NCBI RefSeq assembly: GCF_003968755.1
Contig: NZ_RYDL01000008.1
Coordinates: forward strand, 1-64,000
Length of the DNA: 64,000 bases
From: Flavobacterium sp. RSP15
GTDB lineage: Bacteria > Bacteroidota > Bacteroidia > Flavobacteriales > Flavobacteriaceae
Direction of reading: 5' to 3'
Made by a program: the position numbers and the translations under genes. The notes under the pieces were generated by a model. It was not told the DNA's origin. It did not search any database and worked only from the letters and a program-made list of their open reading frames with translations. Shown one piece after another: positions 1 to 64,000 of the stretch. Every line of letters starts with the position of its first letter. Position 1 is the first letter of the stretch.

Positions 1-20
1 TTGCAAAAACGTTTTTGCAA
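1..20. promoter_or_regulatory. perfect 20-bp palindrome, possible operator
   Basis: TTGCAAAAACGTTTTTGCAA is its own reverse complement and begins at the first base of the window. The central CG with A/T-rich arms recalls sites of LacI-family repressors. Its target gene would lie left of the window, and the dyad may extend beyond the edge. The role is inferred. Confidence 0.35.
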
Positions 21-116
21 GTGTTTAATTAAATATTTTTATCTAATAATCTGTATCGGTTATTCAGGACAAGACAAAACCTTTTTTTTGTCATTTAAAT
101 AAAAAAAGCAAAATGC

Positions 117-186
117 TTGTAACAAACTAGCCTTTCCTTAGTCTACTCTAAATCAAAAGAAACCTCATTTTAATAGTTTGTTACAA
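117..186. repeat. 13-bp inverted repeat with 44-bp spacer
   Basis: TTGTAACAAACTA at 117-129 is the exact reverse complement of 174-186. The pair lies in non-coding sequence just before the cutC terminator. It could be a long hairpin, a small degenerate element or a paired protein-binding site. Nothing else identifies it. Confidence 0.4.
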
Positions 187-190
187 AAAG

Positions 191-222
191 AAAAACCCGG
201 AGTATGCCAACTCCGGGTTTTT
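191..222. terminator. bidirectional terminator after cutC
   Basis: The arms AAAAACCCGGAGT (191-203) and ACTCCGGGTTTTT (210-222) pair perfectly over a 6-base loop, with a T tract on either strand. It lies 14 bp past the cutC stop and would serve that leftward transcript. It could also stop a rightward gene left of the window. Confidence 0.85.
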
Positions 223-236
223 TGATTTATAAAGTT

Positions 237-917
237 TTACAGGGATTCTAAATTTGCTTTTAGGGCTTGGATCTCCAACTGATTTGCTAGTTCCCCTGCA
301 TCAATAATTGCAGAAGAATGATAGAAAATAGCTTTTGTTTTTTGTTTTAATGCGGAAATATTAACAGAACGCAAACCGCCGCCCGGCATAATTACAATTC
401 GGTCAGTTGCTTTTCTAACTAAGGCTGCCAAAACATCGATACCGTCAATTACATTCGTTTCTTGTCCAGAGGTCAAAATGGTTTTAAAACCACATCCGAT
501 TAGCGATTCAAGTGCTTGAAATTTATTTTCTACTCCATCAAAAGCACGATGAAACGTACAAGGCAATGGGTTTGCCAAAGCAACTAAATCCTTATTTTGT
601 TGTTCACTGATACTACCGTCTTCGTTTAAAATTCCAAAAACAAAACCATCAACCTGAAGTTTTTTGAATGCCAAGATTTCTGACTTCATTTGTGCCAATT
701 CAGAATCAGAATAAACGAAATCCCCACCACGAGGCCGAATCATAACATTCAAGTCGATGGTGATTTTATCGCGAACAATTTTAGTAAGTTCTAAATCTGG
801 CGTTGTTCCGCCCGCTGTTCTATTGGCACACAATTCAACCCTGTCAGCACCACTATTTTCAGCAATTATAGCCGATTCTAAATTAAAACAGGCAATTTCC
901 AGTTGTGCTTTTTTCAT
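237..917 (-). CDS. cutC: copper homeostasis protein CutC
   Basis: This 226-residue protein belongs to the CutC family, TIM-barrel proteins historically linked to copper tolerance in E. coli; the biochemical role remains unsettled. Family features visible are the N-terminal LEIACFNLESA and GADRVELCANRTAGGTTP, the central MIRPRGGDFVYSDSE, FHRAFD near residue 123 and MPGGGLR near 177. Length is close to the usual 230-250. Its ATG directly abuts the stop of the glycosylasparaginase gene, so the two are almost certainly cotranscribed. A strong terminator follows. The family call is firm; the physiological role is not. Confidence 0.9.
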   Translation of the reverse strand: MKKAQLEIACFNLESAIIAENSGADRVELCANRTAGGTTPDLELTKIVRDKITIDLNVMIRPRGGDFVYSDSELAQMKSEILAFKKLQVDGFVFGILNEDGSISEQQNKDLVALANPLPCTFHRAFDGVENKFQALESLIGCGFKTILTSGQETNVIDGIDVLAALVRKATDRIVIMPGGGLRSVNISALKQKTKAIFYHSSAIIDAGELANQLEIQALKANLESL

Positions 918-1787
918 TTATTTCAAAAAATAATCGGCATCAATTAATCGGTTTCCAGATGTATCATGGACAGCATAGTTGAAACCGCCCTGAATGCAAT
1001 ACGAGCCATATTCTCCTTTTTTATTTAAGGCAATGAAACCAACTTGGATATCTTTTACATTTTTATTTCTTTTACGGGTCAAATTTACGATTCGGGCCAC
1101 CGCTTCCTCACACGCTTTTTGTGGTGATTTTCCTTGGCGCATCAGCTCAACCACTAAGTGACAACCAGAAATCCGAATCACTTCTTCTCCATGTCCTGTG
1201 GCTGTGGCCGCACCAATTTCATTGTCTACATACAATCCAGCGCCAATAATCGGGGAATCACCCAAGCGTCCGTGCATTTTAAAAGCCATTCCGCTAGTGG
1301 TGCATGCGCCAGAAAGATTACCGTCAGCATCCAAAGCAATCATCCCAATGGTATCATGATTTTCAATATTGGCAATGGGTTTGTATTGGCTGGTTTTCAA
1401 CCACTCTTTCCATTCTTTTTCAGATTCTTCCAACAATAAATTTTCTTTTACAAAACCTTGCGACAACGCAAACTGCAAAGCACCATCACCTACCAACATG
1501 ACATGCGGTGTTTTTTCCATCACAGCGCGAGCCACCGCAATGGGATGTTTTATAAACTCCAAACATCCTACTGAGCCTATATTGGCGTTTTCATCCATGA
1601 TACATGCATCAAGTGTGACGCGACCGTCTCGATCTGGTCTTCCGCCATATCCTACGCTCCGTTCCTTAGGATCGGCTTCTGGAATTTTTACTCCGGCTTC
1701 GACAGCATCTAAAGCTCGTCCGTTATTTTTTAAAATTTCCCAAGCGGCTGCATTCGCTTGGATTCCAAAATTCCATGTCGAAAGCAC
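918..1787 (-). CDS. glycosylasparaginase (N4-GlcNAc-asparagine amidase), start uncertain
   Basis: An Ntn-hydrolase that cleaves the GlcNAc-Asn bond of N-glycoproteins after self-cleavage before a threonine. The sequence is very like the secreted enzyme of Elizabethkingia (Flavobacterium) meningosepticum: STWNFG near the N-terminus, ERSVGYGGRPDRDG, PHVMLVGDGA, the NHDTIGM motif around residue 145 whose Thr is the new N-terminus and nucleophile, and ATATGHGEEVIR. The open frame can only start at GTG 1787 because an in-frame TAA at 1824-1826 separates it from its own export signal (see 1788-1913). GTG initiation would lose a few residues of the mature alpha chain and all export. Sequencing error, pseudogenisation or a cytosolic form are all possible. 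Confidence 0.8.
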   Translation of the reverse strand: MLSTWNFGIQANAAAWEILKNNGRALDAVEAGVKIPEADPKERSVGYGGRPDRDGRVTLDACIMDENANIGSVGCLEFIKHPIAVARAVMEKTPHVMLVGDGALQFALSQGFVKENLLLEESEKEWKEWLKTSQYKPIANIENHDTIGMIALDADGNLSGACTTSGMAFKMHGRLGDSPIIGAGLYVDNEIGAATATGHGEEVIRISGCHLVVELMRQGKSPQKACEEAVARIVNLTRKRNKNVKDIQVGFIALNKKGEYGSYCIQGGFNYAVHDTSGNRLIDADYFLK

Positions 1788-1913
1788 AATAGGTTTACTT
1801 CCTTTTTTAGATGAAAAATCATTTTATTCCTCTGGTTTCCCTTTGAATGAATGTAAAGCCATAGCTGCGGAAGCGAAAGCAGCTGTTTTCAAAAAATTTC
1901 TACGATTAGTCAT
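1788..1913 (-). pseudogene. detached Tat signal peptide of the glycosylasparaginase gene
   Basis: From ATG 1911-1913 the same frame as the downstream gene reads 29 codons that look like a twin-arginine signal: MTNRRNFLKTAAFASAAMAL, then a short polar tail ending KPEE. TAA at 1824-1826 follows. Beyond the stop the frame continues NDFSSKKGSKPIV straight into the conserved STWNFG of the mature enzyme. The original gene was therefore very likely 918-1913, and one base change (for example AAA to TAA) broke it. TatC is encoded at 50028, so a Tat system is present. Confidence 0.75.
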
Positions 1914-1985
1914 TTTGATTGTATTACTATTGGTTGCATCAATTTTGAACTATAAATATAACGGTTCCTCTTTAAATAAAAAAAA

Positions 1986-2007
1986 CCTGCACAATAATTT
2001 GCGCAGG
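1986..2007 (-). terminator. terminator of fabH
   Basis: Read leftward, CCTGCGCAA and TTGTGCAGG pair (one G-U) over a 4-base loop and are followed by eight T residues. It lies about 60 bp past the fabH stop. Confidence 0.8.
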
Positions 2008-2064
2008 CTTAGACTATTTATCAAAGAACAATTGGAATCGACATACGATTTATTGTACTACTAT

Positions 2065-3072
2065 TTACCATTTAATAATGGCGCTTCCCCAAGTAAATCC
2101 ACTTCCAAAAGCGGCTAATACAACCGTATCTCCTGATTTTATTTTGCCTTTTTCCCATGCTTCAGTCAAAGCGATTGGAATAGAAGCGGCGGTAGTATTA
2201 CCGTATTTCTGAATATTATTATAGACCTGATCATCGGTCAAGTTGAATTTCTTTTGGATAAACTGTGAAATTCTCAAATTTGCCTGATGCGGAATCAACA
2301 TATTAATATCCGAAACCTGCAAATTATTCGCTTGTAATCCTTCATTAATTACTTCGCTAAAACGAACCACTGCATTTTTAAATACAAATTGTCCGTTCAT
2401 GTACGGGAAATAACTCTCATCATCCGGATCATTATCTGCCAAGATATCTGTTATCCAACGGCCTCCCATTCCGGGCGCTTTTACAATTAATTCTTCGGCG
2501 TGCTGCCCTTCAGAATGCAAGTGTGTGGATAAAATTCCTTTGGTCAAATCCTCTTCTCTGCTCAAAACAGCCGCTCCTGCACCATCTCCAAAAATTACTG
2601 AAACCCCTCTTCCGCGCGAGGTCATATCCAATCCGGTAGAATGAACTTCTGATCCAATTACCAATACATTTTTATACATGCCCGTCTTGATATATTGATC
2701 TGCCACGGATAAAGCATAAACAAATCCAGAACATTGATTTCTTACATCTAATGCGCCTACGGTTCTTAACCCTAAATCCCGTTGCACTAAAACGCCTGGA
2801 CCAGGGAAATAATAATCAGGGCTTAATGTGGCAAAAACCACAAAATCGATGTCTTCCTTAGCAACACCAGAACGCTCAATAGCAATTTTGGCAGCTTTCA
2901 CTCCCATAGAAGTCGTCGTGTCTTCTCCTTTTATAATATGTCTTCGCTCCTGAATTCCAGTTCTTTCCTGAATCCATTCATCATTAGTGTCTATAATTTT
3001 GGACAAATCGTCATTAGTCACTACGTTTTCGGGAACATAATAACCCAATCCTGCTATTTTTGAATGATACAT
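2065..3072 (-). CDS. fabH: 3-oxoacyl-ACP synthase III (FabH)
   Basis: Condenses an acyl-CoA primer with malonyl-ACP to start fatty acid synthesis in the cytosol. The 335 residues match the family length. The catalytic triad is visible: Cys114 in NQCSGFVY, His in PHQANLR near residue 260, and Asn in YGNTTAAS near 291. The N-terminal GYYVPENVVTN and DTNDEWIQERTGI are typical of FabH. It is a single gene with its own -7-like promoter and terminator, so this could be a second FabH paralogue rather than the copy in the main fatty acid operon. Confidence 0.92.
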   Translation of the reverse strand: MYHSKIAGLGYYVPENVVTNDDLSKIIDTNDEWIQERTGIQERRHIIKGEDTTTSMGVKAAKIAIERSGVAKEDIDFVVFATLSPDYYFPGPGVLVQRDLGLRTVGALDVRNQCSGFVYALSVADQYIKTGMYKNVLVIGSEVHSTGLDMTSRGRGVSVIFGDGAGAAVLSREEDLTKGILSTHLHSEGQHAEELIVKAPGMGGRWITDILADNDPDDESYFPYMNGQFVFKNAVVRFSEVINEGLQANNLQVSDINMLIPHQANLRISQFIQKKFNLTDDQVYNNIQKYGNTTAASIPIALTEAWEKGKIKSGDTVVLAAFGSGFTWGSAIIKW

Positions 3073-3103
3073 ATATTGTTGTTATTTTATTAAAATACGA
3101 GTA

Positions 3104-3111
3104 CAAATTTA
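3104..3111 (-). promoter_or_regulatory. -7 promoter element of fabH
   Basis: On the minus strand TAAATTTG matches the Bacteroidetes -7 consensus TAnnTTTG about 32 bp before the fabH ATG. No good TTG -33 box is seen. Confidence 0.45.
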
Positions 3112-3363
3112 AAACATACTTGAAAATATGAGCACACAAATTACTACTTTTTTATCAATTTACAACTTTTATGCTTTTTTGCGCAATTTCTTGTTATACT
3201 TACAAATACAATCTGTTGAAGTGCTTAAAAATAATACTATTGTGACCTCATCCGGATCTGACTCAAACGTTAAAAAAAAGTTTTTGTTTCCAAATGTAAC
3301 AAGATTCATTTATTTTAGACCAATTATTGACACTGCCAATGCTAATTTAAAATCATTCAAATT

Positions 3364-5775
3364 ATGAAGTTAAAAATTCCATTTTTTTTATTTCTTGGAT
3401 TGAGCTTAACCACTTTTGCACAAGAAAACTTAACCTATCAAAAACCATCTCAGTCCATATTGGATTTAGCGGATTATGAAAGAGCACCTTCAGTATCGAT
3501 GGATACTAAAAAAGAATACATGTTGCTTACGTACAGAAATACGTATAAATCACTGGACGATTTAAACCAAGAAGAACTGCGCTTGGGTGGATTGCGGATT
3601 AATCCAATTACAAATATTTCCAGTACTGTTACATACGTGAACAACCTGAAATTACGCAAAATAAAAGACAAAAATGAAGTACAGGTTACAGGTTTGCCTA
3701 CGAATCCTCGTATCAGTACTATCGGTTGGTCTCCAAATGATACAAAAATCTCATTTTCGCACACCACAGCTTCCGGAGTAGAACTTTGGGTTATCGATGT
3801 TACTTCGGCGAAAGCCACCAAATTAACGGAAGCAACAGTGAATGCTAATATTGGAAGTCCGTTCAGCTGGATGAATGACAACGAAACTATTTTGGTAAAA
3901 ATGTTACCAAAAAACAGAGCAGCTCTTTTGGATGCCAAAAAAGATTTGCCAACCGGTCCGATAATTTCAAACGCCGATGGTGTAAAATCGCAGAACAGAA
4001 CTTATCCGGATATGTTGAAAAACAAGAATGATGAAATCAATTTTGAGAATATCATGACTTCTGAATTGTACAAAGTAAACCTGAACGGAATAGCAACTTT
4101 ATTCAAAAATGCAGCTATGTATGCGGGAGAAAGTTTTTCCCCTGACGGCAATTATCTAATGCTGACTACGATTCAAAAACCATTTTCATACATTGTCCCG
4201 TTGAGTCGTTTTCCTTCAAAATCAGTAATCTATGACAAAGCTGGAAACGAAGTAAAAGTAGTCAATGAAGTGCCGCTGACGGAGATTATTCCTAAAGGAT
4301 TTATGGCCGTTCGAAAAGGAAAAAGAAACATGAGCTGGAGAACCGACAAACCCGCAACATTAGCTTATGCTGAAGCTTTAGACGGTGGCGATCCTGCAAA
4401 CAAAGTGGAATTCAGAGATGAAGTTTTTCTTTGGAACGCACCTTTTAATCTTTCCGCTACTTCATTGGTAAAAACACCACAACGCTACGACCGAATAATT
4501 TGGGGAAATGATACCGTGGCTATAATTACAGATGAATGGTACGATACCCGTAATACCAAAACGTATGCAATAAATCCCTCGAATCCAAGTCAGGCTCCAA
4601 AAGTAATTTTCGACAGAAATTCACAGGATGTATATTCTGATCCTGGAAATTTTGAAACCAGAAAAAACCAATACAACAGGTATGTTTTGGCTATCGAAAA
4701 TGACAATGCATATCTTATTGGTAATGGATTTACTAAAAACGGGCAATTCCCGTTTATAAGTGAATTTAATCTGAAAACGTTGCAAGCAAAACGGTTGTAT
4801 ACTTCGACTTACACCGATAAAAAAGAAGACGTTTTGGAGATTGAAGACTTCAAAAAAGGAACGGTTTTAGTCCAAATCCAGTCTAAAAATGAATACCCTA
4901 ATTATTACCTTAGAAATATTAAACAAAAAAACAAACTAACACCAATTACCGCATTCAAAAATCCTTTTGAAAGTATCAAAAACGTGAGTAAAGAAGTGAT
5001 TAAATACAAGCGTAAAGATGGTGTTGAATTATCCGGAACGTTATATTTACCTGTTGGTTATGACAAAATCAAAAAAGAGAAAATGCCATTGTTGATTTGG
5101 GCTTATCCAGCTGAATATAAAGACAAAAATTCAGCAGGACAAAGCACACAAAACCCGAACGAATTTACATTTCCTAGTTATGGATCGTTCGTATATTGGG
5201 TAACCAAAGGCTATGTAGTTCTTGATGACGCAGCTTTCCCCATAATTGGCGAAGGAACAACGGAGCCCAATGATAATTTCATGACGCAATTAGTTGACAA
5301 TGCTGAAGCGGCCATCAATGCCGTGGATGCTTTAGGATACATCAACAGAAAAAAAGTAGCTGTGGGCGGTCATTCCTATGGTGCTTTTATGACCGCTAAT
5401 TTACTAACGCATTCTAATCTTTTTGCGTGTGGAATCGCTCGAAGTGGTGCTTACAACAGAACGCTAACACCTTTTGGTTTCCAGACCGAACAACGCAACT
5501 ACTGGGAAACTCCTGAAGTGTATAACACGATGTCACCATTTATGAATGCTGATAAAATGAAAACGCCCATGCTTTTGGTACACGGTGAAGCAGATAATAA
5601 TCCGGGTACTTTCACTTTGCAAACCGAACGTTATTTTCAAGCTTTGAAAGGGTTAGGTGCTCCGGCAAGAATGGTAATTCTGCCAAAAGAAGCACACGGT
5701 TATGTAGCCAAAGAAAATATTTTGCATTTGCTTTGGGAACAAGACCAGTTTTTAGAAAAGTATTTAAAGAATTAA
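3364..5775 (+). CDS. secreted S9 family peptidase, glutamyl-endopeptidase-like
   Basis: A serine peptidase of the prolyl oligopeptidase family, 803 residues. A Sec signal (MKLKIPFFLFLGLSLTTFAQ) points to export. Residues about 40-540 form the beta-propeller part. The C-terminal alpha/beta hydrolase domain holds the nucleophile in GGHSYGAF near residue 670, an acid in VHGEADNNPGT near 740 and the His in KEAHGY near 777. The N-terminal SMDTKKEYMLLTYRNTYKSL resembles the plant and bacterial glutamyl endopeptidase (S9D) branch. It is a monocistronic unit with a strong terminator after it. It probably degrades peptides in the periplasm. Confidence 0.85.
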   Translation: MKLKIPFFLFLGLSLTTFAQENLTYQKPSQSILDLADYERAPSVSMDTKKEYMLLTYRNTYKSLDDLNQEELRLGGLRINPITNISSTVTYVNNLKLRKIKDKNEVQVTGLPTNPRISTIGWSPNDTKISFSHTTASGVELWVIDVTSAKATKLTEATVNANIGSPFSWMNDNETILVKMLPKNRAALLDAKKDLPTGPIISNADGVKSQNRTYPDMLKNKNDEINFENIMTSELYKVNLNGIATLFKNAAMYAGESFSPDGNYLMLTTIQKPFSYIVPLSRFPSKSVIYDKAGNEVKVVNEVPLTEIIPKGFMAVRKGKRNMSWRTDKPATLAYAEALDGGDPANKVEFRDEVFLWNAPFNLSATSLVKTPQRYDRIIWGNDTVAIITDEWYDTRNTKTYAINPSNPSQAPKVIFDRNSQDVYSDPGNFETRKNQYNRYVLAIENDNAYLIGNGFTKNGQFPFISEFNLKTLQAKRLYTSTYTDKKEDVLEIEDFKKGTVLVQIQSKNEYPNYYLRNIKQKNKLTPITAFKNPFESIKNVSKEVIKYKRKDGVELSGTLYLPVGYDKIKKEKMPLLIWAYPAEYKDKNSAGQSTQNPNEFTFPSYGSFVYWVTKGYVVLDDAAFPIIGEGTTEPNDNFMTQLVDNAEAAINAVDALGYINRKKVAVGGHSYGAFMTANLLTHSNLFACGIARSGAYNRTLTPFGFQTEQRNYWETPEVYNTMSPFMNADKMKTPMLLVHGEADNNPGTFTLQTERYFQALKGLGAPARMVILPKEAHGYVAKENILHLLWEQDQFLEKYLKN

Positions 5776-5787
5776 TTCTAAAAAGGG

Positions 5788-5978
5788 TTCAGTGATCAGT
5801 TATTGAGTGATCAGTAAGTTGTACAAAAAAAATTAACATAGCACAAAACCCCAAATTCACTTTGACTTTGGGGTTTTTGTTTATTACTACTTTTATAAAA
5901 GTTGAAAACGACTTCTACTTTCGATAGTTATCAGAACTGAAAATCACTGAATACTGAGCACTGTTTACTGAATACTAA
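5788..5978. repeat. degenerate CAGTGATCAGT-type intergenic repeats around a terminator
   Basis: Between the convergent S9 peptidase and ABC ATPase genes, 5788-5818 contains two direct copies of AGTGATCAGT. The block 5945-5978 carries several related CTGAATACTGA-like units in the opposite orientation. The two blocks flank the terminator hairpin at 5845-5877. They look like a decayed simple repeat family; no gene is present. Confidence 0.45.
5845..5877. terminator. bidirectional terminator between convergent genes
   Basis: AAAACCCCAAA (5845-5855) pairs perfectly with TTTGGGGTTTT (5867-5877), with A and T tracts on the two sides. It can stop the S9 peptidase transcript and, on the other strand, the ABC ATPase transcript. 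Confidence 0.8.
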
Positions 5979-5981
5979 TCA

Positions 5982-6932
5982 TCAGGATAACATCAAATAT
6001 ACTTCCTGATTTAATGCTAATTCCGAATCATGTTCAAAAAAAATCGCTCTTCTTTCAAAAGCTGCTTTGACTAAATAATGACTTCCTTTAAAATAACATT
6101 GTTTTACGACTACTTTCATAATGGCGTTGTCCACCACTTTTAATTGATGCGGATACAATAAAAGCGGCTGATCCGCTTCATCCACAAGTTCAATTAATTG
6201 AGACAATTTTAACTCATTGACTTCTCCAAAAAGAGAAGCAATATATTTGTTAGCGGGGTTTTCATACAAGGATTTAGAATCTCCTTTTGCCACTACTTTT
6301 CCGTTTTGAACCACAATTGTTTCATCAGAGAAAGACAACGCATCAGTACTGTCATGTGTGGCAATAATACAGGTAATCTCTTTGTCTTTTAAATACCTAA
6401 ATAAATTTCGACGCAACGAATTTTTCCGAAAAGAATCAATTTGACTAAACGGTTCATCGAGCAAAATAATTTCGGGTTCTAATGCTAAAACTCTTGCCAA
6501 GGCTACTCGCTGCTGCTGTCCACCGCTTAGGAACTTCGCTTTTACTTTTGCGAAAGCAGTCATTTCGACCATTTCTAACAGCTCTTGGACTCGAGCTTGC
6601 TTTTGTTCCGGATGCATATTTGACAAGAACTTGCCCACATTTTCTTCAACGGTTATGTACGGCATCAAATCGAAATCTTGTGCTAAATATTTAATATAAT
6701 CTTCTCCCGGTATCAGATTGTATTTGGGACCCAAAATAGGTTTGTCATTATAAGTAATTGTTCCGTTATCCAAATCATATAATCCGTATATGAGTTTTAG
6801 CAACGTACTTTTACCGCAACCGCTTTCGCCAATAATAGCGGCGTTTTCCCCTTTTGCAATGGCAAAACTAACCTCTTCTATTACGGGCTTTTCAATGTAA
6901 GTAAAGGATATGTTTTTTATCTCGAGCATCAT
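5982..6932 (-). CDS. ABC transporter ATP-binding protein (PotA/FbpC-like)
   Basis: ATPase subunit of an importer of the spermidine/iron/molybdate type, 316 residues. Visible motifs are Walker A GESGCGKST (35-43), signature LSGGQQQRVALARVLA (about 135-150), Walker B EIILLDEP and the switch His in IIATHDS. After residue 240 a TOBE-like C-terminal domain follows. No permease or binding protein gene is adjacent, so the partner and substrate are unknown. The gene stands alone between two terminators. A second ATG one codon downstream is equally possible. Confidence 0.85.
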   Translation of the reverse strand: MMLEIKNISFTYIEKPVIEEVSFAIAKGENAAIIGESGCGKSTLLKLIYGLYDLDNGTITYNDKPILGPKYNLIPGEDYIKYLAQDFDLMPYITVEENVGKFLSNMHPEQKQARVQELLEMVEMTAFAKVKAKFLSGGQQQRVALARVLALEPEIILLDEPFSQIDSFRKNSLRRNLFRYLKDKEITCIIATHDSTDALSFSDETIVVQNGKVVAKGDSKSLYENPANKYIASLFGEVNELKLSQLIELVDEADQPLLLYPHQLKVVDNAIMKVVVKQCYFKGSHYLVKAAFERRAIFFEHDSELALNQEVYLMLS

Positions 6933-6984
6933 CTGTAATTAAGACTGCAAATTTACAATGTTTTAATGCAATTTGGACATAAAA

Positions 6985-7013
6985 AAAGGCTGCTTCTTGA
7001 CGAAACAGCCTTT
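6985..7013 (-). terminator. terminator of the OmpA-type lipoprotein gene
   Basis: AAAGGCTG (6985-6992) pairs with CAGCCTTT (7006-7013). On the minus strand a T tract follows. It lies 20 bp beyond the stop of the OmpA-family gene and lacks coding overlap. Confidence 0.75.
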
Positions 7014-7032
7014 GTTTTTTGGTATTTTATAC

Positions 7033-7728
7033 TTAATTTTTTCCTTCGGATTCAGCATCTTTAATCATTTTATCGTTTGCAGTAATCGCAAATTCAACAC
7101 GACGGTTTTGACTTCTGCCATCAACTGTTTCGTTGGAGGCAATTGGATCTGCAATTCCTAAACCAGTCACTTGAAATCTACTGGAAGAAACCCCTTTGCT
7201 AGTTAAATAATTTCTAACTGATGCCGCTCTTTCTCCTGAAAGTTTCAAATTGTAATCCGCTGGACCTGTGCTGTCAGTATATCCGTAAATCGTAATATCA
7301 GTATCCGGATATTCTGAAAAAACAGGAACTAGTTTATCTAAATTTGCTTTAGCACTGGCCGTCAATGAAGATTTATTAGTATCAAAACGCACTGCATTTT
7401 CATTCAAAACCAGTTTAATACCTTCTCCTACACGAACGACTTCAGCGCCAGGAAGTACTGCATCAATTTCTCTTGCTTGCTTGTCCATTTTGTTGCCAAT
7501 AACTCCACCGGCAACTCCACCAACAACTCCACCAAGTACAGCTCCCATTGCTCCATTACCACCTTTTCCAAGATTGTTTCCAAGAACACCTCCCAGAACG
7601 GCTCCGGCAACAGCACCTATTCCAGCTCCTCTTTGGGTTTTATTGGTGTTTTTGATTGCTTCGCAACTGGTAAACATTGAACCTATAATCATTATTGTTG
7701 CCATTGCAACTATTGAAATCTTTTTCAT
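7033..7728 (-). CDS. OmpA family lipoprotein with glycine zipper
   Basis: An outer-membrane lipoprotein of 231 residues predicted to tether the envelope to peptidoglycan. The lipobox is MFTSC with Cys22. Residues about 34-82 are a glycine-rich zipper made of repeated GAVLGGV-type units that likely insert in membrane. Residues about 105-220 form the OmpA C-terminal domain: GIKLVLNENAVRFDTNKSSL, YGYTDSTGPADYNLKLS, SGERAASVRNYL and GRSQNRRVEF. The lipocalin-like lipoprotein gene lies 17 bp upstream, so the two are probably one leftward transcript. Confidence 0.9.
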   Translation of the reverse strand: MKKISIVAMATIMIIGSMFTSCEAIKNTNKTQRGAGIGAVAGAVLGGVLGNNLGKGGNGAMGAVLGGVVGGVAGGVIGNKMDKQAREIDAVLPGAEVVRVGEGIKLVLNENAVRFDTNKSSLTASAKANLDKLVPVFSEYPDTDITIYGYTDSTGPADYNLKLSGERAASVRNYLTSKGVSSSRFQVTGLGIADPIASNETVDGRSQNRRVEFAITANDKMIKDAESEGKN

Positions 7729-7745
7729 ATCGCTATTTTTATTAA

Positions 7746-8222
7746 TTAATTAACTTTCTGGAACTGATACACGACATCCGTCATTTTTCCTCCTACATCG
7801 ATTTTATCGATCAATTGAAAAGAAGTTTCCGTTTGGTTTGCAAGGCGTAAAATATAACCGTCTCTCACTTTTCGCGCTTTTTCACCTGCATCAAGTACTT
7901 TCAATACAAATTGCTCTTCATTGTTAACAAACCATGTAATTGGGGAGCTAAATGCAACACAATTTACTTTGGTCAAAGCCATATTCCCTTTGTTATTATT
8001 CGAAATAAACTTCCACGTACTTCCAATAAAGCATTCGGAATCGGCAAGTTGAAACGTATTCACATTAATATATTGTGAACCTGGATAGGTTACTGCGCTA
8101 ATCACCCAGTCTCCTTTCATCATGACCTGAGCTTTTCTATCGGTGTTCGTACTCGTTACTGATGTTGACTTACATGCAAACATTAAAACCGCTAATGTGC
8201 ATAATAAAATGATTTTTTTCAT
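7746..8222 (-). CDS. lipocalin-like lipoprotein
   Basis: A 158-residue exported lipoprotein with lipobox LMFAC (Cys17). The remainder resembles the small lipocalin-like family common in Bacteroidetes: GDWVISAVTYPG opening, a SECFIGSTWKFISNNNKG segment and alternating beta strands to the end. A ligand cannot be predicted. It precedes the OmpA-family lipoprotein gene by 17 bp and probably shares its transcript. The family call rests on the W-containing start and overall pattern. Confidence 0.7.
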   Translation of the reverse strand: MKKIILLCTLAVLMFACKSTSVTSTNTDRKAQVMMKGDWVISAVTYPGSQYINVNTFQLADSECFIGSTWKFISNNNKGNMALTKVNCVAFSSPITWFVNNEEQFVLKVLDAGEKARKVRDGYILRLANQTETSFQLIDKIDVGGKMTDVVYQFQKVN

Positions 8223-8402
8223 CGTTTGAAATTTATGTAATTAATGTTTTAACAAAGATACAAAGCAATAAAAACAAAATAGTTTCAAAATTAAATTATT
8301 TTATATCATAATTAACACCTGCGCCAATTTGTCACTTCAACAATAATTGGTATTCTATTTGAAAGGATTTTATTCATAAAAATAAACTTAAAAATTCAAA
8401 AT

Positions 8403-10304
8403 ATGACAACAGGTAAAATTAATGTTTCGGTAGAAAACATCTTTCCCTTAATCAAGAAATTCTTATACAGCGATCACGAAATTTTCTTGCGTGAATTGAT
8501 TTCGAACGGGACAGATGCAACTTTAAAACTGAAGCATTTAACCAGCATTGGCGAAGCCAAAGTAGAATACGGAAACCCAATTATCGAGGTAAAAATCGAC
8601 AAGGAAGGCAAAAAACTGCACATCATCGATCAAGGTCTGGGAATGACAGCTGATGAAGTGGAAAAATACATCAATCAAGTTGCTTTTTCTGGAGCTGAAG
8701 AATTTTTGGATAAATACAAAGATTCTGCTAAAGATTCTGGAATTATTGGCCATTTTGGTCTTGGTTTCTATTCTGCTTTTATGGTTGCTGAAAAAGTGGA
8801 AATCATCACTAAATCTTTCAAAGACGAGCCAGCTGCGCACTGGATTTGTGATGGTAGCCCGGAATTTACTTTAGAACCTGCTGACAAAACTACTCGCGGA
8901 ACAGAAATTATCTTGCATATAGCCGAAGATTCTTTGGAATTTTTAGAAGATTCAAAAATCAATCAGTTACTGAACAAATACAATAAGTTCATGCCTATTC
9001 CAATTAAATTTGGAACCAAAACAGAGAAAATAGAGCAAAAAAAGGGTGAAGAAGTTGCTGCAGAAGATAAAGACAAAATTTTTACTGAAGTAGAAGTTGA
9101 CAACATCATCAACAACCCAAACCCGGCTTGGACGAAACAACCAACGGAGTTATCAGATGCTGATTACAAGGATTTCTACAGAGAAGTATATCCAATGCAA
9201 TTTGAAGAACCGTTATTCCACATTCATTTAAATGTTGATTATCCGTTCAACTTAACCGGTATTTTGTATTTCCCAAAATTAGGTTCGGATTTACAAATTC
9301 AGAAAGACAAAATCCAGTTGTACCAAAATCAAGTGTACGTAACGGATAATGTTGAAGGAATTGTACCTGAATTTTTGACTATGTTAAAAGGGGTTATCGA
9401 CTCACCGGACATTCCGTTGAACGTTTCTCGTTCTGGATTGCAAGCAGATGCTGCGGTGAAGAAAATCTCTAATTACATTACGCGTAAAGTTGCCGATAAA
9501 TTAAAATCGTTGTTTACTGAAAACCGTGAGGATTTTGAACAAAAATGGAACGATATCAAAATCGTTTTGGAGTACGGAATGCTTTCTGAAGATAAATTCT
9601 ACGAAAAAGCAGGTGCGTTTGTTTTGTATCCAACAGTGGATGGAAAATATTACACATTAGAAGAATTAAAAGAAAACCTTGCGGCAAATCAAACGGATAA
9701 AGACGGGAAATTAGTGGTTTTATATGCTGGAAATAAAGAAGCACAACACTCTTATATCGAAATTGCAAAAGACAAAGGATATGAAGTTTTATTGTTGGAT
9801 TCCCCAATTATCTCGCATTTAATTCAAAAAATTGAAGGCGACAACAGCAACATGACTTTTGTACGTGTGGATTCGGATCATATTGACAATATAATTAAGA
9901 AAGAGGAAACTACTATTTCTAAATTATCGGAGGAAGAGCAAACCAACCTAAAAACCGTTTTAGAAGCTATTGTTCCTAAACAAACGTATTCGGTTCAACT
10001 GGAAGCTTTAGATAGCAATGCTTCGCCATTTATCATCACGCAACCGGAATTCATGCGTAGAATGAAGGAAATGAGTCAGTCTGGTGGCGGTGGAATGTTC
10101 GGAATGGGAAATATGCCGGAAATGTATAATTTAGTGGTGAATACTAATTCTGAATTGGCAACAAGCATCCTAAACAACAAAGACAAAGACGCTCAGGAAA
10201 GTTTGGTCAAACAAGCGCTTGACCTAGCTAAATTATCACAAAACCTATTGAAAGGAGAAGCATTAACCGCTTTCGTGAAAAGAAGTTTTGAGCTGATCAA
10301 ATAA
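8403..10304 (+). CDS. htpG: molecular chaperone HtpG (Hsp90)
   Basis: The cytosolic bacterial Hsp90, an ATP-dependent chaperone dimer; 633 residues, normal length. The GHKL ATPase site is visible in FLRELISNGTDA (about 28-39), IIDQGLGMTADE and GHFGLGFYSAFMV (about 117-129). The middle domain contains PLNVSRSGLQAD near 340. A glycine- and methionine-rich stretch near residues 560-577 (SGGGGMFGMGNMPEM) precedes the dimerisation domain. Transcribed alone; a hairpin with a T tract follows at 10384. Confidence 0.97.
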   Translation: MTTGKINVSVENIFPLIKKFLYSDHEIFLRELISNGTDATLKLKHLTSIGEAKVEYGNPIIEVKIDKEGKKLHIIDQGLGMTADEVEKYINQVAFSGAEEFLDKYKDSAKDSGIIGHFGLGFYSAFMVAEKVEIITKSFKDEPAAHWICDGSPEFTLEPADKTTRGTEIILHIAEDSLEFLEDSKINQLLNKYNKFMPIPIKFGTKTEKIEQKKGEEVAAEDKDKIFTEVEVDNIINNPNPAWTKQPTELSDADYKDFYREVYPMQFEEPLFHIHLNVDYPFNLTGILYFPKLGSDLQIQKDKIQLYQNQVYVTDNVEGIVPEFLTMLKGVIDSPDIPLNVSRSGLQADAAVKKISNYITRKVADKLKSLFTENREDFEQKWNDIKIVLEYGMLSEDKFYEKAGAFVLYPTVDGKYYTLEELKENLAANQTDKDGKLVVLYAGNKEAQHSYIEIAKDKGYEVLLLDSPIISHLIQKIEGDNSNMTFVRVDSDHIDNIIKKEETTISKLSEEEQTNLKTVLEAIVPKQTYSVQLEALDSNASPFIITQPEFMRRMKEMSQSGGGGMFGMGNMPEMYNLVVNTNSELATSILNNKDKDAQESLVKQALDLAKLSQNLLKGEALTAFVKRSFELIK

Positions 10305-10383
10305 GCAGCGAACCCATTTTATCAACTAAAATTATGTGAATCGCTTATTCCGAACTTGCTTCGGAATATCCAAAATACTAAAA

Positions 10384-10411
10384 CTGTCCAACCTTGGGCA
10401 GCTTTTTTTTT
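10384..10411 (+). terminator. probable terminator of htpG
   Basis: CTGTCC (10384-10389) pairs with GGGCAG (10396-10401), one G-U pair, and a run of nine T residues follows almost at once. It lies about 80 bp past the htpG stop. Confidence 0.6.
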
Positions 10412-10446
10412 GGAGCAAAACGATTGTTTTCCAGAATCACTTTCGT

Positions 10447-10513
10447 CCCGCTATACGCTGCAATCTTTGCCTTTGGCTGTCGCCAAAGCAAAGGATTTTC
10501 ACTTCTATCGGGG
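10447..10513. repeat. long imperfect palindrome, likely dispersed intergenic repeat
   Basis: CCCGCTATA at the left and TATCGGGG at the right form an outer stem, and AATCTTTGCCTTTGGC with GCCAAAGCAAAGGATT form an inner stem around TGTC. The whole 67 bp can fold as one imperfect hairpin. I believe similar CCCGCTAT...CTATCGGGGCTA blocks occur in intergenic regions of other flavobacteria, but I could not check this. ORFs across it look accidental. Confidence 0.5.
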
Positions 10514-10757
10514 CTATTTAGAGCATTTTAAGGTTAAAACTTCGTTTAGCAGCAGGAGTAAAGAAATACTATTTTGTAAAGAATTATTTATATATTTGTG
10601 TATAACCATCAATTTAATAGTGACAATCTACCCAATTTTGGGTAAATACTGGCTATAGAGTAGCAAGTATATACAAGTTGGTAGTAAGCAACACGTAGAA
10701 CGTAAATTAGAGAAGTAACAAATACTAAAATAAAACGTCTAATACTAAAAATAAATT

Positions 10758-10928
10758 ATGTCAAGAATTGTAATGGTAGTAGGTTTAGTAATCGTTTTTA
10801 TAGGTTGGATTTTATACCGACTAATAATTAAAAAAGACTTAAATAAAAATTTAAATAATGTATACCTTGGACTATTTTTTATAATAATATGGGCAGTGTT
10901 TTATTTTTTTATTGTTGAATATTTTTAA
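10758..10928 (+). CDS. small membrane protein, 56 residues
   Basis: An unrecognised short ORF from ATG 10758 to TAA 10928. It has two hydrophobic segments, VMVVGLVIVFIGWILY (about 5-20) and VYLGLFFIIIWAVFYFFIV (about 35-53), joined by a basic linker (IIKKDLNKN). That is a typical two-helix inner-membrane topology. It sits alone in the rearranged stretch between htpG and the transposase. Coding status rests only on composition and topology. Confidence 0.45.
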   Translation: MSRIVMVVGLVIVFIGWILYRLIIKKDLNKNLNNVYLGLFFIIIWAVFYFFIVEYF

Positions 10929-10998
10929 AAATCGTGTACAATTGGTTATGCACCCTCAGAAGCTAGATCGCGGATTTACTTTTTTTTTGACAGCGACA

Positions 10999-11128
10999 GC
11001 GCGGATTTGCAATCCGTGCGCACATAGAATATCTACAAAGGGAATTTGCAATTTCAAAATTTCAAAAAAAGTATCCTGTAACATATTTAATTGATTAATT
11101 GGAATAGGCACGGATTGCAAATCCGCGC
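10999..11128. repeat. REP-like inverted pair
   Basis: A 21-bp sequence at 10999-11019 recurs as an exact reverse complement at 11108-11128, 88 bp away. Each arm contains its own small hairpin, GGATT-tgc-AATCC. The right arm continues GCGCTAACGGATT. The same GCGCTAACG tail borders the hairpins around the transposase at 12161, so this pair probably belongs to the same REP family. The intervening and following sequence (to 11404) shows no gene. Confidence 0.65.
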
Positions 11129-11404
11129 TAACGGATTTTCATATTTTGTTTAAGAGAAGTATAAATAAAAACTAATTTTTTATCCTGAAAATGAATTCAT
11201 GAGATGTACAGGAATAAATAATTAACGCTGCATTTTATATTGGGGTAAAATTGTACAAAAATTAAAAAGTAGTCCAAGTATTTTATAGTACAATATTTCA
11301 TAAAATTAAATGGGAATGAACACGATTTTTTGAATACATTTGATTTATGAAAAGGGATAAAGGTTGTCCACAATAAAGTTAAAATCAATCAAATCGCAAA
11401 AAAA

Positions 11405-11821
11405 ATGAGAAAAATCATATTATCAATAGTGTTCTTATTTTGTAGTCATTTATCAATTGCTCAAGAGAAAGAAATTAAAGCAGTTTTAGAAAAACAACGT
11501 TTAGATTGGAATAATGGGGATATGATTGGGTATATGCAATGTTATTTAAAATCCGATTCTTTACTATTTGTTGGAAAAACAGGACCATTTTACGGCTGGC
11601 AAAAAAACTTAGAGATCTATCAACAAGTTTATCCCGACAAAGCTGCAATGGGTACTCTAACTTTTGATATCAAACAAATAAAAATGATTGATAGCGAACA
11701 TGCCTTTGTTTTAGGTGCTTGGAATTTGCAAATGGAAAAAGGAGAACAAAAAGGATTTTTTACTTTAATAGTAGAAAAATTTAAAGAAGGTTGGAAAATC
11801 GTAGTTGACCATTCTAGTTAG
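11405..11821 (+). CDS. exported NTF2-like (SnoaL/DUF4440) protein
   Basis: A 138-residue protein with a Sec signal (MRKIILSIVFLFCSHLSIAQ). The rest matches the NTF2-like fold of the DUF4440/SnoaL type: an N-terminal helix EIKAVLEKQRLDWNNGD, YMQCYLKSDSLLFVG, a YGWQKNLEIYQQVYPDK helix and a terminal strand GWKIVVDHSS. Such proteins bind small ligands or act as isomerase-like enzymes; no specific activity can be assigned. It lies between the REP-like pair and the pseudouridine synthase remnant. Confidence 0.75.
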   Translation: MRKIILSIVFLFCSHLSIAQEKEIKAVLEKQRLDWNNGDMIGYMQCYLKSDSLLFVGKTGPFYGWQKNLEIYQQVYPDKAAMGTLTFDIKQIKMIDSEHAFVLGAWNLQMEKGEQKGFFTLIVEKFKEGWKIVVDHSS

Positions 11822-11870
11822 TTTTTTTTAGTGAAAGGTTGTGACGAAATATTTATATGAAATGAGTTTT

Positions 11871-12077
11871 CTAAATTGCATTCCAAATTACATCATCAGG
11901 AGTTGGCGCCAAGATTTCCATATTTTCTTTGGTAACAGGATGGGTAAAGACTAGTTTTCGAGCATGTAAATGAATGCCTCCATCTGAATTACTTCGATCA
12001 AAACCATATTTTAAATCGCCTTTTATGGGTGAGCCAATAGCCGAAAGCTGTGCGCGAATTTGATGGTGTCTGCCCGA
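11871..12077 (-). pseudogene. C-terminal remnant of an RluA-family pseudouridine synthase
   Basis: The last 68 codons are clear RluA-type C-terminus: SGRHHQIRAQLSAIGSPIKG, DLKYGFDRSNSDGGIHLHAR, FTHPVTKENMEILAPTPDD. An intact enzyme of this kind has about 160 further N-terminal residues including the catalytic HRLD motif; none is present. Homology stops near 12077, a few bases before the left REP of the transposase element. Upstream codons to 12188 are transposon sequence. No N-terminal half is found on the far side of the element, so the insertion came with or after a deletion. Not expected to be functional. Confidence 0.8.
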
Positions 12078-12090
12078 TCGCGCCGACATA

Positions 12091-12762
12091 CCACAATCGT
12101 TAGCGCAGTTTTGCAAAGTGTGCCCACAATAGTGAGCAAACAATACAAATAACACAAAAAATGTCGACAAAGTATAAAGCCACAACAACTGAAGACGCTT
12201 ATTTTATTACTATAACTACAATGGGTTGGGTAGATATTTTTACACGATTAAATCAAAAACAAATTATTATACAAGCGTTACACTATTGTCAAGATCAAAA
12301 GGGCTTAGAAATTTATGGATATTGTATTATGCACAGCCATATTCATCTGCTTTGCAAAGCAACAAACGGTTTTATATTATCCGATGTGATGCGTGATTTT
12401 AAAAAATATACATCTAAAAAAATTATTCAGGCTATTATTGAAGAACCGGAAAGCAGGAGAGAATGGATCTTGGATTATTTTAAAAAAGCTTGTCAGCATT
12501 TAAAACAAGAACAACAATACAAAGTTTGGCAAAACGGTTATCATGCAGAACATATTTACAGCAATAAATTTATTAGACAAAAAATGGATTGCATACACAA
12601 CAATCCTGTAAATGAAAAAATTGTAACGATGCCGGAAGATTATTATTTCAGTTCTGCAAGAAATTATGCTGCATTAGAAAATGAATTAGAGGTAATTTTA
12701 TTAGATTTATTTTAGTTGCCAATTGAAATGGCCACAGTTTACAAAACTGCGCTAACGATTCT
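12091..12762. mobile_element. REP-associated transposase element with flanking inverted REPs
   Basis: The transposase gene 12161-12715 is bounded by an inverted pair: the 19-bp AATCGTTAGCGCAGTTTTG at 12095-12113 and its exact reverse complement at 12742-12760. Each REP forms a hairpin (CAGTTT-aca-AAACTG in the right copy) next to GCGCTAACG. This is the layout of a RAYT with its BIME-like REP pair. The left end lies a few bases from the truncated pseudouridine synthase. The right end is followed by the SbtA-like gene. Confidence 0.75.
12161..12715 (+). CDS. REP-associated tyrosine transposase (RAYT, IS200/IS605-like Y1)
   Basis: A 184-residue HUH single-strand DNA transposase of the domesticated RAYT group. 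Visible features are the opening YFITITTMGWVDIFTR, the HUH metal motif in YCIMHSHIHLLC near residue 50, the helix DVMRDFKKYTSKKI, WQNGYHAEHIY near 126 and IHNNPVNEKIV near 146. These are all typical of the family. It carries its own inverted REPs. The frame is intact, so it may be active. Confidence 0.88.
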   Translation: MSTKYKATTTEDAYFITITTMGWVDIFTRLNQKQIIIQALHYCQDQKGLEIYGYCIMHSHIHLLCKATNGFILSDVMRDFKKYTSKKIIQAIIEEPESRREWILDYFKKACQHLKQEQQYKVWQNGYHAEHIYSNKFIRQKMDCIHNNPVNEKIVTMPEDYYFSSARNYAALENELEVILLDLF

Positions 12763-12840
12763 CTGTAAAGAACATTCATGTTATTACCAATAGTTTTTGA
12801 AACAATTAATAAGTGCTACTACATTGGTCAAAGCAACTGT

Positions 12841-13806
12841 CTAAAGGTGACACAATACAATTGAAAAATAAATGGGCATCCCAAAAGTAATGTTAAAAGG
12901 AAACGTTACTGCCAAAGCCATGGGTAAAAATATTCCTGGATTCGCCTTTGGAACGGCTATTTTCATTGCTGCCGGAACCGCAATATAAGAAGCACTGGCC
13001 GCTAAGACAGCAAAAATAAAACGATTCCCAACATCATCGGTAACGAATTGACTTAAGAAAGCAACAATACACCCGTTGATCAATGGGAAAACAATAGCAA
13101 AAAAGACGCTAAACCAGCCACTTTTGAAAAAATCATTTAATTTTCGTCCACTAACAATTCCCATGTCTAGTAAAAATAAAGCCAAAAACCCTTTGAAAAT
13201 ATCAGTAGTAAACGGCTTAATTCCTAAAGCCTGTTGCTCACTGGCCAAAAACCCAATAACCAAACTACCTAGAATCAAGAGCACGCTTCCATTAGTAAAT
13301 GAATGTTTGATAATTGTGGTCATCTTCGTTTTTTGAACTTTTTCCTTACTAAATAATCGGATCAAAATCACTCCGATAATGATTGCCGGAGCTTCCATCA
13401 GCGCCATAACAGCAACCATGTGGCCGCTAAAATTGTAACTTTGAATTTCTAAAAAAGAAATAGCCGTTACAAAAGTAACTGCACTCACAGATCCATAAGC
13501 GGCGGCTATGGCGCCCGAATTCTCAATACTAAACTTTTTCTTTAAAATAAAAAAAGTATATAATGGAATTAATACCGCAATCAAAACTCCAAAAACGATC
13601 GACCAAAGTATCTCTATAGTAAAGTGACTGTGAGCTAATTCCTGTCCACCTTTAAAACCAATGGAAAAAAGAAGGTACAACGATATAAATTTAGAGGTAT
13701 TCTCCGGAATTTCTAAATCACTTTTGACATAGACGGCGATAATTCCCAACACAAAAAACAACAAGGCAGGATTAGTTAAATTATCCAGTAATAAACTAAG
13801 ATTCAT
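12841..13806 (-). CDS. SbtA-like sodium-dependent bicarbonate permease
   Basis: A 321-residue integral membrane protein with about ten hydrophobic segments, matching the Sbt_1 family (cyanobacterial SbtA, Na+/HCO3- symport). Recognisable stretches are LYLLFSIGFKGGQEL near 43-57, IAAAYGSVSAVTFVTA, MALMEAPAIIIGVIL, LFLLDMGIVSGRKL and AASASYIAVPAAMK. The start is 35 bp after dihydroorotase in the same direction, so it may be the last gene of that operon. Bicarbonate supply for carbamoyl phosphate would fit beside pyrimidine synthesis, but that link is inference. Confidence 0.85.
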   Translation of the reverse strand: MNLSLLLDNLTNPALLFFVLGIIAVYVKSDLEIPENTSKFISLYLLFSIGFKGGQELAHSHFTIEILWSIVFGVLIAVLIPLYTFFILKKKFSIENSGAIAAAYGSVSAVTFVTAISFLEIQSYNFSGHMVAVMALMEAPAIIIGVILIRLFSKEKVQKTKMTTIIKHSFTNGSVLLILGSLVIGFLASEQQALGIKPFTTDIFKGFLALFLLDMGIVSGRKLNDFFKSGWFSVFFAIVFPLINGCIVAFLSQFVTDDVGNRFIFAVLAASASYIAVPAAMKIAVPKANPGIFLPMALAVTFPFNITFGMPIYFSIVLCHL

Positions 13807-13841
13807 ATTTTAATTATTTTAAATTATTTTATACATTTTGA

Positions 13842-15194
13842 TTATCTTATCTTTTCAAATCGCAATCTTTTTCCTTTTATATCTGTCTTCACAAGTCCTT
13901 TTTCATACACCAAATTTCCATTAACAAAAGTTGAACTGATGCTGCTTTTAAAAACCTGTCCTACAAAAGGAGACCATTTGCATTTATATAAAAGAGAGTC
14001 TGGAGTTACTTCCTGTTTTTTATTTAAATCGACTAAAACTAAATCGGCAAAATAGCCCTCCCGTATATAGCCTCGTTCTTTTATTCTGTAAATTTCGGCT
14101 ACATTATGGCTCATTTTCTCCACTACTTTCTCCAACGGAATTTCACCACGATAAAATAATTCTAACATTGCTAAAAGAGCATGTTGTACTAATGGTCCGC
14201 CGGAATGCGCCTGAAAATAATTCCCTGCTTTTTCGGCAACAGTATGAGGAGCATGATCCGTTGCAATAATATCTATTGAATTATTGAGCAAATACTGCAG
14301 TAAACCTTTTCTATCTTGCTCTGTTTTTATAGAGGGATTCCATTTGATCTTGGAGCCCAGTCTTTCATAATCGGCATCCGAAAACCAAAGATGATGTACA
14401 CATGCCTCGGCTGTGATTCGTTTTTCTCTGATCGGTGTATGATTATCAAATAATTTGGCTTCCGCCAAAGTTGAAATATGAAAGAGATGCAAGCGAGTAT
14501 GGTATTTTTCAGCAATTTTTAGTACTCGTTGCGTAGCACTTAAGCAAGCCTGCTCATCCCGAATCAGGGAATGATAAAAAAAAGGAATATCATCCCCGTA
14601 CTGCAGTTGAAACTTCTGGGTATTTGCTTTTATAATTGCGTCATCTTCGCTGTGCAAAGCTACAAGCGTATCCGTTCTTGAAAACAATTGCTCTAAAAAG
14701 TCTGGATAATTTGCCAAAATACCTTCGTCATTATTAAAATAAAGACCATCATCCGTAATCCCACATACATTTTCAGTATCTGTTTTTAATGCTTCTTCCA
14801 AATTATTTTTAGAAATCCCCATAAAAAAAGAATAATTAGCTATTGATTTTTCAGCGGCCATCCGGTACTTTTCTTCTAATAATTCCTGAGTCAGCGTATT
14901 AGGAATCGTGTTTGGCATGTCCATAAAAGAAGTGATGCCACCGGCAACAGCAGCTATAGATTCCGTAAAAAGGGTGCCTTTATGAGTTAGTCCTGGATCT
15001 CTAAAATGAACTTGATCATCAATGACTCCCGGAAGCAAATAAAGTCCTGTCGCATCAATTTCAATATATTTTTTTTCGGGATTTAGTACAATTGATGGTG
15101 CTATCTTTTCAATTCTTACCCCTGAAATCAAAAGATCTAATTCGAGTATTTGTCCTTCATTGACCACTTTTGCATTTCTGATAATAGTATCCAT
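13842..15194 (-). CDS. pyrC: dihydroorotase
   Basis: Third step of pyrimidine synthesis: reversible cyclisation of carbamoyl aspartate to dihydroorotate; cytosolic zinc amidohydrolase, 450 residues. Seen: LLPGVIDDQVHFRDPGLTHK near 53-72, FMDMPNT, LHLFHIS near 234, and the catalytic ATDHAPHT near 313. The usual HxH metal pair is QxH here (QVHFR), a change I recall as common in Bacteroidetes enzymes of this group. Only 3 bp separate it from the Sua5 gene upstream, so they are cotranscribed. Allantoinase or hydantoinase are less likely alternatives. Confidence 0.88.
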   Translation of the reverse strand: MDTIIRNAKVVNEGQILELDLLISGVRIEKIAPSIVLNPEKKYIEIDATGLYLLPGVIDDQVHFRDPGLTHKGTLFTESIAAVAGGITSFMDMPNTIPNTLTQELLEEKYRMAAEKSIANYSFFMGISKNNLEEALKTDTENVCGITDDGLYFNNDEGILANYPDFLEQLFSRTDTLVALHSEDDAIIKANTQKFQLQYGDDIPFFYHSLIRDEQACLSATQRVLKIAEKYHTRLHLFHISTLAEAKLFDNHTPIREKRITAEACVHHLWFSDADYERLGSKIKWNPSIKTEQDRKGLLQYLLNNSIDIIATDHAPHTVAEKAGNYFQAHSGGPLVQHALLAMLELFYRGEIPLEKVVEKMSHNVAEIYRIKERGYIREGYFADLVLVDLNKKQEVTPDSLLYKCKWSPFVGQVFKSSISSTFVNGNLVYEKGLVKTDIKGKRLRFEKIR

Positions 15195-15197
15195 ATC

Positions 15198-16157
15198 TTA
15201 TTTTTTAGTAGCTCTTTCTAATCGATCGTTTATCGTTTTGCCTAAACCCACATCTGGAAATCGTTCGGCTATAATGAAGTCAAGTTCAAGCTCATCTAAT
15301 CGATGCAAAGCAGCATACAATTTTGAAGCAGCTTCTGCTAAATTGCCTGTGGGTGATAAAATTTCCTGTACTGCAATTTTGGGATCATCAATCCCTTTTT
15401 GAAAGACTAAAACTCCAATTTTTTGATTCGGAAACATTTTTAGCTTCTCCGTCACATCAGCTGTCAAAAAAGTCGTCGTCGAAGGAGCATAGTGCTTAGA
15501 AAACATGCCTGGTGCCGCTGGAGCAATATCATCATGGGTAATCATTTTTACCACCCCAACAATTGCTTCAATATCCTCTACAGCCAAAGAACCCAAGCGA
15601 TATAAAATAGGCTCCCCATTTTCAAATCCGATGATTGTTGACTCTATTCCCCTTTGACAAGCTCCACCATCCAAAACCATTGGTAACACCTCTTCAAAAT
15701 AGTCAGCAACATGTATTGCTGTAGTGGGACTAAGAGAGCCAAACGGATTAGCACTCGGAGCCGCTAGAGGATAGGCTAACTGATTCAGCAGGGCTAAGGC
15801 TACTGGGTGATTTGGAACTCTGATCGCTACGGTATCTTTACCACCGGTAACCAAATCCGGAATGGAAATTTGCTTTTTTAAAACCAAAGTTAAAGGTCCC
15901 GGCCAGAAAGCTTTTGCTAACAAGTTCGCTTTTTCAGGAATGTCTCTCGCTATTTCAGAAAGGACAGTTGCCGATTTTATATGAACAATTAACGGATTAA
16001 AAAACGGACGTTTTTTAATCGAAAATATACGCTCTACCGCCTTTGAGCTGTAAATATTGGCGGCTAAACCATAAACCGTTTCGGTAGGAATTCCTATGGT
16101 TTGCTCCTGATTTAAAAGCGCAACAGCTTTTGGAATCGAACTACTGATTACACTCAT
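15198..16157 (-). CDS. L-threonylcarbamoyladenylate synthase (Sua5/TsaC)
   Basis: Makes threonylcarbamoyl-AMP from threonine, bicarbonate and ATP for the t6A37 modification of tRNAs that read ANN codons. The 319 residues are the long Sua5 form: YrdC domain (about 1-200) with IPTETVYGLAANIYS, SIKKRPFFNPLIVHI and AAPSANPFGSLSPTTA, then a linker and the Rossmann-like Sua5 domain (about 215-319). The gene is within a tight leftward operon with gaps of 3 bp on both sides. Confidence 0.92.
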   Translation of the reverse strand: MSVISSSIPKAVALLNQEQTIGIPTETVYGLAANIYSSKAVERIFSIKKRPFFNPLIVHIKSATVLSEIARDIPEKANLLAKAFWPGPLTLVLKKQISIPDLVTGGKDTVAIRVPNHPVALALLNQLAYPLAAPSANPFGSLSPTTAIHVADYFEEVLPMVLDGGACQRGIESTIIGFENGEPILYRLGSLAVEDIEAIVGVVKMITHDDIAPAAPGMFSKHYAPSTTTFLTADVTEKLKMFPNQKIGVLVFQKGIDDPKIAVQEILSPTGNLAEAASKLYAALHRLDELELDFIIAERFPDVGLGKTINDRLERATKK

Positions 16158-16160
16158 ATC

Positions 16161-16997
16161 TTATGGATTACAGGAATCGCAGAATCCTGGTTCTTCGGTT
16201 ATTTTTTGATGGGGATACATTTTTTCGGAACTAAAACAACACTTTTTACAACTATAAATAAAACTCAAGGTAGATCGTGTGGGCGCTGAACACCATGAAC
16301 AAGGCAAGCCCTGTTTCGCATCTATCACACAATAACCCGGTGCTTTACAGCTTGGGCATTCCGTTTTTATAGTTTCCAATAATTTTTGCGCCGCTACTTT
16401 TATCACACCCATACGAGTGGGGTTGTACAGCGCACGCATATCAGTTTCAGCATAAACACTTCCATATTTGTTCACAAGGTGCTGAAAAGTATCTTCCAAT
16501 TCACTTTTTGTGGTAATCCCTTTAACTAGTGTTGTTAGATCATCAGGCTTGCTTCGCAAAATTATGGCATGGGCAGGAAATTGAATCTTATTTGCAAAAT
16601 CCAAGAGCATTTCTTTACTAGAAATATTTTCTCCATGAAAATTAGTTTTCAAACTGAGTTCTCTGGCAATGATTTCTAAGTCGTTTTTTTTATCGATAAA
16701 AATTAAAAACTCATCATCGGACTGAGCAAAAAAGATGGAAGGATGTGAACCAAAAGAGCCTTCGCTGGCAATAGCCAAATCGCAGTCAAATTCTTCCATT
16801 GCCGCCAAACATTTAGCTCTGACGGTTTCAACTGCCGTGTTTTTCCGCTCCACTTCACCTGAAAAAGTGCCGAAAATATCCGAATCATAACTTTCAGGAA
16901 CAAAACAGTGAACACCTAATCCTTTTTCAAAAATTGGAGCAATCACTTTTTCTTTGTGATGCTTGGTGGCAATGAGTAATTGTCTACCCTCAAACAT
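16161..16997 (-). CDS. DUF6671 family protein with C-terminal zinc ribbon
   Basis: A 278-residue conserved protein of unknown function. The N-terminal part (about 1-215) has LLIATKHHKEKVIAPIFEKG, CDLAIASEGSFGSHPS and TDMRALYNPTRMGVIKVAA. The C-terminal 60 residues carry Cys pairs CPSCKAPGYC, CSWCSAPT, CKKCCF and CDSC, suggesting zinc-binding ribbons. I recognise the family as DUF6671. It overlaps the upstream 100-residue gene by 8 bp and is followed after 3 bp by sua5, implying coupled expression. A tRNA-related role is possible from context only. Confidence 0.7.
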   Translation of the reverse strand: MFEGRQLLIATKHHKEKVIAPIFEKGLGVHCFVPESYDSDIFGTFSGEVERKNTAVETVRAKCLAAMEEFDCDLAIASEGSFGSHPSIFFAQSDDEFLIFIDKKNDLEIIARELSLKTNFHGENISSKEMLLDFANKIQFPAHAIILRSKPDDLTTLVKGITTKSELEDTFQHLVNKYGSVYAETDMRALYNPTRMGVIKVAAQKLLETIKTECPSCKAPGYCVIDAKQGLPCSWCSAPTRSTLSFIYSCKKCCFSSEKMYPHQKITEEPGFCDSCNP

Positions 16998-17292
16998 TCA
17001 ATTCAGTTTTTACTTTAGGACACAGTACAATTTGAATTACACTGTCAATTTTCAGTTCCAAATCCTTTGACGACGCTTCTTTGATGAGTTCCTTGATGTA
17101 TTCAGAGGCGTCTAAAAGAGTCTTAACCCTTATTTTTGAATGCGGATTCTCTTCATCAAAACGGATCTGATTACTAAATATTTCCAAATTATGGTAATTT
17201 ATCTTACTGTTTATCAAAGAAAACAGTACTTTTCCTGCTTCTGATGGTGCAAACTGACCTTCAACTAACTTAAACTGATATTCTTTTTCCAT
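16990..17292 (-). CDS. conserved hypothetical protein, 100 residues
   Basis: No family recognised. The protein is soluble, with an N-terminal YQFKLVEGQFAPSEAGKVLF, a central region rich in charged residues and an amphipathic helix DASEYIKELIKEASSKDLEL. It has no signal or membrane segment. The end overlaps the DUF6671 start by 8 bp, and the small membrane protein gene ends 6 bp before its start. Coding status is supported by this tight packing. Confidence 0.65.
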   Translation of the reverse strand: MEKEYQFKLVEGQFAPSEAGKVLFSLINSKINYHNLEIFSNQIRFDEENPHSKIRVKTLLDASEYIKELIKEASSKDLELKIDSVIQIVLCPKVKTELNV

Positions 17293-17298
17293 AATACT

Positions 17299-17466
17299 TT
17301 ATAATGAAATTTTATTTTTTTGTAATGTGTAGATCGTGAAAAATATTCCCAAACCTAGAAACAGTGTGAAAAATAAGTTATTAGGTGCTACGATTGTCAA
17401 TAGTATTCCACCAATCAACCAAACTATTCCAAAGACCAAACTAATTTTTTTATTTTTATTTTTCAT
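17299..17466 (-). CDS. small membrane protein, 55 residues
   Basis: A short ORF from ATG 17466 to TAA 17299. A lysine-rich start (MKNKNKKIS) is followed by two hydrophobic helices, LVFGIVWLIGGILLTIVA (about 10-27) and LFFTLFLGLGIFFTIYTL (about 31-48). The gene ends 6 bp before the next ORF of the leftward operon, which supports it being real and cotranscribed. Function unknown. Confidence 0.6.
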   Translation of the reverse strand: MKNKNKKISLVFGIVWLIGGILLTIVAPNNLFFTLFLGLGIFFTIYTLQKNKISL

Positions 17467-17592
17467 AGGGACTAATTTTTTTACTACTTACTGGAGCGTG
17501 TTAGGAATGACTCACCTTATTAAATTCTTTAAAGGAAACAGCACATTTAGTGAAAGAGTACCAATTAAATAAAGGAGAAGTTAACGCATTTC

Positions 17593-19029
17593 TTACTGTC
17601 CTTGACCCAATGAAAAAGCCATTTTCCCGTCAAATTTATATAAATTTTCAGTTTTGATGCTATCGATATTATGGTCGATGCATTGCTGCAATAATCCAAT
17701 GATCTCCTCTTTGTTAACTAGTACTCCATCCTCAACTTTGAAACGGCATCTCCAGTGATCTGTACAAAAGGTTTGTTTAAATCCTTCGGGCCAAACTTTG
17801 ATTCCTCTATTGGAAATCATATTCAGTTTTAGATTTTCAGTCCCTATATTTTTTAGAATTTCGGCTAGCGAATTAGGATCGGTTCCATTCCAATGCACAA
17901 ATACATCGTGACCTACCAATTCTTTTTTTGCAGCTGGTCTTCTCTTATATTTCGGGAGATCTAAGGCTTGAACATTTTTATAATCTACAGCAGGAAGCTG
18001 TTTTGGTTTTTGCCCTAAATTTAGGATTACTGCGTCGGCAAATTCTGAAGTCCCTACTTTTGCAGTGCTTACGCCTTCTTTGAAGATATCATAGGTATGT
18101 ATTCCGTCTTCAAGCGTTTTCAGCCATGCATTTTGTACTTTACTAGCCACTTCGTTTTGCCCAATATGATTCAGCATCATTACTGCTCCTTGTAATAATC
18201 CCGACGGATTCGCAACATTTTGTCCGGCTCTTCTGGGTGCAGATCCGTGAATTGCTTCAAACATTGCACATTCTTCTCCAATATTTGCTGAGCCTGCCAG
18301 CCCCACAGAACCGGCAATTTGTGCAGCGATATCAGAAATCACGTCACCGTATAAATTTAAGGTTACAATAACATCAAAATTCTCTGGTGTATCGCTCATT
18401 TTTGCAGCACCAATATCTATAATCCAGTGCTCGTTTTCAATTTCAGGATACTCTTTCGCTAACTCATCAAACACTTCATGGAATAATCCGTCCGTCTGCT
18501 TCATGATGTTGTCTTTTGTGAAACAAGTTACCTTCTTTCTTCCATACTGTTTGGCATATTCAAAAGCATAGCGGACAATTTTTTCACAGCCTGGACGACT
18601 AATGATTTTCAAACACTGCACAACTTCATCCGTTTGCTGATGTTCTATTCCCGCATATAAATCTTCTTCATTTTCACGAACAATGACAATATCCATTTTT
18701 GGATGTTTTGTTTCCACAAAAGGGTGCAAACTCATACATGGTCTAACATTAGAATATAATCCTAAGAATTTTCTAGTGGTAACATTCAAGCTTTTATAAC
18801 CACCACCTTGCGGAGTAGTAATTGGAGCTTTGAGAAATATTCTATTGTTTATTATAGAATCCCAAGATGACTTTTCAATTCCGGAGGTATTGCCTTTTAA
18901 ATACACTTTTTCACCTACTTCAATTTCATCGAATTCGATTTGTGCGCCCGCTGCCTTAATAATTTTCAAAGTAGCATCCATTATTTCAGGTCCTATTCCG
19001 TCTCCTTTTGCTATTGTTATTCTTTGCAT
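17593..19029 (-). CDS. icd: NADP-dependent isocitrate dehydrogenase
   Basis: Oxidative decarboxylation of isocitrate to 2-oxoglutarate in the TCA cycle. The 478-residue protein has the long form with a C-terminal extension (about 340-478), as in Thermus-type enzymes. Seen: AKGDGIGPEIMDATLK, VRPCMSLHPFV, VRENEEDLYAGIEH, VTLNLYGDVISDIAAQIAG (about 223-241) and AIHGSAPRRAGQN. The C-terminal part contains VHWNGTDPNSLAEIL and DHWRCRFK. It is divergent from a LysR gene 90 bp away, whose product may regulate it. Confidence 0.92.
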   Translation of the reverse strand: MQRITIAKGDGIGPEIMDATLKIIKAAGAQIEFDEIEVGEKVYLKGNTSGIEKSSWDSIINNRIFLKAPITTPQGGGYKSLNVTTRKFLGLYSNVRPCMSLHPFVETKHPKMDIVIVRENEEDLYAGIEHQQTDEVVQCLKIISRPGCEKIVRYAFEYAKQYGRKKVTCFTKDNIMKQTDGLFHEVFDELAKEYPEIENEHWIIDIGAAKMSDTPENFDVIVTLNLYGDVISDIAAQIAGSVGLAGSANIGEECAMFEAIHGSAPRRAGQNVANPSGLLQGAVMMLNHIGQNEVASKVQNAWLKTLEDGIHTYDIFKEGVSTAKVGTSEFADAVILNLGQKPKQLPAVDYKNVQALDLPKYKRRPAAKKELVGHDVFVHWNGTDPNSLAEILKNIGTENLKLNMISNRGIKVWPEGFKQTFCTDHWRCRFKVEDGVLVNKEEIIGLLQQCIDHNIDSIKTENLYKFDGKMAFSLGQGQ

Positions 19030-19053
19030 ATCTTTTTGTTTGTTTTTTTTTTA

Positions 19054-19061
19054 CAAAAGTA
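19054..19061 (-). promoter_or_regulatory. -7 promoter element of icd
   Basis: TACTTTTG on the minus strand fits TAnnTTTG, 24 bp before the icd ATG. No clear -33 TTG. Confidence 0.4.
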
Positions 19062-19087
19062 AAACCGGCTATCCATATATTTTTATT

Positions 19088-19095
19088 TATATTTG
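19088..19095 (+). promoter_or_regulatory. -7 promoter element of the LysR gene
   Basis: TATATTTG fits TAnnTTTG, 24 bp before the LysR ATG. Together with the icd element it gives back-to-back promoters within about 40 bp. Confidence 0.45.
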
Positions 19096-19119
19096 TAATA
19101 CAAAACATAAAAATTATTT

Positions 19120-20040
19120 ATGAATTATACACTACACCAGCTGCATGTCTTTTTAAAAATTACCCAAAATAAAAGCATCACTAAAGCCGCAATGGAACTG
19201 CACCTTACACAACCCGCAGTATCCATTCAATTAAAAAATTTTCAAGATCAATTTGATGTACCGTTAACAGAAGTAATCGGAAGAAAGCTGTTTGTTACTG
19301 ATTTTGGCAAAGAAATCGCCATGGCTGCAGAAAAAATTCTAAATGAAGTGCATGCAATCAATTATAAAACAATGGCATTCAAGGGACAACTGACAGGACG
19401 ATTAAAAATTTCTGTCGTATCAACCGGGAAATATGTAATTCCCTATTTTTTATCTGATTTTTTGAAACAAAATCAAGGTGTCGAATTGATTCTGGATGTG
19501 ACCAATAAAACTAAAGTGTTGAAAAACTTAGAAAGAAATGAAGTAGATTTTTCTCTGGTTTCCGTGTTACCAGAAACCCTGCAAATCGAGAAAGTGGAGC
19601 TTATGCCTAATTCCCTTTTCCTAGTTGCTAATAGTGATCAAAAAATGGGAAAAGGAATTCAAGAAAAAAAAATCATAGAAACCTTACCCATCATCTATCG
19701 CGAGCAAGGATCAGGAACAAGATATGTGATGGAAAAATTTATAGAACAGAATCAATTAACAGTTTCAAAAAAAATGGTGCTGACCGGAAATGAAGCGGTA
19801 AAACAAGCCGTACTGGCTGGACTTGGATGCTCGATCATGCCTTTAATTGGTATAAAAAACGAGCTTAATAATGGAGACCTACAAATTATTCCGGTAAAAG
19901 GCTTGCCTATTCAATCCAACTGGAATTTAATTTGGTTAAAAGGCAAAAAGTTTTCACCTGTAGCCGATGCCTATTTAAAATTTATTCAAAAAGAAAAAAC
20001 TAGAATCATCGAACAAACCTTTAACTGGATTACACTTTAA
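19120..20040 (+). CDS. LysR family transcriptional regulator
   Basis: A 306-residue DNA-binding regulator. The winged helix-turn-helix is at residues 1-60, with SITKAAMELHLTQPAVSIQL as the HTH, and a LysR substrate-binding domain spans about 90-295. The binding domain opens LKISVVSTGKYVIPYFLSDF and includes EQGSGTRYVMEKF and a conserved GCSIMPLIG near 245, resembling the CysB/CbbR-like subgroup. Divergent from icd with overlapping promoter space, the usual arrangement for LysR control of the neighbour. The effector is unknown. Confidence 0.92.
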   Translation: MNYTLHQLHVFLKITQNKSITKAAMELHLTQPAVSIQLKNFQDQFDVPLTEVIGRKLFVTDFGKEIAMAAEKILNEVHAINYKTMAFKGQLTGRLKISVVSTGKYVIPYFLSDFLKQNQGVELILDVTNKTKVLKNLERNEVDFSLVSVLPETLQIEKVELMPNSLFLVANSDQKMGKGIQEKKIIETLPIIYREQGSGTRYVMEKFIEQNQLTVSKKMVLTGNEAVKQAVLAGLGCSIMPLIGIKNELNNGDLQIIPVKGLPIQSNWNLIWLKGKKFSPVADAYLKFIQKEKTRIIEQTFNWITL

Positions 20041-20139
20041 AAATTTAAGTCAGTAAAGGAAAACTCCTCTTATTCATTGCAATACTAAAATGCATCAAAA
20101 GATTAGCAATATTTGCCTTTACAATGATTCTATTAAATT

Positions 20140-20385
20140 ATGATTTTACAAATAGAAACTCCAGCATTACTTTTTAGCGCAACTTCGTTGATTTTATTGG
20201 CGTATCCCAACAGGTTTTTGGCTAATGCTACAATCATAAGAGGATTAAAAAAAACCTTCCACGAAAAGCAAAATGATGTAATTTAATTGGAAATCAAAAA
20301 CCTGAATTTATGGTTGACTCTGATATTATCTACCAATTTACACCTTATAACTAGGAACAAAACCCTATCTTTGTCCGCTTTTTAA
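20140..20385 (+). pseudogene. decayed DUF2721 family membrane protein gene
   Basis: From ATG 20140 the frame reads QIETPALLFSATSLILLAYP followed by NRFLANATIIRGLKKTF, the signature N-terminus of DUF2721 membrane proteins (usually about 130 residues). It stops at TAA 20284-20286 after 48 codons. The same frame then continues LEIKNLNLWLTLI, aligning with the family's next helix (EIKNLRRRL...), and ends at 20385. The C-terminal half is missing. Read as a broken remnant in a 350-bp space before the DMT transporter. Confidence 0.6.
20366..20373 (+). promoter_or_regulatory. -7 promoter element of the DMT transporter gene
   Basis: TATCTTTG fits TAnnTTTG, 22 bp before ATG 20396. It lies within the end of the decayed DUF2721 frame. 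Confidence 0.45.
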
Positions 20386-20395
20386 AATTAAAAAA

Positions 20396-21292
20396 ATGAT
20401 AAAAAATAGTGTCTTAAAAGGAGTTTTCTTAGTTGGTCTCGGCGCAACGAGTTACGGAATGCTGGCTACTTTTGTAAAGATAGCCTACGGTCAAGGCTAC
20501 ACTACACCCGAAGTTACCGTTGCCCAATTTGTATATGGAATCATGGGAATGCTGCTGATCAATATGTTTCAAAAAGCTAAGAAAGGAAAAACCGTTATAA
20601 AAGCATCCCAAAAAAACATCACTCAGCTGATGCTTGCCGGAACTTCTTTAGGATTTACGAGTATCTTTTATTATTTGGCAGTAAAATACATTCCTGTTTC
20701 TATTGCGATTGTTTTATTGATGCAAACCGTCTGGATGGGTGTATTATTCGAAATGATTTTAGAAAAAAAAATTCCTTCTACTCAAAAAATAGGTTCCGTA
20801 TTTATTGTCTTAACCGGAACTATCCTTGCTACCAATGTCTTCGAGAATAGTATCGTTTTAGACTGGCGCGGTATTGCTTTAGGGCTTTTAGCAGCAGCTT
20901 CTTTTACTACAACAATGTTTACCGCTAATCGTGTGGCAACTCATATTTCCTCGGCACAACGCAGTTTATTCATGTTGTTGGGAGGTGCTGTCATCGTGAC
21001 CTTTTTTGCAATTTCGACACAAAACACTCCTTTTAACTTTGAAATTTTTATAAAATGGGGAATCATTTTAGCCCTTTTCGGAACCATAATTCCACCTTTA
21101 TTATTGAATGCCGGTTTCCCGCTGACTGGAATCGGACTGGGAAGTATTGTTTCGGCACTGGAACTTCCCGTATCGGTACTCATGGCATATCTATTATTGA
21201 ATGAGCAGGTAAACCTGATCCAATGGCTTGGCATTATTTTAATTATTTTAGCAATTATCATAATGAATGTAAACCTGAAGCGAACCTCCTAA
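20396..21292 (+). CDS. EamA/DMT superfamily transporter
   Basis: An inner-membrane exporter-like protein of 298 residues with ten hydrophobic segments arranged as two EamA halves. Seen: GVFLVGLGATSYGMLATFVK at the start, VSIAIVLLMQTVWMGVLF at the end of half one, and VSALELPVSVLMAYLLLNEQ with LGIILIILAIII near the end of half two, the usual EamA closing pattern. Substrates of this superfamily include amino acids and other metabolites; none can be predicted here. It has its own promoter. Confidence 0.88.
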   Translation: MIKNSVLKGVFLVGLGATSYGMLATFVKIAYGQGYTTPEVTVAQFVYGIMGMLLINMFQKAKKGKTVIKASQKNITQLMLAGTSLGFTSIFYYLAVKYIPVSIAIVLLMQTVWMGVLFEMILEKKIPSTQKIGSVFIVLTGTILATNVFENSIVLDWRGIALGLLAAASFTTTMFTANRVATHISSAQRSLFMLLGGAVIVTFFAISTQNTPFNFEIFIKWGIILALFGTIIPPLLLNAGFPLTGIGLGSIVSALELPVSVLMAYLLLNEQVNLIQWLGIILIILAIIIMNVNLKRTS

Positions 21293-21360
21293 TTGCAGTT
21301 TCAATCCATTTGTATTGATTTTAATAAAAATTTTATAAATTCGTACTAAATAACTTTACT

Positions 21361-21714
21361 ATGAATTTACCTTGGCATTTATATGTAATGGCTTTCGTCT
21401 ACTTTATCGCAGGATTAAACCATTTCAGGAATCCCAGACTGTACTTAAAAATCATTCCTTCGTACTTTCCAAATCCAAAATTATTAAATTACATCAGTGG
21501 TTTAGCAGAAATATTTCTGGGAATTTCGCTTTGTATTCCGTTACTCTCCAACTACGCCGCTTGGGGGGTGATCGCTTTGTTGATTGCTATTTTCCCAACA
21601 CATTTGTATATGTATTTTGATGAAAAAGCAAGAATGGGTCTGCCAAAATGGGCCTTACTATTGCGAATGCCACTACAATTATTTTTAATTTACTGGGCGT
21701 ACCAATATACTTAA
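21361..21714 (+). CDS. DoxX-like small membrane protein
   Basis: A 117-residue protein with four hydrophobic helices in the DoxX/MauE-like pattern: YVMAFVYFIAGLNHFRNP, LNYISGLAEIFLGISLCIPL, AAWGVIALLIAIFPTHLYMY and ALLLRMPLQLFLIYWAY. The motif FxxAGxNHF with P in the loop is usual for this group. Function unknown; relatives act in redox or membrane stress. The AlkB-like gene starts only 4 bp after it, so the two are cotranscribed. Confidence 0.75.
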   Translation: MNLPWHLYVMAFVYFIAGLNHFRNPRLYLKIIPSYFPNPKLLNYISGLAEIFLGISLCIPLLSNYAAWGVIALLIAIFPTHLYMYFDEKARMGLPKWALLLRMPLQLFLIYWAYQYT

Positions 21715-21718
21715 TCTC

Positions 21719-22327
21719 GTGAAATCACTTTTCGAATCCACATCAGAACCCGTATTTATTGACTTGCCAGATGCGGAGATCATCTACTATCCTCAATTTT
21801 TTGACCAAGAACAAGCCGATATTATTTTTGCCGAATTAATGCAAGATATTCCTTGGCAACAAGACGATATTCGCGTATTCGGGAAAATTCATCCGCAGCC
21901 TCGTTTGACGGCTTTATTTGGAAACGAAGGAAAACCTTACTCGTATTCGAATATAACGATGCAGCCACATCCTTGGAATTTGCTTTTGCAAAAGCTAAAA
22001 TCTCAAGTCGAAAAAAGTGATGATACTACTTTTACAACCGTCTTACTCAACCAATATCGCGACGGAAAAGACAGCAACGGCTGGCATGCTGACAACGAAA
22101 AAGAATTAGGAATCAATCCCATAATTGCATCATTGAGTTTTGGAGCCCAACGAACCTTTCAACTCAAACATAATTTAGACAAAGACCTAAAAAAAAGCAT
22201 CCTATTGGAACATGGAAGTTTACTGCTGATGAAAGGAACCACACAACATTTCTGGAAACACCAGATTCCAAAAACCACAAAACCTATTGGCCCCAGAATA
22301 AATGGCACTTTCCGGGTAATCAAATAA
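21719..22327 (+). CDS. AlkB-like 2-oxoglutarate/Fe(II) dioxygenase
   Basis: Predicted to remove alkyl groups from DNA bases oxidatively. The 202 residues match the AlkB family: RLTALFGNEGKPYSYSN, the HxD iron ligands in WHADNEKELG near residue 123, the distal His in TTQHFWKHQIP, and the 2-oxoglutarate arginines in GPRINGTFR. Translation begins at GTG 21719, immediately after the DoxX-like stop. The next gene is 46 bp away with its own promoter element. Exact base specificity is unknown. Confidence 0.88.
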   Translation: MKSLFESTSEPVFIDLPDAEIIYYPQFFDQEQADIIFAELMQDIPWQQDDIRVFGKIHPQPRLTALFGNEGKPYSYSNITMQPHPWNLLLQKLKSQVEKSDDTTFTTVLLNQYRDGKDSNGWHADNEKELGINPIIASLSFGAQRTFQLKHNLDKDLKKSILLEHGSLLLMKGTTQHFWKHQIPKTTKPIGPRINGTFRVIK

Positions 22328-22347
22328 TTACTTTCATAAAAAATTAT

Positions 22348-22355
22348 TAAATTTG
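22348..22355 (+). promoter_or_regulatory. -7 promoter element
   Basis: TAAATTTG fits TAnnTTTG, 17 bp before ATG 22373 of the fatty acid hydroxylase family gene. Confidence 0.4.
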
Positions 22356-22372
22356 GAATAAATATCTAAATT

Positions 22373-23200
22373 ATGAATGATATCATTACTTATTTTTCTA
22401 CCATTCCATCTTCTCACCGAAGTTTAATTCTTGTGGGCGGAATCACTTTTTTCTGGCTGATCGAAAATGCTTTTCCGCTTTTTAACTTCACCTATAAAAA
22501 ATGGTATCACGCCGGCATCAATATTTTTATGACCTTCACGACTATTGCTGTCAATTTTTGCCTGGCTTTTATTTTATTAAAAGCGGCTGACTGGACAATT
22601 GCTACAAATTTTGGAATTTTACAATGGCTTCCTGAAATGCCGCTATGGCTTTACGCCCTTATTGGATTGCTTTTATTGGATTTAATAGGCGCTTATCTGG
22701 TGCATCTAGTGGAACATAAAACCAAGTTCCTGTGGCGTTTTCATTTGGTTCATCATACAGACACCTGGATTGACACCACAACCGCCAATAGACACCATCC
22801 GGGAGAAAGTGTGATCCGATTTACATTTACCGCTTTGGGTGTTTTAATCATTGGAAGCCCAATGTGGATGGTTTTCCTTTACCAAACATTATCTGTTGTA
22901 GCCACGCAATTCAATCATGCTAACATTTCACTTCCTAAAAAAATAGATACTATTATGAGCTATTTTATCGTATCGCCAGACATGCACAAAGTACACCACC
23001 ATCATGTTTTGCCTTATACGGATAGTAATTATGGCAATATATTTTCAATCTGGGATCGGTTATTTGGCACATTTATGACACTTCCAAAAGAAGAAATTAT
23101 TTACGGAATTGATACCCATCCCAATCCTGAGGAACACAATGCATTAAAGAATTTATTGAAAATACCGTTTCAAAAACAGCCATTAAAGAAAAAAAATTAA
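22373..23200 (+). CDS. sterol desaturase / fatty acid hydroxylase family protein
   Basis: A membrane di-iron oxygenase of 275 residues with about four to five hydrophobic segments. The histidine clusters are HLVEHKTKFLWRFHLVHH (about 121-138), NRHHPGE near 148 and PDMHKVHHHH near 207. NIFSIWDRLFGTF follows, a family hallmark. It acts on a lipid in the membrane; substrate unknown. It is transcribed separately. Confidence 0.88.
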   Translation: MNDIITYFSTIPSSHRSLILVGGITFFWLIENAFPLFNFTYKKWYHAGINIFMTFTTIAVNFCLAFILLKAADWTIATNFGILQWLPEMPLWLYALIGLLLLDLIGAYLVHLVEHKTKFLWRFHLVHHTDTWIDTTTANRHHPGESVIRFTFTALGVLIIGSPMWMVFLYQTLSVVATQFNHANISLPKKIDTIMSYFIVSPDMHKVHHHHVLPYTDSNYGNIFSIWDRLFGTFMTLPKEEIIYGIDTHPNPEEHNALKNLLKIPFQKQPLKKKN

Positions 23201-23306
23201 AAAAAATCATCTTTTGAGAAAAAGTAATTATAATTTTCCTTAATATTGAATGAAATTAAAAAATTTAATTTAATAATCATTAACACCTATTTGAATTAAT
23301 TTTCAC

Positions 23307-23588
23307 GTGATGAAAAAGAGTAACCGCAAAGAATTGAACTGGGAGCAAACAGAAAAACTTGTTACAATGGCTTTAGAAGAAAAAAATCCTTTTGAAATCA
23401 TTAAAAAAGAATTTGGTCTGGCCGAAAAAGAGATCCTGGAGATAATGAAGAAGAAGTTGCCGGCAGAAAAATTTGAAATGTGGAAAAAGAAAGCTACCGC
23501 AAATAAACCAAAACCAAAACCCATTAAAGTGGATGATTTTGACGAAGACTTAGACGGTAAATATTACATAAAAAACAAACTAGATTAA
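23307..23588 (+). CDS. DUF2805 / TIGR03643 family protein
   Basis: A small basic protein of 93 residues. Residues 10-60 form a helical unit of the TIGR03643 kind: LNWEQTEKLVTMALEEKNPF, then EFGLAEKEILEIMKKKLP and FEMWKKKA, resembling a DNA-binding helix-turn-helix. The tail is rich in K and P (NKPKPKPIKVDDFDEDLDGK). Function unknown. A terminator follows at 23592. The second of two adjacent Met codons is a possible start. Confidence 0.75.
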   Translation: MMKKSNRKELNWEQTEKLVTMALEEKNPFEIIKKEFGLAEKEILEIMKKKLPAEKFEMWKKKATANKPKPKPIKVDDFDEDLDGKYYIKNKLD

Positions 23589-23591
23589 AAT

Positions 23592-23616
23592 AAAACTCCT
23601 GATATTCGGGAGTTTT
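23592..23616 (+). terminator. terminator after the DUF2805 gene
   Basis: AAAACTCC (23592-23599) pairs with GGAGTTTT (23609-23616), with a T run continuing after it. Confidence 0.7.
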
Positions 23617-23650
23617 TGTTTTTAAAATAGCAGTCTCAACTCATACATTT

Positions 23651-23995
23651 ATGGTTTCAGTAACATCAAACGAAAACGAATTTATTTTTGATATTCTAGG
23701 AAGTCATACATTTTGGGCTTTCGAAAATAAGATTCGTGTACCGAAAGATAAAATAATCCGAGCGTATCAAAGCAACGATGAATTTACATTTTGGATCGGC
23801 TGGAAAATGCCAGGCACCCAATTACCATGGGTCATAACTGCTGGCACTTATATCAAAAAAGGAAAACGCAACTTTTGGGACGTTTGCAATAAAAAAAATG
23901 CAATTATTGTTGAACTCAAAGATTCCTATTACAATAAACTAATTATTGAAGTCGAAAATCCGGAAGAAACAATAAACGAATTAAATGCGAAATAA
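23651..23995 (+). CDS. conserved hypothetical, bacterial PH-like
   Basis: A 114-residue soluble protein with a beta-rich pattern ending in a helix. Phrases such as FWAFENKIRVPKDKIIRAY, WIGWKMPGTQLPWVITAGTY and FWDVCNKKNAIIVELKD recall small PH-like domain proteins of Bacteroidetes. No catalytic motif. It ends overlapping the possible upstream start of the alpha/beta hydrolase gene, so the two are probably translated from one transcript. Confidence 0.6.
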   Translation: MVSVTSNENEFIFDILGSHTFWAFENKIRVPKDKIIRAYQSNDEFTFWIGWKMPGTQLPWVITAGTYIKKGKRNFWDVCNKKNAIIVELKDSYYNKLIIEVENPEETINELNAK

Positions 23996-23996
23996 A

Positions 23997-24944
23997 ATGA
24001 AAAAATCACTACTTGTACTCCTGTCCTTGTGTTCAATACTCTGCCATTCACAAACAGAAACAGCAATTCAATCTTTTAATAAGGATGAAGTTACTATAAA
24101 TCCATTGTTAAATGGGTCGTTGTACTCTCCTTTAAAACAAAACAAAAAGACGAATCTTGTCATCCTTATTGCAGGTTCAGGCCCTACAGACAGGGACGGC
24201 AATCAAAAAGGACTCCCCAATAATTCCCTGAAATATTTATCCGAAGAATTAACTAAAAATGATATTGCCGTCTTTAGCTATGATAAAAGAATCCTTGCTC
24301 AAATGAAGAATGGAACGGTAAATGAAGCTACCCTTACTTTTGATGATTTCATCACTGACGCAACCACCGTTTTGCTATTTTTTAAAAATCAAAAAAAGTA
24401 CAACAAAATAATAATTGCAGGACACAGCGAAGGTTCCTTAATAGGAATGATTGCTGCCAATGGCAAAGCGGATGCTTTTATTTCATTGGCTGGAGCCGGA
24501 AGAACGATTGATGCCGTTCTGGTGGAACAAATAGCAAAGCAAGCCCCTTACCTCAAAGAGGAAGTTCAGAAAAACCTGAACATTCTTAAAAATGGGGAAA
24601 CTTTCGAGTTAAGAAACCCCATGTTAGCCGCCCTTTTTAGAGCAAGCATTCAGCCGTACATGATTTCATGGATAAAATACAATCCGCAAAGTGAAATTGT
24701 AAAGTTAAAAATACCTGTACTACTGCTCAACGGAACTGCTGATTTACAGGTGTCAGTTGCTGAAGCAGAACTGTTAAAAAAAGCCAAACCGGAAGCAGAG
24801 CTAGTTCTGATCGAGAAAATGAATCATATTTTCAAAGAGATAAATGGAGATGATTCTGTAAATATGAAATCCTATTCTAATCCGGACTTACCCATTGCTC
24901 CAAAAGTGGTGACAGCAATAACTGGCTTTATAAAATCGTTATAA
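23997..24944 (+). CDS. exported alpha/beta hydrolase
   Basis: A 315-residue hydrolase with a Sec signal (MKKSLLVLLSLCSILCHSQ). The fold is clear: LVILIAGSGPTDRDGNQKG near 48 (oxyanion region), FSYDKR, nucleophile in GHSEGSLIG near residue 143, an acid in LLNGTADLQVS near 245, and a His in MNHIFKE near 278. It resembles the serine-hydrolase family often annotated as dienelactone-hydrolase-like. ATG 23997, after the stop of the previous gene, is preferred over 23985 because it begins directly with the signal peptide. Substrate unknown. Confidence 0.85.
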   Translation: MKKSLLVLLSLCSILCHSQTETAIQSFNKDEVTINPLLNGSLYSPLKQNKKTNLVILIAGSGPTDRDGNQKGLPNNSLKYLSEELTKNDIAVFSYDKRILAQMKNGTVNEATLTFDDFITDATTVLLFFKNQKKYNKIIIAGHSEGSLIGMIAANGKADAFISLAGAGRTIDAVLVEQIAKQAPYLKEEVQKNLNILKNGETFELRNPMLAALFRASIQPYMISWIKYNPQSEIVKLKIPVLLLNGTADLQVSVAEAELLKKAKPEAELVLIEKMNHIFKEINGDDSVNMKSYSNPDLPIAPKVVTAITGFIKSL

Positions 24945-24998
24945 GGGGTAACAATTCCCACTTGTAAAAGACCTATACAATAAACAAAAACAATACAA

Positions 24999-26867
24999 AT
25001 GAAAAAAATATTTTTTGCAATAGCATTTGCTACTCTTCTTTGGAGCTGTAAAACTGTTGGCACTTCAGCAAATGTTTCAAAATCAATAACCGAAGTAGTA
25101 CACGTAGCAATCAACTTAAATGACGTTAAAGAGGACAAAGTAATGGTTACGATTACCGCACCAAAAATTAGCACTGATGAAGTCACTTACAGTATTCCTA
25201 AAATTGTCCCTGGCACCTACTCTATTGATGATTATGGAAAATACATTGAAGATCTAAAAGCTTTTGACAGTAAGGGCAATATACTTCCGGTTAACAAAAC
25301 GGATGACAACACCTGGAATATCAAGAATGCCAAAACTGTCACTAAAATAACCTATTGGGTTAACGACACATTTGATACTGAAAAGGGAAGCGGCTTTGGC
25401 AAGAATGATATTTTCTCTCCTGCCGGAACAAATATAGACGCAGGAGTCAATTTCATGCTAAACATGCATGGCTTTGTGGGCTATTTTCAAGACAAAAAAG
25501 ACCTTGCTTATACGGTAAATATAGCCCATCCGGAAACACTTTGGGGAGCAACTTCCATGACAGATCAAGACGCAAGTACTACAAATGATGTATTTACAAC
25601 AGCTCGTTATGCTCAATTAGTTGAAAATCCAATTATGTATGCTAAACCGGACTACACTACTTTTACTGTAGACGGTATGGAAATATTGATCAGTGTTTTT
25701 TCGCCTACCGGAAAAGTAACTGCTGAAAGTATTACTCCACAGATGAAAACCATGATGACTGCTCAAAAAACATTTTTAGGAAAAATAAACGCTACCAAAA
25801 AATATACCGTCTTGTTGTATTTATCAAGCATGAAAGATACTGATGCAAAGGGATTTGGAGCCTTAGAACACCCTACAGCCACTACAGTGGTTTTACCGGA
25901 AATGATGCCAAAAGAAGAATTGGTACAATCAATGAAAGATGTAGTTTCGCATGAATTTTTTCATATCGTAACTCCTTTAACCATTCATTCTAAAGAAATT
26001 CACTATTTTGATTACAACACGCCTAAAATGTCAGAACATTTATGGCTGTACGAAGGGGTGACGGAATATTTTGCCAATCTTTTTCAGATTAATCAAGGAT
26101 TAATTACAGAAGAGGAATTTTATACGCGTATGTCTGAAAAAATTGCACACGCAAATGCAATGAATGACACGATGCCTTTCACAACGATGAGCGCAAATGT
26201 GTTGACTGAACCTTACAAAGCCCAATACTTGAACGTATATGAAAAAGGAGCTCTTATTGGAATGTGTCTGGATATCATTATCAGAGAAAAAAGCAACGGA
26301 GAAAGAGGAATTCTTGATTTGATGCAAAAGTTATCAAATGAATATGGCGCTTCAAAACCGTTTAATGACAAGGACCTTTTTGCAAAAATAACTTCATTTA
26401 CCTACCCTGAAGTAGGGACTTTTTTAACAACTTATGTTTCCGGACCAACACCAATACCGTATGAAACGTACTTAGCTAAAGTAGGCATCACAAAAGCTAT
26501 GGCAAAAGTACCTGGTAATGTGTTCTTAAAAGGACAATCCCCGTACATAACCGTGAACCAACAAACAAAGGAAATTATCGTAATTCCAACTATAGAACTA
26601 AACGATTTTTATACCAATTTAGAGCTAAAAGGAGGCGACATCATCATCTCTATAAATGAAAAACCTTATTCGTTAGACAATATTTATGAAATGATTTCCG
26701 AAAGTCAAAACTGGAAAGAGAACGATACAATCACTTTTAAGATAAAACGAGACGGAAAAGAACAAATAATCAAAGGAAAAGTTACACTTCCTTACGAAGA
26801 AAAAGAAGGTCTTAAAGCCACTGATGCATCCAAAACCACTTTAAAAGAAGCCTGGTTAAAAGCTTAA
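24999..26867 (+). CDS. M61 family metallopeptidase with PDZ domain, lipoprotein
   Basis: A 622-residue exported peptidase. The lipobox ATLLWSC gives Cys16 as the lipidated residue. Residues about 30-215 are the M61 N-terminal domain. The zinc site is HEFFH near 317, with WLYEGVTEYF about 30 residues later supplying the third ligand. A C-terminal PDZ-like domain (about 510-600) contains LELKGGDIIISINEKPYSL. The family prefers N-terminal glycine in some members. It probably acts at the outer membrane. Followed by a perfect terminator. Confidence 0.9.
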   Translation: MKKIFFAIAFATLLWSCKTVGTSANVSKSITEVVHVAINLNDVKEDKVMVTITAPKISTDEVTYSIPKIVPGTYSIDDYGKYIEDLKAFDSKGNILPVNKTDDNTWNIKNAKTVTKITYWVNDTFDTEKGSGFGKNDIFSPAGTNIDAGVNFMLNMHGFVGYFQDKKDLAYTVNIAHPETLWGATSMTDQDASTTNDVFTTARYAQLVENPIMYAKPDYTTFTVDGMEILISVFSPTGKVTAESITPQMKTMMTAQKTFLGKINATKKYTVLLYLSSMKDTDAKGFGALEHPTATTVVLPEMMPKEELVQSMKDVVSHEFFHIVTPLTIHSKEIHYFDYNTPKMSEHLWLYEGVTEYFANLFQINQGLITEEEFYTRMSEKIAHANAMNDTMPFTTMSANVLTEPYKAQYLNVYEKGALIGMCLDIIIREKSNGERGILDLMQKLSNEYGASKPFNDKDLFAKITSFTYPEVGTFLTTYVSGPTPIPYETYLAKVGITKAMAKVPGNVFLKGQSPYITVNQQTKEIIVIPTIELNDFYTNLELKGGDIIISINEKPYSLDNIYEMISESQNWKENDTITFKIKRDGKEQIIKGKVTLPYEEKEGLKATDASKTTLKEAWLKA

Positions 26868-26888
26868 ATTCATAATTTAATGAGGAAC

Positions 26889-26921
26889 ATCTCAATTTAG
26901 AAATAAATTGAGATTTTTTTT
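26889..26921 (+). terminator. terminator of the M61 peptidase gene
   Basis: ATCTCAATTTA (26889-26899) and TAAATTGAGAT (26904-26914) pair perfectly over GAAA, followed by a T tract. Confidence 0.88.
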
Positions 26922-27080
26922 GATAAATTTGAATGTGTTAGCAAAATCATTCCAACAATTTTCTTTATTTTGCGCCAAAATCTAAACACTAATCAAATCG
27001 CCAAGATTCTATCCCGAGATATCAGGATAAATCATAAAAAATGACGATGCCATGTCCTAAAAAACAAATTTTAACTTCAC

Positions 27081-27791
27081 ATGAAAAAAACTATTCTAGC
27101 ATTTATCACTTTAATCCTTTTATCGTCCTGTAATAAGGAGGAACCTGGGGGGAATGTACACATTACCGGAAATATTAAAGGATTAAAAAAAGGAACTTTA
27201 TACATCCAAAGAGTCGTTGATACGATGCTGGTTGCAATTGACACGATTCATATTGATGGAAGCGCCGTTTTTGAAAGTCACTTAGATCTAAAATCACCTG
27301 AAATGCTGTACTTGTTTCTAGACAGAGGCGTCAGTAATTCCATGGACAACAACCTGCCTTTCTTTGCTGAGCCGGGAAAAATAACTATTGAAACCAGTTT
27401 AGATCGCTACTTATCTGATGTTACAATTACAGGTTCTAAAAACAATGAAATATTTGAAGAATTTAAAAAAATAAATAGCCGCTTCACCGATGAAAGTCTT
27501 ACTTTAATAGAAAAAAAATTCAATGCAGTAAAAAGTCAAAACATAAAAACCATTGATAGCATAGGAGCAAAACAAGATTCTAACTTGAAAAGAAAATACT
27601 TATTTGCCACAAATTTCGCTCTAAACAACAGAGACTACGAAGTGGCGCCTTATATAGCCTTATCCCAGATTTACGACATCAACATAAAATACTTAGATAC
27701 GATTCAAAAATCAATGTCTCCCAAAGTGGCAAAATCTCTTTATGGAAAGCAATTAACAGAGTATGTAGCAACAATCAAAAAACAGCAATAA
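27081..27791 (+). CDS. DUF4369-domain lipoprotein
   Basis: A 236-residue lipoprotein (lipobox LILLSSC, Cys17). Residues about 25-125 match DUF4369: VHITGNIKGLKKGTLYIQRV, an IDGSAVFESHLDL strand and a FFAEPGKITIETSL segment. In many Bacteroidetes proteins this domain precedes a thioredoxin-like domain, which is absent here. The remainder is a charged helical region. Function unknown. A shared terminator separates it from tRNA-Thr. Confidence 0.75.
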   Translation: MKKTILAFITLILLSSCNKEEPGGNVHITGNIKGLKKGTLYIQRVVDTMLVAIDTIHIDGSAVFESHLDLKSPEMLYLFLDRGVSNSMDNNLPFFAEPGKITIETSLDRYLSDVTITGSKNNEIFEEFKKINSRFTDESLTLIEKKFNAVKSQNIKTIDSIGAKQDSNLKRKYLFATNFALNNRDYEVAPYIALSQIYDINIKYLDTIQKSMSPKVAKSLYGKQLTEYVATIKKQQ

Positions 27792-27850
27792 TCATACAAA
27801 TTAAGAGAAGTACTTAAAACAGGAATCAATTGTCATGTTCTATAAAACAA

Positions 27851-27881
27851 AAAACCATCCCGCTTAAGACGGGATGGTTTT
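27851..27881. terminator. bidirectional terminator
   Basis: AAAACCATCCCG (27851-27862) pairs with CGGGATGGTTTT (27870-27881). It serves the rightward DUF4369 gene and the leftward tRNA. Confidence 0.85.
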
Positions 27882-27888
27882 GTCAAAG

Positions 27889-27962
27889 AGCCGGCGGAGG
27901 GACTCGAACCCACGACCTGCTGATTACAAATCAGCTGCTCTAGCCAACTGAGCTACGCTGGC
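27889..27962 (-). tRNA. tRNA-Thr (anticodon TGT)
   Basis: The minus strand gives a 74-nt cloverleaf: acceptor GCCAGCG, D arm from AGCTCAGTTGGCTAGAGC, anticodon arm CTGATTTGTAATCAG with TGT at 27926-27928, and T loop TTCGAGT. The 3' side of the acceptor is CGCCGGC, leaving one A-C mismatch at pair 4-69. CCA is not encoded. A textbook Bacteroidetes promoter lies just upstream and a terminator just downstream, so it is a single-gene unit. Confidence 0.95.
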
Positions 27963-27977
27963 GACTCATTACGGATG

Positions 27978-28007
27978 CAAATATAGGTCTGAATTTCTGT
28001 TTTCCAA
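27978..28007 (-). promoter_or_regulatory. promoter of tRNA-Thr
   Basis: On the minus strand TTG (28005-28007), a 19-bp spacer and TATATTTG (27978-27985) match the Bacteroidetes -33/-7 consensus TTG...TAnnTTTG. Initiation would fall about 10 bases before the tRNA. Confidence 0.8.
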
Positions 28008-28040
28008 AACAAATTCAAACTTTTTTTGCTTTTTTTTTGA

Positions 28041-28307
28041 CTACAATTCGTTGATTTTAGCAATCAATTGATTAGCAGTTTGTTCCAATTCAACATTAAT
28101 TTGTTTGAAGTGTGCTTTTTTATTTTCTACTTTTTTAACATTTACTTTTGTGATTAAAGTGTCAAAAGCAGCAATCGCTTCGTCAATTAAAGCATTTGTT
28201 TCTGTCGTTGGTTTTCCTGTTGTAGAAATTTCGAACAAGTAAACTGCTTCAATAATATCTCCTAAAACGTAGTTGATGTCTTTTTTTAAATTCTTAATGT
28301 TTGCCAT
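28041..28307 (-). CDS. conserved helical protein, 88 residues
   Basis: An unrecognised all-helical protein: KNLKKDINYVLGDIIEAVYL, a middle helix ALIDEAIAAFDTLITKV and a C-terminal helix NVELEQTANQLIAKINEL. No signal, cysteine or catalytic motif. A -7 element TACTTTTG lies about 40 bp upstream. I believe close relatives are widespread in flavobacteria, but this is memory, not a search. Confidence 0.65.
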   Translation of the reverse strand: MANIKNLKKDINYVLGDIIEAVYLFEISTTGKPTTETNALIDEAIAAFDTLITKVNVKKVENKKAHFKQINVELEQTANQLIAKINEL

Positions 28308-28345
28308 TTTTATTTTTTTAAAATTTGAATTTTAATTTGCGTCTG

Positions 28346-28353
28346 CAAAAGTA
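28346..28353 (-). promoter_or_regulatory. -7 promoter element of the 88-residue protein gene
   Basis: TACTTTTG on the minus strand fits TAnnTTTG, 38 bp before ATG 28307. Confidence 0.45.
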
Positions 28354-28375
28354 CACATAATCTTTCTATTACCGA

Positions 28376-29338
28376 CTATGAAATGTAAATTTCTAAAATT
28401 GAAGCTTTTCCATTGATAATGAATGCATGCATGGCAGCAGGAATCAAAACAGTGTCTCCCTTTTTATATTCTAGTTTTGAATTGTCAAATTCTATTTCAA
28501 ATGCTCCTTCGACACACATATATACGGTAAAGCTTTCTCCAGATTTAGAAACTGCAATAGCTCCATCTAGGAGGATAATGTTAGTGGTAAAGTAAGGGCA
28601 ATCAACCACTGGATTAGACTCATTGCTATTCTTAGAGTATTCTTTTTTGGTTTCAACTGTATTGTAATTGATCGCTTCCAATGCCAAATCCACATGCAAT
28701 TCTCTGGTATCCCCATTCGTGTCTACTCGGTCAAAATCATACAATCGATACGTAATATCCGAAGTTTGTTGAATCTCGGCCACCATTAACCCAGCGCCAA
28801 TAGCGTGAACAGTACCGGTTTCTAGGAAGAAAACATCTCCTGCTTGTACTTTTATATCGTCCAGAACAGAGAGCAGGGTTTTATTTTTTAGGTTTTCTAA
28901 ATAGGCTTCGGGATTCGACTTTTCTTTGAAACCTACAATAATTCGGGCGTCATCATCTGCTTGCATGACATACCACATCTCTGTTTTACCAAAAGAATTG
29001 TGGCGTTTTTTTGCTAAGGCATCATTAGGATGTACTTGAATAGACAAATCTTGACGGGCATCTAAATATTTAAAAAGCAACGGAAATTGCTTTCCAAAGC
29101 GATTATAAACTGCTGTTCCTAGGATTTCCTCAGGAAACTCATTAATAATATCTGTCAATGCACTGCCTCTCCAATCTCCGTGAGCCACAACACTAACGTC
29201 TCCTGCTACAGTTGATAACTCCCAACTTTCGCCAATATGCGTTGAGGCAATGGGTTTGTTAAGTATTGTTTTTAATTTTTCACCACCCCAGATTCTTTCT
29301 TTCAAAATGGGTTTAAACTGTAAGGGATAAAATGTCAT
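28376..29338 (-). CDS. manA: mannose-6-phosphate isomerase, class I
   Basis: Interconverts mannose-6-phosphate and fructose-6-phosphate, feeding GDP-mannose synthesis. About 320 residues from ATG 29338, which begins MTFYPLQFKPILKERIWGG as usual for the short ManA form. An upstream in-frame start at 29392 adds an unlikely N-terminus and covers the promoter. Zinc-site features: QVHPNDALA, GKTEMWYVM and FFLETGTVHAIGAGLMVAEI with QQTSDITYRLYD. A cupin-like C-terminal domain ends IPAAMHAFIINGKASILEI. Confidence 0.9.
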   Translation of the reverse strand: MTFYPLQFKPILKERIWGGEKLKTILNKPIASTHIGESWELSTVAGDVSVVAHGDWRGSALTDIINEFPEEILGTAVYNRFGKQFPLLFKYLDARQDLSIQVHPNDALAKKRHNSFGKTEMWYVMQADDDARIIVGFKEKSNPEAYLENLKNKTLLSVLDDIKVQAGDVFFLETGTVHAIGAGLMVAEIQQTSDITYRLYDFDRVDTNGDTRELHVDLALEAINYNTVETKKEYSKNSNESNPVVDCPYFTTNIILLDGAIAVSKSGESFTVYMCVEGAFEIEFDNSKLEYKKGDTVLIPAAMHAFIINGKASILEIYIS

Positions 29339-29359
29339 GTAACTATTTTTTTTGAATCC

Positions 29360-29367
29360 CAAATGTA
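29360..29367 (-). promoter_or_regulatory. -7 promoter element of manA
   Basis: TACATTTG on the minus strand fits TAnnTTTG. A TTG lies 22 bp upstream, within the range seen for the -33 box. Confidence 0.5.
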
Positions 29368-29486
29368 AACAAATCAATATTGTTTTACACAAAAATAGAT
29401 TTCCATTTACAGGAGTCCGTTAAACTACCGAAAAAAGTATAAATTAATTCCAATCAGAAAAGTAACAAATCACATTTTGTAATTGA

Positions 29487-29942
29487 TTATACTAATTTTT
29501 TAATGGCAGCAAGTGCTTTAGGAATATGTTTCGTTGCTAGAACACTGTCAAAAATCATTTGTATTACTCCGTTTTTATCCGTTACGTAAGTTACTCGTCC
29601 CGGAAGCAACCCGAACATACCAGAGGGAACCCCAAAAAGTTTTCTTATTTTTTTATCAGTATCGGACAAGAGAATAAAAGGCAGTTTGAATTGTTTGCTG
29701 AATTTTTGATGTGAGGCAACGCTATCGCTGCTAATCCCTATCACTTCTGCACCCAAATCCTTAAAATCTTCGTATTGATCCCTAAAACTACAGGCTTGCG
29801 CAGTACATCCAGGCGAATTATCTTTAGGATAAAAATAAATTACAAGTGGTTTTCTGCCTACTACGTTTGCACTGTCAAAATCAGTTCCATTGGTGTCTTT
29901 CGCCATGAAATGGGGAATAGTATCTCCTACTTTTAGCTCCAT
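29487..29942 (-). CDS. bcp: thiol peroxidase, Bcp/PrxQ type
   Basis: A thioredoxin-dependent peroxiredoxin of 151 residues that reduces hydroperoxides in the cytosol. The peroxidatic Cys is in SPGCTAQACSFRD, with the PrxQ resolving Cys five residues on (C-x4-C). Flanking motifs PLVIYFYPKDN and VIGISSDSVASHQKF are typical. Its ATG overlaps the queD stop (TAATG), so translation is coupled to queD in an idi-queD-bcp leftward series. Confidence 0.92.
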   Translation of the reverse strand: MELKVGDTIPHFMAKDTNGTDFDSANVVGRKPLVIYFYPKDNSPGCTAQACSFRDQYEDFKDLGAEVIGISSDSVASHQKFSKQFKLPFILLSDTDKKIRKLFGVPSGMFGLLPGRVTYVTDKNGVIQMIFDSVLATKHIPKALAAIKKLV

Positions 29943-30352
29943 TATTCTCCTTTATAAGTTACAAAATTCCGAGGTGTTTCGTATAAAACCACTTCTAATT
30001 CAAACTCTGCCTTGATTCTTTTTCTAATTTTATTCCAAATGACTACTACAATATTTTCAGCTGTTGGATTCAAATCCTGAAACTCCGGTACATCCAAGTT
30101 CAAATTTTTATGATCAAACTGATGCTCAACATCCTCTTTAATGATATCACTTAGAAATTTTACATCCATTACATAACCTGTTTCCGGATCAATTTCCCCA
30201 GTCACACTTACTATCAGTTCATAGTTATGCCCGTGGAAATTTGGATTGTTGCACTTGCCAAAAACGGCATCATTTTGTTCAAAAGTCCAATCTTTCCTGT
30301 GCAATCTGTGAGCCGCATTGAAATGGGCTTTTCGTGAAATAGTCACTTTCAT
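29942..30352 (-). CDS. queD: 6-carboxytetrahydropterin synthase QueD
   Basis: Converts dihydroneopterin triphosphate to 6-carboxy-tetrahydropterin in the queuosine pathway. The 136 residues contain the zinc histidines in FNAAHRL (start) and FHGHNYEL near 40, the catalytic Cys in GKCNNPNFHGH, and DVKFL followed by FDHKNLN. Sits between idi (12 bp upstream) and bcp (overlapping). Confidence 0.9.
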   Translation of the reverse strand: MKVTISRKAHFNAAHRLHRKDWTFEQNDAVFGKCNNPNFHGHNYELIVSVTGEIDPETGYVMDVKFLSDIIKEDVEHQFDHKNLNLDVPEFQDLNPTAENIVVVIWNKIRKRIKAEFELEVVLYETPRNFVTYKGE

Positions 30353-30364
30353 AAAACGTATAAA

Positions 30365-30925
30365 TTAAGGGTTATCTGTGCTCGAGTTCAGAGACAAAGG
30401 GCTTTTATGTTCTTCCAGAAAATAATAAAACTCGTCAAAAATTATTTTGAACCAAACGGTATACAAGGCCGGCTGCAATTCCATATCCATTTTTACATCC
30501 TCAATTTTCATCCATTTCCAGTCTTCCACTTCCTCCGGATTGATGACCGGTGCGTCGTTATAATAGCCAATCATCACATGATCGAGTTCATGCTCCGTCA
30601 AGCCATTATCAAACGGTGCTTTGTAAATAAAATGAAAAAGTTCTTTAAGTTCCGTTTTAAAACCCATCTCCTCAAATAACCGTCGGTTTCCCGCCTGAAT
30701 ATTTGTTTCTCCATCGCGTTGATGACTGCAACATGTATTAGTCCACAATAACGGGGAATGGTATTTTTGACCTGCCCGCTGCTGCAGCATGATTTCATTC
30801 GTACTGTTTAGAACAAAAACTGAAAAGGCACGATGCAGAACTGCTTTTTCATGCGCTTCAAGCTTAGGCATCAGCCCTAACTGCTCATCATTTTCATTAA
30901 CTAAGATTACATTTTCTTCTAACAT
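30365..30925 (-). CDS. idi: isopentenyl-diphosphate delta-isomerase, type I
   Basis: Interconverts IPP and DMAPP for isoprenoid synthesis. The 186-residue Nudix-fold enzyme shows the active Cys in WTNTCCSHQRDGE near residue 67, RLFEEMGF as the Nudix helix and the catalytic Glu region in TEHELDHVMIG. HRAFSVFVLN precedes. The C-terminal acidic-aromatic stretch IIFDEFYYFLEEH is usual. A -7 element stands 19 bp upstream, so it likely leads the idi-queD-bcp transcript. Confidence 0.93.
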   Translation of the reverse strand: MLEENVILVNENDEQLGLMPKLEAHEKAVLHRAFSVFVLNSTNEIMLQQRAGQKYHSPLLWTNTCCSHQRDGETNIQAGNRRLFEEMGFKTELKELFHFIYKAPFDNGLTEHELDHVMIGYYNDAPVINPEEVEDWKWMKIEDVKMDMELQPALYTVWFKIIFDEFYYFLEEHKSPLSLNSSTDNP

Positions 30926-30943
30926 GTGGCTTTATAATTAGGT

Positions 30944-30951
30944 CAAAAATA
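30944..30951 (-). promoter_or_regulatory. -7 promoter element of idi
   Basis: TATTTTTG on the minus strand fits TAnnTTTG, 18 bp before the idi ATG. Confidence 0.45.
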
Positions 30952-31184
30952 CAAAAAAAGAACGGGTATCTGTGCCGTTTTTGAATTTGTGAAAAGTTTA
31001 ACGAGTGTTGAATACCCTAATATTCTAATTTTATATTTTAAGTATTAATCTTCTAATTTACACTTTAGTCTGGGTAATATCCGCAAAACTAAAAGGCTAT
31101 TTTTTTCGTAAATACAGAGGAATCAAAAATATAAATAAAAAAAATTCAATTACAAAGTAACCGACATTTTAAAACAAAAACCGC

Positions 31185-31203
31185 TTTACATTTGTAATGT
31201 AAA
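31185..31203 (+). promoter_or_regulatory. dyad overlapping the msrB promoter
   Basis: TTTACATT-tgt-AATGTAAA is a perfect 8-bp dyad, and the -7-like TACATTTG (31187-31194) lies inside it. A repressor or redox regulator bound there would block RNA polymerase. ATG 31214 is 20 bp from the -7 box. Confidence 0.5.
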
Positions 31204-31213
31204 TAAAAAAAAG

Positions 31214-31774
31214 ATGAAAACAAAAAACAAATTCTTAAGTGTATTATTTTTAATCTCTTTATTCACCTTCACTGCTTCTGCGCAAACAACAAAGAAACAA
31301 GATCCTATAAAAAAAACTGTCACAATGAAAAACACAATTGAAAAACCTGGAAACCCATATTACTCTAACACGAATACTGCAAAACTCGAAATAAGTGATG
31401 CCGAATGGAAAAAAGTTTTACCCAAAGATGTCTATGAAGTAACTCGTAATGCGGATACGGAAAGACCTTTCACAGGAAAATTCTGGAATACAGATGACAA
31501 GGGCACCTATTATTGTGCCGCCTGTGGCAACAAATTATTTCGTTCCGGCGCCAAATTTTCCAGCACTTGCGGCTGGCCAAGCTTTTTCGAACAAGACAAT
31601 AAAAAAAGTGTGGTTTATAAAACCGATAATTCACTAGGAATGGAAAGAACTGAAGCGCTCTGCGGAAGATGTGATGGTCATTTAGGTCATCTTTTTGATG
31701 ACGGGCCGGAACCAACCAAAAAAAGATACTGCATGAATTCAATCGCACTTGACTTTATACCTGACACCAAATAA
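31214..31774 (+). CDS. msrB: exported peptide-methionine (R)-S-oxide reductase
   Basis: Repairs oxidised methionine (R form). 186 residues, with a Sec signal (MKTKNKFLSVLFLISLFTFTASA), so it works in the periplasm. The MsrB domain has zinc Cys pairs CAACGNK near 98 and CGRCDGHLGH near 147, STCGWPSFF, and the catalytic Cys in KKRYCMNSIAL near 175. It is followed one base later by msrA, also exported; the pair covers both sulfoxide stereoisomers. Internal Met codons near residue 37 could give a cytosolic form. Confidence 0.94.
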   Translation: MKTKNKFLSVLFLISLFTFTASAQTTKKQDPIKKTVTMKNTIEKPGNPYYSNTNTAKLEISDAEWKKVLPKDVYEVTRNADTERPFTGKFWNTDDKGTYYCAACGNKLFRSGAKFSSTCGWPSFFEQDNKKSVVYKTDNSLGMERTEALCGRCDGHLGHLFDDGPEPTKKRYCMNSIALDFIPDTK

Positions 31775-31775
31775 C

Positions 31776-32390
31776 ATGAAAAAATTATTTTTAGTGTGTG
31801 TTTTAACGATCAGTAGCCTGTTTGCGAAAGGTCAAACACCAAAGCAATCCAATCTTGAATCCATTACTGTAGCTGGTGGATGTTACTGGTGTGTTGAGGC
31901 CGTTTATGAGAATCTCATTGGAGTACAATCGGTAATCTCAGGATATGCAGGCGGCAAAAATAGCAATCCTACCTATGAAGATGTGTCAACTGGAAGATCG
32001 GGTTATGCAGAAGTGGTGAAAATTACCTATGATAAAAACGTCACGAATCTAGATGAGATTTTCAAAGTCTTTTTTACGGTACATGACCCAACGACACTTA
32101 ACCGGCAAGGTGCCGATGTAGGAACACAATACCGTTCCGCCATTTTTTATAAAAATGAAGCACAAAAAAAATCAGCGCAAACGATAATCAACGCAATGAA
32201 AAAGGCCAAGATTTATGATAGTCCGATAGTAACAACACTAGAACCGTTGACTAAATTTTACAAAGCAGAAGATTACCATCAAAATTACTACGCCAACAAT
32301 AAGAACCAACCCTATTGTCAAATGGTAATTCAACCTAAAATGGAGAAATTCGAAAAGCTTTTTAAAAACCGATTGAAAAAACAAAAATAA
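31776..32390 (+). CDS. msrA: exported peptide-methionine (S)-S-oxide reductase
   Basis: Repairs the S form of methionine sulfoxide. From ATG 31776, 204 residues including a signal (MKKLFLVCVLTISSLFAKG). The catalytic motif GGCYWCVEAVYENL is near residues 35-48; SGYAGGKNSNPTYEDVSTGR and DVGTQYRS follow. The alternative upstream in-frame start at 31749 lies inside msrB and would bury the signal, so it is rejected. msrB ends 1 bp before; a perfect terminator follows. Confidence 0.93.
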   Translation: MKKLFLVCVLTISSLFAKGQTPKQSNLESITVAGGCYWCVEAVYENLIGVQSVISGYAGGKNSNPTYEDVSTGRSGYAEVVKITYDKNVTNLDEIFKVFFTVHDPTTLNRQGADVGTQYRSAIFYKNEAQKKSAQTIINAMKKAKIYDSPIVTTLEPLTKFYKAEDYHQNYYANNKNQPYCQMVIQPKMEKFEKLFKNRLKKQK

Positions 32391-32402
32391 AAGCGTAAGA
32401 AT

Positions 32403-32437
32403 ACCGTCTTGTTTGAAATAACAAGACGGTTTTTTTA
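32403..32437 (+). terminator. terminator of msrB-msrA
   Basis: ACCGTCTTGTT (32403-32413) and AACAAGACGGT (32420-32430) form a perfect stem with a 6-base loop and a following T tract. Confidence 0.9.
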
Positions 32438-32504
32438 TATCCTACTCAAAAAAAAGACACTTTACACCCCTATTTAAAATTAATGCCAGACGAAATAATT
32501 TTGC

Positions 32505-32512
32505 TATATTTG
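32505..32512 (+). promoter_or_regulatory. -7 promoter element of the M20 hydrolase gene
   Basis: TATATTTG fits TAnnTTTG; ATG lies at 32602, which implies a leader of about 85 bases. Confidence 0.45.
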
Positions 32513-32601
32513 TTTCTAACTGACCTTCTTTAGAATCGAAACAGCTGTGTTTTTAACTAAAATAAAGGCTGTTTAGCAACCAAATTTTACACTACCAACT
32601 A

Positions 32602-33909
32602 ATGAAAAAAATTATTCTTTTTGCTGGCTTATGCTCCTTCTCCTTTTTTGCTACTGCACAAAATTCCGTTCTTAAAGCCACGGTTGCCAAAAAAGCAGCC
32701 TCCTTAGAATCTAAAGTCAGTGCCTGGCGGAGAGACTTTCACCAAAACCCTGAATTAGGCAATCGAGAATTTAAAACTGCCGAAAAAATAGCAATACATT
32801 TGCGTTCTTTGGGCATGGAAGTACAAACTGGTGTGGCAAAAACTGGCGTGGTGGGAATTTTAAAAGGCGGAAAACCCGGTCCGGTTGTAGCACTTAGGGC
32901 AGATATGGATGCCTTGCCTGTAACAGAAAGAGTTGCCATTCCTTTTGCATCAAAAGCAATGGGAGAATACAACGGTCAGGAAGTAGGTGTCATGCATGCT
33001 TGCGGACATGATTCGCATATAGCCATGCTGATGGGAACTGCTGAAATTCTGGCCGCTATCAAAAGTGAATTAAAAGGAACGGTTAAATTCATTTTCCAAC
33101 CTGCTGAGGAAGGCGCTCCCGATGGTGAAGAAGGTGGAGCTGCACTAATGGTAAAAGAAGGTGTTCTGGAAAATCCAAAAGTAGATGTGATTTTTGGGTT
33201 ACATATCAGCGCAGACACCGAAGTCGGCAAAATCAATTACCGTCCAAAAGGAGCGATGGCTTCCTCAGACTGGTTCAAGATAAAAATAAAAGGAAAACAA
33301 TCACACGGAGCCAGCCCATGGCAATCCGTAGATCCTATTGTTACGGCGTCCCAAATAATATTGGGATTACAAACTATTGTGAGTCGCAATGTAGATTTAA
33401 CGGAGTCCGCGGCTGTGGTTAGTGTTGGAAAAATTACATCTGGCGTAAGAAGTAATATTATTCCGGAAGAACTTGAAATGGCAGGAACGATTCGGACCCT
33501 AGACAAACAAGTTCAGGAAATGATCCACAACAGATTGAAACAAATTACCACCAATATTGCAGAAAGTGCTGGAGCTACTGCCGAGGTAAGCATCACTAAA
33601 CAAACCCTGATTACCTATAACGATCCTATATTGACTGAAAAAATGCTCCCTACATTAGAAACTGTAGCGGGAAAAAACAATGTAGTATTGACTCCTGCAG
33701 CAACTGGAGCCGAAGATTTTTCGTACTATCAAGATAAAGTTCCCGGACTTTTCTTTTTCCTGGGTGGAATGCCAAAAGGCAAAAATCCTGCCGAAACAGC
33801 CTCACATCATACTCCCGATTTTTATATCGACGAGGGTAGTTTTGTATTAGGAATGAAAGCGATGTCCGACCTAACTATAGATTATATGGAAATGAATGCT
33901 GAAAAATAA
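32602..33909 (+). CDS. exported M20 family amidohydrolase
   Basis: A zinc amidohydrolase/peptidase of 435 residues with a signal (MKKIILFAGLCSFSFFATAQ). The M20D pattern is clear: WRRDFHQNPELGNREFKTA near 42, LRADMDALPV near 99, MHACGHDSHIAMLMGTA near 131, QPAEEGAPDGEEGGA near 167 and a dimerisation domain with KGKQSHGASPWQSVDP. Relatives hydrolyse N-acyl amino acids, hippurate or amino acid conjugates. Export suggests peptide or conjugate scavenging. Single-gene unit with terminator. Confidence 0.9.
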   Translation: MKKIILFAGLCSFSFFATAQNSVLKATVAKKAASLESKVSAWRRDFHQNPELGNREFKTAEKIAIHLRSLGMEVQTGVAKTGVVGILKGGKPGPVVALRADMDALPVTERVAIPFASKAMGEYNGQEVGVMHACGHDSHIAMLMGTAEILAAIKSELKGTVKFIFQPAEEGAPDGEEGGAALMVKEGVLENPKVDVIFGLHISADTEVGKINYRPKGAMASSDWFKIKIKGKQSHGASPWQSVDPIVTASQIILGLQTIVSRNVDLTESAAVVSVGKITSGVRSNIIPEELEMAGTIRTLDKQVQEMIHNRLKQITTNIAESAGATAEVSITKQTLITYNDPILTEKMLPTLETVAGKNNVVLTPAATGAEDFSYYQDKVPGLFFFLGGMPKGKNPAETASHHTPDFYIDEGSFVLGMKAMSDLTIDYMEMNAEK

Positions 33910-33950
33910 ATCAGTACTTGAATAGACATTTAAAAAGTTTTTAAAACTAC

Positions 33951-33977
33951 AACCGAAAAGAGATTTTCGGTTTTTTT
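33951..33977 (+). terminator. terminator of the M20 hydrolase gene
   Basis: AACCGAAAA (33951-33959) pairs with TTTTCGGTT (33964-33972) over GAGA; T run follows. Confidence 0.8.
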
Positions 33978-34163
33978 ACACCTTTGTATGATTCAAAAAA
34001 ATAATATTCAAAATATTGAATTAAAGCAATTTAATCCATGTTTTTAACGATTTTTAGTAAATTTACGTCTATATCTTAAAAGTTGATTTTATCAAGGACA
34101 CTAAACATATTCAAAAGAAATCTCTAGGAAAATTGCCAACTCAAAGCTGCTGAATGAAAGCAC

Positions 34164-34376
34164 TTGAAACCTATTTTAGAAATCAAAAAAGGCCTAGAAA
34201 CTCATCTTGAAAAAACGCCTGACTCCTACACTGTTAAAACTTTCCACGAGTTGCGAGTTGAAATCAAGAAACGGAGATCTTTATTTGAATTGGGTGCCTT
34301 TTGTAAAAAAAAATTAAGCCAAACAATTTCATCCTATGAGCCGAATACATATAAAAAAACCATCTTAAAAGCATAA
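34164..34376 (+). pseudogene. CHAD-domain-like N-terminal fragment
   Basis: A 70-codon frame from TTG. Residues about 12-50 (LETHLEKTPDSYTVKTFHEL, RVEIKKRRSLFELGAFCKKK) resemble the first helix pair of CHAD domains, where H-x-LRV-x-IKK(L/R) is conserved; such proteins bind polyphosphate. The family is normally over 200 residues, and nothing matching the rest follows. Most likely a decayed remnant. The rest of the 33978-34537 gap shows no gene. Confidence 0.4.
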
Positions 34377-34537
34377 AAATCATAGTATCTTCGAAAAAGA
34401 GAATTAGTGTTCCATAAAATAAATGCAACTTTACCGTACAGGACTCTTTCATACCTATTGGAAACAAAAAATACTAAATAACGCTAGGAATCATAATTTG
34501 CTTCAAAAATACTTAAAACCATATTTATATAACCATT

Positions 34538-35626
34538 ATGAAACTAACCATCATGCTCATATTCGCATTTATCCTACTGAGTTGCGGCGGTAATTCTATC
34601 TATAAATCACAAAGTAAAAGTAAGGATTGGGCGATGCTCGACTTTGTAAAAGTAGATAGCCTAAACCCTATTTTAGAACCACAGTTACATCCTGTTTTTC
34701 AATCTCCAATAAGCAACAAAAAAGTCCACTGGGAAGAACGAAATGTTCTTAATCCATCCGCTATTGTCAAAGACGGAAAAGTATACCTCATCTACAGAGC
34801 GCAAGACAAAGACATGACATCAAGATTAGGCCTAGCTATCAGCGATGATGGACTGCACTTTAAAAAACAACCCACACCAATATTCTATCCGGACAACGAC
34901 ACGATGAAACAATACGAATGGAAAGGAGGTGTTGAAGATCCTAGAATTATAGAAAGCGAGAATGGGACTTACATTATGACTTACACATCCTATGATGGTA
35001 AAACTGCGCGTCTTTGTTTAGCCAGTTCAAAAGATTTAAAAACATGGACAAAACACGGTTTAGTATTAAGGGAAGAAAAATACAAAGACTTGTGGTCAAA
35101 ATCCGGAGCTATAGTTTGCAAATTATACAAAGATAAAATCATAGCTACAAAAATTAAAGGCAAATACTGGATGTATTTTGGGGATACTGATTTGTATATA
35201 GCAACCTCTGAAGATCTCATCCATTGGGAAGTAGCCGAAAATAATGAAAACAAAAAAATGATTACTGTTTTACATCCCAGAATGGGATATTTTGATAGTC
35301 GTTTAGTAGAACCCGGTCCTTTTGCATTACTTCAAAAGCAAGGTATCGTGCTGATTTACAACGGAAGTAATGCCGAAAATTATAATGATTCAAGTTTACC
35401 TAAATTCACTTATGCAGCAAGCCAGGCGCTATTTGACAAAGAAAAGCCCTATAAATTAATAGACCGTATGGAGAATCATTTTCTGCATCCGGACAAGCCC
35501 TATGAAAAGACAGGTGAAGTAAATGAAGTTTGTTTTGTTGAAGGACTGGTCTATTTTCAAAACAAATGGTTCTTGTATTATGGAACAGCAGATTCAAAAA
35601 TTGCAGTAGCAGTAAAAAACAAATAA
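34538..35626 (+). CDS. GH130 family glycosidase/phosphorylase lipoprotein
   Basis: A five-bladed beta-propeller enzyme of the GH130 type (beta-mannoside phosphorylases and mannosidases); 362 residues with lipobox FILLSC (Cys16), so it is anchored in the envelope. Seen: ERNVLNPSAIVKDGKVYLIY, the HxEDPR-equivalent GGVEDPRI near residue 132, YTSYDGKTARLCLASSKDL and a closing WFLYYGTADSKIAVA. Exported lipidated members more likely hydrolyse than phosphorylyse, but that is inference. No sugar-uptake genes adjoin it. Confidence 0.82.
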   Translation: MKLTIMLIFAFILLSCGGNSIYKSQSKSKDWAMLDFVKVDSLNPILEPQLHPVFQSPISNKKVHWEERNVLNPSAIVKDGKVYLIYRAQDKDMTSRLGLAISDDGLHFKKQPTPIFYPDNDTMKQYEWKGGVEDPRIIESENGTYIMTYTSYDGKTARLCLASSKDLKTWTKHGLVLREEKYKDLWSKSGAIVCKLYKDKIIATKIKGKYWMYFGDTDLYIATSEDLIHWEVAENNENKKMITVLHPRMGYFDSRLVEPGPFALLQKQGIVLIYNGSNAENYNDSSLPKFTYAASQALFDKEKPYKLIDRMENHFLHPDKPYEKTGEVNEVCFVEGLVYFQNKWFLYYGTADSKIAVAVKNK

Positions 35627-35647
35627 CACCTAACCTGAAAAAGAAGA

Positions 35648-35824
35648 TTAATCAACGACCAAACTTTCTAAATAAGCTAAAAACCTAGATAAAATACCTC
35701 TTTTATTTTGTGTGATAACCTTTTTTTTTTTTACTTTTTCAAATTCATTAAAAGTAGAAATAAAGAACGCTACAAAACACAAAATAACTACTATTGTTAA
35801 TACAATTAATTCTATATTTTCCAT
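35648..35824 (-). CDS. small single-pass membrane protein, 58 residues
   Basis: From ATG 35824: an N-terminal transmembrane helix (IELIVLTIVVILCFVAFFIS) and a basic tail (EFEKVKKKKVITQNKRG, then ILSRFLAYLESLVVD). The frame passes through a 12-base A/T run, so slippage or sequencing error could alter it. It starts 1 bp after the stop of another tiny membrane protein gene in the same direction, which supports a real two-gene unit. Function unknown. Confidence 0.5.
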   Translation of the reverse strand: MENIELIVLTIVVILCFVAFFISTFNEFEKVKKKKVITQNKRGILSRFLAYLESLVVD

Positions 35825-35825
35825 A

Positions 35826-36005
35826 TTATTTTTTGAGTTTTAAATTTAGGAATATTAAAAAACCAAGAATTGTAGGAGGCCATAATCCAATAAAAATTGC
35901 CCGTTGAGGATCTTTCAAAACAATATAAAAATATTCCGAAGTAAATATCAAGGCCAAAACCAATACTAAAATTAAAATTTCAGATTTTTTAAATTTTTCA
36001 AACAT
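35826..36005 (-). CDS. small membrane protein, 59 residues
   Basis: From ATG 36005: a basic start (MFEKFKKSE), helix ILILVLVLALIFTSEYFYIV, a short loop (LKDPQRAIF) and a second helix IGLWPPTILGFLIFLNL. The loop and IGLWPPT look like a conserved motif of short flavobacterial proteins I have seen without a function. It abuts the 58-residue gene by 1 bp. Confidence 0.55.
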   Translation of the reverse strand: MFEKFKKSEILILVLVLALIFTSEYFYIVLKDPQRAIFIGLWPPTILGFLIFLNLKLKK

Positions 36006-36583
36006 ATTTATAATTTTTATCTTTTTTAATACATCTAACGCTATAAAAAAATAATTAATTTGTAAAATTAAGACATTTGCTATTAAAACAATATTTTTTT
36101 TAACAAAAAAATACTAAATTGTAACAGCTATAAATAAAGAAAGTTTGAAATAAAAATTAGGATAACAATATAAAATAATAGTTTGCCTATACAACGAGAC
36201 TATTTAGTAGGAATCATTCTCCTTCTAAAATAATATTTGATTCTATTTTAGAGGTATAACAAGCTGTTTACAAAGTATATTAACTTATAAAATTCTTTAT
36301 AGTCTGTCGATTAAAAAAACTAAAAAATAAAGGACTAAGTGCCAATTTAGACCAACGTAAAAAGTATAAAAAAATACTGGTCCACAACTTAACCCTCTAA
36401 CCTTTTTTTAAAAATATAAACTACTATAACTAAATAGAAACAGAGCGAATCTATGTCCATTGTTTCCGGAAAACAAGTATTCCTCGACAAAATTAGAAAT
36501 CAAAAGCACGACTAAAAAATAAAAAAATTATTTTTTAATTAAGTAATAATAGTCAATACAACCCTGTTAAATTTTTTATCCGA
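36006..36583. other. AT-rich intergenic region without recognisable gene
   Basis: 578 bp of very AT-rich sequence between the tiny membrane protein pair and the FAD oxidoreductase. I see no convincing ORF, hairpin or repeat. Promoter elements of the leftward small genes must lie at its left end but none matches the consensus well. Confidence 0.5.
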
Positions 36584-38149
36584 TTATTTTTGGTTTAAAA
36601 TTGCTCCAATCATCAAGGCACATTTTTCTCCATCTATTGCAGCCGAAATAATTCCGCCCGCATAACCGGCGCCTTCTCCACAAGGATACAGCCCTTTTAT
36701 TTGAACATGTTCATAGGTCAAAGGATCTCTGGGAATACGCACCGGAGATGACGTTCTGGATTCTGGCGCATGTAGTACTGCTTCATTAGTCATATAACCT
36801 CGCATTGATTGTCCAAATTCAGTAAATCCTTCCCGTAATATCTGCGTTAAAAAATCGGGAAAAACCTGCCCCATTTCTACCGAAGTTGTTCCAGGCACAT
36901 ACGATGTTTTTGGGATATCTGATGAAACTCGGTTTTGTGTAAAATCAATCATGCGTTGTGCCGGGACTTTTTGGCTTTCGCCAGCTAAATGCCAAGCGCG
37001 TTGCTCGATACTTTTTTGGAATTCCATTCCAGCCAAAGCACCAAATTTAGCCCAAGGTTTAAAATCCTCCAGTTGCAATTCAATTACAATTCCGGAATTG
37101 GCAGTAGCCTGATCCCTTTTGGATGGAGACCAACCGTTAGTAACCACTTCGCCGGGACTCGTAGCGCAAGGAGCAATCACCCCGCCAGGACACATACAAA
37201 AGGAATATATTCCCCGGCCTCCTACTTGCTTCACAATAGAATACGGAGCGGGAGGTAAAAACGCTCCACGATAATCACAATTGTACTGAATGCTGTCAAT
37301 CAAAGATTGCGGATGTTCTGCACGCACGCCCAAGGCAAAAGGTTTAGCCTCGATAAAAATCTTTTTTCGGTCTAACAATTCAAAAATATCACGAGCAGAA
37401 TGTCCCGTAGCCAAAATAACTTTATTAGCAAGAATTGTATCCCCTTTTTGAGTAACTACACCCTGAACTTCATTATTTTTTAATAAAATATCGATCAATC
37501 GGGTTTCAAATAATACCTGCCCACCACATTCGATGATTTTCTCTCGAATGTCCTGAATAATCTGAGGTAATTTATTTGTTCCAATATGCGGATGCGCCTC
37601 AATGAGAATATCTTCGGAGGCTCCAAAAGCGACAAACAACTCCAAGACACGCGTTACATCACCTCTTTTTTTAGAACGCGTATACAACTTCCCGTCCGAA
37701 TAGGTTCCGGCACCGCCTTCGCCAAAACAATAATTGGAATCTTCATTGACGACATGATCGAGATTGATGGCTTTTAAATCTCTTCGTCTGCCCCTAACGT
37801 CTTTTCCACGCTCGACAACTATAGGTTTCAGCCCTAATTCGATCAATTGCAAAGCAGCAAAAAGACCGGCGGGTCCAGCGCCAACAACAATTACTTCTTG
37901 AGCTGAGGAAACATTTTTATACTCCGGAAGTTGTATTTTTTGCTCTTGAAAAAGCTCTCCTTTTAAATAAATCATAACTTTAAGATTTATTTTTATCGCT
38001 TTTTGGCGGGCATCAATCGATCTTTTTAAAATAGAAATATGTTGAATTTCAGTTACAGAAACGGTAATTTGTTTTGACAAATGATTTTTTAGCAGCACAT
38101 CATTTGCTGCAATTTCCGGGGATACTTGTAATAAGAGTTCTTGAGGCAT
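36584..38149 (-). CDS. NAD(P)/FAD-dependent oxidoreductase (COG2509-type)
   Basis: A 521-residue flavoprotein. Residues 1-80 form a small N-terminal domain. The FAD dinucleotide motif VVGAGPAGLFAALQL is near 87, followed by ERGKDVRGRRRD and NYCFGEGGAGTYSDGKLYTR near 138. Later motifs are VILATGHSARDIF, CMCPGGVIAPCAT near 332 and LYPCGEGAGYAGGIISAAID near the end, the full pattern of this uncharacterised dehydrogenase family. Substrate unknown. Single gene, leftward. Confidence 0.88.
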   Translation of the reverse strand: MPQELLLQVSPEIAANDVLLKNHLSKQITVSVTEIQHISILKRSIDARQKAIKINLKVMIYLKGELFQEQKIQLPEYKNVSSAQEVIVVGAGPAGLFAALQLIELGLKPIVVERGKDVRGRRRDLKAINLDHVVNEDSNYCFGEGGAGTYSDGKLYTRSKKRGDVTRVLELFVAFGASEDILIEAHPHIGTNKLPQIIQDIREKIIECGGQVLFETRLIDILLKNNEVQGVVTQKGDTILANKVILATGHSARDIFELLDRKKIFIEAKPFALGVRAEHPQSLIDSIQYNCDYRGAFLPPAPYSIVKQVGGRGIYSFCMCPGGVIAPCATSPGEVVTNGWSPSKRDQATANSGIVIELQLEDFKPWAKFGALAGMEFQKSIEQRAWHLAGESQKVPAQRMIDFTQNRVSSDIPKTSYVPGTTSVEMGQVFPDFLTQILREGFTEFGQSMRGYMTNEAVLHAPESRTSSPVRIPRDPLTYEHVQIKGLYPCGEGAGYAGGIISAAIDGEKCALMIGAILNQK

Positions 38150-38301
38150 TTTTTTAGATTATTCGATTTTCAGATTATTTGACTTTTAAAATCTCAAAAA
38201 TAATCCACGTACAAAAGTAGTATTTTGTACTGACTTCTTCTTGTAGAAAACAGAATCCGTTTTCAATTTTTAAAATTAACCAATTTTAAAATTAGAGTTT
38301 G

Positions 38302-38309
38302 TAACTTTG
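38302..38309 (+). promoter_or_regulatory. -7 promoter element
   Basis: TAACTTTG fits TAnnTTTG; the 81-residue gene starts at 38363. Confidence 0.4.
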
Positions 38310-38362
38310 TATGTTAAAGTAATTATCCAACTAAACCATTAACCGATTAATCTTAGGGAAAA

Positions 38363-38608
38363 ATGTCCAGAAAAATAAAGTTGATATGGGATTTCCGTGG
38401 GCCAGCTTCCGCAAAAACCGCCGAACATCATGAAATCCACTTAAAAGAATACATTGCTATTGAAAAATTATCGTTGAATATCACTGGGTTCGAAATCCAA
38501 AGCGAAATGCTGGCCATTGCTTTTATGGTGGTCACCGATGAAAACATGATTCAAGTACGAGATGTTTTGAAACCGCATCGTGGAGAAGTTTATGAACACA
38601 AAATTTAG
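38363..38608 (+). CDS. conserved small protein, 81 residues
   Basis: A soluble protein with a pattern KLIWDFRGPASAKTAEHHEI, HLKEYIAIEKLSLNITGFEI, then AIAFMVVTDENMIQVRDVLK and PHRGEVYEH. The repeated His and the ferredoxin-like strand-helix pattern suggest a compact alpha/beta fold. I have no family name. It runs convergently into purine nucleoside phosphorylase with 9 bp between the stops. Confidence 0.65.
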   Translation: MSRKIKLIWDFRGPASAKTAEHHEIHLKEYIAIEKLSLNITGFEIQSEMLAIAFMVVTDENMIQVRDVLKPHRGEVYEHKI

Positions 38609-38617
38609 GTTGATTGA

Positions 38618-39436
38618 CTACAAACTAAGAATTGTCTTCACCAATAATTTACTTAATTTTTCATCCGCCATTCCTGCTACTGCAATAATCTCTGGAATAT
38701 CAACAGGTTTTAGATTGTCTGGATCACATTCATCCGTAATCACGCTAATCGCAGCACAAGGTAATTTTAATTGATTAGCAACAATAACCTCTGGAGTAGT
38801 ACTCATTCCTACCATATCTGCTCCAATAATTCCTAAATATCTGTATTCAGCTCGTGTTTCTAACTGAGGTCCAACAACAGAAGCATAAACCCCTTTTTTC
38901 AGATTAATATTTAATTCCTTAGTGGCTTCTAATAATTTTTTATTTAAAATTCTATCATAAGGCGCACTCATATCGGGGAAAATACCGCCATATTCAAATG
39001 AATTCAATCCAGACAACGGACTTCCGCCTTGTAAATTAATATGGTCATCAAGTAAAACCAAATCTCCTTTTTTTAAATTTCTATTAATTCCTCCAGCTGC
39101 ATTGCTCAAAAATAATTGTTGAATTCCCAGTTGTTGCAATACACGAATAGGAAAAGTAATTTCCTGTAAACTATATCCTTCATACAAATGAAAACGCCCT
39201 TGCATAGCAATTACTGAAACTGAACCAATAGTTCCAAATATTAGTTTACCTTTATGAAATTCAATTGTGGATTGTACAAAATTAGGAATGTCAGTATAAT
39301 TAATAGTAAATTTAATTTCCAAATGATCTAAAAACTTACCTAAACCAGTTCCTAAAACGACTCCAACCTGTGGATCAACAATTCCTTTTTCTCTTAAAAA
39401 AAAAGCAGTTTGATTGATTTGTTCTAAATAGTCCAT
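38618..39436 (-). CDS. purine-nucleoside phosphorylase
   Basis: Phosphorolysis of purine nucleosides to base and ribose-1-phosphate; 272 residues, trimeric PNP type. Seen: VGVVLGTGLGKFLDHLE with the phosphate loop, MQGRFHLYEGYSLQEITFPI near 78, LFLSNAAGGINRNLKKGDL near 110, GPQLETRAEYRY near 187 and MVGMSTTPEVIVAN. It is divergent from, and 53 bp away from, the DUF547-led arsenosugar operon. In arsenosugar synthesis, adenine must be released from a dimethylarsinoyl-deoxyadenosine, a natural task for a PNP; this link is inferred. Confidence 0.92.
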   Translation of the reverse strand: MDYLEQINQTAFFLREKGIVDPQVGVVLGTGLGKFLDHLEIKFTINYTDIPNFVQSTIEFHKGKLIFGTIGSVSVIAMQGRFHLYEGYSLQEITFPIRVLQQLGIQQLFLSNAAGGINRNLKKGDLVLLDDHINLQGGSPLSGLNSFEYGGIFPDMSAPYDRILNKKLLEATKELNINLKKGVYASVVGPQLETRAEYRYLGIIGADMVGMSTTPEVIVANQLKLPCAAISVITDECDPDNLKPVDIPEIIAVAGMADEKLSKLLVKTILSL

Positions 39437-39489
39437 ATTTTAAAAACTTTTATTTTGTAATTACGTACATACTATAAATATACTTAAAA

Positions 39490-40245
39490 ATGAGAAAATA
39501 TTTCTTGCTAATATTACTATTTTCTATGCAATTGGTTTCGGCACAAGAAATAGATTATATCAAAATGTCACAAAAATTCATTGAATCGGCAAAGTTTCAA
39601 GATGATAGCACCGCATATTTTATTGAAAAATTCGCGACAGCTGATGAAAATATTCTAAAAAAACAATTAATTAATGATAATTCAAAGAAAGCCTTTTTTA
39701 TTAATCTTTACAATGGTTTTACAAATAATGCATTAAAAAAAAATCCAGAGAAATATAAAAATAGAAACAAATTTTTTAAAAGCAAGCAATTTGTTCTTGC
39801 TGGTCACAAAATAAGCTTGGATATCATAGAACACGGTTTTTTGAGAAGATCAAGTATTAAATGGAGTTTGGGAAAAATGAATAAGATTTTCCCTTCTAAA
39901 CTAGAAAAAGATTTCCGAGTTGAAAAAGTAGATTACCGAATTCATTTTAGTTTAAATTGCGGTGCAAAAAGTTGCCCAATGATCGCTTTTTATGATCCAG
40001 CAAAAATTGATGCTCAACTGGATACTGCAACAAAAAGTTATTTAACAGGAGACGCTAGTTATGATGCTACAAAAAATATACTTTCGTTGCCAGTTTTAAT
40101 GAGTTGGTTTAGAGGAGATTTTGGAAATAAAAAAGGGATATTGAAAATCTGTGAAAATCTAAAAATTATACCAGAAAATACAAACCCAAAATTAAAATAC
40201 AATAAATACGACTGGACTTTATATTTAGAAAACTTCAAATATTAA
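39490..40245 (+). CDS. exported DUF547 protein
   Basis: A 251-residue protein with a Sec signal (MRKYFLLILLFSMQLVSAQ). The DUF547 core shows KKAFFINLYNGFTNNAL near 75, FLRRSSIKWSLGKMNKI, and YRIHFSLNCGAKSCP near 155, followed by SYLTGDASYDATKNI and LPVLMSWFRGDFG. The Cys/His arrangement recalls papain-like folds, but activity is unproven. It starts the rightward run that continues after 5 bp with the AhpD-like gene of arsenosugar clusters, and I recall DUF547 genes in such clusters elsewhere. Confidence 0.8.
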   Translation: MRKYFLLILLFSMQLVSAQEIDYIKMSQKFIESAKFQDDSTAYFIEKFATADENILKKQLINDNSKKAFFINLYNGFTNNALKKNPEKYKNRNKFFKSKQFVLAGHKISLDIIEHGFLRRSSIKWSLGKMNKIFPSKLEKDFRVEKVDYRIHFSLNCGAKSCPMIAFYDPAKIDAQLDTATKSYLTGDASYDATKNILSLPVLMSWFRGDFGNKKGILKICENLKIIPENTNPKLKYNKYDWTLYLENFKY

Positions 40246-40250
40246 AAAAA

Positions 40251-40586
40251 ATGGATACTAATTATTACAATGCAAACGATTTAGCAAAATTTGGAAATAT
40301 CGTAGAATTCCAAAAAGAAATGGGTGAAAAATTCTTTGGTTATTATGGTGAAGTTTTTAAAGAAGGTGAATTAACAGCAAAAGAAAAATCATTGATTGCT
40401 CTTGCGGTTGCTCATGCGGTTCAATGTCCTTATTGCATTGATGCCTATAGTACCGACGCTTATGAAAAAGGATATAGCGAAGGTCAGATGATGGAAGCAG
40501 TTCACGTTGCTGCCGCTATTCGTGGCGGAGCAAGCCTCGTTCACGGCGTACAAATGATGAATAAAGTTAAGAAAATTGCTCTATGA
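40251..40586 (+). CDS. arsenosugar-associated peroxidase-like (AhpD/CMD family) protein
   Basis: A 111-residue carboxymuconolactone-decarboxylase-like protein with the AhpD redox motif VQCPYCIDAYSTDAYEKG near 62-79 and EAVHVAAAIRGGASLVHG. I recognise the family as the one defined by association with ArsS/ArsM (TIGR04169). Its stop overlaps the arsS ATG by 4 bp (ATGA), implying translational coupling. It may recycle a disulfide or handle peroxide for the arsenic pathway; unproven. Confidence 0.85.
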   Translation: MDTNYYNANDLAKFGNIVEFQKEMGEKFFGYYGEVFKEGELTAKEKSLIALAVAHAVQCPYCIDAYSTDAYEKGYSEGQMMEAVHVAAAIRGGASLVHGVQMMNKVKKIAL

Positions 40587-41650
40587 GCGAGTTTAAAAAA
40601 GTAATTCTAAAATCATTAAAGTCAAAAGATAGTTCCTTATCTAATGCACAAAATCAAATATTAACCTTACAACAGAATCCAGAAAAATTCAAACCTTTTA
40701 GTGCTAGTTTAAGAGCAATAGGTGTCAATAGTTTAAAACCTACACAGCTTGAAATTTTTCAGGTTAATCTCGGAAAAATGTGCAACCAGGTTTGTACACA
40801 TTGTCACGTTGATGCTGGTCCGGATCGTAAAGAAATTATGACTAAGGAAACCATGCAATTGTGTTTGGATGTATTGAAAGCAAATCCGTCTTTCAAAATT
40901 GTAGATATGACTGGTGGTGCTCCCGAAATGAATCCTAATTTCCGATGGTTTGTTGAAGAAATTAGTAAATTAAATATTCAAATGTATGTTCGTTGTAATT
41001 TAACCATTATTCGTGCAAACAAAAAGTATTATGATTTGCCAGAATTTTTCAAATTACATAAAATCGAAGTGATTTCTTCCCTTCCATTCTATTCTCAGTC
41101 AAGAACCGATAAACAACGTGGCGATGGTGTTTTCAAAAGCTCTATTACCGCTTTACAAATGCTGAATGAAGTAGGTTATGGTAAAGAAAATAGTGGCTTA
41201 ACACTCAATTTAGTCTACAATCCTGCTGGAGCTTTTCTTCCGCCAGATCAAAAAGCATTAGAAAATGAGTTTAAAACTAATCTGAAAAAGGATTTTGATA
41301 TAGAATTCAATAGTTTATTTGCAATTACTAATTTACCAATAAGTCGTTATCTGGATTATTTAGTTGTTTCGGACAATTATGAAGATTACATGACCAAATT
41401 AATTAACGCATTTAATCCATCAGCAGCACTTAATGTGATGTGTAGAAATACAATTTCTGTAGGTTGGGATGGATTTTTATATGATTGTGATTTTAATCAA
41501 ATGTTAGAATTAAAAGTGGCAGCACCAGGCTCTCAACATCTATCAACTTTTAAAAGTGAAGCATTATTAAAACGTACAATTATAGTCAACAACCATTGTT
41601 ATGGCTGTACCGCTGGTGCAGGAAGTAGCTGTGGCGGTGCCGTAGCATAA
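40583..41650 (+). CDS. arsS: arsenosugar biosynthesis radical SAM protein ArsS
   Basis: A 355-residue radical SAM enzyme. The 4Fe-4S site is CNQVCTHC (CX3CX2C) near residues 68-75, followed by HVDAGPDRKE and the GG-type motif DMTGGAPEMNP. The C-terminal cysteines (MCRNTISVGWDGFLYDCDF; NNHCYGCTAGAGSSCGG) suggest an additional cluster. Cyanobacterial ArsS is reported to join a 5'-deoxyadenosyl group to dimethylarsenite, the first committed arsenosugar step. Start overlaps the AhpD-like gene; arsM follows 40 bp on. Confidence 0.92.
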   Translation: MSEFKKVILKSLKSKDSSLSNAQNQILTLQQNPEKFKPFSASLRAIGVNSLKPTQLEIFQVNLGKMCNQVCTHCHVDAGPDRKEIMTKETMQLCLDVLKANPSFKIVDMTGGAPEMNPNFRWFVEEISKLNIQMYVRCNLTIIRANKKYYDLPEFFKLHKIEVISSLPFYSQSRTDKQRGDGVFKSSITALQMLNEVGYGKENSGLTLNLVYNPAGAFLPPDQKALENEFKTNLKKDFDIEFNSLFAITNLPISRYLDYLVVSDNYEDYMTKLINAFNPSAALNVMCRNTISVGWDGFLYDCDFNQMLELKVAAPGSQHLSTFKSEALLKRTIIVNNHCYGCTAGAGSSCGGAVA

Positions 41651-41690
41651 TTTTAAAATATTATAAACAACAAAAAATAAGAATATAAAA

Positions 41691-42662
41691 ATGGAAAATT
41701 ATTTAGACGCAACAACAGATTTATACAGAGAAGCAGCCTTAACTCCTGATGTAGGATTGTGTTGTACAACTACCCCAATTTGGAAATTTCCTGGTTTGGA
41801 AATTCCAAAAATCATGCAGGAAATGAATTATGGCTGCGGAAGCACAATTAGCGCACAAGATTTAATAAATAACCCAAAAATACTTTATGTTGGTGTGGGT
41901 GGAGGAATGGAATTACTCCAATTTTCTTATTTTTCACGTCAAAAAGGTGGTGTCGTTGGTGTCGATGTCGTAGACGAGATGCTCGAAGCTTCAAGACAAA
42001 ATTTTATAGTAGCCGAAAAAGAAAATGACTGGTTCAAAAGCGAATTCGTAGAACTGAAAAAAGGAGATGCACTAAATCTTCCTATCGAAGATGAAACTAT
42101 TGATATTGCTGCTCAAAATTGCTTATTCAACATTTTTAAAACCGATGATTTAAGAAAAGCATTACAAGAAATGTACCGTGTTTTAAAACCTTACGGACGT
42201 TTAGTAATGAGTGATCCTACTTGTGAGCAACAAATGAATGACACTTTAAGAAACGATGCACACCTTAGAGCATTGTGTTTAAGCGGAAGTATTCCAATTG
42301 CAGAGTATATTAAAATGTTGACCGATGTAGGTTTTGGAACTATCGAAATCAGAGGCAGAAGACCTTACCGAATCTTAGATACAAAAAATTATCCTACCGA
42401 TGAATTAATCTATATTGAAAGTATCGAAGTTTGTGCTATAAAAGATCCAATGCCAGCAGATGGCCCTTGTGTTTTTACTGGAAAAGCAGCAATATATTAT
42501 GGTACTGAAAATCATTTTGATGATAAAAAAGGTCACATTCTAACGAAAAACCAACCTTTAGCAGTTTGTGATAAAACTGCGGCGGCAATTGCAGCATTAA
42601 ATAGAGATGATATTTTTATTAGTGAATCCACTTTTCATTATAACGGTGGCGGTTGTTGCTAA
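41691..42662 (+). CDS. arsM: arsenosugar biosynthesis arsenite methyltransferase ArsM
   Basis: An S-adenosylmethionine-dependent methyltransferase, 323 residues. Conserved thiols for As(III) appear in GLCCTTTP near 24 and NYGCGSTIS near 51, with others in AQNCLF and RALCLSG. The SAM fold is seen as ILYVGVGGGMELLQF near 66, VGVDVVDEML and VLKPYGRLVMSDP near 167. A C-terminal GGGCC tail ends the protein. It supplies dimethylarsenite for ArsS, and by itself could detoxify arsenite. Confidence 0.92.
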   Translation: MENYLDATTDLYREAALTPDVGLCCTTTPIWKFPGLEIPKIMQEMNYGCGSTISAQDLINNPKILYVGVGGGMELLQFSYFSRQKGGVVGVDVVDEMLEASRQNFIVAEKENDWFKSEFVELKKGDALNLPIEDETIDIAAQNCLFNIFKTDDLRKALQEMYRVLKPYGRLVMSDPTCEQQMNDTLRNDAHLRALCLSGSIPIAEYIKMLTDVGFGTIEIRGRRPYRILDTKNYPTDELIYIESIEVCAIKDPMPADGPCVFTGKAAIYYGTENHFDDKKGHILTKNQPLAVCDKTAAAIAALNRDDIFISESTFHYNGGGCC

Positions 42663-42673
42663 ATAACTATAAA

Positions 42674-43267
42674 ATGTCTTCAAAACAAGCAATAATTTTG
42701 TTTACAAAAAATCCCGAACTTGGCAAAGTCAAAACCAGACTTGCCACGACTATAGGCGATGAAAAAGCATTAGCTATTTATAAAAAATTGCTACAGCACA
42801 CCAGAGAAATTGTTACTCCGATGGAAGTGGATAAAATTTTATTTTATTCGGACACCATTATTCAAAACGATAATTGGTCTACTGCTATTTTTATGAAAAA
42901 AGTTCAGGTAGGAAATGATTTAGGCGAGAGAATGAATCATGCTTTTCAAATGGTTTTCAATCTGGGTTATGAAAGTGCCTGCATTATTGGAAGCGATTGT
43001 TATGAACTAAACACAACTATCATTGCTGAGGCTTTTGAAAGCATAAAACGCAAAAACATGGTTATCGGACCAACATTCGATGGGGGTTATTATCTGTTGG
43101 GAATGAATAAACTACATTCAAGTATTTTTAAAAATATAGAATGGAGTACAGAAACTGTTTTTGATGATACGATGAAAGAGGTTGAAAATTTGAATCTTTC
43201 CAGTCATATCCTAACCAAATTAACAGATATAGACGAAGAAAAAAATTTACCTCAACATTGGAAATAA
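42674..43267 (+). CDS. TIGR04282/DUF2064 family glycosyltransferase
   Basis: A 197-residue nucleotidyl/glycosyl transferase-like protein of the family tied to arsenosugar clusters. Seen: IILFTKNPELGKVKTRLATT near the start (nucleotide-binding loop), GNDLGERMNHAFQ, IIGSDCYELNT near 115 and IGPTFDGGYYLLGM near 138, the usual DUF2064 signatures. ATG 42674 is preferred over 42653, which lies within arsM. Its exact sugar or nucleotide role has not been shown. Confidence 0.85.
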   Translation: MSSKQAIILFTKNPELGKVKTRLATTIGDEKALAIYKKLLQHTREIVTPMEVDKILFYSDTIIQNDNWSTAIFMKKVQVGNDLGERMNHAFQMVFNLGYESACIIGSDCYELNTTIIAEAFESIKRKNMVIGPTFDGGYYLLGMNKLHSSIFKNIEWSTETVFDDTMKEVENLNLSSHILTKLTDIDEEKNLPQHWK

Positions 43268-43273
43268 AAGAAT

Positions 43274-44212
43274 TTGTATAATTTTTTTAAAATATGGGCG
43301 CGATTGGCACTGTTTTTTTATTCTAGAAAAACTGTTGCAAATTTTGCATTAATTTTAAATTTAAATCAACCCAAAATTCTCGCTTCCAATCATCCAAATT
43401 CTTTTTTTGATGCAATTGTAATAGCGGTTCATTATCCAAAACCCATTTATTTTCTAGCGCGTGGTGATGCTTTTAATAAGCCGTTAATTAAAAAATTTCT
43501 GAATGCTTTACATCTGATTCCAATTTACAGACTAAGTGAAGGAAAAGAAAATCTTTCTAAAAACGACAGTACTTTTGAGCGTTGTTTGAAATTACTAAAA
43601 AGTAACGAACATATTTTGATTTTCCCTGAAGGCGTTTGTGTAAACGAATGGAATTTGCGGAGTTTAAAAAAAGGAACTGCACGCCTGGCATTTATGGCTT
43701 TGCATCAAAAAATAAATAATCTTATTGTTCAGCCCATAAATTTGAATTATTCCTCTTTTTATAAAGTTCCGAAAGAAATCATTATTAATTTTAACGAACC
43801 AATAACAGTATCAAATTTATCAAATCATGCAGAAAATGTATTTTATAGAATTTTTAATCAAGAATTAAAAGAAGGAATTACACGAAAAATGCTGATTAAA
43901 TCTGATTTACAATACTTCGATTTATTCCCAAAAAAAGAAAATTATTTAAGAAAAATACTGTTATTTATTCCTGCTATTTTAGGATTTATAAGTCAATATT
44001 GGATTTATTTCTTTTTGAAAAAATGGGTCATAAAAAAAACCAAAAATTCCGTGTTTTATGATTCGGTGCTTTTTGGTTTATTAATGTTCTCTTATCCCGT
44101 AATAATTATTGTAATGGCAACATTCGTAGGAATCTTTTTTAATTTCAAACTCGGACTTTCAATGTTGATTTTACTTCCATTTACCGCTTGGTGTTGCAAA
44201 GAAATAAAATAG
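43274..44212 (+). CDS. PlsC-like lysophospholipid acyltransferase family protein
   Basis: A 312-residue membrane acyltransferase. The acyltransferase block has SNHPNSFFDAIVIAVHYP near 36-53 (Bacteroidetes variant of HX4D), YFLARGDAF, LHLIPIYRLSEG and LIFPEGVCVNEW near 118. Three hydrophobic helices at about 223-310 (IPAILGFISQYWIYFF, VIIIVMATFVGIFF, LSMLILLPFTAWC) anchor it. Only TTG 43274 is usable as start, 6 bp after the glycosyltransferase. It lies in one run with ArsS/ArsM, so an arsenosugar acylation role is plausible. Confidence 0.85.
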   Translation: MYNFFKIWARLALFFYSRKTVANFALILNLNQPKILASNHPNSFFDAIVIAVHYPKPIYFLARGDAFNKPLIKKFLNALHLIPIYRLSEGKENLSKNDSTFERCLKLLKSNEHILIFPEGVCVNEWNLRSLKKGTARLAFMALHQKINNLIVQPINLNYSSFYKVPKEIIINFNEPITVSNLSNHAENVFYRIFNQELKEGITRKMLIKSDLQYFDLFPKKENYLRKILLFIPAILGFISQYWIYFFLKKWVIKKTKNSVFYDSVLFGLLMFSYPVIIIVMATFVGIFFNFKLGLSMLILLPFTAWCCKEIK

Positions 44213-44216
44213 ACAA

Positions 44217-45245
44217 CTATTTCACTTTGCTTAAAGCCAACATTTTTATCATCCAATTGGGTAATGGTTTTTCAAAATCACGCTTTCTTAAATCCAAAAA
44301 CCAGCCAATTTTCTTAAAAATAGGCACTTTATGGGTTTCTACTAATTCAATTAATGTTCCGTCTGGATCTTCAATATAGCAAAATCGCCCTGAAGCACTA
44401 TCCATTTCGAATGTATTATTGCTGTCAACAGTGAAATTATAGTTGTTTTTATCGGAATGTAATTTTAAAGATTTCATATCTAAAACATCTAGGCACAAGT
44501 GTATAAAACCACAATCACCCCAATATTTATTCTCGTATATTTTCTTTGGAGTTTTGTTTAAAATTTGAATTAATTCAATTTCAACCGAACCCAACAGCTT
44601 ATTAAAAGCACCTTTACCAGTGGCTTTTTTAAACAATCCTACTTTTCTATATAAATTTCCGTCAGCTTCAGTACTTTCATTATCATATAAAATTTCATTG
44701 ACACCTAAAATTTCTTTATAAAAATGCAATGATTTTTCCATGTCACTCACACCAATAACGGCACCACAAACACCACCAGTATCATGTTTACCGTTTTGAA
44801 ACCACTCAGAGGAAAAAACAATATTAAAGTTATTTCCGTATTGATCTTTTACCCAAAATTGAGATGAATTACTGTTTTTAGTTATCGCTGACACTTGAAT
44901 TCCAGAAACATTAGAAAGCCTGTTGTATGATTTTTTTATATCTAATGATTTGATTTTAGGACTATAAATCCCAAGATCACCAAGATTAACTTCATTAGTA
45001 GCAATAGGAGTTCTGTCAAGAAATTGCCAAATCTCAAAACCGCCTCCTCCTTGCAGATTCATGGTCAGAATAGCTCTTCGTTCGTGAATTTTATTACCTG
45101 TGTATTGCGACATTAATTTGGCCTGCGCTACGTCATCAAAAATTAACACATCAAGACCAAATATGCTTTTATAAACATTCATAGCTTCTTGAGCATTTTT
45201 TACTCCAATCCCAATTTGTTGAATTCCAGATAAATAATTATGCAT
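44217..45245 (-). CDS. two-domain VOC family protein
   Basis: A 342-residue protein with four VOC (glyoxalase/dioxygenase) modules. The opening LSGIQQIGIGVKNAQEAMNV lacks the usual metal His. The second half keeps likely ligands: SVEIELIQIL, CGFIHLCLDVLD near 252 (His), and EDPDGTLIELVETH near 305 (Glu). This favours one working metal site. Substrate unknown. Its stop abuts that of the acyltransferase convergently; the start abuts the SDR stop, giving a GT-SDR-VOC operon. Confidence 0.78.
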   Translation of the reverse strand: MHNYLSGIQQIGIGVKNAQEAMNVYKSIFGLDVLIFDDVAQAKLMSQYTGNKIHERRAILTMNLQGGGGFEIWQFLDRTPIATNEVNLGDLGIYSPKIKSLDIKKSYNRLSNVSGIQVSAITKNSNSSQFWVKDQYGNNFNIVFSSEWFQNGKHDTGGVCGAVIGVSDMEKSLHFYKEILGVNEILYDNESTEADGNLYRKVGLFKKATGKGAFNKLLGSVEIELIQILNKTPKKIYENKYWGDCGFIHLCLDVLDMKSLKLHSDKNNYNFTVDSNNTFEMDSASGRFCYIEDPDGTLIELVETHKVPIFKKIGWFLDLRKRDFEKPLPNWMIKMLALSKVK

Positions 45246-46052
45246 TTAAGATGTCTTGTTTTTAATACCTTTTAGGTAAGCTATTTTATAATATATCGAA
45301 GGCAAGAACCACCAAAACCAAAATAATAAGCGTTCTACTTTTGCAATAATAATGTTTTTTTTGTTCGATTGGATTCCCGAAATAATTTTTTTTGCACAAA
45401 TTCTTACATCAATTCCTACTTCATTAATATCATCCGTTTTGCCATATTGATTTCCGTTTCCTAGCAAAGCATTTTTCGAAATATCAGTATCAATTCTTCC
45501 TGGATATACGATAGAAATACTAATATTGGTTTTATATAATTCGCATTGCATAGTTTCAAAATACCCTTTCAATGCATGTTTTGAAGCTGCGTAACCTGAT
45601 CGCAACGGAAAACCCATTAGTCCGGCAAGACTACTGATTACTGTTATATTCCCTGAATTTACTTTTTTAAAATGAGGTAAAATTGCCTGAGTCAATAATA
45701 TAGGTGCAAAAAAATTGAGTTCCATCAACTTTCTGTTCACTTCAATCGATGTTTCATCAGATAATGCTCTTTGACTGATTCCTGCACATTGAATAATAAC
45801 ATCAATCTTACCTTCTAATGCTATCGCCTGATTAACGAGTTCCGGAATTGCATCAACATTCATTAAATCACAAGACAATATATGACAAACTGAATTGTGT
45901 TTTTTTAAGACTAAAGCCAATTCTTTTAATAGATTTTCATTAGATGAAGTAAGAATTAAGATCGCTTCTTGTTTAGATAATTGTACAGCCAATTCTCTGC
46001 CAATGCCAGAAGATGCGCCTGTTATCCAAACAACTTTGTTTTTAAAATGCAT
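45246..46052 (-). CDS. short-chain dehydrogenase/reductase
   Basis: A 268-residue NAD(P)-dependent SDR. Seen: VVWITGASSGIGRELAVQLS (cofactor loop TGxxxGIG), CDLMN, ISSLAG with the catalytic Ser, and YAASKHALKGY near 153 supplying Tyr and Lys. A hydrophobic-basic C-terminus (LLFWFWWFLPSIYYKIAYLK) suggests membrane contact, as in SDRs acting on lipids or glycolipids. It overlaps the upstream glycosyltransferase by 11 bp and adjoins the VOC gene. Confidence 0.88.
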   Translation of the reverse strand: MHFKNKVVWITGASSGIGRELAVQLSKQEAILILTSSNENLLKELALVLKKHNSVCHILSCDLMNVDAIPELVNQAIALEGKIDVIIQCAGISQRALSDETSIEVNRKLMELNFFAPILLTQAILPHFKKVNSGNITVISSLAGLMGFPLRSGYAASKHALKGYFETMQCELYKTNISISIVYPGRIDTDISKNALLGNGNQYGKTDDINEVGIDVRICAKKIISGIQSNKKNIIIAKVERLLFWFWWFLPSIYYKIAYLKGIKNKTS

Positions 46053-46746
46053 TCTTTCTGTAATTAAGCATTTGCTTATAAGTAGTAATCATGTCGCTTT
46101 GCGAAGCTCCTTTTTTGTACATATTTACCACTTTCAAATTGGCTAGCTGAACAGTTAACCAAGAATTCTCATCATACTTTCGGGCAGAAATAAGTGTTGT
46201 TTTTGAAATTAGTTTGAATTTCCCTGCGTTCCAGATGCGTTCTAGGAAATCATAATCTTCCATAATTAGCATTTCTTCTTTGTAATTACCGACTTTTTTC
46301 CACAATGACTTAGTAATGAAAATAGTTTGGTCGCCACCACGAAAAAAAAGATAATTGAAACGTGTAAAAAAAGCATTGATTTTTAGAATAAATCTATTGC
46401 TGTCAAAACGAGTCAGGAAACTCCCGCAATCAAAACCGTTTTCAATGGCCTTTTGGATGTCATTTTGAAAAGTCGGTGTCGGTAAACTATCGGCGTGTAC
46501 AAAATAAAACACACCGCCTTTTGCTTGTTTTACTGCATGATTCATTTGTCCTGCTCTACCTTTTACTGGAGAAACCAAAACCTTAACGCCTAACTCTATT
46601 GCAATTTGACAAGTATTATCAGAACTTACTGCATCGCTGACAATAATTTCGAAGGAATCTGATTTTAAATATTTTAGTAAATGAGAAATAGTAATCCCAA
46701 TATTTGCTTCTTCATTATAAGTGGGCATAATAATGCTTAAAAACAT
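46042..46746 (-). CDS. TIGR04283 family GT2 glycosyltransferase
   Basis: A 234-residue GT-A fold family 2 enzyme. Seen: LSIIMPTYNEEANIGITISH near the start, IIVSDAVSSDNTCQIA near 34 (D-x-S/D nucleotide site), VKGRAGQMNHAVKQAKG and FYFVHADSLPTP near 80 (DxD-like), GGDQTIFITKSLW, and LIMEDYDFLERI near 163. The family is defined by co-occurrence with ArsS/ArsM. It is first in the leftward GT-SDR-VOC series and overlaps the SDR. Confidence 0.87.
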   Translation of the reverse strand: MFLSIIMPTYNEEANIGITISHLLKYLKSDSFEIIVSDAVSSDNTCQIAIELGVKVLVSPVKGRAGQMNHAVKQAKGGVFYFVHADSLPTPTFQNDIQKAIENGFDCGSFLTRFDSNRFILKINAFFTRFNYLFFRGGDQTIFITKSLWKKVGNYKEEMLIMEDYDFLERIWNAGKFKLISKTTLISARKYDENSWLTVQLANLKVVNMYKKGASQSDMITTYKQMLNYRKNAF

Positions 46747-46781
46747 AGTGTTCGTTTTAGAATTTAATAACTTTGGAATAT

Positions 46782-48977
46782 TTAATTCGCCACTTCGCTG
46801 ATGAATTTTATACGCATCAGACGCAATTCACAAAGATCATATTCGCCGTCAAATTCCTTGAGTGCTGCTTCAATATTATCCGATTCGGATTCCATGAAAT
46901 ACTCGTGAATTTCTTCTTGTTGTTCATCGTCAAGCATGTCGTCAATCCAGTATTTTATATTCAGCTTGGTACCAGAATACACAATTTGTTCCATTTCTTT
47001 TATTAAAACATCCATTTTAATTCCTTTAGCGGAAGCAATATCATCGAGCGATAATTTTCTGTCAATATTCTGAATGATATAGAGTTTGTTTACTGAATTG
47101 ACTCCTGTTGATTTTACGACAAGATCTTCCGGACGCGTAATGTCATTTTCTGCAACATAGCGGCTGATTAATTCTAGAAATTCTTTTCCATATTTTTTGG
47201 CTTTTCCTTCCCCAACCCCATGAATATTAATCAGTTCCTCTTGAGAAACTGGATATTTCAAAGCCATATCTTCTAGTGATGGATCCTGAAAAACTACAAA
47301 TGGGGGAACGCCAACTTTTTTAGCTACTTTTTTACGCAAATCTCGCAACATTCCCATCAAAATTTCATCTGCAACTCCGGTAGATTTTGATGCGGTTACA
47401 ATAGCCTCATCGAATGATTCGTTGTATTGATGATCTTCCGACATCATAAAGGATTTTGGTTTTTTTATAAAATCCAGTCCTTTATCGGTAATTTTGACAA
47501 TGCCATAGGTTTCTATATCTTTTGATAAATAGCCCGCTACCAAAACTTGTCGCAACAAGGCCATCCAATATTTTTCATCCTGTTTTGAACCACATCCAAA
47601 AAAAGACTGCGCATCCGTTCTATGTGCCTTGATCACTGCGTTGACGCGACCGATCAAGGTAAAAACAACTTCTTTTGATTTGTATAAATGTTTGGTATCT
47701 CGTACCACTTCCAGCAGCTGCACTACTTCAGCTTTGGCCTCTGTTTTTGTTTTTGGGTTTCTGACATTGTCATCCATATCCGCTCCTTCGCCTGTGACAT
47801 CGTCAAATTCTTCTCCAAAGTAATGCAACAGAAACTTTCTTCTGGACATCGAAGTTTCGGCGTAAGCCACAACCTCCTGTAATAAAGCAGATCCAATTTC
47901 CTGTTCTGCAACGGGTTTACCAGACATGAATTTTTCTAATTTCTCGACGTCTTTATAAGAGTAATACGCCAAGCAGTGCCCTTCACCGCCATCTCGACCG
48001 GCACGTCCTGTTTCCTGATAGTAGCTTTCTAATGATTTAGGAATATCATGGTGAATTACAAAACGCACATCTGGCTTGTCTATTCCCATCCCAAAAGCGA
48101 TGGTGGCCACTACGACATCTACATCCTCCATAAGGAACATGTCCTGATGTTTGGCACGGGTTTTAGCATCTAATCCCGCATGATATGGCACGGCACTTAT
48201 CCCGTTGACTTGCAACACCTCGGCAATAGCCTCTACTTTTTTACGGCTCAGGCAATAAATAATACCCGATTTGCCTTTATGTTGTTTGATGAACCGAATA
48301 ATATCCGATTCAATATTTTTTGTTTTAGTACGTACTTCATAATACAAATTGGGTCTATTGAAGGATGCCTTAAAAGTGGTAGCATCACACATATCCAAGT
48401 TTTTGAGGATGTCTTCCTGTACTTTAGGAGTAGCAGTAGCAGTTAGTCCTATAATAGATAAATCACCCAGTTGTTTTATGATGTGTTTCAGGTTCCGATA
48501 TTCCGGTCTAAAATCATGTCCCCACTCTGAGATACAATGAGCCTCATCTATGGCTACGAAAGAAATGCGAACGGTTTTTAGAAAATTGACATATTCTTCC
48601 TTTGTCAACGATTCCGGCGCAACGTACAAAAGCTTAGTCAATCCAGAGGTAATATCCTTTTTTACTTGCGCAATTTCAGTTTTGGTCAGGGAGGAATTTA
48701 AAACATGAGCAATCCCGTTTTCTGAGGATAAACTTCGAATGGCATCAACTTGATTTTTCATCAAAGCGATTAAAGGCGATACTACTATTGCAGTTCCTTC
48801 CTGAATTAAAGCGGGCAGCTGGTAGCATAGTGATTTACCCCCACCAGTTGGCATTATCACAAAAGTGTTCTGCTTATTCAACAGACTTTTTATGACTTGT
48901 TCTTGCAATCCCTTAAATTGGCTGAAGCCAAAATATTTCTTTAATTCTTTGTGTATTTCAATTTCGTTTGAATTCAT
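46782..48977 (-). CDS. recQ: ATP-dependent DNA helicase RecQ
   Basis: A 3'-5' helicase of 731 residues for recombination and fork repair. Motifs: the opening FGFSQFKGLQEQVI, Walker A MPTGGGKSLCYQLP near 42, DEAHCISEWGHDFRPEYR near 138, SGIIYCLSRKKVE, FGMGIDKPDVRFV and QETGRAGRDG near 322. After a winged-helix/RQC part, an HRDC domain (about 515-595) carries PPFVVFQDPSLEDMA and GVGEGKAKKYG. It is divergent from kdsD. Confidence 0.95.
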   Translation of the reverse strand: MNSNEIEIHKELKKYFGFSQFKGLQEQVIKSLLNKQNTFVIMPTGGGKSLCYQLPALIQEGTAIVVSPLIALMKNQVDAIRSLSSENGIAHVLNSSLTKTEIAQVKKDITSGLTKLLYVAPESLTKEEYVNFLKTVRISFVAIDEAHCISEWGHDFRPEYRNLKHIIKQLGDLSIIGLTATATPKVQEDILKNLDMCDATTFKASFNRPNLYYEVRTKTKNIESDIIRFIKQHKGKSGIIYCLSRKKVEAIAEVLQVNGISAVPYHAGLDAKTRAKHQDMFLMEDVDVVVATIAFGMGIDKPDVRFVIHHDIPKSLESYYQETGRAGRDGGEGHCLAYYSYKDVEKLEKFMSGKPVAEQEIGSALLQEVVAYAETSMSRRKFLLHYFGEEFDDVTGEGADMDDNVRNPKTKTEAKAEVVQLLEVVRDTKHLYKSKEVVFTLIGRVNAVIKAHRTDAQSFFGCGSKQDEKYWMALLRQVLVAGYLSKDIETYGIVKITDKGLDFIKKPKSFMMSEDHQYNESFDEAIVTASKSTGVADEILMGMLRDLRKKVAKKVGVPPFVVFQDPSLEDMALKYPVSQEELINIHGVGEGKAKKYGKEFLELISRYVAENDITRPEDLVVKSTGVNSVNKLYIIQNIDRKLSLDDIASAKGIKMDVLIKEMEQIVYSGTKLNIKYWIDDMLDDEQQEEIHEYFMESESDNIEAALKEFDGEYDLCELRLMRIKFISEVAN

Positions 48978-49000
48978 TCTTTATTATGTGGTATTTTGTA

Positions 49001-49008
49001 TAAATTTG
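49001..49008 (+). promoter_or_regulatory. -7 promoter element of kdsD
   Basis: TAAATTTG fits TAnnTTTG, 54 bp before the TTG start of kdsD. Confidence 0.4.
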
Positions 49009-49062
49009 CATCATCTAAAGGTACAAATTTCTTTTACACACACAAATTTTAATTATTCAGTT

Positions 49063-50028
49063 TTGATAACTACAGAAAATATATTGGCAAGTGCCAGAAA
49101 AACTATTTTATCGGAAAGCCAATCCATTGCAAAACTCGCTGATTTTCTGGATGAAAACTTTATTAGTGCCACACAAAGCATCTATAATACTGCCGGAAGA
49201 CTAGTAGTAACAGGGATAGGAAAAAGCGCTATTATTGCCCAAAAAATGGTGGCTACTTTTAACTCTACCGGAACTCCGTCGTTGTTTCTTCATGCCTCCG
49301 AAGCCATTCATGGTGACTTAGGAATGATTAAAAACGATGATGTAATCATTTGCATTTCTAAAAGCGGCAACAGTCCGGAGATAAAAGTACTGGTTCCGCT
49401 ATTGAAACGTTTTGGCAATACGCTGATTGCCATTACTGGAAATACGTTCTCTTTTCTTGCCAAAGGATCTGATTTTGTATTGAATACTACCGTCACCTCC
49501 GAAGCTTGTCCAAACAATCTTGCCCCTACAAACAGCACTACCGCACAACTTGTCATGGGAGATGCACTTGCGGTTTGCCTGATGGAAATGCGCGATTTCA
49601 AACCGGAAGATTTTGCGGTCTACCATCCTGGGGGCGCATTAGGAAAAAAATTATTGCTCAAAGTGAAAGATATGTTAGAGCACAGTCTCAAACCAATGGT
49701 TACTCCGGACGCTTCAATCAAAAAAGTTATTTTCGAAATTTCAGAAAAGCGCCTTGGTGTCACTGCAGTTGTAGATCAGCATAAGGTAATCGGAATCATT
49801 ACGGACGGAGATATAAGAAGAATGCTCAATGAACGAGATAATTTCACTGATTTAACCGCAAAAGATATTATGACAAAAAACCCAAAAATGACTTCTTCGG
49901 AAGCGATGGTAGTTGAGGCATTCAACATAATGGAAGATTTTTCTATCACCCAATTAGTGGTGGTTGATCATGGCGAATACAAAGGAGTCTTACATATACA
50001 CGACATTTTAAAAGAAGGAATACTATAA
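49063..50028 (+). CDS. kdsD: arabinose-5-phosphate isomerase (KpsF/GutQ/KdsD)
   Basis: Makes arabinose-5-phosphate from ribulose-5-phosphate for Kdo and LPS. From TTG 49063 it is 321 residues, the normal length; earlier in-frame codons overlap recQ and look non-coding. The SIS domain (about 35-170) has GRLVVTGIGKSAIIAQKMVA, HASEAIHGDLGMI and ISKSGNSPEIKVL, then YHPGGALGKKL near 187. Two CBS domains fill about 205-321 (IGIITDGDIRRML; GVLHIHDIL). tatC overlaps its stop, forming kdsD-tatC-CMD, with lptB next. Confidence 0.92.
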   Translation: MITTENILASARKTILSESQSIAKLADFLDENFISATQSIYNTAGRLVVTGIGKSAIIAQKMVATFNSTGTPSLFLHASEAIHGDLGMIKNDDVIICISKSGNSPEIKVLVPLLKRFGNTLIAITGNTFSFLAKGSDFVLNTTVTSEACPNNLAPTNSTTAQLVMGDALAVCLMEMRDFKPEDFAVYHPGGALGKKLLLKVKDMLEHSLKPMVTPDASIKKVIFEISEKRLGVTAVVDQHKVIGIITDGDIRRMLNERDNFTDLTAKDIMTKNPKMTSSEAMVVEAFNIMEDFSITQLVVVDHGEYKGVLHIHDILKEGIL

Positions 50029-50843
50029 TGGCAAAGAAAAATTTAAACGAAATGTCCTTTTTAGATCATCTTGAAGAATTAAGATGGTTATTAGTTCGAA
50101 GCACTGTAGCTATATTAATCCTGGCCACTGTTACGTTTTTTATCAGTGACTATATTTTTGACGTTATCATCTTTGGACCAACCAATCCAAATTTTATTAC
50201 CTACCGTGCTTTTTGTGATTTATCACATTATTTGGGTTTTGCTGATAGTATTTGCGTAACCGAAATGGCTTTTATCATTCAAAACACCAATATGGAAGGG
50301 CAGATCAATGTATTGATCTGGACCTGTATCACTGCCGGTTTTATATTGGGATTTCCTTTTGTATTATGGGAAATCTGGAAATTTATAAGCCCAGCATTGT
50401 ATGAAACCGAAAAAAAACACGCAAAGCTTTTTGTGATCACCTCCTCCTTGCTCTTTTTCATGGGTGTCCTTTTTGGTTATTTCGTAATTGTCCCCATGTC
50501 GATGAACTTTTTTGCTACATTTACCATAAGTGATGTAGTAAAAAATCAGTTTAGCGTTGATTCCTACATTGGGATGGTAAAAACCAGTGTTATCGCTTGC
50601 GGATTATTTTTTGAATTACCAATAATTATCTATTTCCTGACTAAATTAGGCTTGGTAACCCCTGAATTTTTAAGGAAATATTGGAAATATGCCGTAGTCA
50701 TCATCCTTATAGTAGCGGCAATTGTAACACCTCCGGATGTGGTGAGTCAAATAATTGTAACCATCCCGATGTTGTTAATCTATGAAGCAAGTATCTTAAT
50801 ATCGAAAATAGTTGTAAAAAATCAAAAAAAAGTAAATGGCTGA
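50028..50843 (+). CDS. tatC: Sec-independent translocase subunit TatC
   Basis: The core membrane receptor of the twin-arginine pathway, 271 residues, six hydrophobic helices. Conserved stretches: MSFLDHLEELRWLL at the cytosolic N-terminus, GFPFVLWEIWKFISPALYETEKKHA near 108-132, FELPIIIYFLTKLGLV near 188, and VIILIVAAIVTPPDVVSQ. It overlaps the kdsD stop by one base (TAATG). Relevant to the detached Tat signal near 1.9 kb. Confidence 0.95.
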   Translation: MAKKNLNEMSFLDHLEELRWLLVRSTVAILILATVTFFISDYIFDVIIFGPTNPNFITYRAFCDLSHYLGFADSICVTEMAFIIQNTNMEGQINVLIWTCITAGFILGFPFVLWEIWKFISPALYETEKKHAKLFVITSSLLFFMGVLFGYFVIVPMSMNFFATFTISDVVKNQFSVDSYIGMVKTSVIACGLFFELPIIIYFLTKLGLVTPEFLRKYWKYAVVIILIVAAIVTPPDVVSQIIVTIPMLLIYEASILISKIVVKNQKKVNG

Positions 50844-51189
50844 TATCATAAATGAATTCAACGAATACCGTTCGAAAATGAACGAAAAATTATTGGCAGA
50901 CAATAATAAAATTGTAAAGCGAATTTTTAATTTGGATACCAATGCGTATGCTCCAGGCGCTTTGGATGTAAAAACAAAAGAGCTTTTAGGCCTTGTTGCT
51001 TCGGCTGTTTTACGCTGCGATGATTGCGTAAAATACCATTTGGAGACGAGCTTCAAAGAAGGTGTCACCAAAGAAGAAATGATGGAGGCGATGGGAATTG
51101 CTACACTTGTTGGCGGAACTATTGTTGTGCCTCATTTGCGCAGAGCCTATGAGTTCTGGGAAGCACTGGAGGAAACCGCAACAAAATAA
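50836..51189 (+). CDS. carboxymuconolactone decarboxylase (AhpD-like) family protein
   Basis: A 117-residue helical CMD-domain protein with the redox pair in LRCDDCVKYHLETSFKEG near 56-73 and EEMMEAMGIATLVGGTIVVP. Such proteins act as alkylhydroperoxidase-like or thiol-disulfide factors. It overlaps the tatC end by 8 bp and so is translationally coupled. A separate member of the same superfamily occurs in the arsenosugar operon at 40251. Confidence 0.85.
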   Translation: MADIINEFNEYRSKMNEKLLADNNKIVKRIFNLDTNAYAPGALDVKTKELLGLVASAVLRCDDCVKYHLETSFKEGVTKEEMMEAMGIATLVGGTIVVPHLRRAYEFWEALEETATK

Positions 51190-51208
51190 TTTGTTAAGAA
51201 GTTCTATC

Positions 51209-51251
51209 GTTTAATTGTTTATTCGTTTATTTGACGATTAAACAATTAAAC
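51209..51251. repeat. 13-bp inverted repeat before lptB
   Basis: GTTTAATTGTTTA (51209-51221) and TAAACAATTAAAC (51239-51251) pair perfectly over 17 bases. Further GTTTAATCG-like units follow. No T tract, so it is not a standard terminator; it may attenuate or stabilise the CMD-lptB message. Confidence 0.45.
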
Positions 51252-51282
51252 TATTGATGCGTTAAACGATTAAACCAAAAAA

Positions 51283-52023
51283 ATGAAATTACGAGCCGAA
51301 AATCTAATCAAAACCTACAAAGGACGCAGTGTTGTCAAAGGCATTTCGGTAGAGGTAAATCAAGGCGAAATCGTTGGACTCTTGGGGCCTAACGGTGCCG
51401 GAAAGACAACTTCATTTTACATGATTGTGGGATTAGTAAAACCCAATTCCGGAAATATATTCCTAGATGATTTGAACATCACAGATTACCCGATGTATAA
51501 AAGAGCACAGCAGGGAATTGGTTATTTAGCTCAAGAAGCTTCCGTTTTTAGAAAATTAAGCATCGAAGACAATATATTAAGTGTTTTGCAATTGACAAAA
51601 TTATCCAAAGCGGAACAAGAAGCAAAAATGGAAAGTTTAATTGATGAGTTTAGTTTAGAACACATTAGAACCAATCGTGGGGATTTACTTTCCGGCGGTG
51701 AACGCCGCAGAACTGAAATAGCCCGTTGTCTGGCTACAGATCCAAAATTCATTTTATTAGATGAACCATTTGCCGGTGTCGATCCTGTAGCCGTTGAAGA
51801 CATTCAGCGAATTGTGGCGCAATTAAAAAATAAAAATATCGGAATTCTTATTACAGATCACAACGTTCAGGAAACCTTAGCCATCACTGATAAAACCTAC
51901 CTGATGTTTGAAGGTGGCATCCTTAAAGCCGGAATTCCAGAAGAATTAGTTGAGGATGAAATGGTACGTCGTGTGTATCTGGGGCAAAATTTCGAACTGC
52001 GAAAAAGAAAGTTGGAGTTTTAG
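51283..52023 (+). CDS. lptB: LPS export ABC transporter ATP-binding protein LptB
   Basis: Powers extraction of LPS from the inner membrane; 246 residues. Walker A GLLGPNGAGKTTSFYMI near 33, Q-loop YLAQEASVFRKLS, signature LSGGERRRTEIARCLA near 135 and Walker B FILLDEPFAGVDPVAV near 158, with ITDHNVQETL after it. This matches LptB closely, including LFAGVDP-type D-loop. LptB next to kdsD mirrors the LPS gene grouping in many Gram-negatives. Confidence 0.95.
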   Translation: MKLRAENLIKTYKGRSVVKGISVEVNQGEIVGLLGPNGAGKTTSFYMIVGLVKPNSGNIFLDDLNITDYPMYKRAQQGIGYLAQEASVFRKLSIEDNILSVLQLTKLSKAEQEAKMESLIDEFSLEHIRTNRGDLLSGGERRRTEIARCLATDPKFILLDEPFAGVDPVAVEDIQRIVAQLKNKNIGILITDHNVQETLAITDKTYLMFEGGILKAGIPEELVEDEMVRRVYLGQNFELRKRKLEF

Positions 52024-52118
52024 AAAAATCGCCTTTTTTTAATATTCAGTTAAAAAATGGAAAATGGAAACTAAGATAAAATCATAATTTTTCATATACT
52101 TACAATGCAAAAAACTTA

Positions 52119-52126
52119 TATCTTTG
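52119..52126 (+). promoter_or_regulatory. -7 promoter element of the MntA-HepT operon
   Basis: TATCTTTG fits TAnnTTTG and ends only 4 bp before ATG 52131, implying initiation at or very near the start codon, that is, a leaderless transcript. Confidence 0.45.
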
Positions 52127-52130
52127 TTAT

Positions 52131-52430
52131 ATGATTTTAATAAACCAAAATAAAGAAATGATAAAAAGATTATGTAAAACACATAATGTTGAAAAATTAT
52201 ATCTTTTTGGTTCTGCTACTACAACCAAATTTAATGAAGAAAGTGACATTGATTTCTTAGTGAAATTTAAATCTTTTGACCTTAAATTATACTTCTTAAA
52301 CTACATTGATCTTAAAACTAAACTTAAACATTTACTGCAAAGAGAAATTGATTTAGTAGAAGAACAAACTTTAAAAAACCCCTACTTAATTAGTTCTATT
52401 GAAGAAAACAAACAATTAATTTATGGATAA
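52131..52430 (+). CDS. MntA-like nucleotidyltransferase antitoxin
   Basis: A minimal nucleotidyltransferase of 99 residues. The catalytic motif is LFGSATTTKFNEESDIDFLV near 27-46 (GSx10DxD), with a third acid in REIDLVEEQ near 83. MntA proteins AMPylate the tyrosine of the HEPN toxin and silence it. The HEPN gene overlaps by 8 bp. A second Met ten codons in is a possible start, but the first fits family length. Confidence 0.88.
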   Translation: MILINQNKEMIKRLCKTHNVEKLYLFGSATTTKFNEESDIDFLVKFKSFDLKLYFLNYIDLKTKLKHLLQREIDLVEEQTLKNPYLISSIEENKQLIYG

Positions 52431-52770
52431 AAAAATCCTTAAGTGGCTTTATGATGTTAAAGTATCCATTGATGAGATAAACAGTTATTTTATTGATGAA
52501 AAGATGGATTTTTTTGAATACAGAAAAAATTTAATGAGAAAAAGAGCCGTTGAACGGAATCTTGAAATCATTGGAGAAGCCATAAATAGAATATTAAAAA
52601 GTGATCATTCTAATACATTAAAAATTACCGATGCTACTGCAATTGTTGGATTAAGAAACCAAGTAATTCATACCTACGATAACATATCGGACGAGACTAT
52701 TTGGGCAATACTTACCAATCATCTTCCAAAGTTAAAAATTGAAATCAATACATTACTAGAAGTCACCTAA
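52423..52770 (+). CDS. HepT-like HEPN ribonuclease toxin (DUF86)
   Basis: A helical HEPN protein of 115 residues. The RNase motif RX4HXY is intact as LRNQVIHTYDNI near 81-92, so both the catalytic Arg/His and the Tyr target of AMPylation are kept. ERNLEIIGEAINRI is the usual preceding helix. It overlaps the MntA-like gene by 8 bp. Together they form a type VII toxin-antitoxin system that can act in phage defence or plasmid stability. Confidence 0.9.
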   Translation: MDKKILKWLYDVKVSIDEINSYFIDEKMDFFEYRKNLMRKRAVERNLEIIGEAINRILKSDHSNTLKITDATAIVGLRNQVIHTYDNISDETIWAILTNHLPKLKIEINTLLEVT

Positions 52771-52829
52771 AGCATTAAGATACTACCATTTCTTAATCTG
52801 AAAACTGAGACAAAACCGCAACTAAAAAT

Positions 52830-53693
52830 CTACTCTAAAGTAATAAACCGTAACTGCTCCAAATCTCCATTGTAAATATTGACATCTACATTGCCATTTA
52901 TTCCTGGAACAGAAGCTTTCTCCGTAAATTGCCAAAACAACCAGTCTTTGGCTATTTCCTCCCTGTAAAAATTATAATTGGCTATCCAAAAAAGATAATC
53001 GCCGAATTCCTCTTTCAAAAAATCATCGTAATAGCGCTCGCCGGTATAGATAATAGGCCTCACCCCGTAATGGGATTCTACAGCATTTAACCACCTTTTC
53101 AAGCCTAGTTTAAGATTTTCAATCGACTGGTTTTTAGGTAATTTTTCAATATCCAAAACAGGCGGTAAATCTCCCTTTTGAAGGGTGACGGTTTTGATAA
53201 AAAGTTGGGCTTGTTCAATTGAATTTTCGTTAGGACGATAATAATGATAGGCACCTCTAATCATTTTATTTTCTTTGGCACCCAGCCAGTTCCGCGCAAA
53301 ATTTCGGTCTTTCCGGTCTTTCCCAACCGTAGCGCGAATAAACACAAAATGTAGTGGATATTTATTTTCTAAAGTATCCACGTAAGTCCATCTGATTTTA
53401 CCTTGGTATTCTGAAACATCTAAACCGACACTTTTTCCTTCGTGCTTTTCTAAAACCTGAAAATTTCGAACATCAGAAATGCGCTTGGCTTCAGTTTCTT
53501 CTTGTAGAATTTTATCCGATTTAAAACTAAAATAGTACGCTAAACCATCTCTATAATGATATCCAACAGCAGTCATCAGTGCTACTAAAAGAGTACCAAT
53601 AGAATAGCGTATAACCTTTCCGGAGAAAACAGTTGCTTTCTTCTTATGTTTACGGACAAGGGTAGTTTTTCTTCGTACGGTTTGTTTTCTCAT
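52830..53693 (-). CDS. membrane-anchored GH25 lysozyme
   Basis: A muramidase of the GH25 family, 287 residues, cleaving the MurNAc-GlcNAc bond. A basic N-terminus (about 1-25) leads into a transmembrane helix IGTLLVALMTAVGYHY near 32-47, leaving the enzyme in the periplasm. The barrel spans about 72-285: GLDVSEYQGKIRW (first catalytic acid), FVFIRATVGKDRKD, GAYHYYRP, PPVLDIEKLP near 178 and FWQFTEKASVPGINGNVDVN near the end. It ends next to pssA, 7 bp away, in the same direction. Confidence 0.9.
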   Translation of the reverse strand: MRKQTVRRKTTLVRKHKKKATVFSGKVIRYSIGTLLVALMTAVGYHYRDGLAYYFSFKSDKILQEETEAKRISDVRNFQVLEKHEGKSVGLDVSEYQGKIRWTYVDTLENKYPLHFVFIRATVGKDRKDRNFARNWLGAKENKMIRGAYHYYRPNENSIEQAQLFIKTVTLQKGDLPPVLDIEKLPKNQSIENLKLGLKRWLNAVESHYGVRPIIYTGERYYDDFLKEEFGDYLFWIANYNFYREEIAKDWLFWQFTEKASVPGINGNVDVNIYNGDLEQLRFITLE

Positions 53694-53700
53694 TCAAAAA

Positions 53701-54420
53701 TTACTTTTTGACTACTTTATTATTCAAAACCGACAGTAAAACATAAAATAGTATCAGTAATGGAATTCCTAAATAGCAAAAGAAAACCAACAACAGAACA
53801 GCACAGATCAAAAAGACAATTTGAAGGGTGTTTTCTTTGAAACTGAATTTCTTGATTTTCAGAGAAAATAACGGAATTTCCGCATTTAGCATAAAGGCGC
53901 TCAATACGGTTAGCACTAATAAAAACCATGGGTTGGTCAATAGTTCAACAATAAATATAGAATCGGTATATTTCAAAACCAACGGCAGACTCAGAATAAA
54001 CAGTGCATTGGCAGGCGTTGGCAAACCAATAAAAGAATCTGTTTGACGGGTATCAATATTAAAATTAGCCAAACGATAACAAGATCCCAACGCAATTACA
54101 AAACCCAAATAAGGGAAAAACTGCAAATGACCTGCTGGTGCTGTTGTTGCATGACTAATCATCATTTGATACATCACTAAACCAGGGACAACTCCGCTGG
54201 TTACCATATCTGCCAAAGAATCCAACTGCAAGCCGAGCGGACTTGACACCCTGAATAATCGAGCAAAAAAACCATCAAAAAAGTCCAGAAATATACCCAG
54301 ACAAACAAAATAAAAGACCATTTCAAAATCTTGATTAAAAGCAAATACCAGCGCAATGCACCCACAAAAAAGATTCAGTAACGTAATTAAATTCGGTGTA
54401 TGCTTTTTAATAGTCATCAT
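53701..54420 (-). CDS. pssA: CDP-diacylglycerol-serine O-phosphatidyltransferase
   Basis: Makes phosphatidylserine, precursor of phosphatidylethanolamine. The 239-residue membrane enzyme has the CDP-alcohol motif DGFFARLFRVSSPLGLQLDS followed by LAD near 49-71 (DGX2ARX8GX3DX3D), then SGVVPGLVMYQ. About seven hydrophobic helices follow. PNLITLLNLFCGCIALVFA is the usual first helix. The -7-like TAAATTTG lies 27 bp upstream, so pssA probably leads a transcript that includes the GH25 gene. Confidence 0.93.
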   Translation of the reverse strand: MMTIKKHTPNLITLLNLFCGCIALVFAFNQDFEMVFYFVCLGIFLDFFDGFFARLFRVSSPLGLQLDSLADMVTSGVVPGLVMYQMMISHATTAPAGHLQFFPYLGFVIALGSCYRLANFNIDTRQTDSFIGLPTPANALFILSLPLVLKYTDSIFIVELLTNPWFLLVLTVLSAFMLNAEIPLFSLKIKKFSFKENTLQIVFLICAVLLLVFFCYLGIPLLILFYVLLSVLNNKVVKK

Positions 54421-54446
54421 AATAAAGTTTAAATAAACAAAGATGG

Positions 54447-54454
54447 CAAATTTA
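54447..54454 (-). promoter_or_regulatory. -7 promoter element of pssA
   Basis: TAAATTTG on the minus strand fits TAnnTTTG, 27 bp before the pssA ATG. Confidence 0.45.
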
Positions 54455-54855
54455 ACATAATAAGTGAATGAAAAGTACGTTTTGTGATAGAGATTTAAAC
54501 CGCTACAGCCAAGTAGCTTTTTAAGGACTCAAAACGCTGAAAGGGCCATTTCTAAATTATGTGCAAATAATTCAAACAACAGCTGTAAAAAAGGTATTCT
54601 TCCTCTTGTAATTTACTATGATTCTAAAAAAATGAATAAAAACAAACTTTTTAAGTACTATCCGCCTGTTATTTTAATTCTTTACGGCCATTATTAGCTA
54701 TAATTTTTCTAGCTCAAGTAACTAGAAGAACCAACAAATTCAGGACTAATCCACACTAAATTGATCCGCAATACTAAATTCAACAGCAAAATGAAATAAC
54801 CTCAGTAAAAAATTATATTTTTGATGAAAATTAAACAGACTTTTAGTTCGTAAAA
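54455..54855. other. intergenic region with a possible small gene remnant
   Basis: 401 bp between divergent pssA and the PorV/PorQ-like gene. A 21-codon ORF at 54632-54697 (MNKNKLFKYYPPVILILYGH) has the look of the first helix of a small membrane protein cut short by TAG. A -7-like TATTTTTG lies near 54823. Nothing else is evident. Confidence 0.3.
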
Positions 54856-55935
54856 ATGATGCCCTTAAAAAAAAGCTTTTTAGTAGCAGTCCTCTTGGCA
54901 AGTACCTTCACGTATGGCCAAACGGTTAGAAAATACTCCAATGAATTCATGAATATCGGGGTTGATGCGGCTGCATTGGGCATGTCAAATACTGTCGTGG
55001 CTTCAACCAGAGATGTCAATTCAGGATATTGGAATCCCGCTGGCCTGATTCATCTGGAAGACCATCAGGTTTCAGTAATGCATGCGAATTATTTTGCAAA
55101 TATTGCCCAATACGATTACTTGGCCTACGCCAGTCCGATTGATGATCGCAGTGCTTGGGGCATTTCATTAATACGTTTTGGAGTTGATGATATATTAAAT
55201 ACCACTGAATTAATCGATAGTCAGGGTAATATTGACTACAACCGAATCAGTCTTTTCTCTACGGCTGATTATGGATTTACCTTTTCCTATGCCAGAAAAC
55301 TACCCGTTCCCGGATTTCAATATGGTATAAGCGCTAAAGTGATTCGCCGAATCATCGGGAAATTTGCTAATTCTTGGGGATTTGGTTTTGATGCCGGAAT
55401 CCAATTCGAAAAAAACAACTGGCAATTTGGGCTAATGCTCCGCGACATTACCACGACGTATAACGTGTGGAATATTGACGAAGACGAGTATAAAAAAATT
55501 GCTGGTGCCATTCCTGAAGAAAATCAAGAATTACCGGAAAGCACTGAAATTACTGCCCCAAAAGCACAATTGGGTATTGCTAAAAGGTTCATCATTCGGT
55601 ATGATTACAGCATTCAGGCTGCGGCCAATGTGAATATGCGCTTTGCCAGAACCAATGATTTAATTGCAACTAATTTTATAAGTATTGATCCCGCTTTAGG
55701 ACTGGAATTTGGCTACACTGATTTGGTCTTCGTTCGTGCCGGAGTGGGTAATTTTCAGAATGTACAGCAATTAGACCAGACGGAAAGAGTAGGTTTCCAA
55801 CCTAATATTGGCTTGGGATTTAAATACAAAGGTATTCAGATTGACTATGCATTGACCGATTTAGGCAATCAAAGTGCCGCTTTATACTCAAATATTTTTT
55901 CGGTGAAAGTAGATTTGGGAATGTTCCGAAATTAA
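54856..55935 (+). CDS. PorV/PorQ family outer membrane beta-barrel protein
   Basis: A 359-residue FadL-like outer membrane protein with a Sec signal (LKKSFLVAVLLASTFTYG). It begins with the PorV/PorQ family pattern: FMNIGVDAAALGMSNTVVAS, then STRDVNSGYWNPAGLIHL and DDRSAWGISLIRFGVDDI. Alternating strands continue to IQIDYALTDLGNQSAALYSN near the end. PorV/PorQ proteins escort type IX secretion cargo in Bacteroidetes; this one is not clearly either, so a related role is inferred. Confidence 0.78.
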   Translation: MMPLKKSFLVAVLLASTFTYGQTVRKYSNEFMNIGVDAAALGMSNTVVASTRDVNSGYWNPAGLIHLEDHQVSVMHANYFANIAQYDYLAYASPIDDRSAWGISLIRFGVDDILNTTELIDSQGNIDYNRISLFSTADYGFTFSYARKLPVPGFQYGISAKVIRRIIGKFANSWGFGFDAGIQFEKNNWQFGLMLRDITTTYNVWNIDEDEYKKIAGAIPEENQELPESTEITAPKAQLGIAKRFIIRYDYSIQAAANVNMRFARTNDLIATNFISIDPALGLEFGYTDLVFVRAGVGNFQNVQQLDQTERVGFQPNIGLGFKYKGIQIDYALTDLGNQSAALYSNIFSVKVDLGMFRN

Positions 55936-56154
55936 TTTAACAGAACCTTTATAATCAAATAATGCTGTGGATCATGATTACGTTTTTTAAAAAGTTCACG
56001 ATACGTTACAAAACATGAATTCTGATTTTAACCACCAAACTTTCTGCTTCATTTTTGTTTCTTTGAGTATCTTTGGAAACCAAATACAATCAGTGCGGAC
56101 GCAAATTTATTTTTTAAATACATAAGCGCCCTATTACCCTCTAAAAGCTAACGA

Positions 56155-57294
56155 ATGCAAACCTCTTCTTTCAAGAAAATAATTTTCTTCCTGTTTTTAT
56201 TTTTAATGGCACCGCGTAGTTTTGGACAAAACATCCAATTATCAAAAAACACGAAGGTCAGTGTACTAACCTGTGGAACAGGCAATGAATCGTATTCTCT
56301 TTTTGGCCACACGGCAATTCGCGTTCAGGATACAATAAATGCAATTGATGTGGTATATAATTACGGAGCTTTTGATTTTAACACCCCGAATTTCGTGATG
56401 AAATTTATAAAAGGAGACCTACAGTATTTTGCTGTAGCAAATTCCTATCCAGATTTCATCAATCAATATCAGTACGAAAGAAGATCTGTTTATGAGCAGG
56501 AGCTGAATATTCCTGAACATTTAAAACAAAAACTGTTTGACAACCTCAATACATCCTTAGCATCAGGAGAAAGTTATTACACCTATAAGTTTATCGATAA
56601 AAACTGCACCTCGATGGTTGTTGCCATTATCAACAAAACACTAGACACAACCGCTATTGTAAAAAATGCTGATACTGACCTCACCTACAGAACTATTTTA
56701 TATCCGTATTTTGACGGTCACTTTTATGAGAAACTAGGGACAAGTATCATTTTTGGAAAAAAAGTAGATCAATTAGGCACGCAATTATTTCTTCCCTTCG
56801 AATTGCAAAAAAGCCTGAAAAAAGTTTTTTTCCAAAACCGTCCGCTGGCACCGGAAAACAAAACCATAATCGAATTCAAAAATGAAGTTCCCTTTTCTTG
56901 GTGGAACAATCCGTATACCTATTTTTTACTGCTTGCTCTGATCGTTTTTATAAACAAAATGGGTATCAATTTGTTGTACCTTATCCTGATGGCAACAATA
57001 GGGCTATTCTTTACGTTTGTTGGGTTTTATTCAGATCATCTTGAGCTGGGTTACAACTACAATATTTTGTTGTTTAACCCAACCTTAATCTGGTTATTGT
57101 ATTTTTATTGGAAAAAGAGCCAAAGAGGGATCTATAATTTGGTTTTATTTAATCTATTCTCCGTTGTACTCTATTTCTTTTTGATAATCAACAAAGCACA
57201 TTTGATAGTAGTTTTACCCTTAGTGGTAACTAGCGGAATTATTTTAGTACGACTGGCCATTCAAAATAAAAAAAGAATCTCTACACTTCTGTAA
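56155..57294 (+). CDS. DUF4105 (Lnb-like) protein with membrane domain
   Basis: A 379-residue protein with a signal (KIIFFLFLFLMAPRSFG). The periplasmic DUF4105 domain (about 28-245) holds SVLTCGTGNESYSLFGHTAI with the catalytic-looking Cys and His, NYGAFDF and YKFIDKNCTSMVVAI near 145-159. Five hydrophobic helices follow from about 255. I recall this family as the N-domain of Lnb, a lipoprotein N-acyltransferase described in Bacteroides. If so, this gene would finish triacylation of the many lipoproteins seen here. That function is inferred. Confidence 0.78.
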   Translation: MQTSSFKKIIFFLFLFLMAPRSFGQNIQLSKNTKVSVLTCGTGNESYSLFGHTAIRVQDTINAIDVVYNYGAFDFNTPNFVMKFIKGDLQYFAVANSYPDFINQYQYERRSVYEQELNIPEHLKQKLFDNLNTSLASGESYYTYKFIDKNCTSMVVAIINKTLDTTAIVKNADTDLTYRTILYPYFDGHFYEKLGTSIIFGKKVDQLGTQLFLPFELQKSLKKVFFQNRPLAPENKTIIEFKNEVPFSWWNNPYTYFLLLALIVFINKMGINLLYLILMATIGLFFTFVGFYSDHLELGYNYNILLFNPTLIWLLYFYWKKSQRGIYNLVLFNLFSVVLYFFLIINKAHLIVVLPLVVTSGIILVRLAIQNKKRISTLL

Positions 57295-57827
57295 TACTCT
57301 CATTTACGCACACTTGAATTACTCTAAACAAATATTAATTTTTTTTAACTGCCAAACCTCTAGTTTACTAAAATTAAAAAATCATACTATTCGTCACTGA
57401 AATAAATATGAAAACAAAAGTACCTTAAAAGAATAGTTTAGGCTCAATGCGCCTTTGACGTTACTATTTTGGCTACTAACAGAAAATAGAGTTAGTGAAC
57501 TCAGCTGTTCAGTTGATGCAATATTTGTTCAAATATTTTTATAAATATTCCTTTTTAACAAAAAACGAATCCTTTATTGTCATTTGTACCGAATGCCTGA
57601 TCGTTTGTATTTCTTTGAAGTTCCCCAAGGAATGCTTTTGTCTTGGATAATTGTATGGGTTTTAGTTGCATATCCAAGCACCTACTTTTCAATGGTCTGT
57701 TTTACTATTTGCATCCATAGTTATAGCTGATACTACTAAATACATTCACATTTGATAGAAATCAAATTAGGCAATTACTACCAATTATCGCTTTTCAAAA
57801 GATATGCTGTAAAAACATCACATACAA
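57295..57827. other. intergenic region without recognisable gene
   Basis: 533 bp between the rightward DUF4105 gene and the terminator of the leftward susC-susD pair. I see no ORF with coding character, no tRNA and no clear repeat. Confidence 0.5.
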
Positions 57828-57856
57828 AAAAGGCTGTCCTCTTGGGACAGCCTTTT
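57828..57856 (-). terminator. terminator of susC-susD
   Basis: AAAAGGCTGTCC (57828-57839) pairs perfectly with GGACAGCCTTTT (57845-57856). T tract on both sides; sits 22 bp past the SusD stop. Confidence 0.85.
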
Positions 57857-57878
57857 AAACAAATTACAGTATCAATTA

Positions 57879-59273
57879 TTAATAACCCGGATTTTGCGTT
57901 AAGTTAGTATTATTATCTCTTTCTCTTTGTGGGATAGGAAATACAACTTTGTCAGCATTTGGCTGAGATTTATCAAAATTAACCATATTACTTGATCTAA
58001 GAGGAAGATTGTTTCTCAGTAAATCCATTCTTCTCAAACCTTCAAAACAGAATTCTTTTCTTCTTTCAACCAATATATCATTTATTGATGTTATAGTTGC
58101 TAAAGGTGATAAGTTTGCCCTAACTCTTGTTCGGTTAAGATCACTAACGGGTGTAGCACCAATAGCACTATTATCTCTAAAGTTAGCTTCAGCTCTGATC
58201 AGATACATTTCTGAAACACGTAATACATTAGGATCATCCGTATTTGCAAGACCATTAGGGTATTTAGTGGTAAATACAGATGTTCTGTTTTTGGCATCAA
58301 CACCTGTTCTAGTCAGTCCATATCTTAAATCACCTGGCTCAGCCGCAAATGCACTTTTTAAATTAACAGAAAATGGCGCATCACCTCTACCTCCGTTAGC
58401 GGTAGGGCTGTACAATTTAGAAAAAGATTCAGCAAATCCTTGATCCCCAGGTATATTTTGAAGCTGGAAAATATGCTCCGTACTTGCAGCGTTGTAGAAA
58501 GTATAATTTGCTGCTAATGAAATACCGGACGTATTAATGACTGTTGTAGCACTATTAGCAGCCTCTCTCCAACGCTCTTGGTACAAATACAATCTTGCTA
58601 ACAAGGCAGTTGCAGATGCCGAAGTAGCTCTGCTTTTAACTGTTGTATTTGTAATTGCGCCTTGAGCAAATAATAAATCTTTTTCAATCAAAGTATAAAC
58701 TTCTTTCAGTGTAGCTCTAGCAGGCATATTAACGACAGCCTGAAATGGTTCAGTAACTAAGGGAACAGATAAACTATTTCCAGTAGGATCTTGTTTTAAC
58801 TGCTTTCCAAACATTTGAGAAAGTTTAAAATACAATAAAGCTCTCACAAATCTAGCTTGTCCTACCAAGTTATTTTTACTTGCATCAGAAAATGTTGGAT
58901 CAGCCACTGTTGGAACATTCAATATAATCATATTAGATTGATTTATAGAGAAATATGTTGCATTCCAAACATTCAAAATTGAAGTATTGTCTGATAATGT
59001 GTTGTAGGTATATATTTCATCAAAGGTTGGAAACGATCCCACAAATTCAACATTATCAGCTTGCCATTCCGTCATCGTATCAGGTATACCTGATAATACA
59101 TTTGAGCTTTGTAAAGAACTATACATACCATTTACAGCATTAACAGATACTGCTTCAGTAGTGAAAATTTGATCTGGTTGTAATGAATCCTCAGGAATTA
59201 AATCTAATGAATTATCACAACTTGAAAATACAAGTACAGATAAAACAAAAAAGATACTTTTTATATTTTTCAT
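57879..59273 (-). CDS. SusD/RagB family nutrient-binding lipoprotein
   Basis: A 464-residue surface lipoprotein (lipobox VFSSC, Cys19) that caps its SusC partner. Family features: LDLIPEDSLQPDQIFTTEA near 24-42, VNAVNGMYSSLQ, FVRALLYFKLSQMFG near 143, ATALLARLYLYQERW near 218, MYLIRAEANFR near 357, and the C-terminal RRKEFCFEGLRRMDL, FPIPQRERDNN and QNPGY. It lies 12 bp after the susC-like gene. The ligand cannot be predicted; no glycosidase is next to the pair. Confidence 0.93.
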   Translation of the reverse strand: MKNIKSIFFVLSVLVFSSCDNSLDLIPEDSLQPDQIFTTEAVSVNAVNGMYSSLQSSNVLSGIPDTMTEWQADNVEFVGSFPTFDEIYTYNTLSDNTSILNVWNATYFSINQSNMIILNVPTVADPTFSDASKNNLVGQARFVRALLYFKLSQMFGKQLKQDPTGNSLSVPLVTEPFQAVVNMPARATLKEVYTLIEKDLLFAQGAITNTTVKSRATSASATALLARLYLYQERWREAANSATTVINTSGISLAANYTFYNAASTEHIFQLQNIPGDQGFAESFSKLYSPTANGGRGDAPFSVNLKSAFAAEPGDLRYGLTRTGVDAKNRTSVFTTKYPNGLANTDDPNVLRVSEMYLIRAEANFRDNSAIGATPVSDLNRTRVRANLSPLATITSINDILVERRKEFCFEGLRRMDLLRNNLPLRSSNMVNFDKSQPNADKVVFPIPQRERDNNTNLTQNPGY

Positions 59274-59285
59274 AATAATTTTATT

Positions 59286-62246
59286 TTAGAAAGTTAATTT
59301 TACACCTAATAAATAATTTTTAGATTGTGGTGGCGTAAAGAACGTTTCACCTTGTCCTAAATTACCCACAGTGCTTGTCGTTTCAGGATCTACTCCAGCC
59401 ATCTCCTTATTTTTTAAAGTGTATAGGTTTGTTGTAGTCGCATACACTCTAGCAGAAGTAAAGAAACGCGAATTCTCAAAAATCTTTGAACTTAAATTAT
59501 ATCCTAAAGTCACATTATTGATCCTTAAGTAAGAACCGTCCAATAACTGATTAGTTGAGCTACGAGCAAATATCGCTCTTGTTGAACTAGTCAATGCTGG
59601 TGTGTAAGCATTTTGACCAGGAGTGGTCCAATAGTCTAAAACTTTAGTTGTTTTGTTAAAATCATTATTTAAATTATCAGTAAATTGTTGTCCTTGTACA
59701 AAAACTTGATTCCCATAACTGAAATTTGCCAAGATATTTAAATCAAAATTCTTATAATTGAACGTATTAGTGATACCACCTACAAAATCAGGATTAGCAT
59801 CACCAACTATAACTCTATCACTATCTCTTGGACTAGTGGTTGGGACTCCATTAATATCAAGCCATTCAGCATTTCCGGTTTGAGGATTGACTCCTGAATA
59901 TCTTACTAAGAAGAAAGTATTAACAGAATACCCTTCAATAGCTCTCTGAGCAGCACCACCACTAATAAATCTATTTCCATCTGGTCCAATTGATGCACCT
60001 GGCAACTCAAGAACTTTATTTACATTAGTTGCGATATTAAAAGAAGTTCTCCATTTGAAATCTTCGCCATCAATATTTAGCGTAGACAAGTCAAACTCTA
60101 AACCTTTGTTTTCCATAGAACCTGCATTAGCTGCAATAAATGTAAACCCATTACTTGCAGCTATTGGAATATTCAAAATCATATCTGTTGTTTTCTTGTA
60201 ATATGCATCAACAGACAATCTAATTCTACTATTAAGAAAAGCTACATCTAAACCTATGTTGGATGTCTTAGATTGCTCCCATCTATAATCTCTATTTTCT
60301 GGTTGCGAATATGTAAAACCAGGACTATTATTGTAAGCTCCAGTTACACCACCGGCATAAAGGGGTAAAAATGCGAAATCACCTACTCTATCATTTCCAT
60401 TTGTTCCAATCGAACCTCTTAATTTCAAATCAGATAAAAAATTAACATTACTCATGAATTCCTCATTGATTACATTCCAACCTGCAGAAAGCGCCCAAAA
60501 ATTACCATATTTTCTGTTTTCTGAAAATCTTGAAGAACCATCTCTCCTACCTGATGCTTCAAGGAGATACTTAGAATCGAAATCATAAGCAACTCTTGCA
60601 AAATATCCATTTAATCTAGAATTTTGGGTCGAAGAAGAAGTTACTGTTTTTTCAGCACCTGAAATAACATTCAACTGTAAATCCGAAGCAAAGTTAATAG
60701 CTGCAACAGTGGCCGATATGATGTCATTTTGCTCATAAGCAGTACCTAAGATACCTGAAAAGGAATGCTTAGCAATAGACTTCTCATAACTCAAGCTATT
60801 AGTAACAACGTATTTATTTTGAATATTTGTTTGATAGGATCCAGATCCTCCTGGCGTATTTATGTTCAATGATCTCTGTTTCTGCTCCAGCAATAATCTA
60901 TCCATACCGAAATCTACTCTATATGTAAGACCTTCAAACAATTGAAGTTCACCAAAAATATTACCAAAAGCTCGTGTTGTTTTCGCTAAGTTAGTATCGA
61001 ATGTTTCAATAGCAATAACGTTAGGAATGAAACCTGCAAGTCTAGTCAGATCTCCCGATGAATTATAAGGTGAAATCCAAGGACTTTGCAGATACGCAGC
61101 GGTTAAAGGCGCAAAAGTACTATTCTCTGAACCTACTCTATCATTAAGCACTTCGCTGTAAGAAAGGTTACCTCCAATTTTAATTCTATCATTTACGTCG
61201 CTATTCACTGAGATTTTCCCATTCGTCGAACTTAACTTGTTCCCAATAATAAACCCTTCTTGATCAGATCTACCAAAACCAACATAATAAGTAGTTTTGT
61301 CATTTCCGCCTGAAATAGATAGATTAGTTGCTCTAGAGACACCGTCTCTAGTAACTCCCTTTTGCCAATCAAAATCATCATTCAAGAAATTAGCAGGATT
61401 ATCCCCTCTCAAAGTCTTAAATCTACGAAAATCTTCACCATTCATCATAGATAATAAATCAGTAGCTCTACTAACAGAAATATTTTGTTCGAAAGTTACC
61501 CTTGCTGGTTGATTTTTCTTACCTTTTTTTGTTGTAATTAAAATCACACCATTTGAACCTCTCGAACCATAAATAGCAGTTGCAGAAGCATCTTTCAAAA
61601 CTGTTTGACTCTCAATATCATTAGGATTAATTTCTAATAATGGGTTCAGAGCCTGACCTCCTTGGGCACCCGTAAAAGAATTATCATTCAAAGGAACACC
61701 ATCAATTACATACAATGGTCTACCACCTGCAGTTATTGAAGCATTTCCTCTAATTTTAACAACCGTTGCAGCCCCAAGAACCCCTGAAGACTGAACAACC
61801 TGAACACCGGCTGCTTGACCTTGTAGCATCTGTTGTGGAGACAAAACCGTTAGGTTTTCCATCGCTGAGTTGCCTACTACTTTACTAGACTGAACAACCT
61901 TTGATCTTTTTTGTGTACCATAACCAACAACAACTACTTCTTCAAGACTTTCAGATGATGGTGCTAATATTACATTAACTACATTAGAAACACCAACTAC
62001 TTTAGATTGGTCTACCAAACCAATGAAAGAAAAAACTAATACATCTCCAGCGGTCACTCTGATCGAATATTTTCCCTCTAAATCAGTTTGTATTCCTCTA
62101 GTAGTTCCTTTGACTACGACATTCGCTCCAGGCAAGGATCCAGTGGCATCAGACACTACACCTGTAACAGTTTTTTCTTGTGCGAACACAAATTGCATGG
62201 ACAGCGCCAACAGCAACGAAAAAATCCATTTGAATTTTGATCTCAT
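59286..62246 (-). CDS. SusC/RagA family TonB-dependent receptor
   Basis: A 986-residue outer membrane importer. Signal MRSKFKWIFSLLLALSMQFV is followed by the carboxypeptidase-D-like domain (about 26-100: VTGVVSDATGSLPGANVVVK), the TonB box-like EEVVVVGYGTQKRSKVV near 108, the plug with PLYVIDGVPLND, DASATAIYGSRGSNGVILIT near 220, and a 22-strand barrel ending YLLGVKLTF. It forms a pair with SusD downstream. No sigma or anti-sigma gene is adjacent, and no N-terminal STN domain is seen, so it is not of the transcriptional-signalling type. Confidence 0.95.
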   Translation of the reverse strand: MRSKFKWIFSLLLALSMQFVFAQEKTVTGVVSDATGSLPGANVVVKGTTRGIQTDLEGKYSIRVTAGDVLVFSFIGLVDQSKVVGVSNVVNVILAPSSESLEEVVVVGYGTQKRSKVVQSSKVVGNSAMENLTVLSPQQMLQGQAAGVQVVQSSGVLGAATVVKIRGNASITAGGRPLYVIDGVPLNDNSFTGAQGGQALNPLLEINPNDIESQTVLKDASATAIYGSRGSNGVILITTKKGKKNQPARVTFEQNISVSRATDLLSMMNGEDFRRFKTLRGDNPANFLNDDFDWQKGVTRDGVSRATNLSISGGNDKTTYYVGFGRSDQEGFIIGNKLSSTNGKISVNSDVNDRIKIGGNLSYSEVLNDRVGSENSTFAPLTAAYLQSPWISPYNSSGDLTRLAGFIPNVIAIETFDTNLAKTTRAFGNIFGELQLFEGLTYRVDFGMDRLLLEQKQRSLNINTPGGSGSYQTNIQNKYVVTNSLSYEKSIAKHSFSGILGTAYEQNDIISATVAAINFASDLQLNVISGAEKTVTSSSTQNSRLNGYFARVAYDFDSKYLLEASGRRDGSSRFSENRKYGNFWALSAGWNVINEEFMSNVNFLSDLKLRGSIGTNGNDRVGDFAFLPLYAGGVTGAYNNSPGFTYSQPENRDYRWEQSKTSNIGLDVAFLNSRIRLSVDAYYKKTTDMILNIPIAASNGFTFIAANAGSMENKGLEFDLSTLNIDGEDFKWRTSFNIATNVNKVLELPGASIGPDGNRFISGGAAQRAIEGYSVNTFFLVRYSGVNPQTGNAEWLDINGVPTTSPRDSDRVIVGDANPDFVGGITNTFNYKNFDLNILANFSYGNQVFVQGQQFTDNLNNDFNKTTKVLDYWTTPGQNAYTPALTSSTRAIFARSSTNQLLDGSYLRINNVTLGYNLSSKIFENSRFFTSARVYATTTNLYTLKNKEMAGVDPETTSTVGNLGQGETFFTPPQSKNYLLGVKLTF

Positions 62247-62319
62247 ATTAAATTTGTTTTTGAATTAGTTATTCCACAAACTTCTTAATAATTTCTTAAA
62301 GAAACAAGCTTTTATAAAA

Positions 62320-62475
62320 TTTAACACATTCTATTTTTAACACCATTCCGTTTCAAAAAATAAACATACAAATGAAATTTAGTTATTACGACAGTACAAA
62401 CTGCAAAAAATCACTTCAAAAATCTATTTTTTGTCAAAATTAATTTAATGTAAAGTCCTTTCTTTTTAACACCAT
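62320..62475. repeat. repeated TTTTTAACACCAT units upstream of susC
   Basis: The 13-mer TTTTTAACACCAT occurs at 62334-62346 and again at 62463-62475, with a shorter relative TTTAACACA at 62320-62328. All lie within 230 bp upstream of the leftward susC. The same-orientation copies suggest sites for one regulator. Confidence 0.45.
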
Positions 62476-62991
62476 CTTTAGACAACTGATCAAGCAGAAC
62501 CATCCATAATTATAATACTCAAGATTTATTTAATTCCCAAAAATAAAACTCTGAAGCAATTAATATTAGAAAATATTTTAAAAAAATACCGTTTTTCTAG
62601 TATTTTGAACATTTTTAAATTAACAATAAAACAAATAACTAAGTAGAAAGATTAAACGTCATAAAGTCAAAAGGAGCAATATTACAAATAGTAGTTTAAA
62701 ATCAATCTGTTGCGTCATTTTGTCTAATTTTAAAACACGACATTATACAATAGGTGTTACTTACATTAAATCAAATTTTGTAAAATAACCCAATAATATG
62801 AGTTAATAGCTGTTTAGGACTATTAAGATTCAAGATCACAATTACCTACTCCCGCTCCATTAAAGTGAGATTACTAAGCCCCCATTACAAATACTCGACA
62901 CTGAAATATTAAATAAAATACACACCTTTTTTTGTTAATATACCGTGCAATAATTTTATTTAGTACTATAGGTAAACTACTTATTGATTAT

Positions 62992-63058
62992 TTTAACATA
63001 TTATAAGAAAATAAATACTAAAAATTAACAAATTTATTATTAAAAATAATATGTTAAA
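62992..63058. repeat. 13-bp inverted repeat upstream of the second susC
   Basis: TTTAACATATTAT (62992-63004) is the exact reverse complement of 63046-63058 (ATAATATGTTAAA), separated by 41 bp. It lies 80-146 bp before the ATG of the rightward SusC. It could be a looped operator or a long-range hairpin in the leader. Confidence 0.45.
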
Positions 63059-63137
63059 CTTTAGTTAATTGGCTGTTAATAATTGGGGCCTTAAGATAAA
63101 ATTAAGATTTTTGAAATACTAACAAATACAAATTAAT

Positions 63138-64000
63138 ATGAAATTGAAATTTATTTTTTTTTTAGTACTATTGTCAGTACTGATAACGCAAAGTTCCTTT
63201 GCACAGAAAAAAACTGTAAATGGTAAAGTTTCCGATGAAACCGGACTATCAATACCAGGTGCAAATGTGTTAATAAGTGGCACTACGACAGGAATTCAAA
63301 CTGATTTTGAAGGTAACTTTTCAATAAGTTCAATCTCAGTAGGAGATAACATTGTAATTTCTTTTATTGGCTACAAATCACAAACAATTAAAATTACTCA
63401 AAGTAACACCTACAATGTTGCGCTTCAACCAGATGCTCAAATGATGGATGAAGTTGTTGTTATTGGTTATGGAGTTCAAAAAAAGAGAGACCTTACCAGT
63501 TCAATTGCTTCTATCAAAGGAGATGACATTCAAGGTTTAGTAACACCCAGTTTTGAGAGTCAATTAGCGGGAAGAGCATCAGGTGTACAAATTACCTCTG
63601 CAACAGGAATTATTGGTGAAGCTCCAAAAGTAAGAATTAGAGGTACAGCTTCTATTTCTTCTGGAACAAATCCTTTATACATCGTGGACGGAATGCCTGT
63701 TTACTCGGGAAGTAATGGTGGATTCGCTAGTTCGAATGCCCTTGGAGATATCAATCCAGCTGATATCGAATCATTCGAAGTATTAAAAGATGGTGCTGCA
63801 ACAGCAATTTATGGCTCCCGTGCTGCCAATGGAGTAATTATTATTACAACTAAAAAAGGAAAAAAAGGATCTATGAAAGTTAGCTACAATGTAGTAACTG
63901 GTTTTGCCTCTGCAGTCAAAACTTTTGATTTATTAGAGACAGAAGATTTTTTGACAATTTCAAATGAAAAAAGAAGTAACAGAACCCCTGTTCAACCTGC
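63138..64000 (+). CDS. SusC/RagA family TonB-dependent receptor, 5' part
   Basis: From ATG 63138 the frame stays open to the window edge (287 codons). Signal MKLKFIFFLVLLSVLITQSS, then the carboxypeptidase-D-like domain (VNGKVSDETGLSIPGANVLI), the MDEVVVIGYGVQKKRDLTSS region near 109, and plug motifs TNPLYIVDGMPVY, IESFEVLKDGAATAIYGSRA and NGVIIITTKKGKKGS. It diverges from the first SusC and is clearly a different paralogue. A full protein would be about 1000 residues; a SusD partner is expected beyond the edge. Confidence 0.93.
   Translation, partial: MKLKFIFFLVLLSVLITQSSFAQKKTVNGKVSDETGLSIPGANVLISGTTTGIQTDFEGNFSISSISVGDNIVISFIGYKSQTIKITQSNTYNVALQPDAQMMDEVVVIGYGVQKKRDLTSSIASIKGDDIQGLVTPSFESQLAGRASGVQITSATGIIGEAPKVRIRGTASISSGTNPLYIVDGMPVYSGSNGGFASSNALGDINPADIESFEVLKDGAATAIYGSRAANGVIIITTKKGKKGSMKVSYNVVTGFASAVKTFDLLETEDFLTISNEKRSNRTPVQP

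Follow-up and report, generated by a model that had tools for sequence, protein, structure and literature searches.

The window analysed here, a stretch of 64,000 nucleotides from contig NZ_RYDL01000008.1 of Flavobacterium sp. RSP15, carries a cluster of ten genes at 38618-46746 that probably converts arsenic into arsenic-containing sugars. Such arsenosugars occur naturally in algae and in certain bacteria. All ten ORFs were open and tightly packed, as their grouping in an earlier reading of the sequence alone (the sequence-only reading) had implied. A gene for a PNP of the cluster type (38618..39436, reverse strand; NF006054, 322 bits with a cut-off of 218; PF01048; active-site alignment) is divergent from that for a DUF547 protein (39490..40245; PF04784, 1.4e-30), with 53 bp between them. 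On the forward strand with DUF547 are an AhpD-like TIGR04169 protein (40251..40586; 180 bits, cut-off 120), the radical SAM protein ArsS (40583..41650; TIGR04167, 442.5 bits, cut-off 300; CX3CX2C at residue 67), the arsenosugar-type arsenite methyltransferase ArsM (41691..42662; NF038099 (AsSugarArsM), 564 bits, cut-off 400), a TIGR04282/DUF2064 protein predicted to be a CofC-like sugar-phosphate nucleotidyltransferase (42653..43267; 212 bits, cut-off 134) and a PlsC-like acyltransferase with a TTG start (43274..44212; PF01553, 8e-18, 65 bits, cut-off 23). The reverse strand encodes a two-domain VOC protein (44217..45245; PF00903; model pLDDT 87, VOC-fold neighbours), an SDR oxidoreductase (45246..46052; NF004825, 240 bits, cut-off 215) and a GT2 glycosyltransferase of the TIGR04283 family (46042..46746; 196 bits, cut-off 182). 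The cluster is flanked by an ORF at 36584-38149, called by eye as FAD-oxidoreductase-like from an N-terminal GxGxxG-type motif and lacking an NCBIfam match at 1e-8, and by RecQ at 46782-48977.

In the window the AhpD-like gene and arsS overlap by 4 bp, and arsM overlaps the TIGR04282 gene by 10 bp when counted from the listed TTG start of the latter, the true start of which probably lies a few codons inside the listed ORF. The TIGR04282 gene ends 6 bp before the PlsC start, the GT2 and SDR genes overlap by 11 bp, and the SDR and VOC genes abut. Slightly varied, this layout was seen in seven Flavobacterium genomes. Isolates with such a cluster include Flavobacterium sp. SUN046 and Flavobacterium tegetincola DSM 22377, the latter lacking ArsM alongside. 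The six others were similarly packed, with AhpD/ArsS at -4 and GT2/SDR at -11 in 6/6, a TIGR04282-PlsC gap of 3-7 bp and a PlsC-VOC gap of 0-2 bp. Since the packing was alike in the window and in six other genomes, the grouping is not due to chance. The ArsS of the ten-gene variant clustered with those of Cytophagales with moderate support.

Five of the proteins exceeded the cut-offs of the NCBIfam arsenosugar families (TIGR04167, TIGR04169, TIGR04282, TIGR04283 and NF038099), which supports the assignment to an arsenosugar-type cluster; many relatives share the core, and existing annotation labels it in this way. ArsS was present in 148 of the 199 genomes of the host's family. Gene neighbours were counted within about 10 kb of 100 of these 148 loci, five of them shortened by contig ends. 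PNP was found at 64 loci, rhodanese at 61, ArsM at 54, DUF547 at 52 (looser threshold; a stricter one, which gave 2, was not used) and TIGR04283 at 49. The AhpD-like TIGR04169 gene stood directly before arsS in 89 and was present in 91 or 94, depending on the count. TIGR04282 lay immediately upstream of PNP on the same strand in 60, and PNP was missing within about 10 kb in 36. PNP, DUF547, TIGR04282 and TIGR04283 are thus part of the conserved core of the ArsS loci in this family, and the tie between PNP and the cluster drawn from the sequence alone was borne out by the 64 loci with PNP and the 60 in which it follows TIGR04282.

A survey of genome content gave the same answer for PNP. Typed by identity, the cluster type of PNP occurred in 61/61 ArsS-positive genomes versus 13/35 good-quality genomes without ArsS (Fisher p about 6e-13, kinship ignored). 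The host has a second PNP of a more distant type (45% identical) at C7:19423-20220; in both loci tested for this type, the host's own not among them, lpxK lay upstream. The idea that the cluster PNP is the sole housekeeping PNP of the host was rejected because of this second enzyme. In 59 of the 61 ArsS-positive genomes, the sole PNP found at E <= 1e-20 was of the cluster type, so this type may also serve general purine salvage.

The two types differed in the active site. His257 of human PNP, which binds the 5'-OH, corresponds to Ile247 in the window PNP, which therefore lacks this marker of PNPs acting on 5'-hydroxy nucleosides. The position was I, V, L or F in 94/94 cluster-type PNPs (one broken PNP, L155, left out) and His in 12/12 of the distant type, including the second PNP of the host. 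Human MTAP, which acts on a 5'-deoxy-5'-substituted adenosine, has Val there and shares with the cluster PNP an Asp at the human N243 position (Asp235 in the window). Being common to both PNP types, this Asp was rejected as a sign of adenine specificity. As in human PNP, E201, a marker of 6-oxopurine specificity, was retained in the alignment, and model scores placed the cluster PNP much closer to PNP than to MTAP (TIGR01694, 95 bits versus a cut-off of 274.85).

The sequence-only reading had counted two arsenosugar-type glycosyltransferases. That holds for TIGR04283, a GT2 enzyme, but the structure comparison placed the fold of the TIGR04282 protein closer to nucleotidyltransferases than to glycosyltransferases. 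The best characterised structural neighbours of its model (pLDDT 94) were guanylyltransferases, with Z scores of 19.1 for 3-PG guanylyltransferase, 18.1 for MM2497 and 16.6 for Rv2983, compared with 13.4 for the first glycosyltransferase. Although NCBIfam labels TIGR04282 a glycosyltransferase, the modelled structure indicates that it is probably a nucleotidyltransferase. A weak match to PF01983 CofC (25.6 bits, cut-off 22) was also found. The score for the CofC equivalog TIGR03552 was far under its cut-off (29.7 bits versus 105); the protein is therefore not CofC itself. With CofC, FbiD (Rv2983) and 3-PG guanylyltransferase it has in common the fold and a weak sequence similarity, at 13-16% identity over the structural alignments. 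Such a predicted fold, by itself, is no proof of nucleotidyl transfer. A dimethylarsinoyl-ribose-1-phosphate had earlier been proposed as the glycosyl donor. PNP is indeed regular in such clusters, but a ribose-1-phosphate is not the usual donor of GT2 enzymes, and activation of the sugar phosphate could plausibly fall to the CofC-like TIGR04282 protein.

We regard it as moderately probable that the locus directs the biosynthesis of an arsenosugar (dimethylarsinoyl-riboside) by a route through PNP, TIGR04282 and TIGR04283. ArsM would methylate arsenite, and ArsS would place a 5'-deoxyadenosyl group onto the dimethylated arsenic, giving 5'-deoxy-5'-dimethylarsinoyl-adenosine. Phosphorolysis of this product by PNP would yield adenine and 5-deoxy-5-dimethylarsinoyl-ribose-1-phosphate, which TIGR04282 may convert to an NDP-sugar. 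Inverting transfer of the sugar to an acceptor by the GT2 enzyme would then give a beta-riboside; natural arsenosugars are beta-ribosides. The AhpD-like protein may act in redox for ArsS or its arsenic substrate, and DUF547 may also have a part in the pathway. The gene identities, their linkage, the active-site change in PNP and the nucleotidyltransferase-like fold come from sequence and comparison.

The ArsM and ArsS steps are described as demonstrated for cyanobacteria (Synechocystis; Xue 2019, Cheng 2021) in passages of PMC8552651 and PMC12159101. By curated family models, ArsM and ArsS are alike in the two systems; in Flavobacterium they are clustered with PNP, the CofC-like protein, the GT2 enzyme and lineage-specific genes. 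Adenosylation followed by removal of adenine may have a parallel in hopanoid synthesis, in which, according to parts of PMC12583986, the radical SAM enzyme HpnH adenosylates and the putative phosphorylase HpnG removes adenine. The logic of HpnH-HpnG would be that of ArsS-PNP, with diploptene as substrate in place of dimethylated arsenic.

Some genomes without ArsS keep PNP and TIGR04282, so the role of these two proteins need not be confined to arsenic. The rhodanese-TIGR04282-PNP-TIGR04283 cassette was kept in 6 of the 51 ArsS-less family genomes, each of the six at least 99% complete, with DUF547 recognised in two and no ArsS, ArsM or AhpD directly alongside. An AhpD-like ORF lay four genes from the cassette in one of them (L109). 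PNP without the cassette was found in 10 further ArsS-less genomes, and in all 16 the H257 position was hydrophobic too. The cassette, together with a fatty-acid hydroxylase, might thus make an arsenic-independent ribosylated lipid or other riboside, with ArsM and ArsS feeding an arsenic variant in. A fatty-acid-hydroxylase match was present in 6/6 cassette genomes versus 2/29 other good ArsS-less genomes (p 1.7e-5). However, the tie to ArsS was strong for both the PNP type and this match, which occurred in 36/36 ArsS-positive versus 8/35 ArsS-less genomes and makes the hydroxylase a lipid-type gene better linked to ArsS than PlsC. The ArsS-less hydroxylases were only 51-58% identical to the query, whereas those at 67-85% (18 genomes) were all from ArsS-positive genomes, so the count may mix two subfamilies. 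The six cassettes may also be leftovers or act on imported organoarsenicals, and we consider an arsenic-independent product rather unlikely.

The PlsC-like protein has NHPNSFFD and FPEG motifs and hydrophobic C-terminal segments, and five residues separate His from Asp in the former; the catalytic motif of PlsC/LPLAT is H-x4-D. It scored below the 1-acylglycerol-3-phosphate acyltransferase model TIGR00530 (49 bits versus a cut-off of 102.95). Searches of VOC and PlsC against PDB sequences gave nothing informative. In an alignment of 18 VOC sequences, from which two further VOC proteins were excluded, Q10, E71, H249 and E300 were conserved and are candidate metal ligands, and the fold search led to general VOC enzymes (glyoxalase family, dioxygenases). 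The SDR broadly matched 11-beta-HSD1 and FabG-type chains. Its supposed hydrophobic tail, taken earlier as a hint at a lipid, was discarded, the Kyte-Doolittle maximum of 1.17 being under the membrane threshold.

A lipid product had been suggested for the cluster, and acylation of the arsenosugar by PlsC, with SDR and VOC, would make it an arsenolipid. Within Flavobacterium the three genes accompanied this ArsS variant in 7/7 genomes and were not observed at six further ArsS loci of the genus, of which three sit on short contigs. PlsC always lay 3-7 bp after TIGR04282 even though the other six PlsC proteins were only 54-59% identical to that of the window. In a phylum draw of 392 genomes, the only same-genus genomes with PlsC (E <= 1e-35) or VOC (E <= 1e-40) were G000 and G227, both of the window type. 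ArsS, AhpD, PlsC, VOC and TIGR04283 all adjoin in Rhabdobacter roseus, ArsS, VOC and TIGR04283 lie in about 5 kb in G549, and VOC was within 2 kb of TIGR04283 in 3/49 other genomes against about 0.06 expected (a rough figure that ignores kinship). Two of these three genomes belong to the host's family, and some Cytophagales keep parts of the PlsC-VOC-SDR module beside TIGR04283. Against this, PlsC, VOC and SDR were found in 0/100 other family ArsS loci, apart from two weak SDR matches (53 and 58 bits). ArsS was missing in 9/12 genomes of the phylum draw with a PlsC relative at E <= 1e-35. It was also missing in 12/15 searched PlsC-positive genomes outside Flavobacterium, all 12 with VOC accompanying PlsC; PlsC-VOC pairs without ArsS were common in Cytophagales, and UBA6221 carries PNP-PlsC-VOC-SDR without ArsS. 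Across the phylum, ArsS in 26/51 VOC-positive versus 125/341 VOC-less genomes was not a significant difference (p 0.06). PlsC without ArsS and the six ArsS-less cassettes thus count in part against the sequence-only reading. The lipid reading is weak for this locus and an arsenolipid unlikely; the distribution suggests that PlsC, VOC and SDR are a lineage-specific add-on to the arsenosugar core, perhaps tailoring genes gained along with this variant. More doubtful still is a full pathway in one bacterium that starts from arsenite and ends in an acylated arsenosugar lipid, with ArsM, ArsS, an MTAP-like PNP, an NDP-arsenosugar made by TIGR04282 and GT2 transfer onto a glycerol-type acceptor followed by PlsC-VOC-SDR acylation. 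It is very improbable that PNP, PlsC, VOC and SDR have nothing to do with the cluster and simply do housekeeping work next to it, as PNP and PlsC-VOC found without ArsS might imply, given the overlapping or abutting genes in near-constant order across seven genomes at 54-80% identity for these genes, the presence in the host of a second PNP, of the distant type, and the recurrence of the linkage in other lineages.

For the favoured route to an arsenosugar through PNP, TIGR04282 and TIGR04283, the portions of the arsenosugar literature examined assign genes to the first two steps only, and within the mostly open-access texts searched, as far as these were available, we found none that gives PNP, TIGR04282, TIGR04283 or PlsC a part in making arsenosugars or arsenolipids. 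The TIGR04282-PNP pairing, the active-site change in PNP and the nucleotidyltransferase fold together suggest, gene by gene, how the missing steps might proceed, and this proposal can be tested in Flavobacteriaceae that grow in culture. Should it hold, the glycosyltransferase annotation of TIGR04282 would need correction, bacterial arsenolipids could be approached genetically from two independent sides, through the PlsC variant and through the fatty-acid hydroxylase, and the NDP-arsenosugar would be a new kind of activated sugar.

All ten ORFs of the sequence-only reading were present in the window at 38618-46746, and family-model matches bore out the names given to them: PNP, DUF547, AhpD-like (TIGR04169), ArsS, ArsM, TIGR04282, PlsC-like acyltransferase, VOC, SDR and TIGR04283 (GT2). 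The genes overlap or lie a few bases apart, with two exceptions: a 40-bp gap separates ArsS from ArsM, and PNP and DUF547, which diverge, stand 53 bp apart. Since five of the ten genes reached the curated cut-offs of NCBIfam arsenosugar biosynthesis families, the core of the cluster is of an already recognised kind. The cluster is real and mostly of a known kind; the middle steps of the pathway are a new, well-supported proposal, and the lipid step is weakly supported. Two papers credit the first steps to ArsM and ArsS, or to radical SAM adenosylation (PMC8552651, PMC12159101).

ArsS was found above the cut-off in 148 of 199 Flavobacteriaceae genomes, sampled at about one per genus, and in only 10 of 150 genomes of the genus Flavobacterium. 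One genome of the same genus, 76% complete, carried an ArsS-like stretch with several stop codons (G345:C344:4-853), which may be a copy in decay or an error of the assembly. When 100 of the 148 family loci were fetched (five shortened by contig ends), the commonest order on a single strand was AhpD, ArsS, rhodanese, TIGR04282, PNP, ArsM, often FA-hydroxylase, DUF547 and TIGR04283. AhpD occurred in 91 of the 100 loci, TIGR04282 in 83, PNP in 64, rhodanese in 61, ArsM in 54, DUF547 in 52, TIGR04283 in 49 and FA-hydroxylase in 36, and PlsC, VOC and SDR in none. A second architecture included a TonB-dependent receptor (19 loci, e.g. L073:4075-5556 and L097:11305-14496) and mostly a SusD-like protein (18 loci), with PNP nearby in 2 of the 19; these loci possibly serve uptake of organoarsenic compounds.

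The curated name of the TIGR04282 family (window 42653-43267, and relatives) is glycosyltransferase, and one paper counts TIGR04282 among arsenic-stress genes (PMC11237643). A structure model made from 28 of the 61 sequences (pLDDT 94) came closest to 3cgx, an uncharacterised family member, followed by guanylyltransferases or similar proteins (7p97, 2i5e, Rv2983). Glycosyltransferases ranked below these, level with IspD and TarI, and the window protein scored above the cut-off of PF01983 (CofC). The predicted structure points to a CofC-like nucleotidyltransferase rather than the curated glycosyltransferase. Together with the position of PNP immediately after TIGR04282 in 60 of the 100 family loci, this likeness led us to propose that TIGR04282 would activate a sugar-1-phosphate. 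GT2 enzymes are expected to invert, and inversion from an alpha-NDP sugar would yield a beta-riboside. Natural arsenosugars are beta-ribosides by the compound name in the title of PMC6656958. The HpnH-HpnG logic described in PMC12583986 parallels the pathway proposed here.

The sequence-only reading had PNP free adenine, and raised co-occurrence of PNP and PlsC-like genes with ArsS in Bacteroidetes. Co-occurrence was supported for PNP. The cluster type, assigned by identity to the window's PNP (50-62% outside the window clade, against 42-46% for the other type), was present in all 61 ArsS-positive genomes compared (the window genome plus 60 of the remaining 147) versus 13 of 35 good-quality ArsS-less genomes. 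At the position of human PNP H257, which binds the ribose 5'-OH, His was found in all 12 counted PNPs of the other type (the broken L155 copy was left out); lpxK preceded this type in both loci tested. The position was I, V, L or F in all 70 standard and seven window-type cluster-type PNPs, and also in one from UBA6221 and 16 from ArsS-less genomes; human MTAP has V. Such a hydrophobic residue is what a substrate lacking the 5'-OH would need. Because ArsS-less genomes share the change, as may solved PNPs such as 4lna (aligned with Leu at about this position), it cannot prove an arsenic substrate.

The window layout was present in seven genomes: the window's own, F. tegetincola (L121, without ArsM), Flavobacterium sp. 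SUN046 (L122), two MAGs of Flavobacterium (L123, and L124, which is the same as L147) and those of L141 and L142. RecQ flanked the cluster in all seven and an FAD-oxidoreductase-like ORF lay opposite in six, not being found in L121; PNP and DUF547 were exchanged in L123. In six other Flavobacterium ArsS loci (L143-146, L148, L149; L145, L146 and L149 on short contigs), no PlsC or VOC was seen, and no SDR beyond a single 55-bit match. In a midpoint-rooted ArsS tree that included few members of other families, the window type grouped with Dyadobacter and Rhabdobacter (Cytophagales; support 0.87), apart from other Flavobacteriaceae, and window-type PNP clustered with that of UBA6221 (support 0.96). 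These groupings, of moderate support, fit acquisition of the cluster as a block. The UBA6221 locus (L125:9089-12856) carries PNP-PlsC-VOC-SDR in the window's order; ArsS was not found in that genome at E <= 1e-50.

PlsC and VOC are an old pair. A convergent VOC lay downstream of PlsC in 15 of 16 loci outside Flavobacterium, directly after it in 13 and 1.1-1.8 kb off in two (L132, L133); the sequence of the remaining locus, L128, stops about 1.2 kb beyond PlsC. Among 15 of these genomes searched (that of L137 left out), three had ArsS and four TIGR04283. PlsC relatives (E <= 1e-35) were found in 12 of 392 Bacteroidota genomes, nine of them without ArsS. Of the 51 VOC-positive genomes among the 392, 25 had no ArsS, and co-occurrence of VOC with ArsS was not significant (p 0.06). 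A functional tie is argued by close linkages outside Flavobacterium: ArsS, AhpD, PlsC, VOC and TIGR04283 in Rhabdobacter, PlsC, VOC and TIGR04283 (without ArsS) in Arundinibacter, and VOC, TIGR04283 and ArsS inside about 5 kb in G549. In two other genomes, G164 and G586, VOC lay within 2 kb of TIGR04283, with ArsS on a different contig. The claim that PlsC and SDR make the product an arsenosugar lipid is weakly supported, these linkages speaking for it and the mostly ArsS-less PlsC relatives and the VOC result against. Arsenosugar phospholipids are reported from an alga (PMC7345539), and another paper still calls several pathways of algal arsenic cycling yet unknown (PMC11009773).

FA-hydroxylase (PF04116, OlsE-like; e.g. 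L054:11978-12865) is the lipid-type gene better linked to ArsS loci than PlsC. With kinship ignored, a match anywhere in the genome was found in 36 of 36 ArsS-positive versus 8 of 35 ArsS-less genomes tested; the window genome's own (G000:C11:78556-79425) was 67% identical to the query. The matches may mix two subfamilies, because those at 67-85% identity (18 genomes) were without exception in ArsS-positive genomes and the remainder, including the eight ArsS-less genomes, were at 51-61%. Six near-complete genomes (loci L101, L102, L103, L107, L109, L112) keep a rhodanese-TIGR04282-PNP-(DUF547)-TIGR04283 cassette with no ArsS, ArsM or AhpD directly beside it, and these are six of the eight ArsS-less genomes with FA-hydroxylase. 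The tie of FA-hydroxylase to ArsS-positive genomes and to the ArsS-less cassette makes a link of the pathway in general to membranes or lipids plausible, by a route other than PlsC, and in some hosts the pathway may run without need for arsenic.
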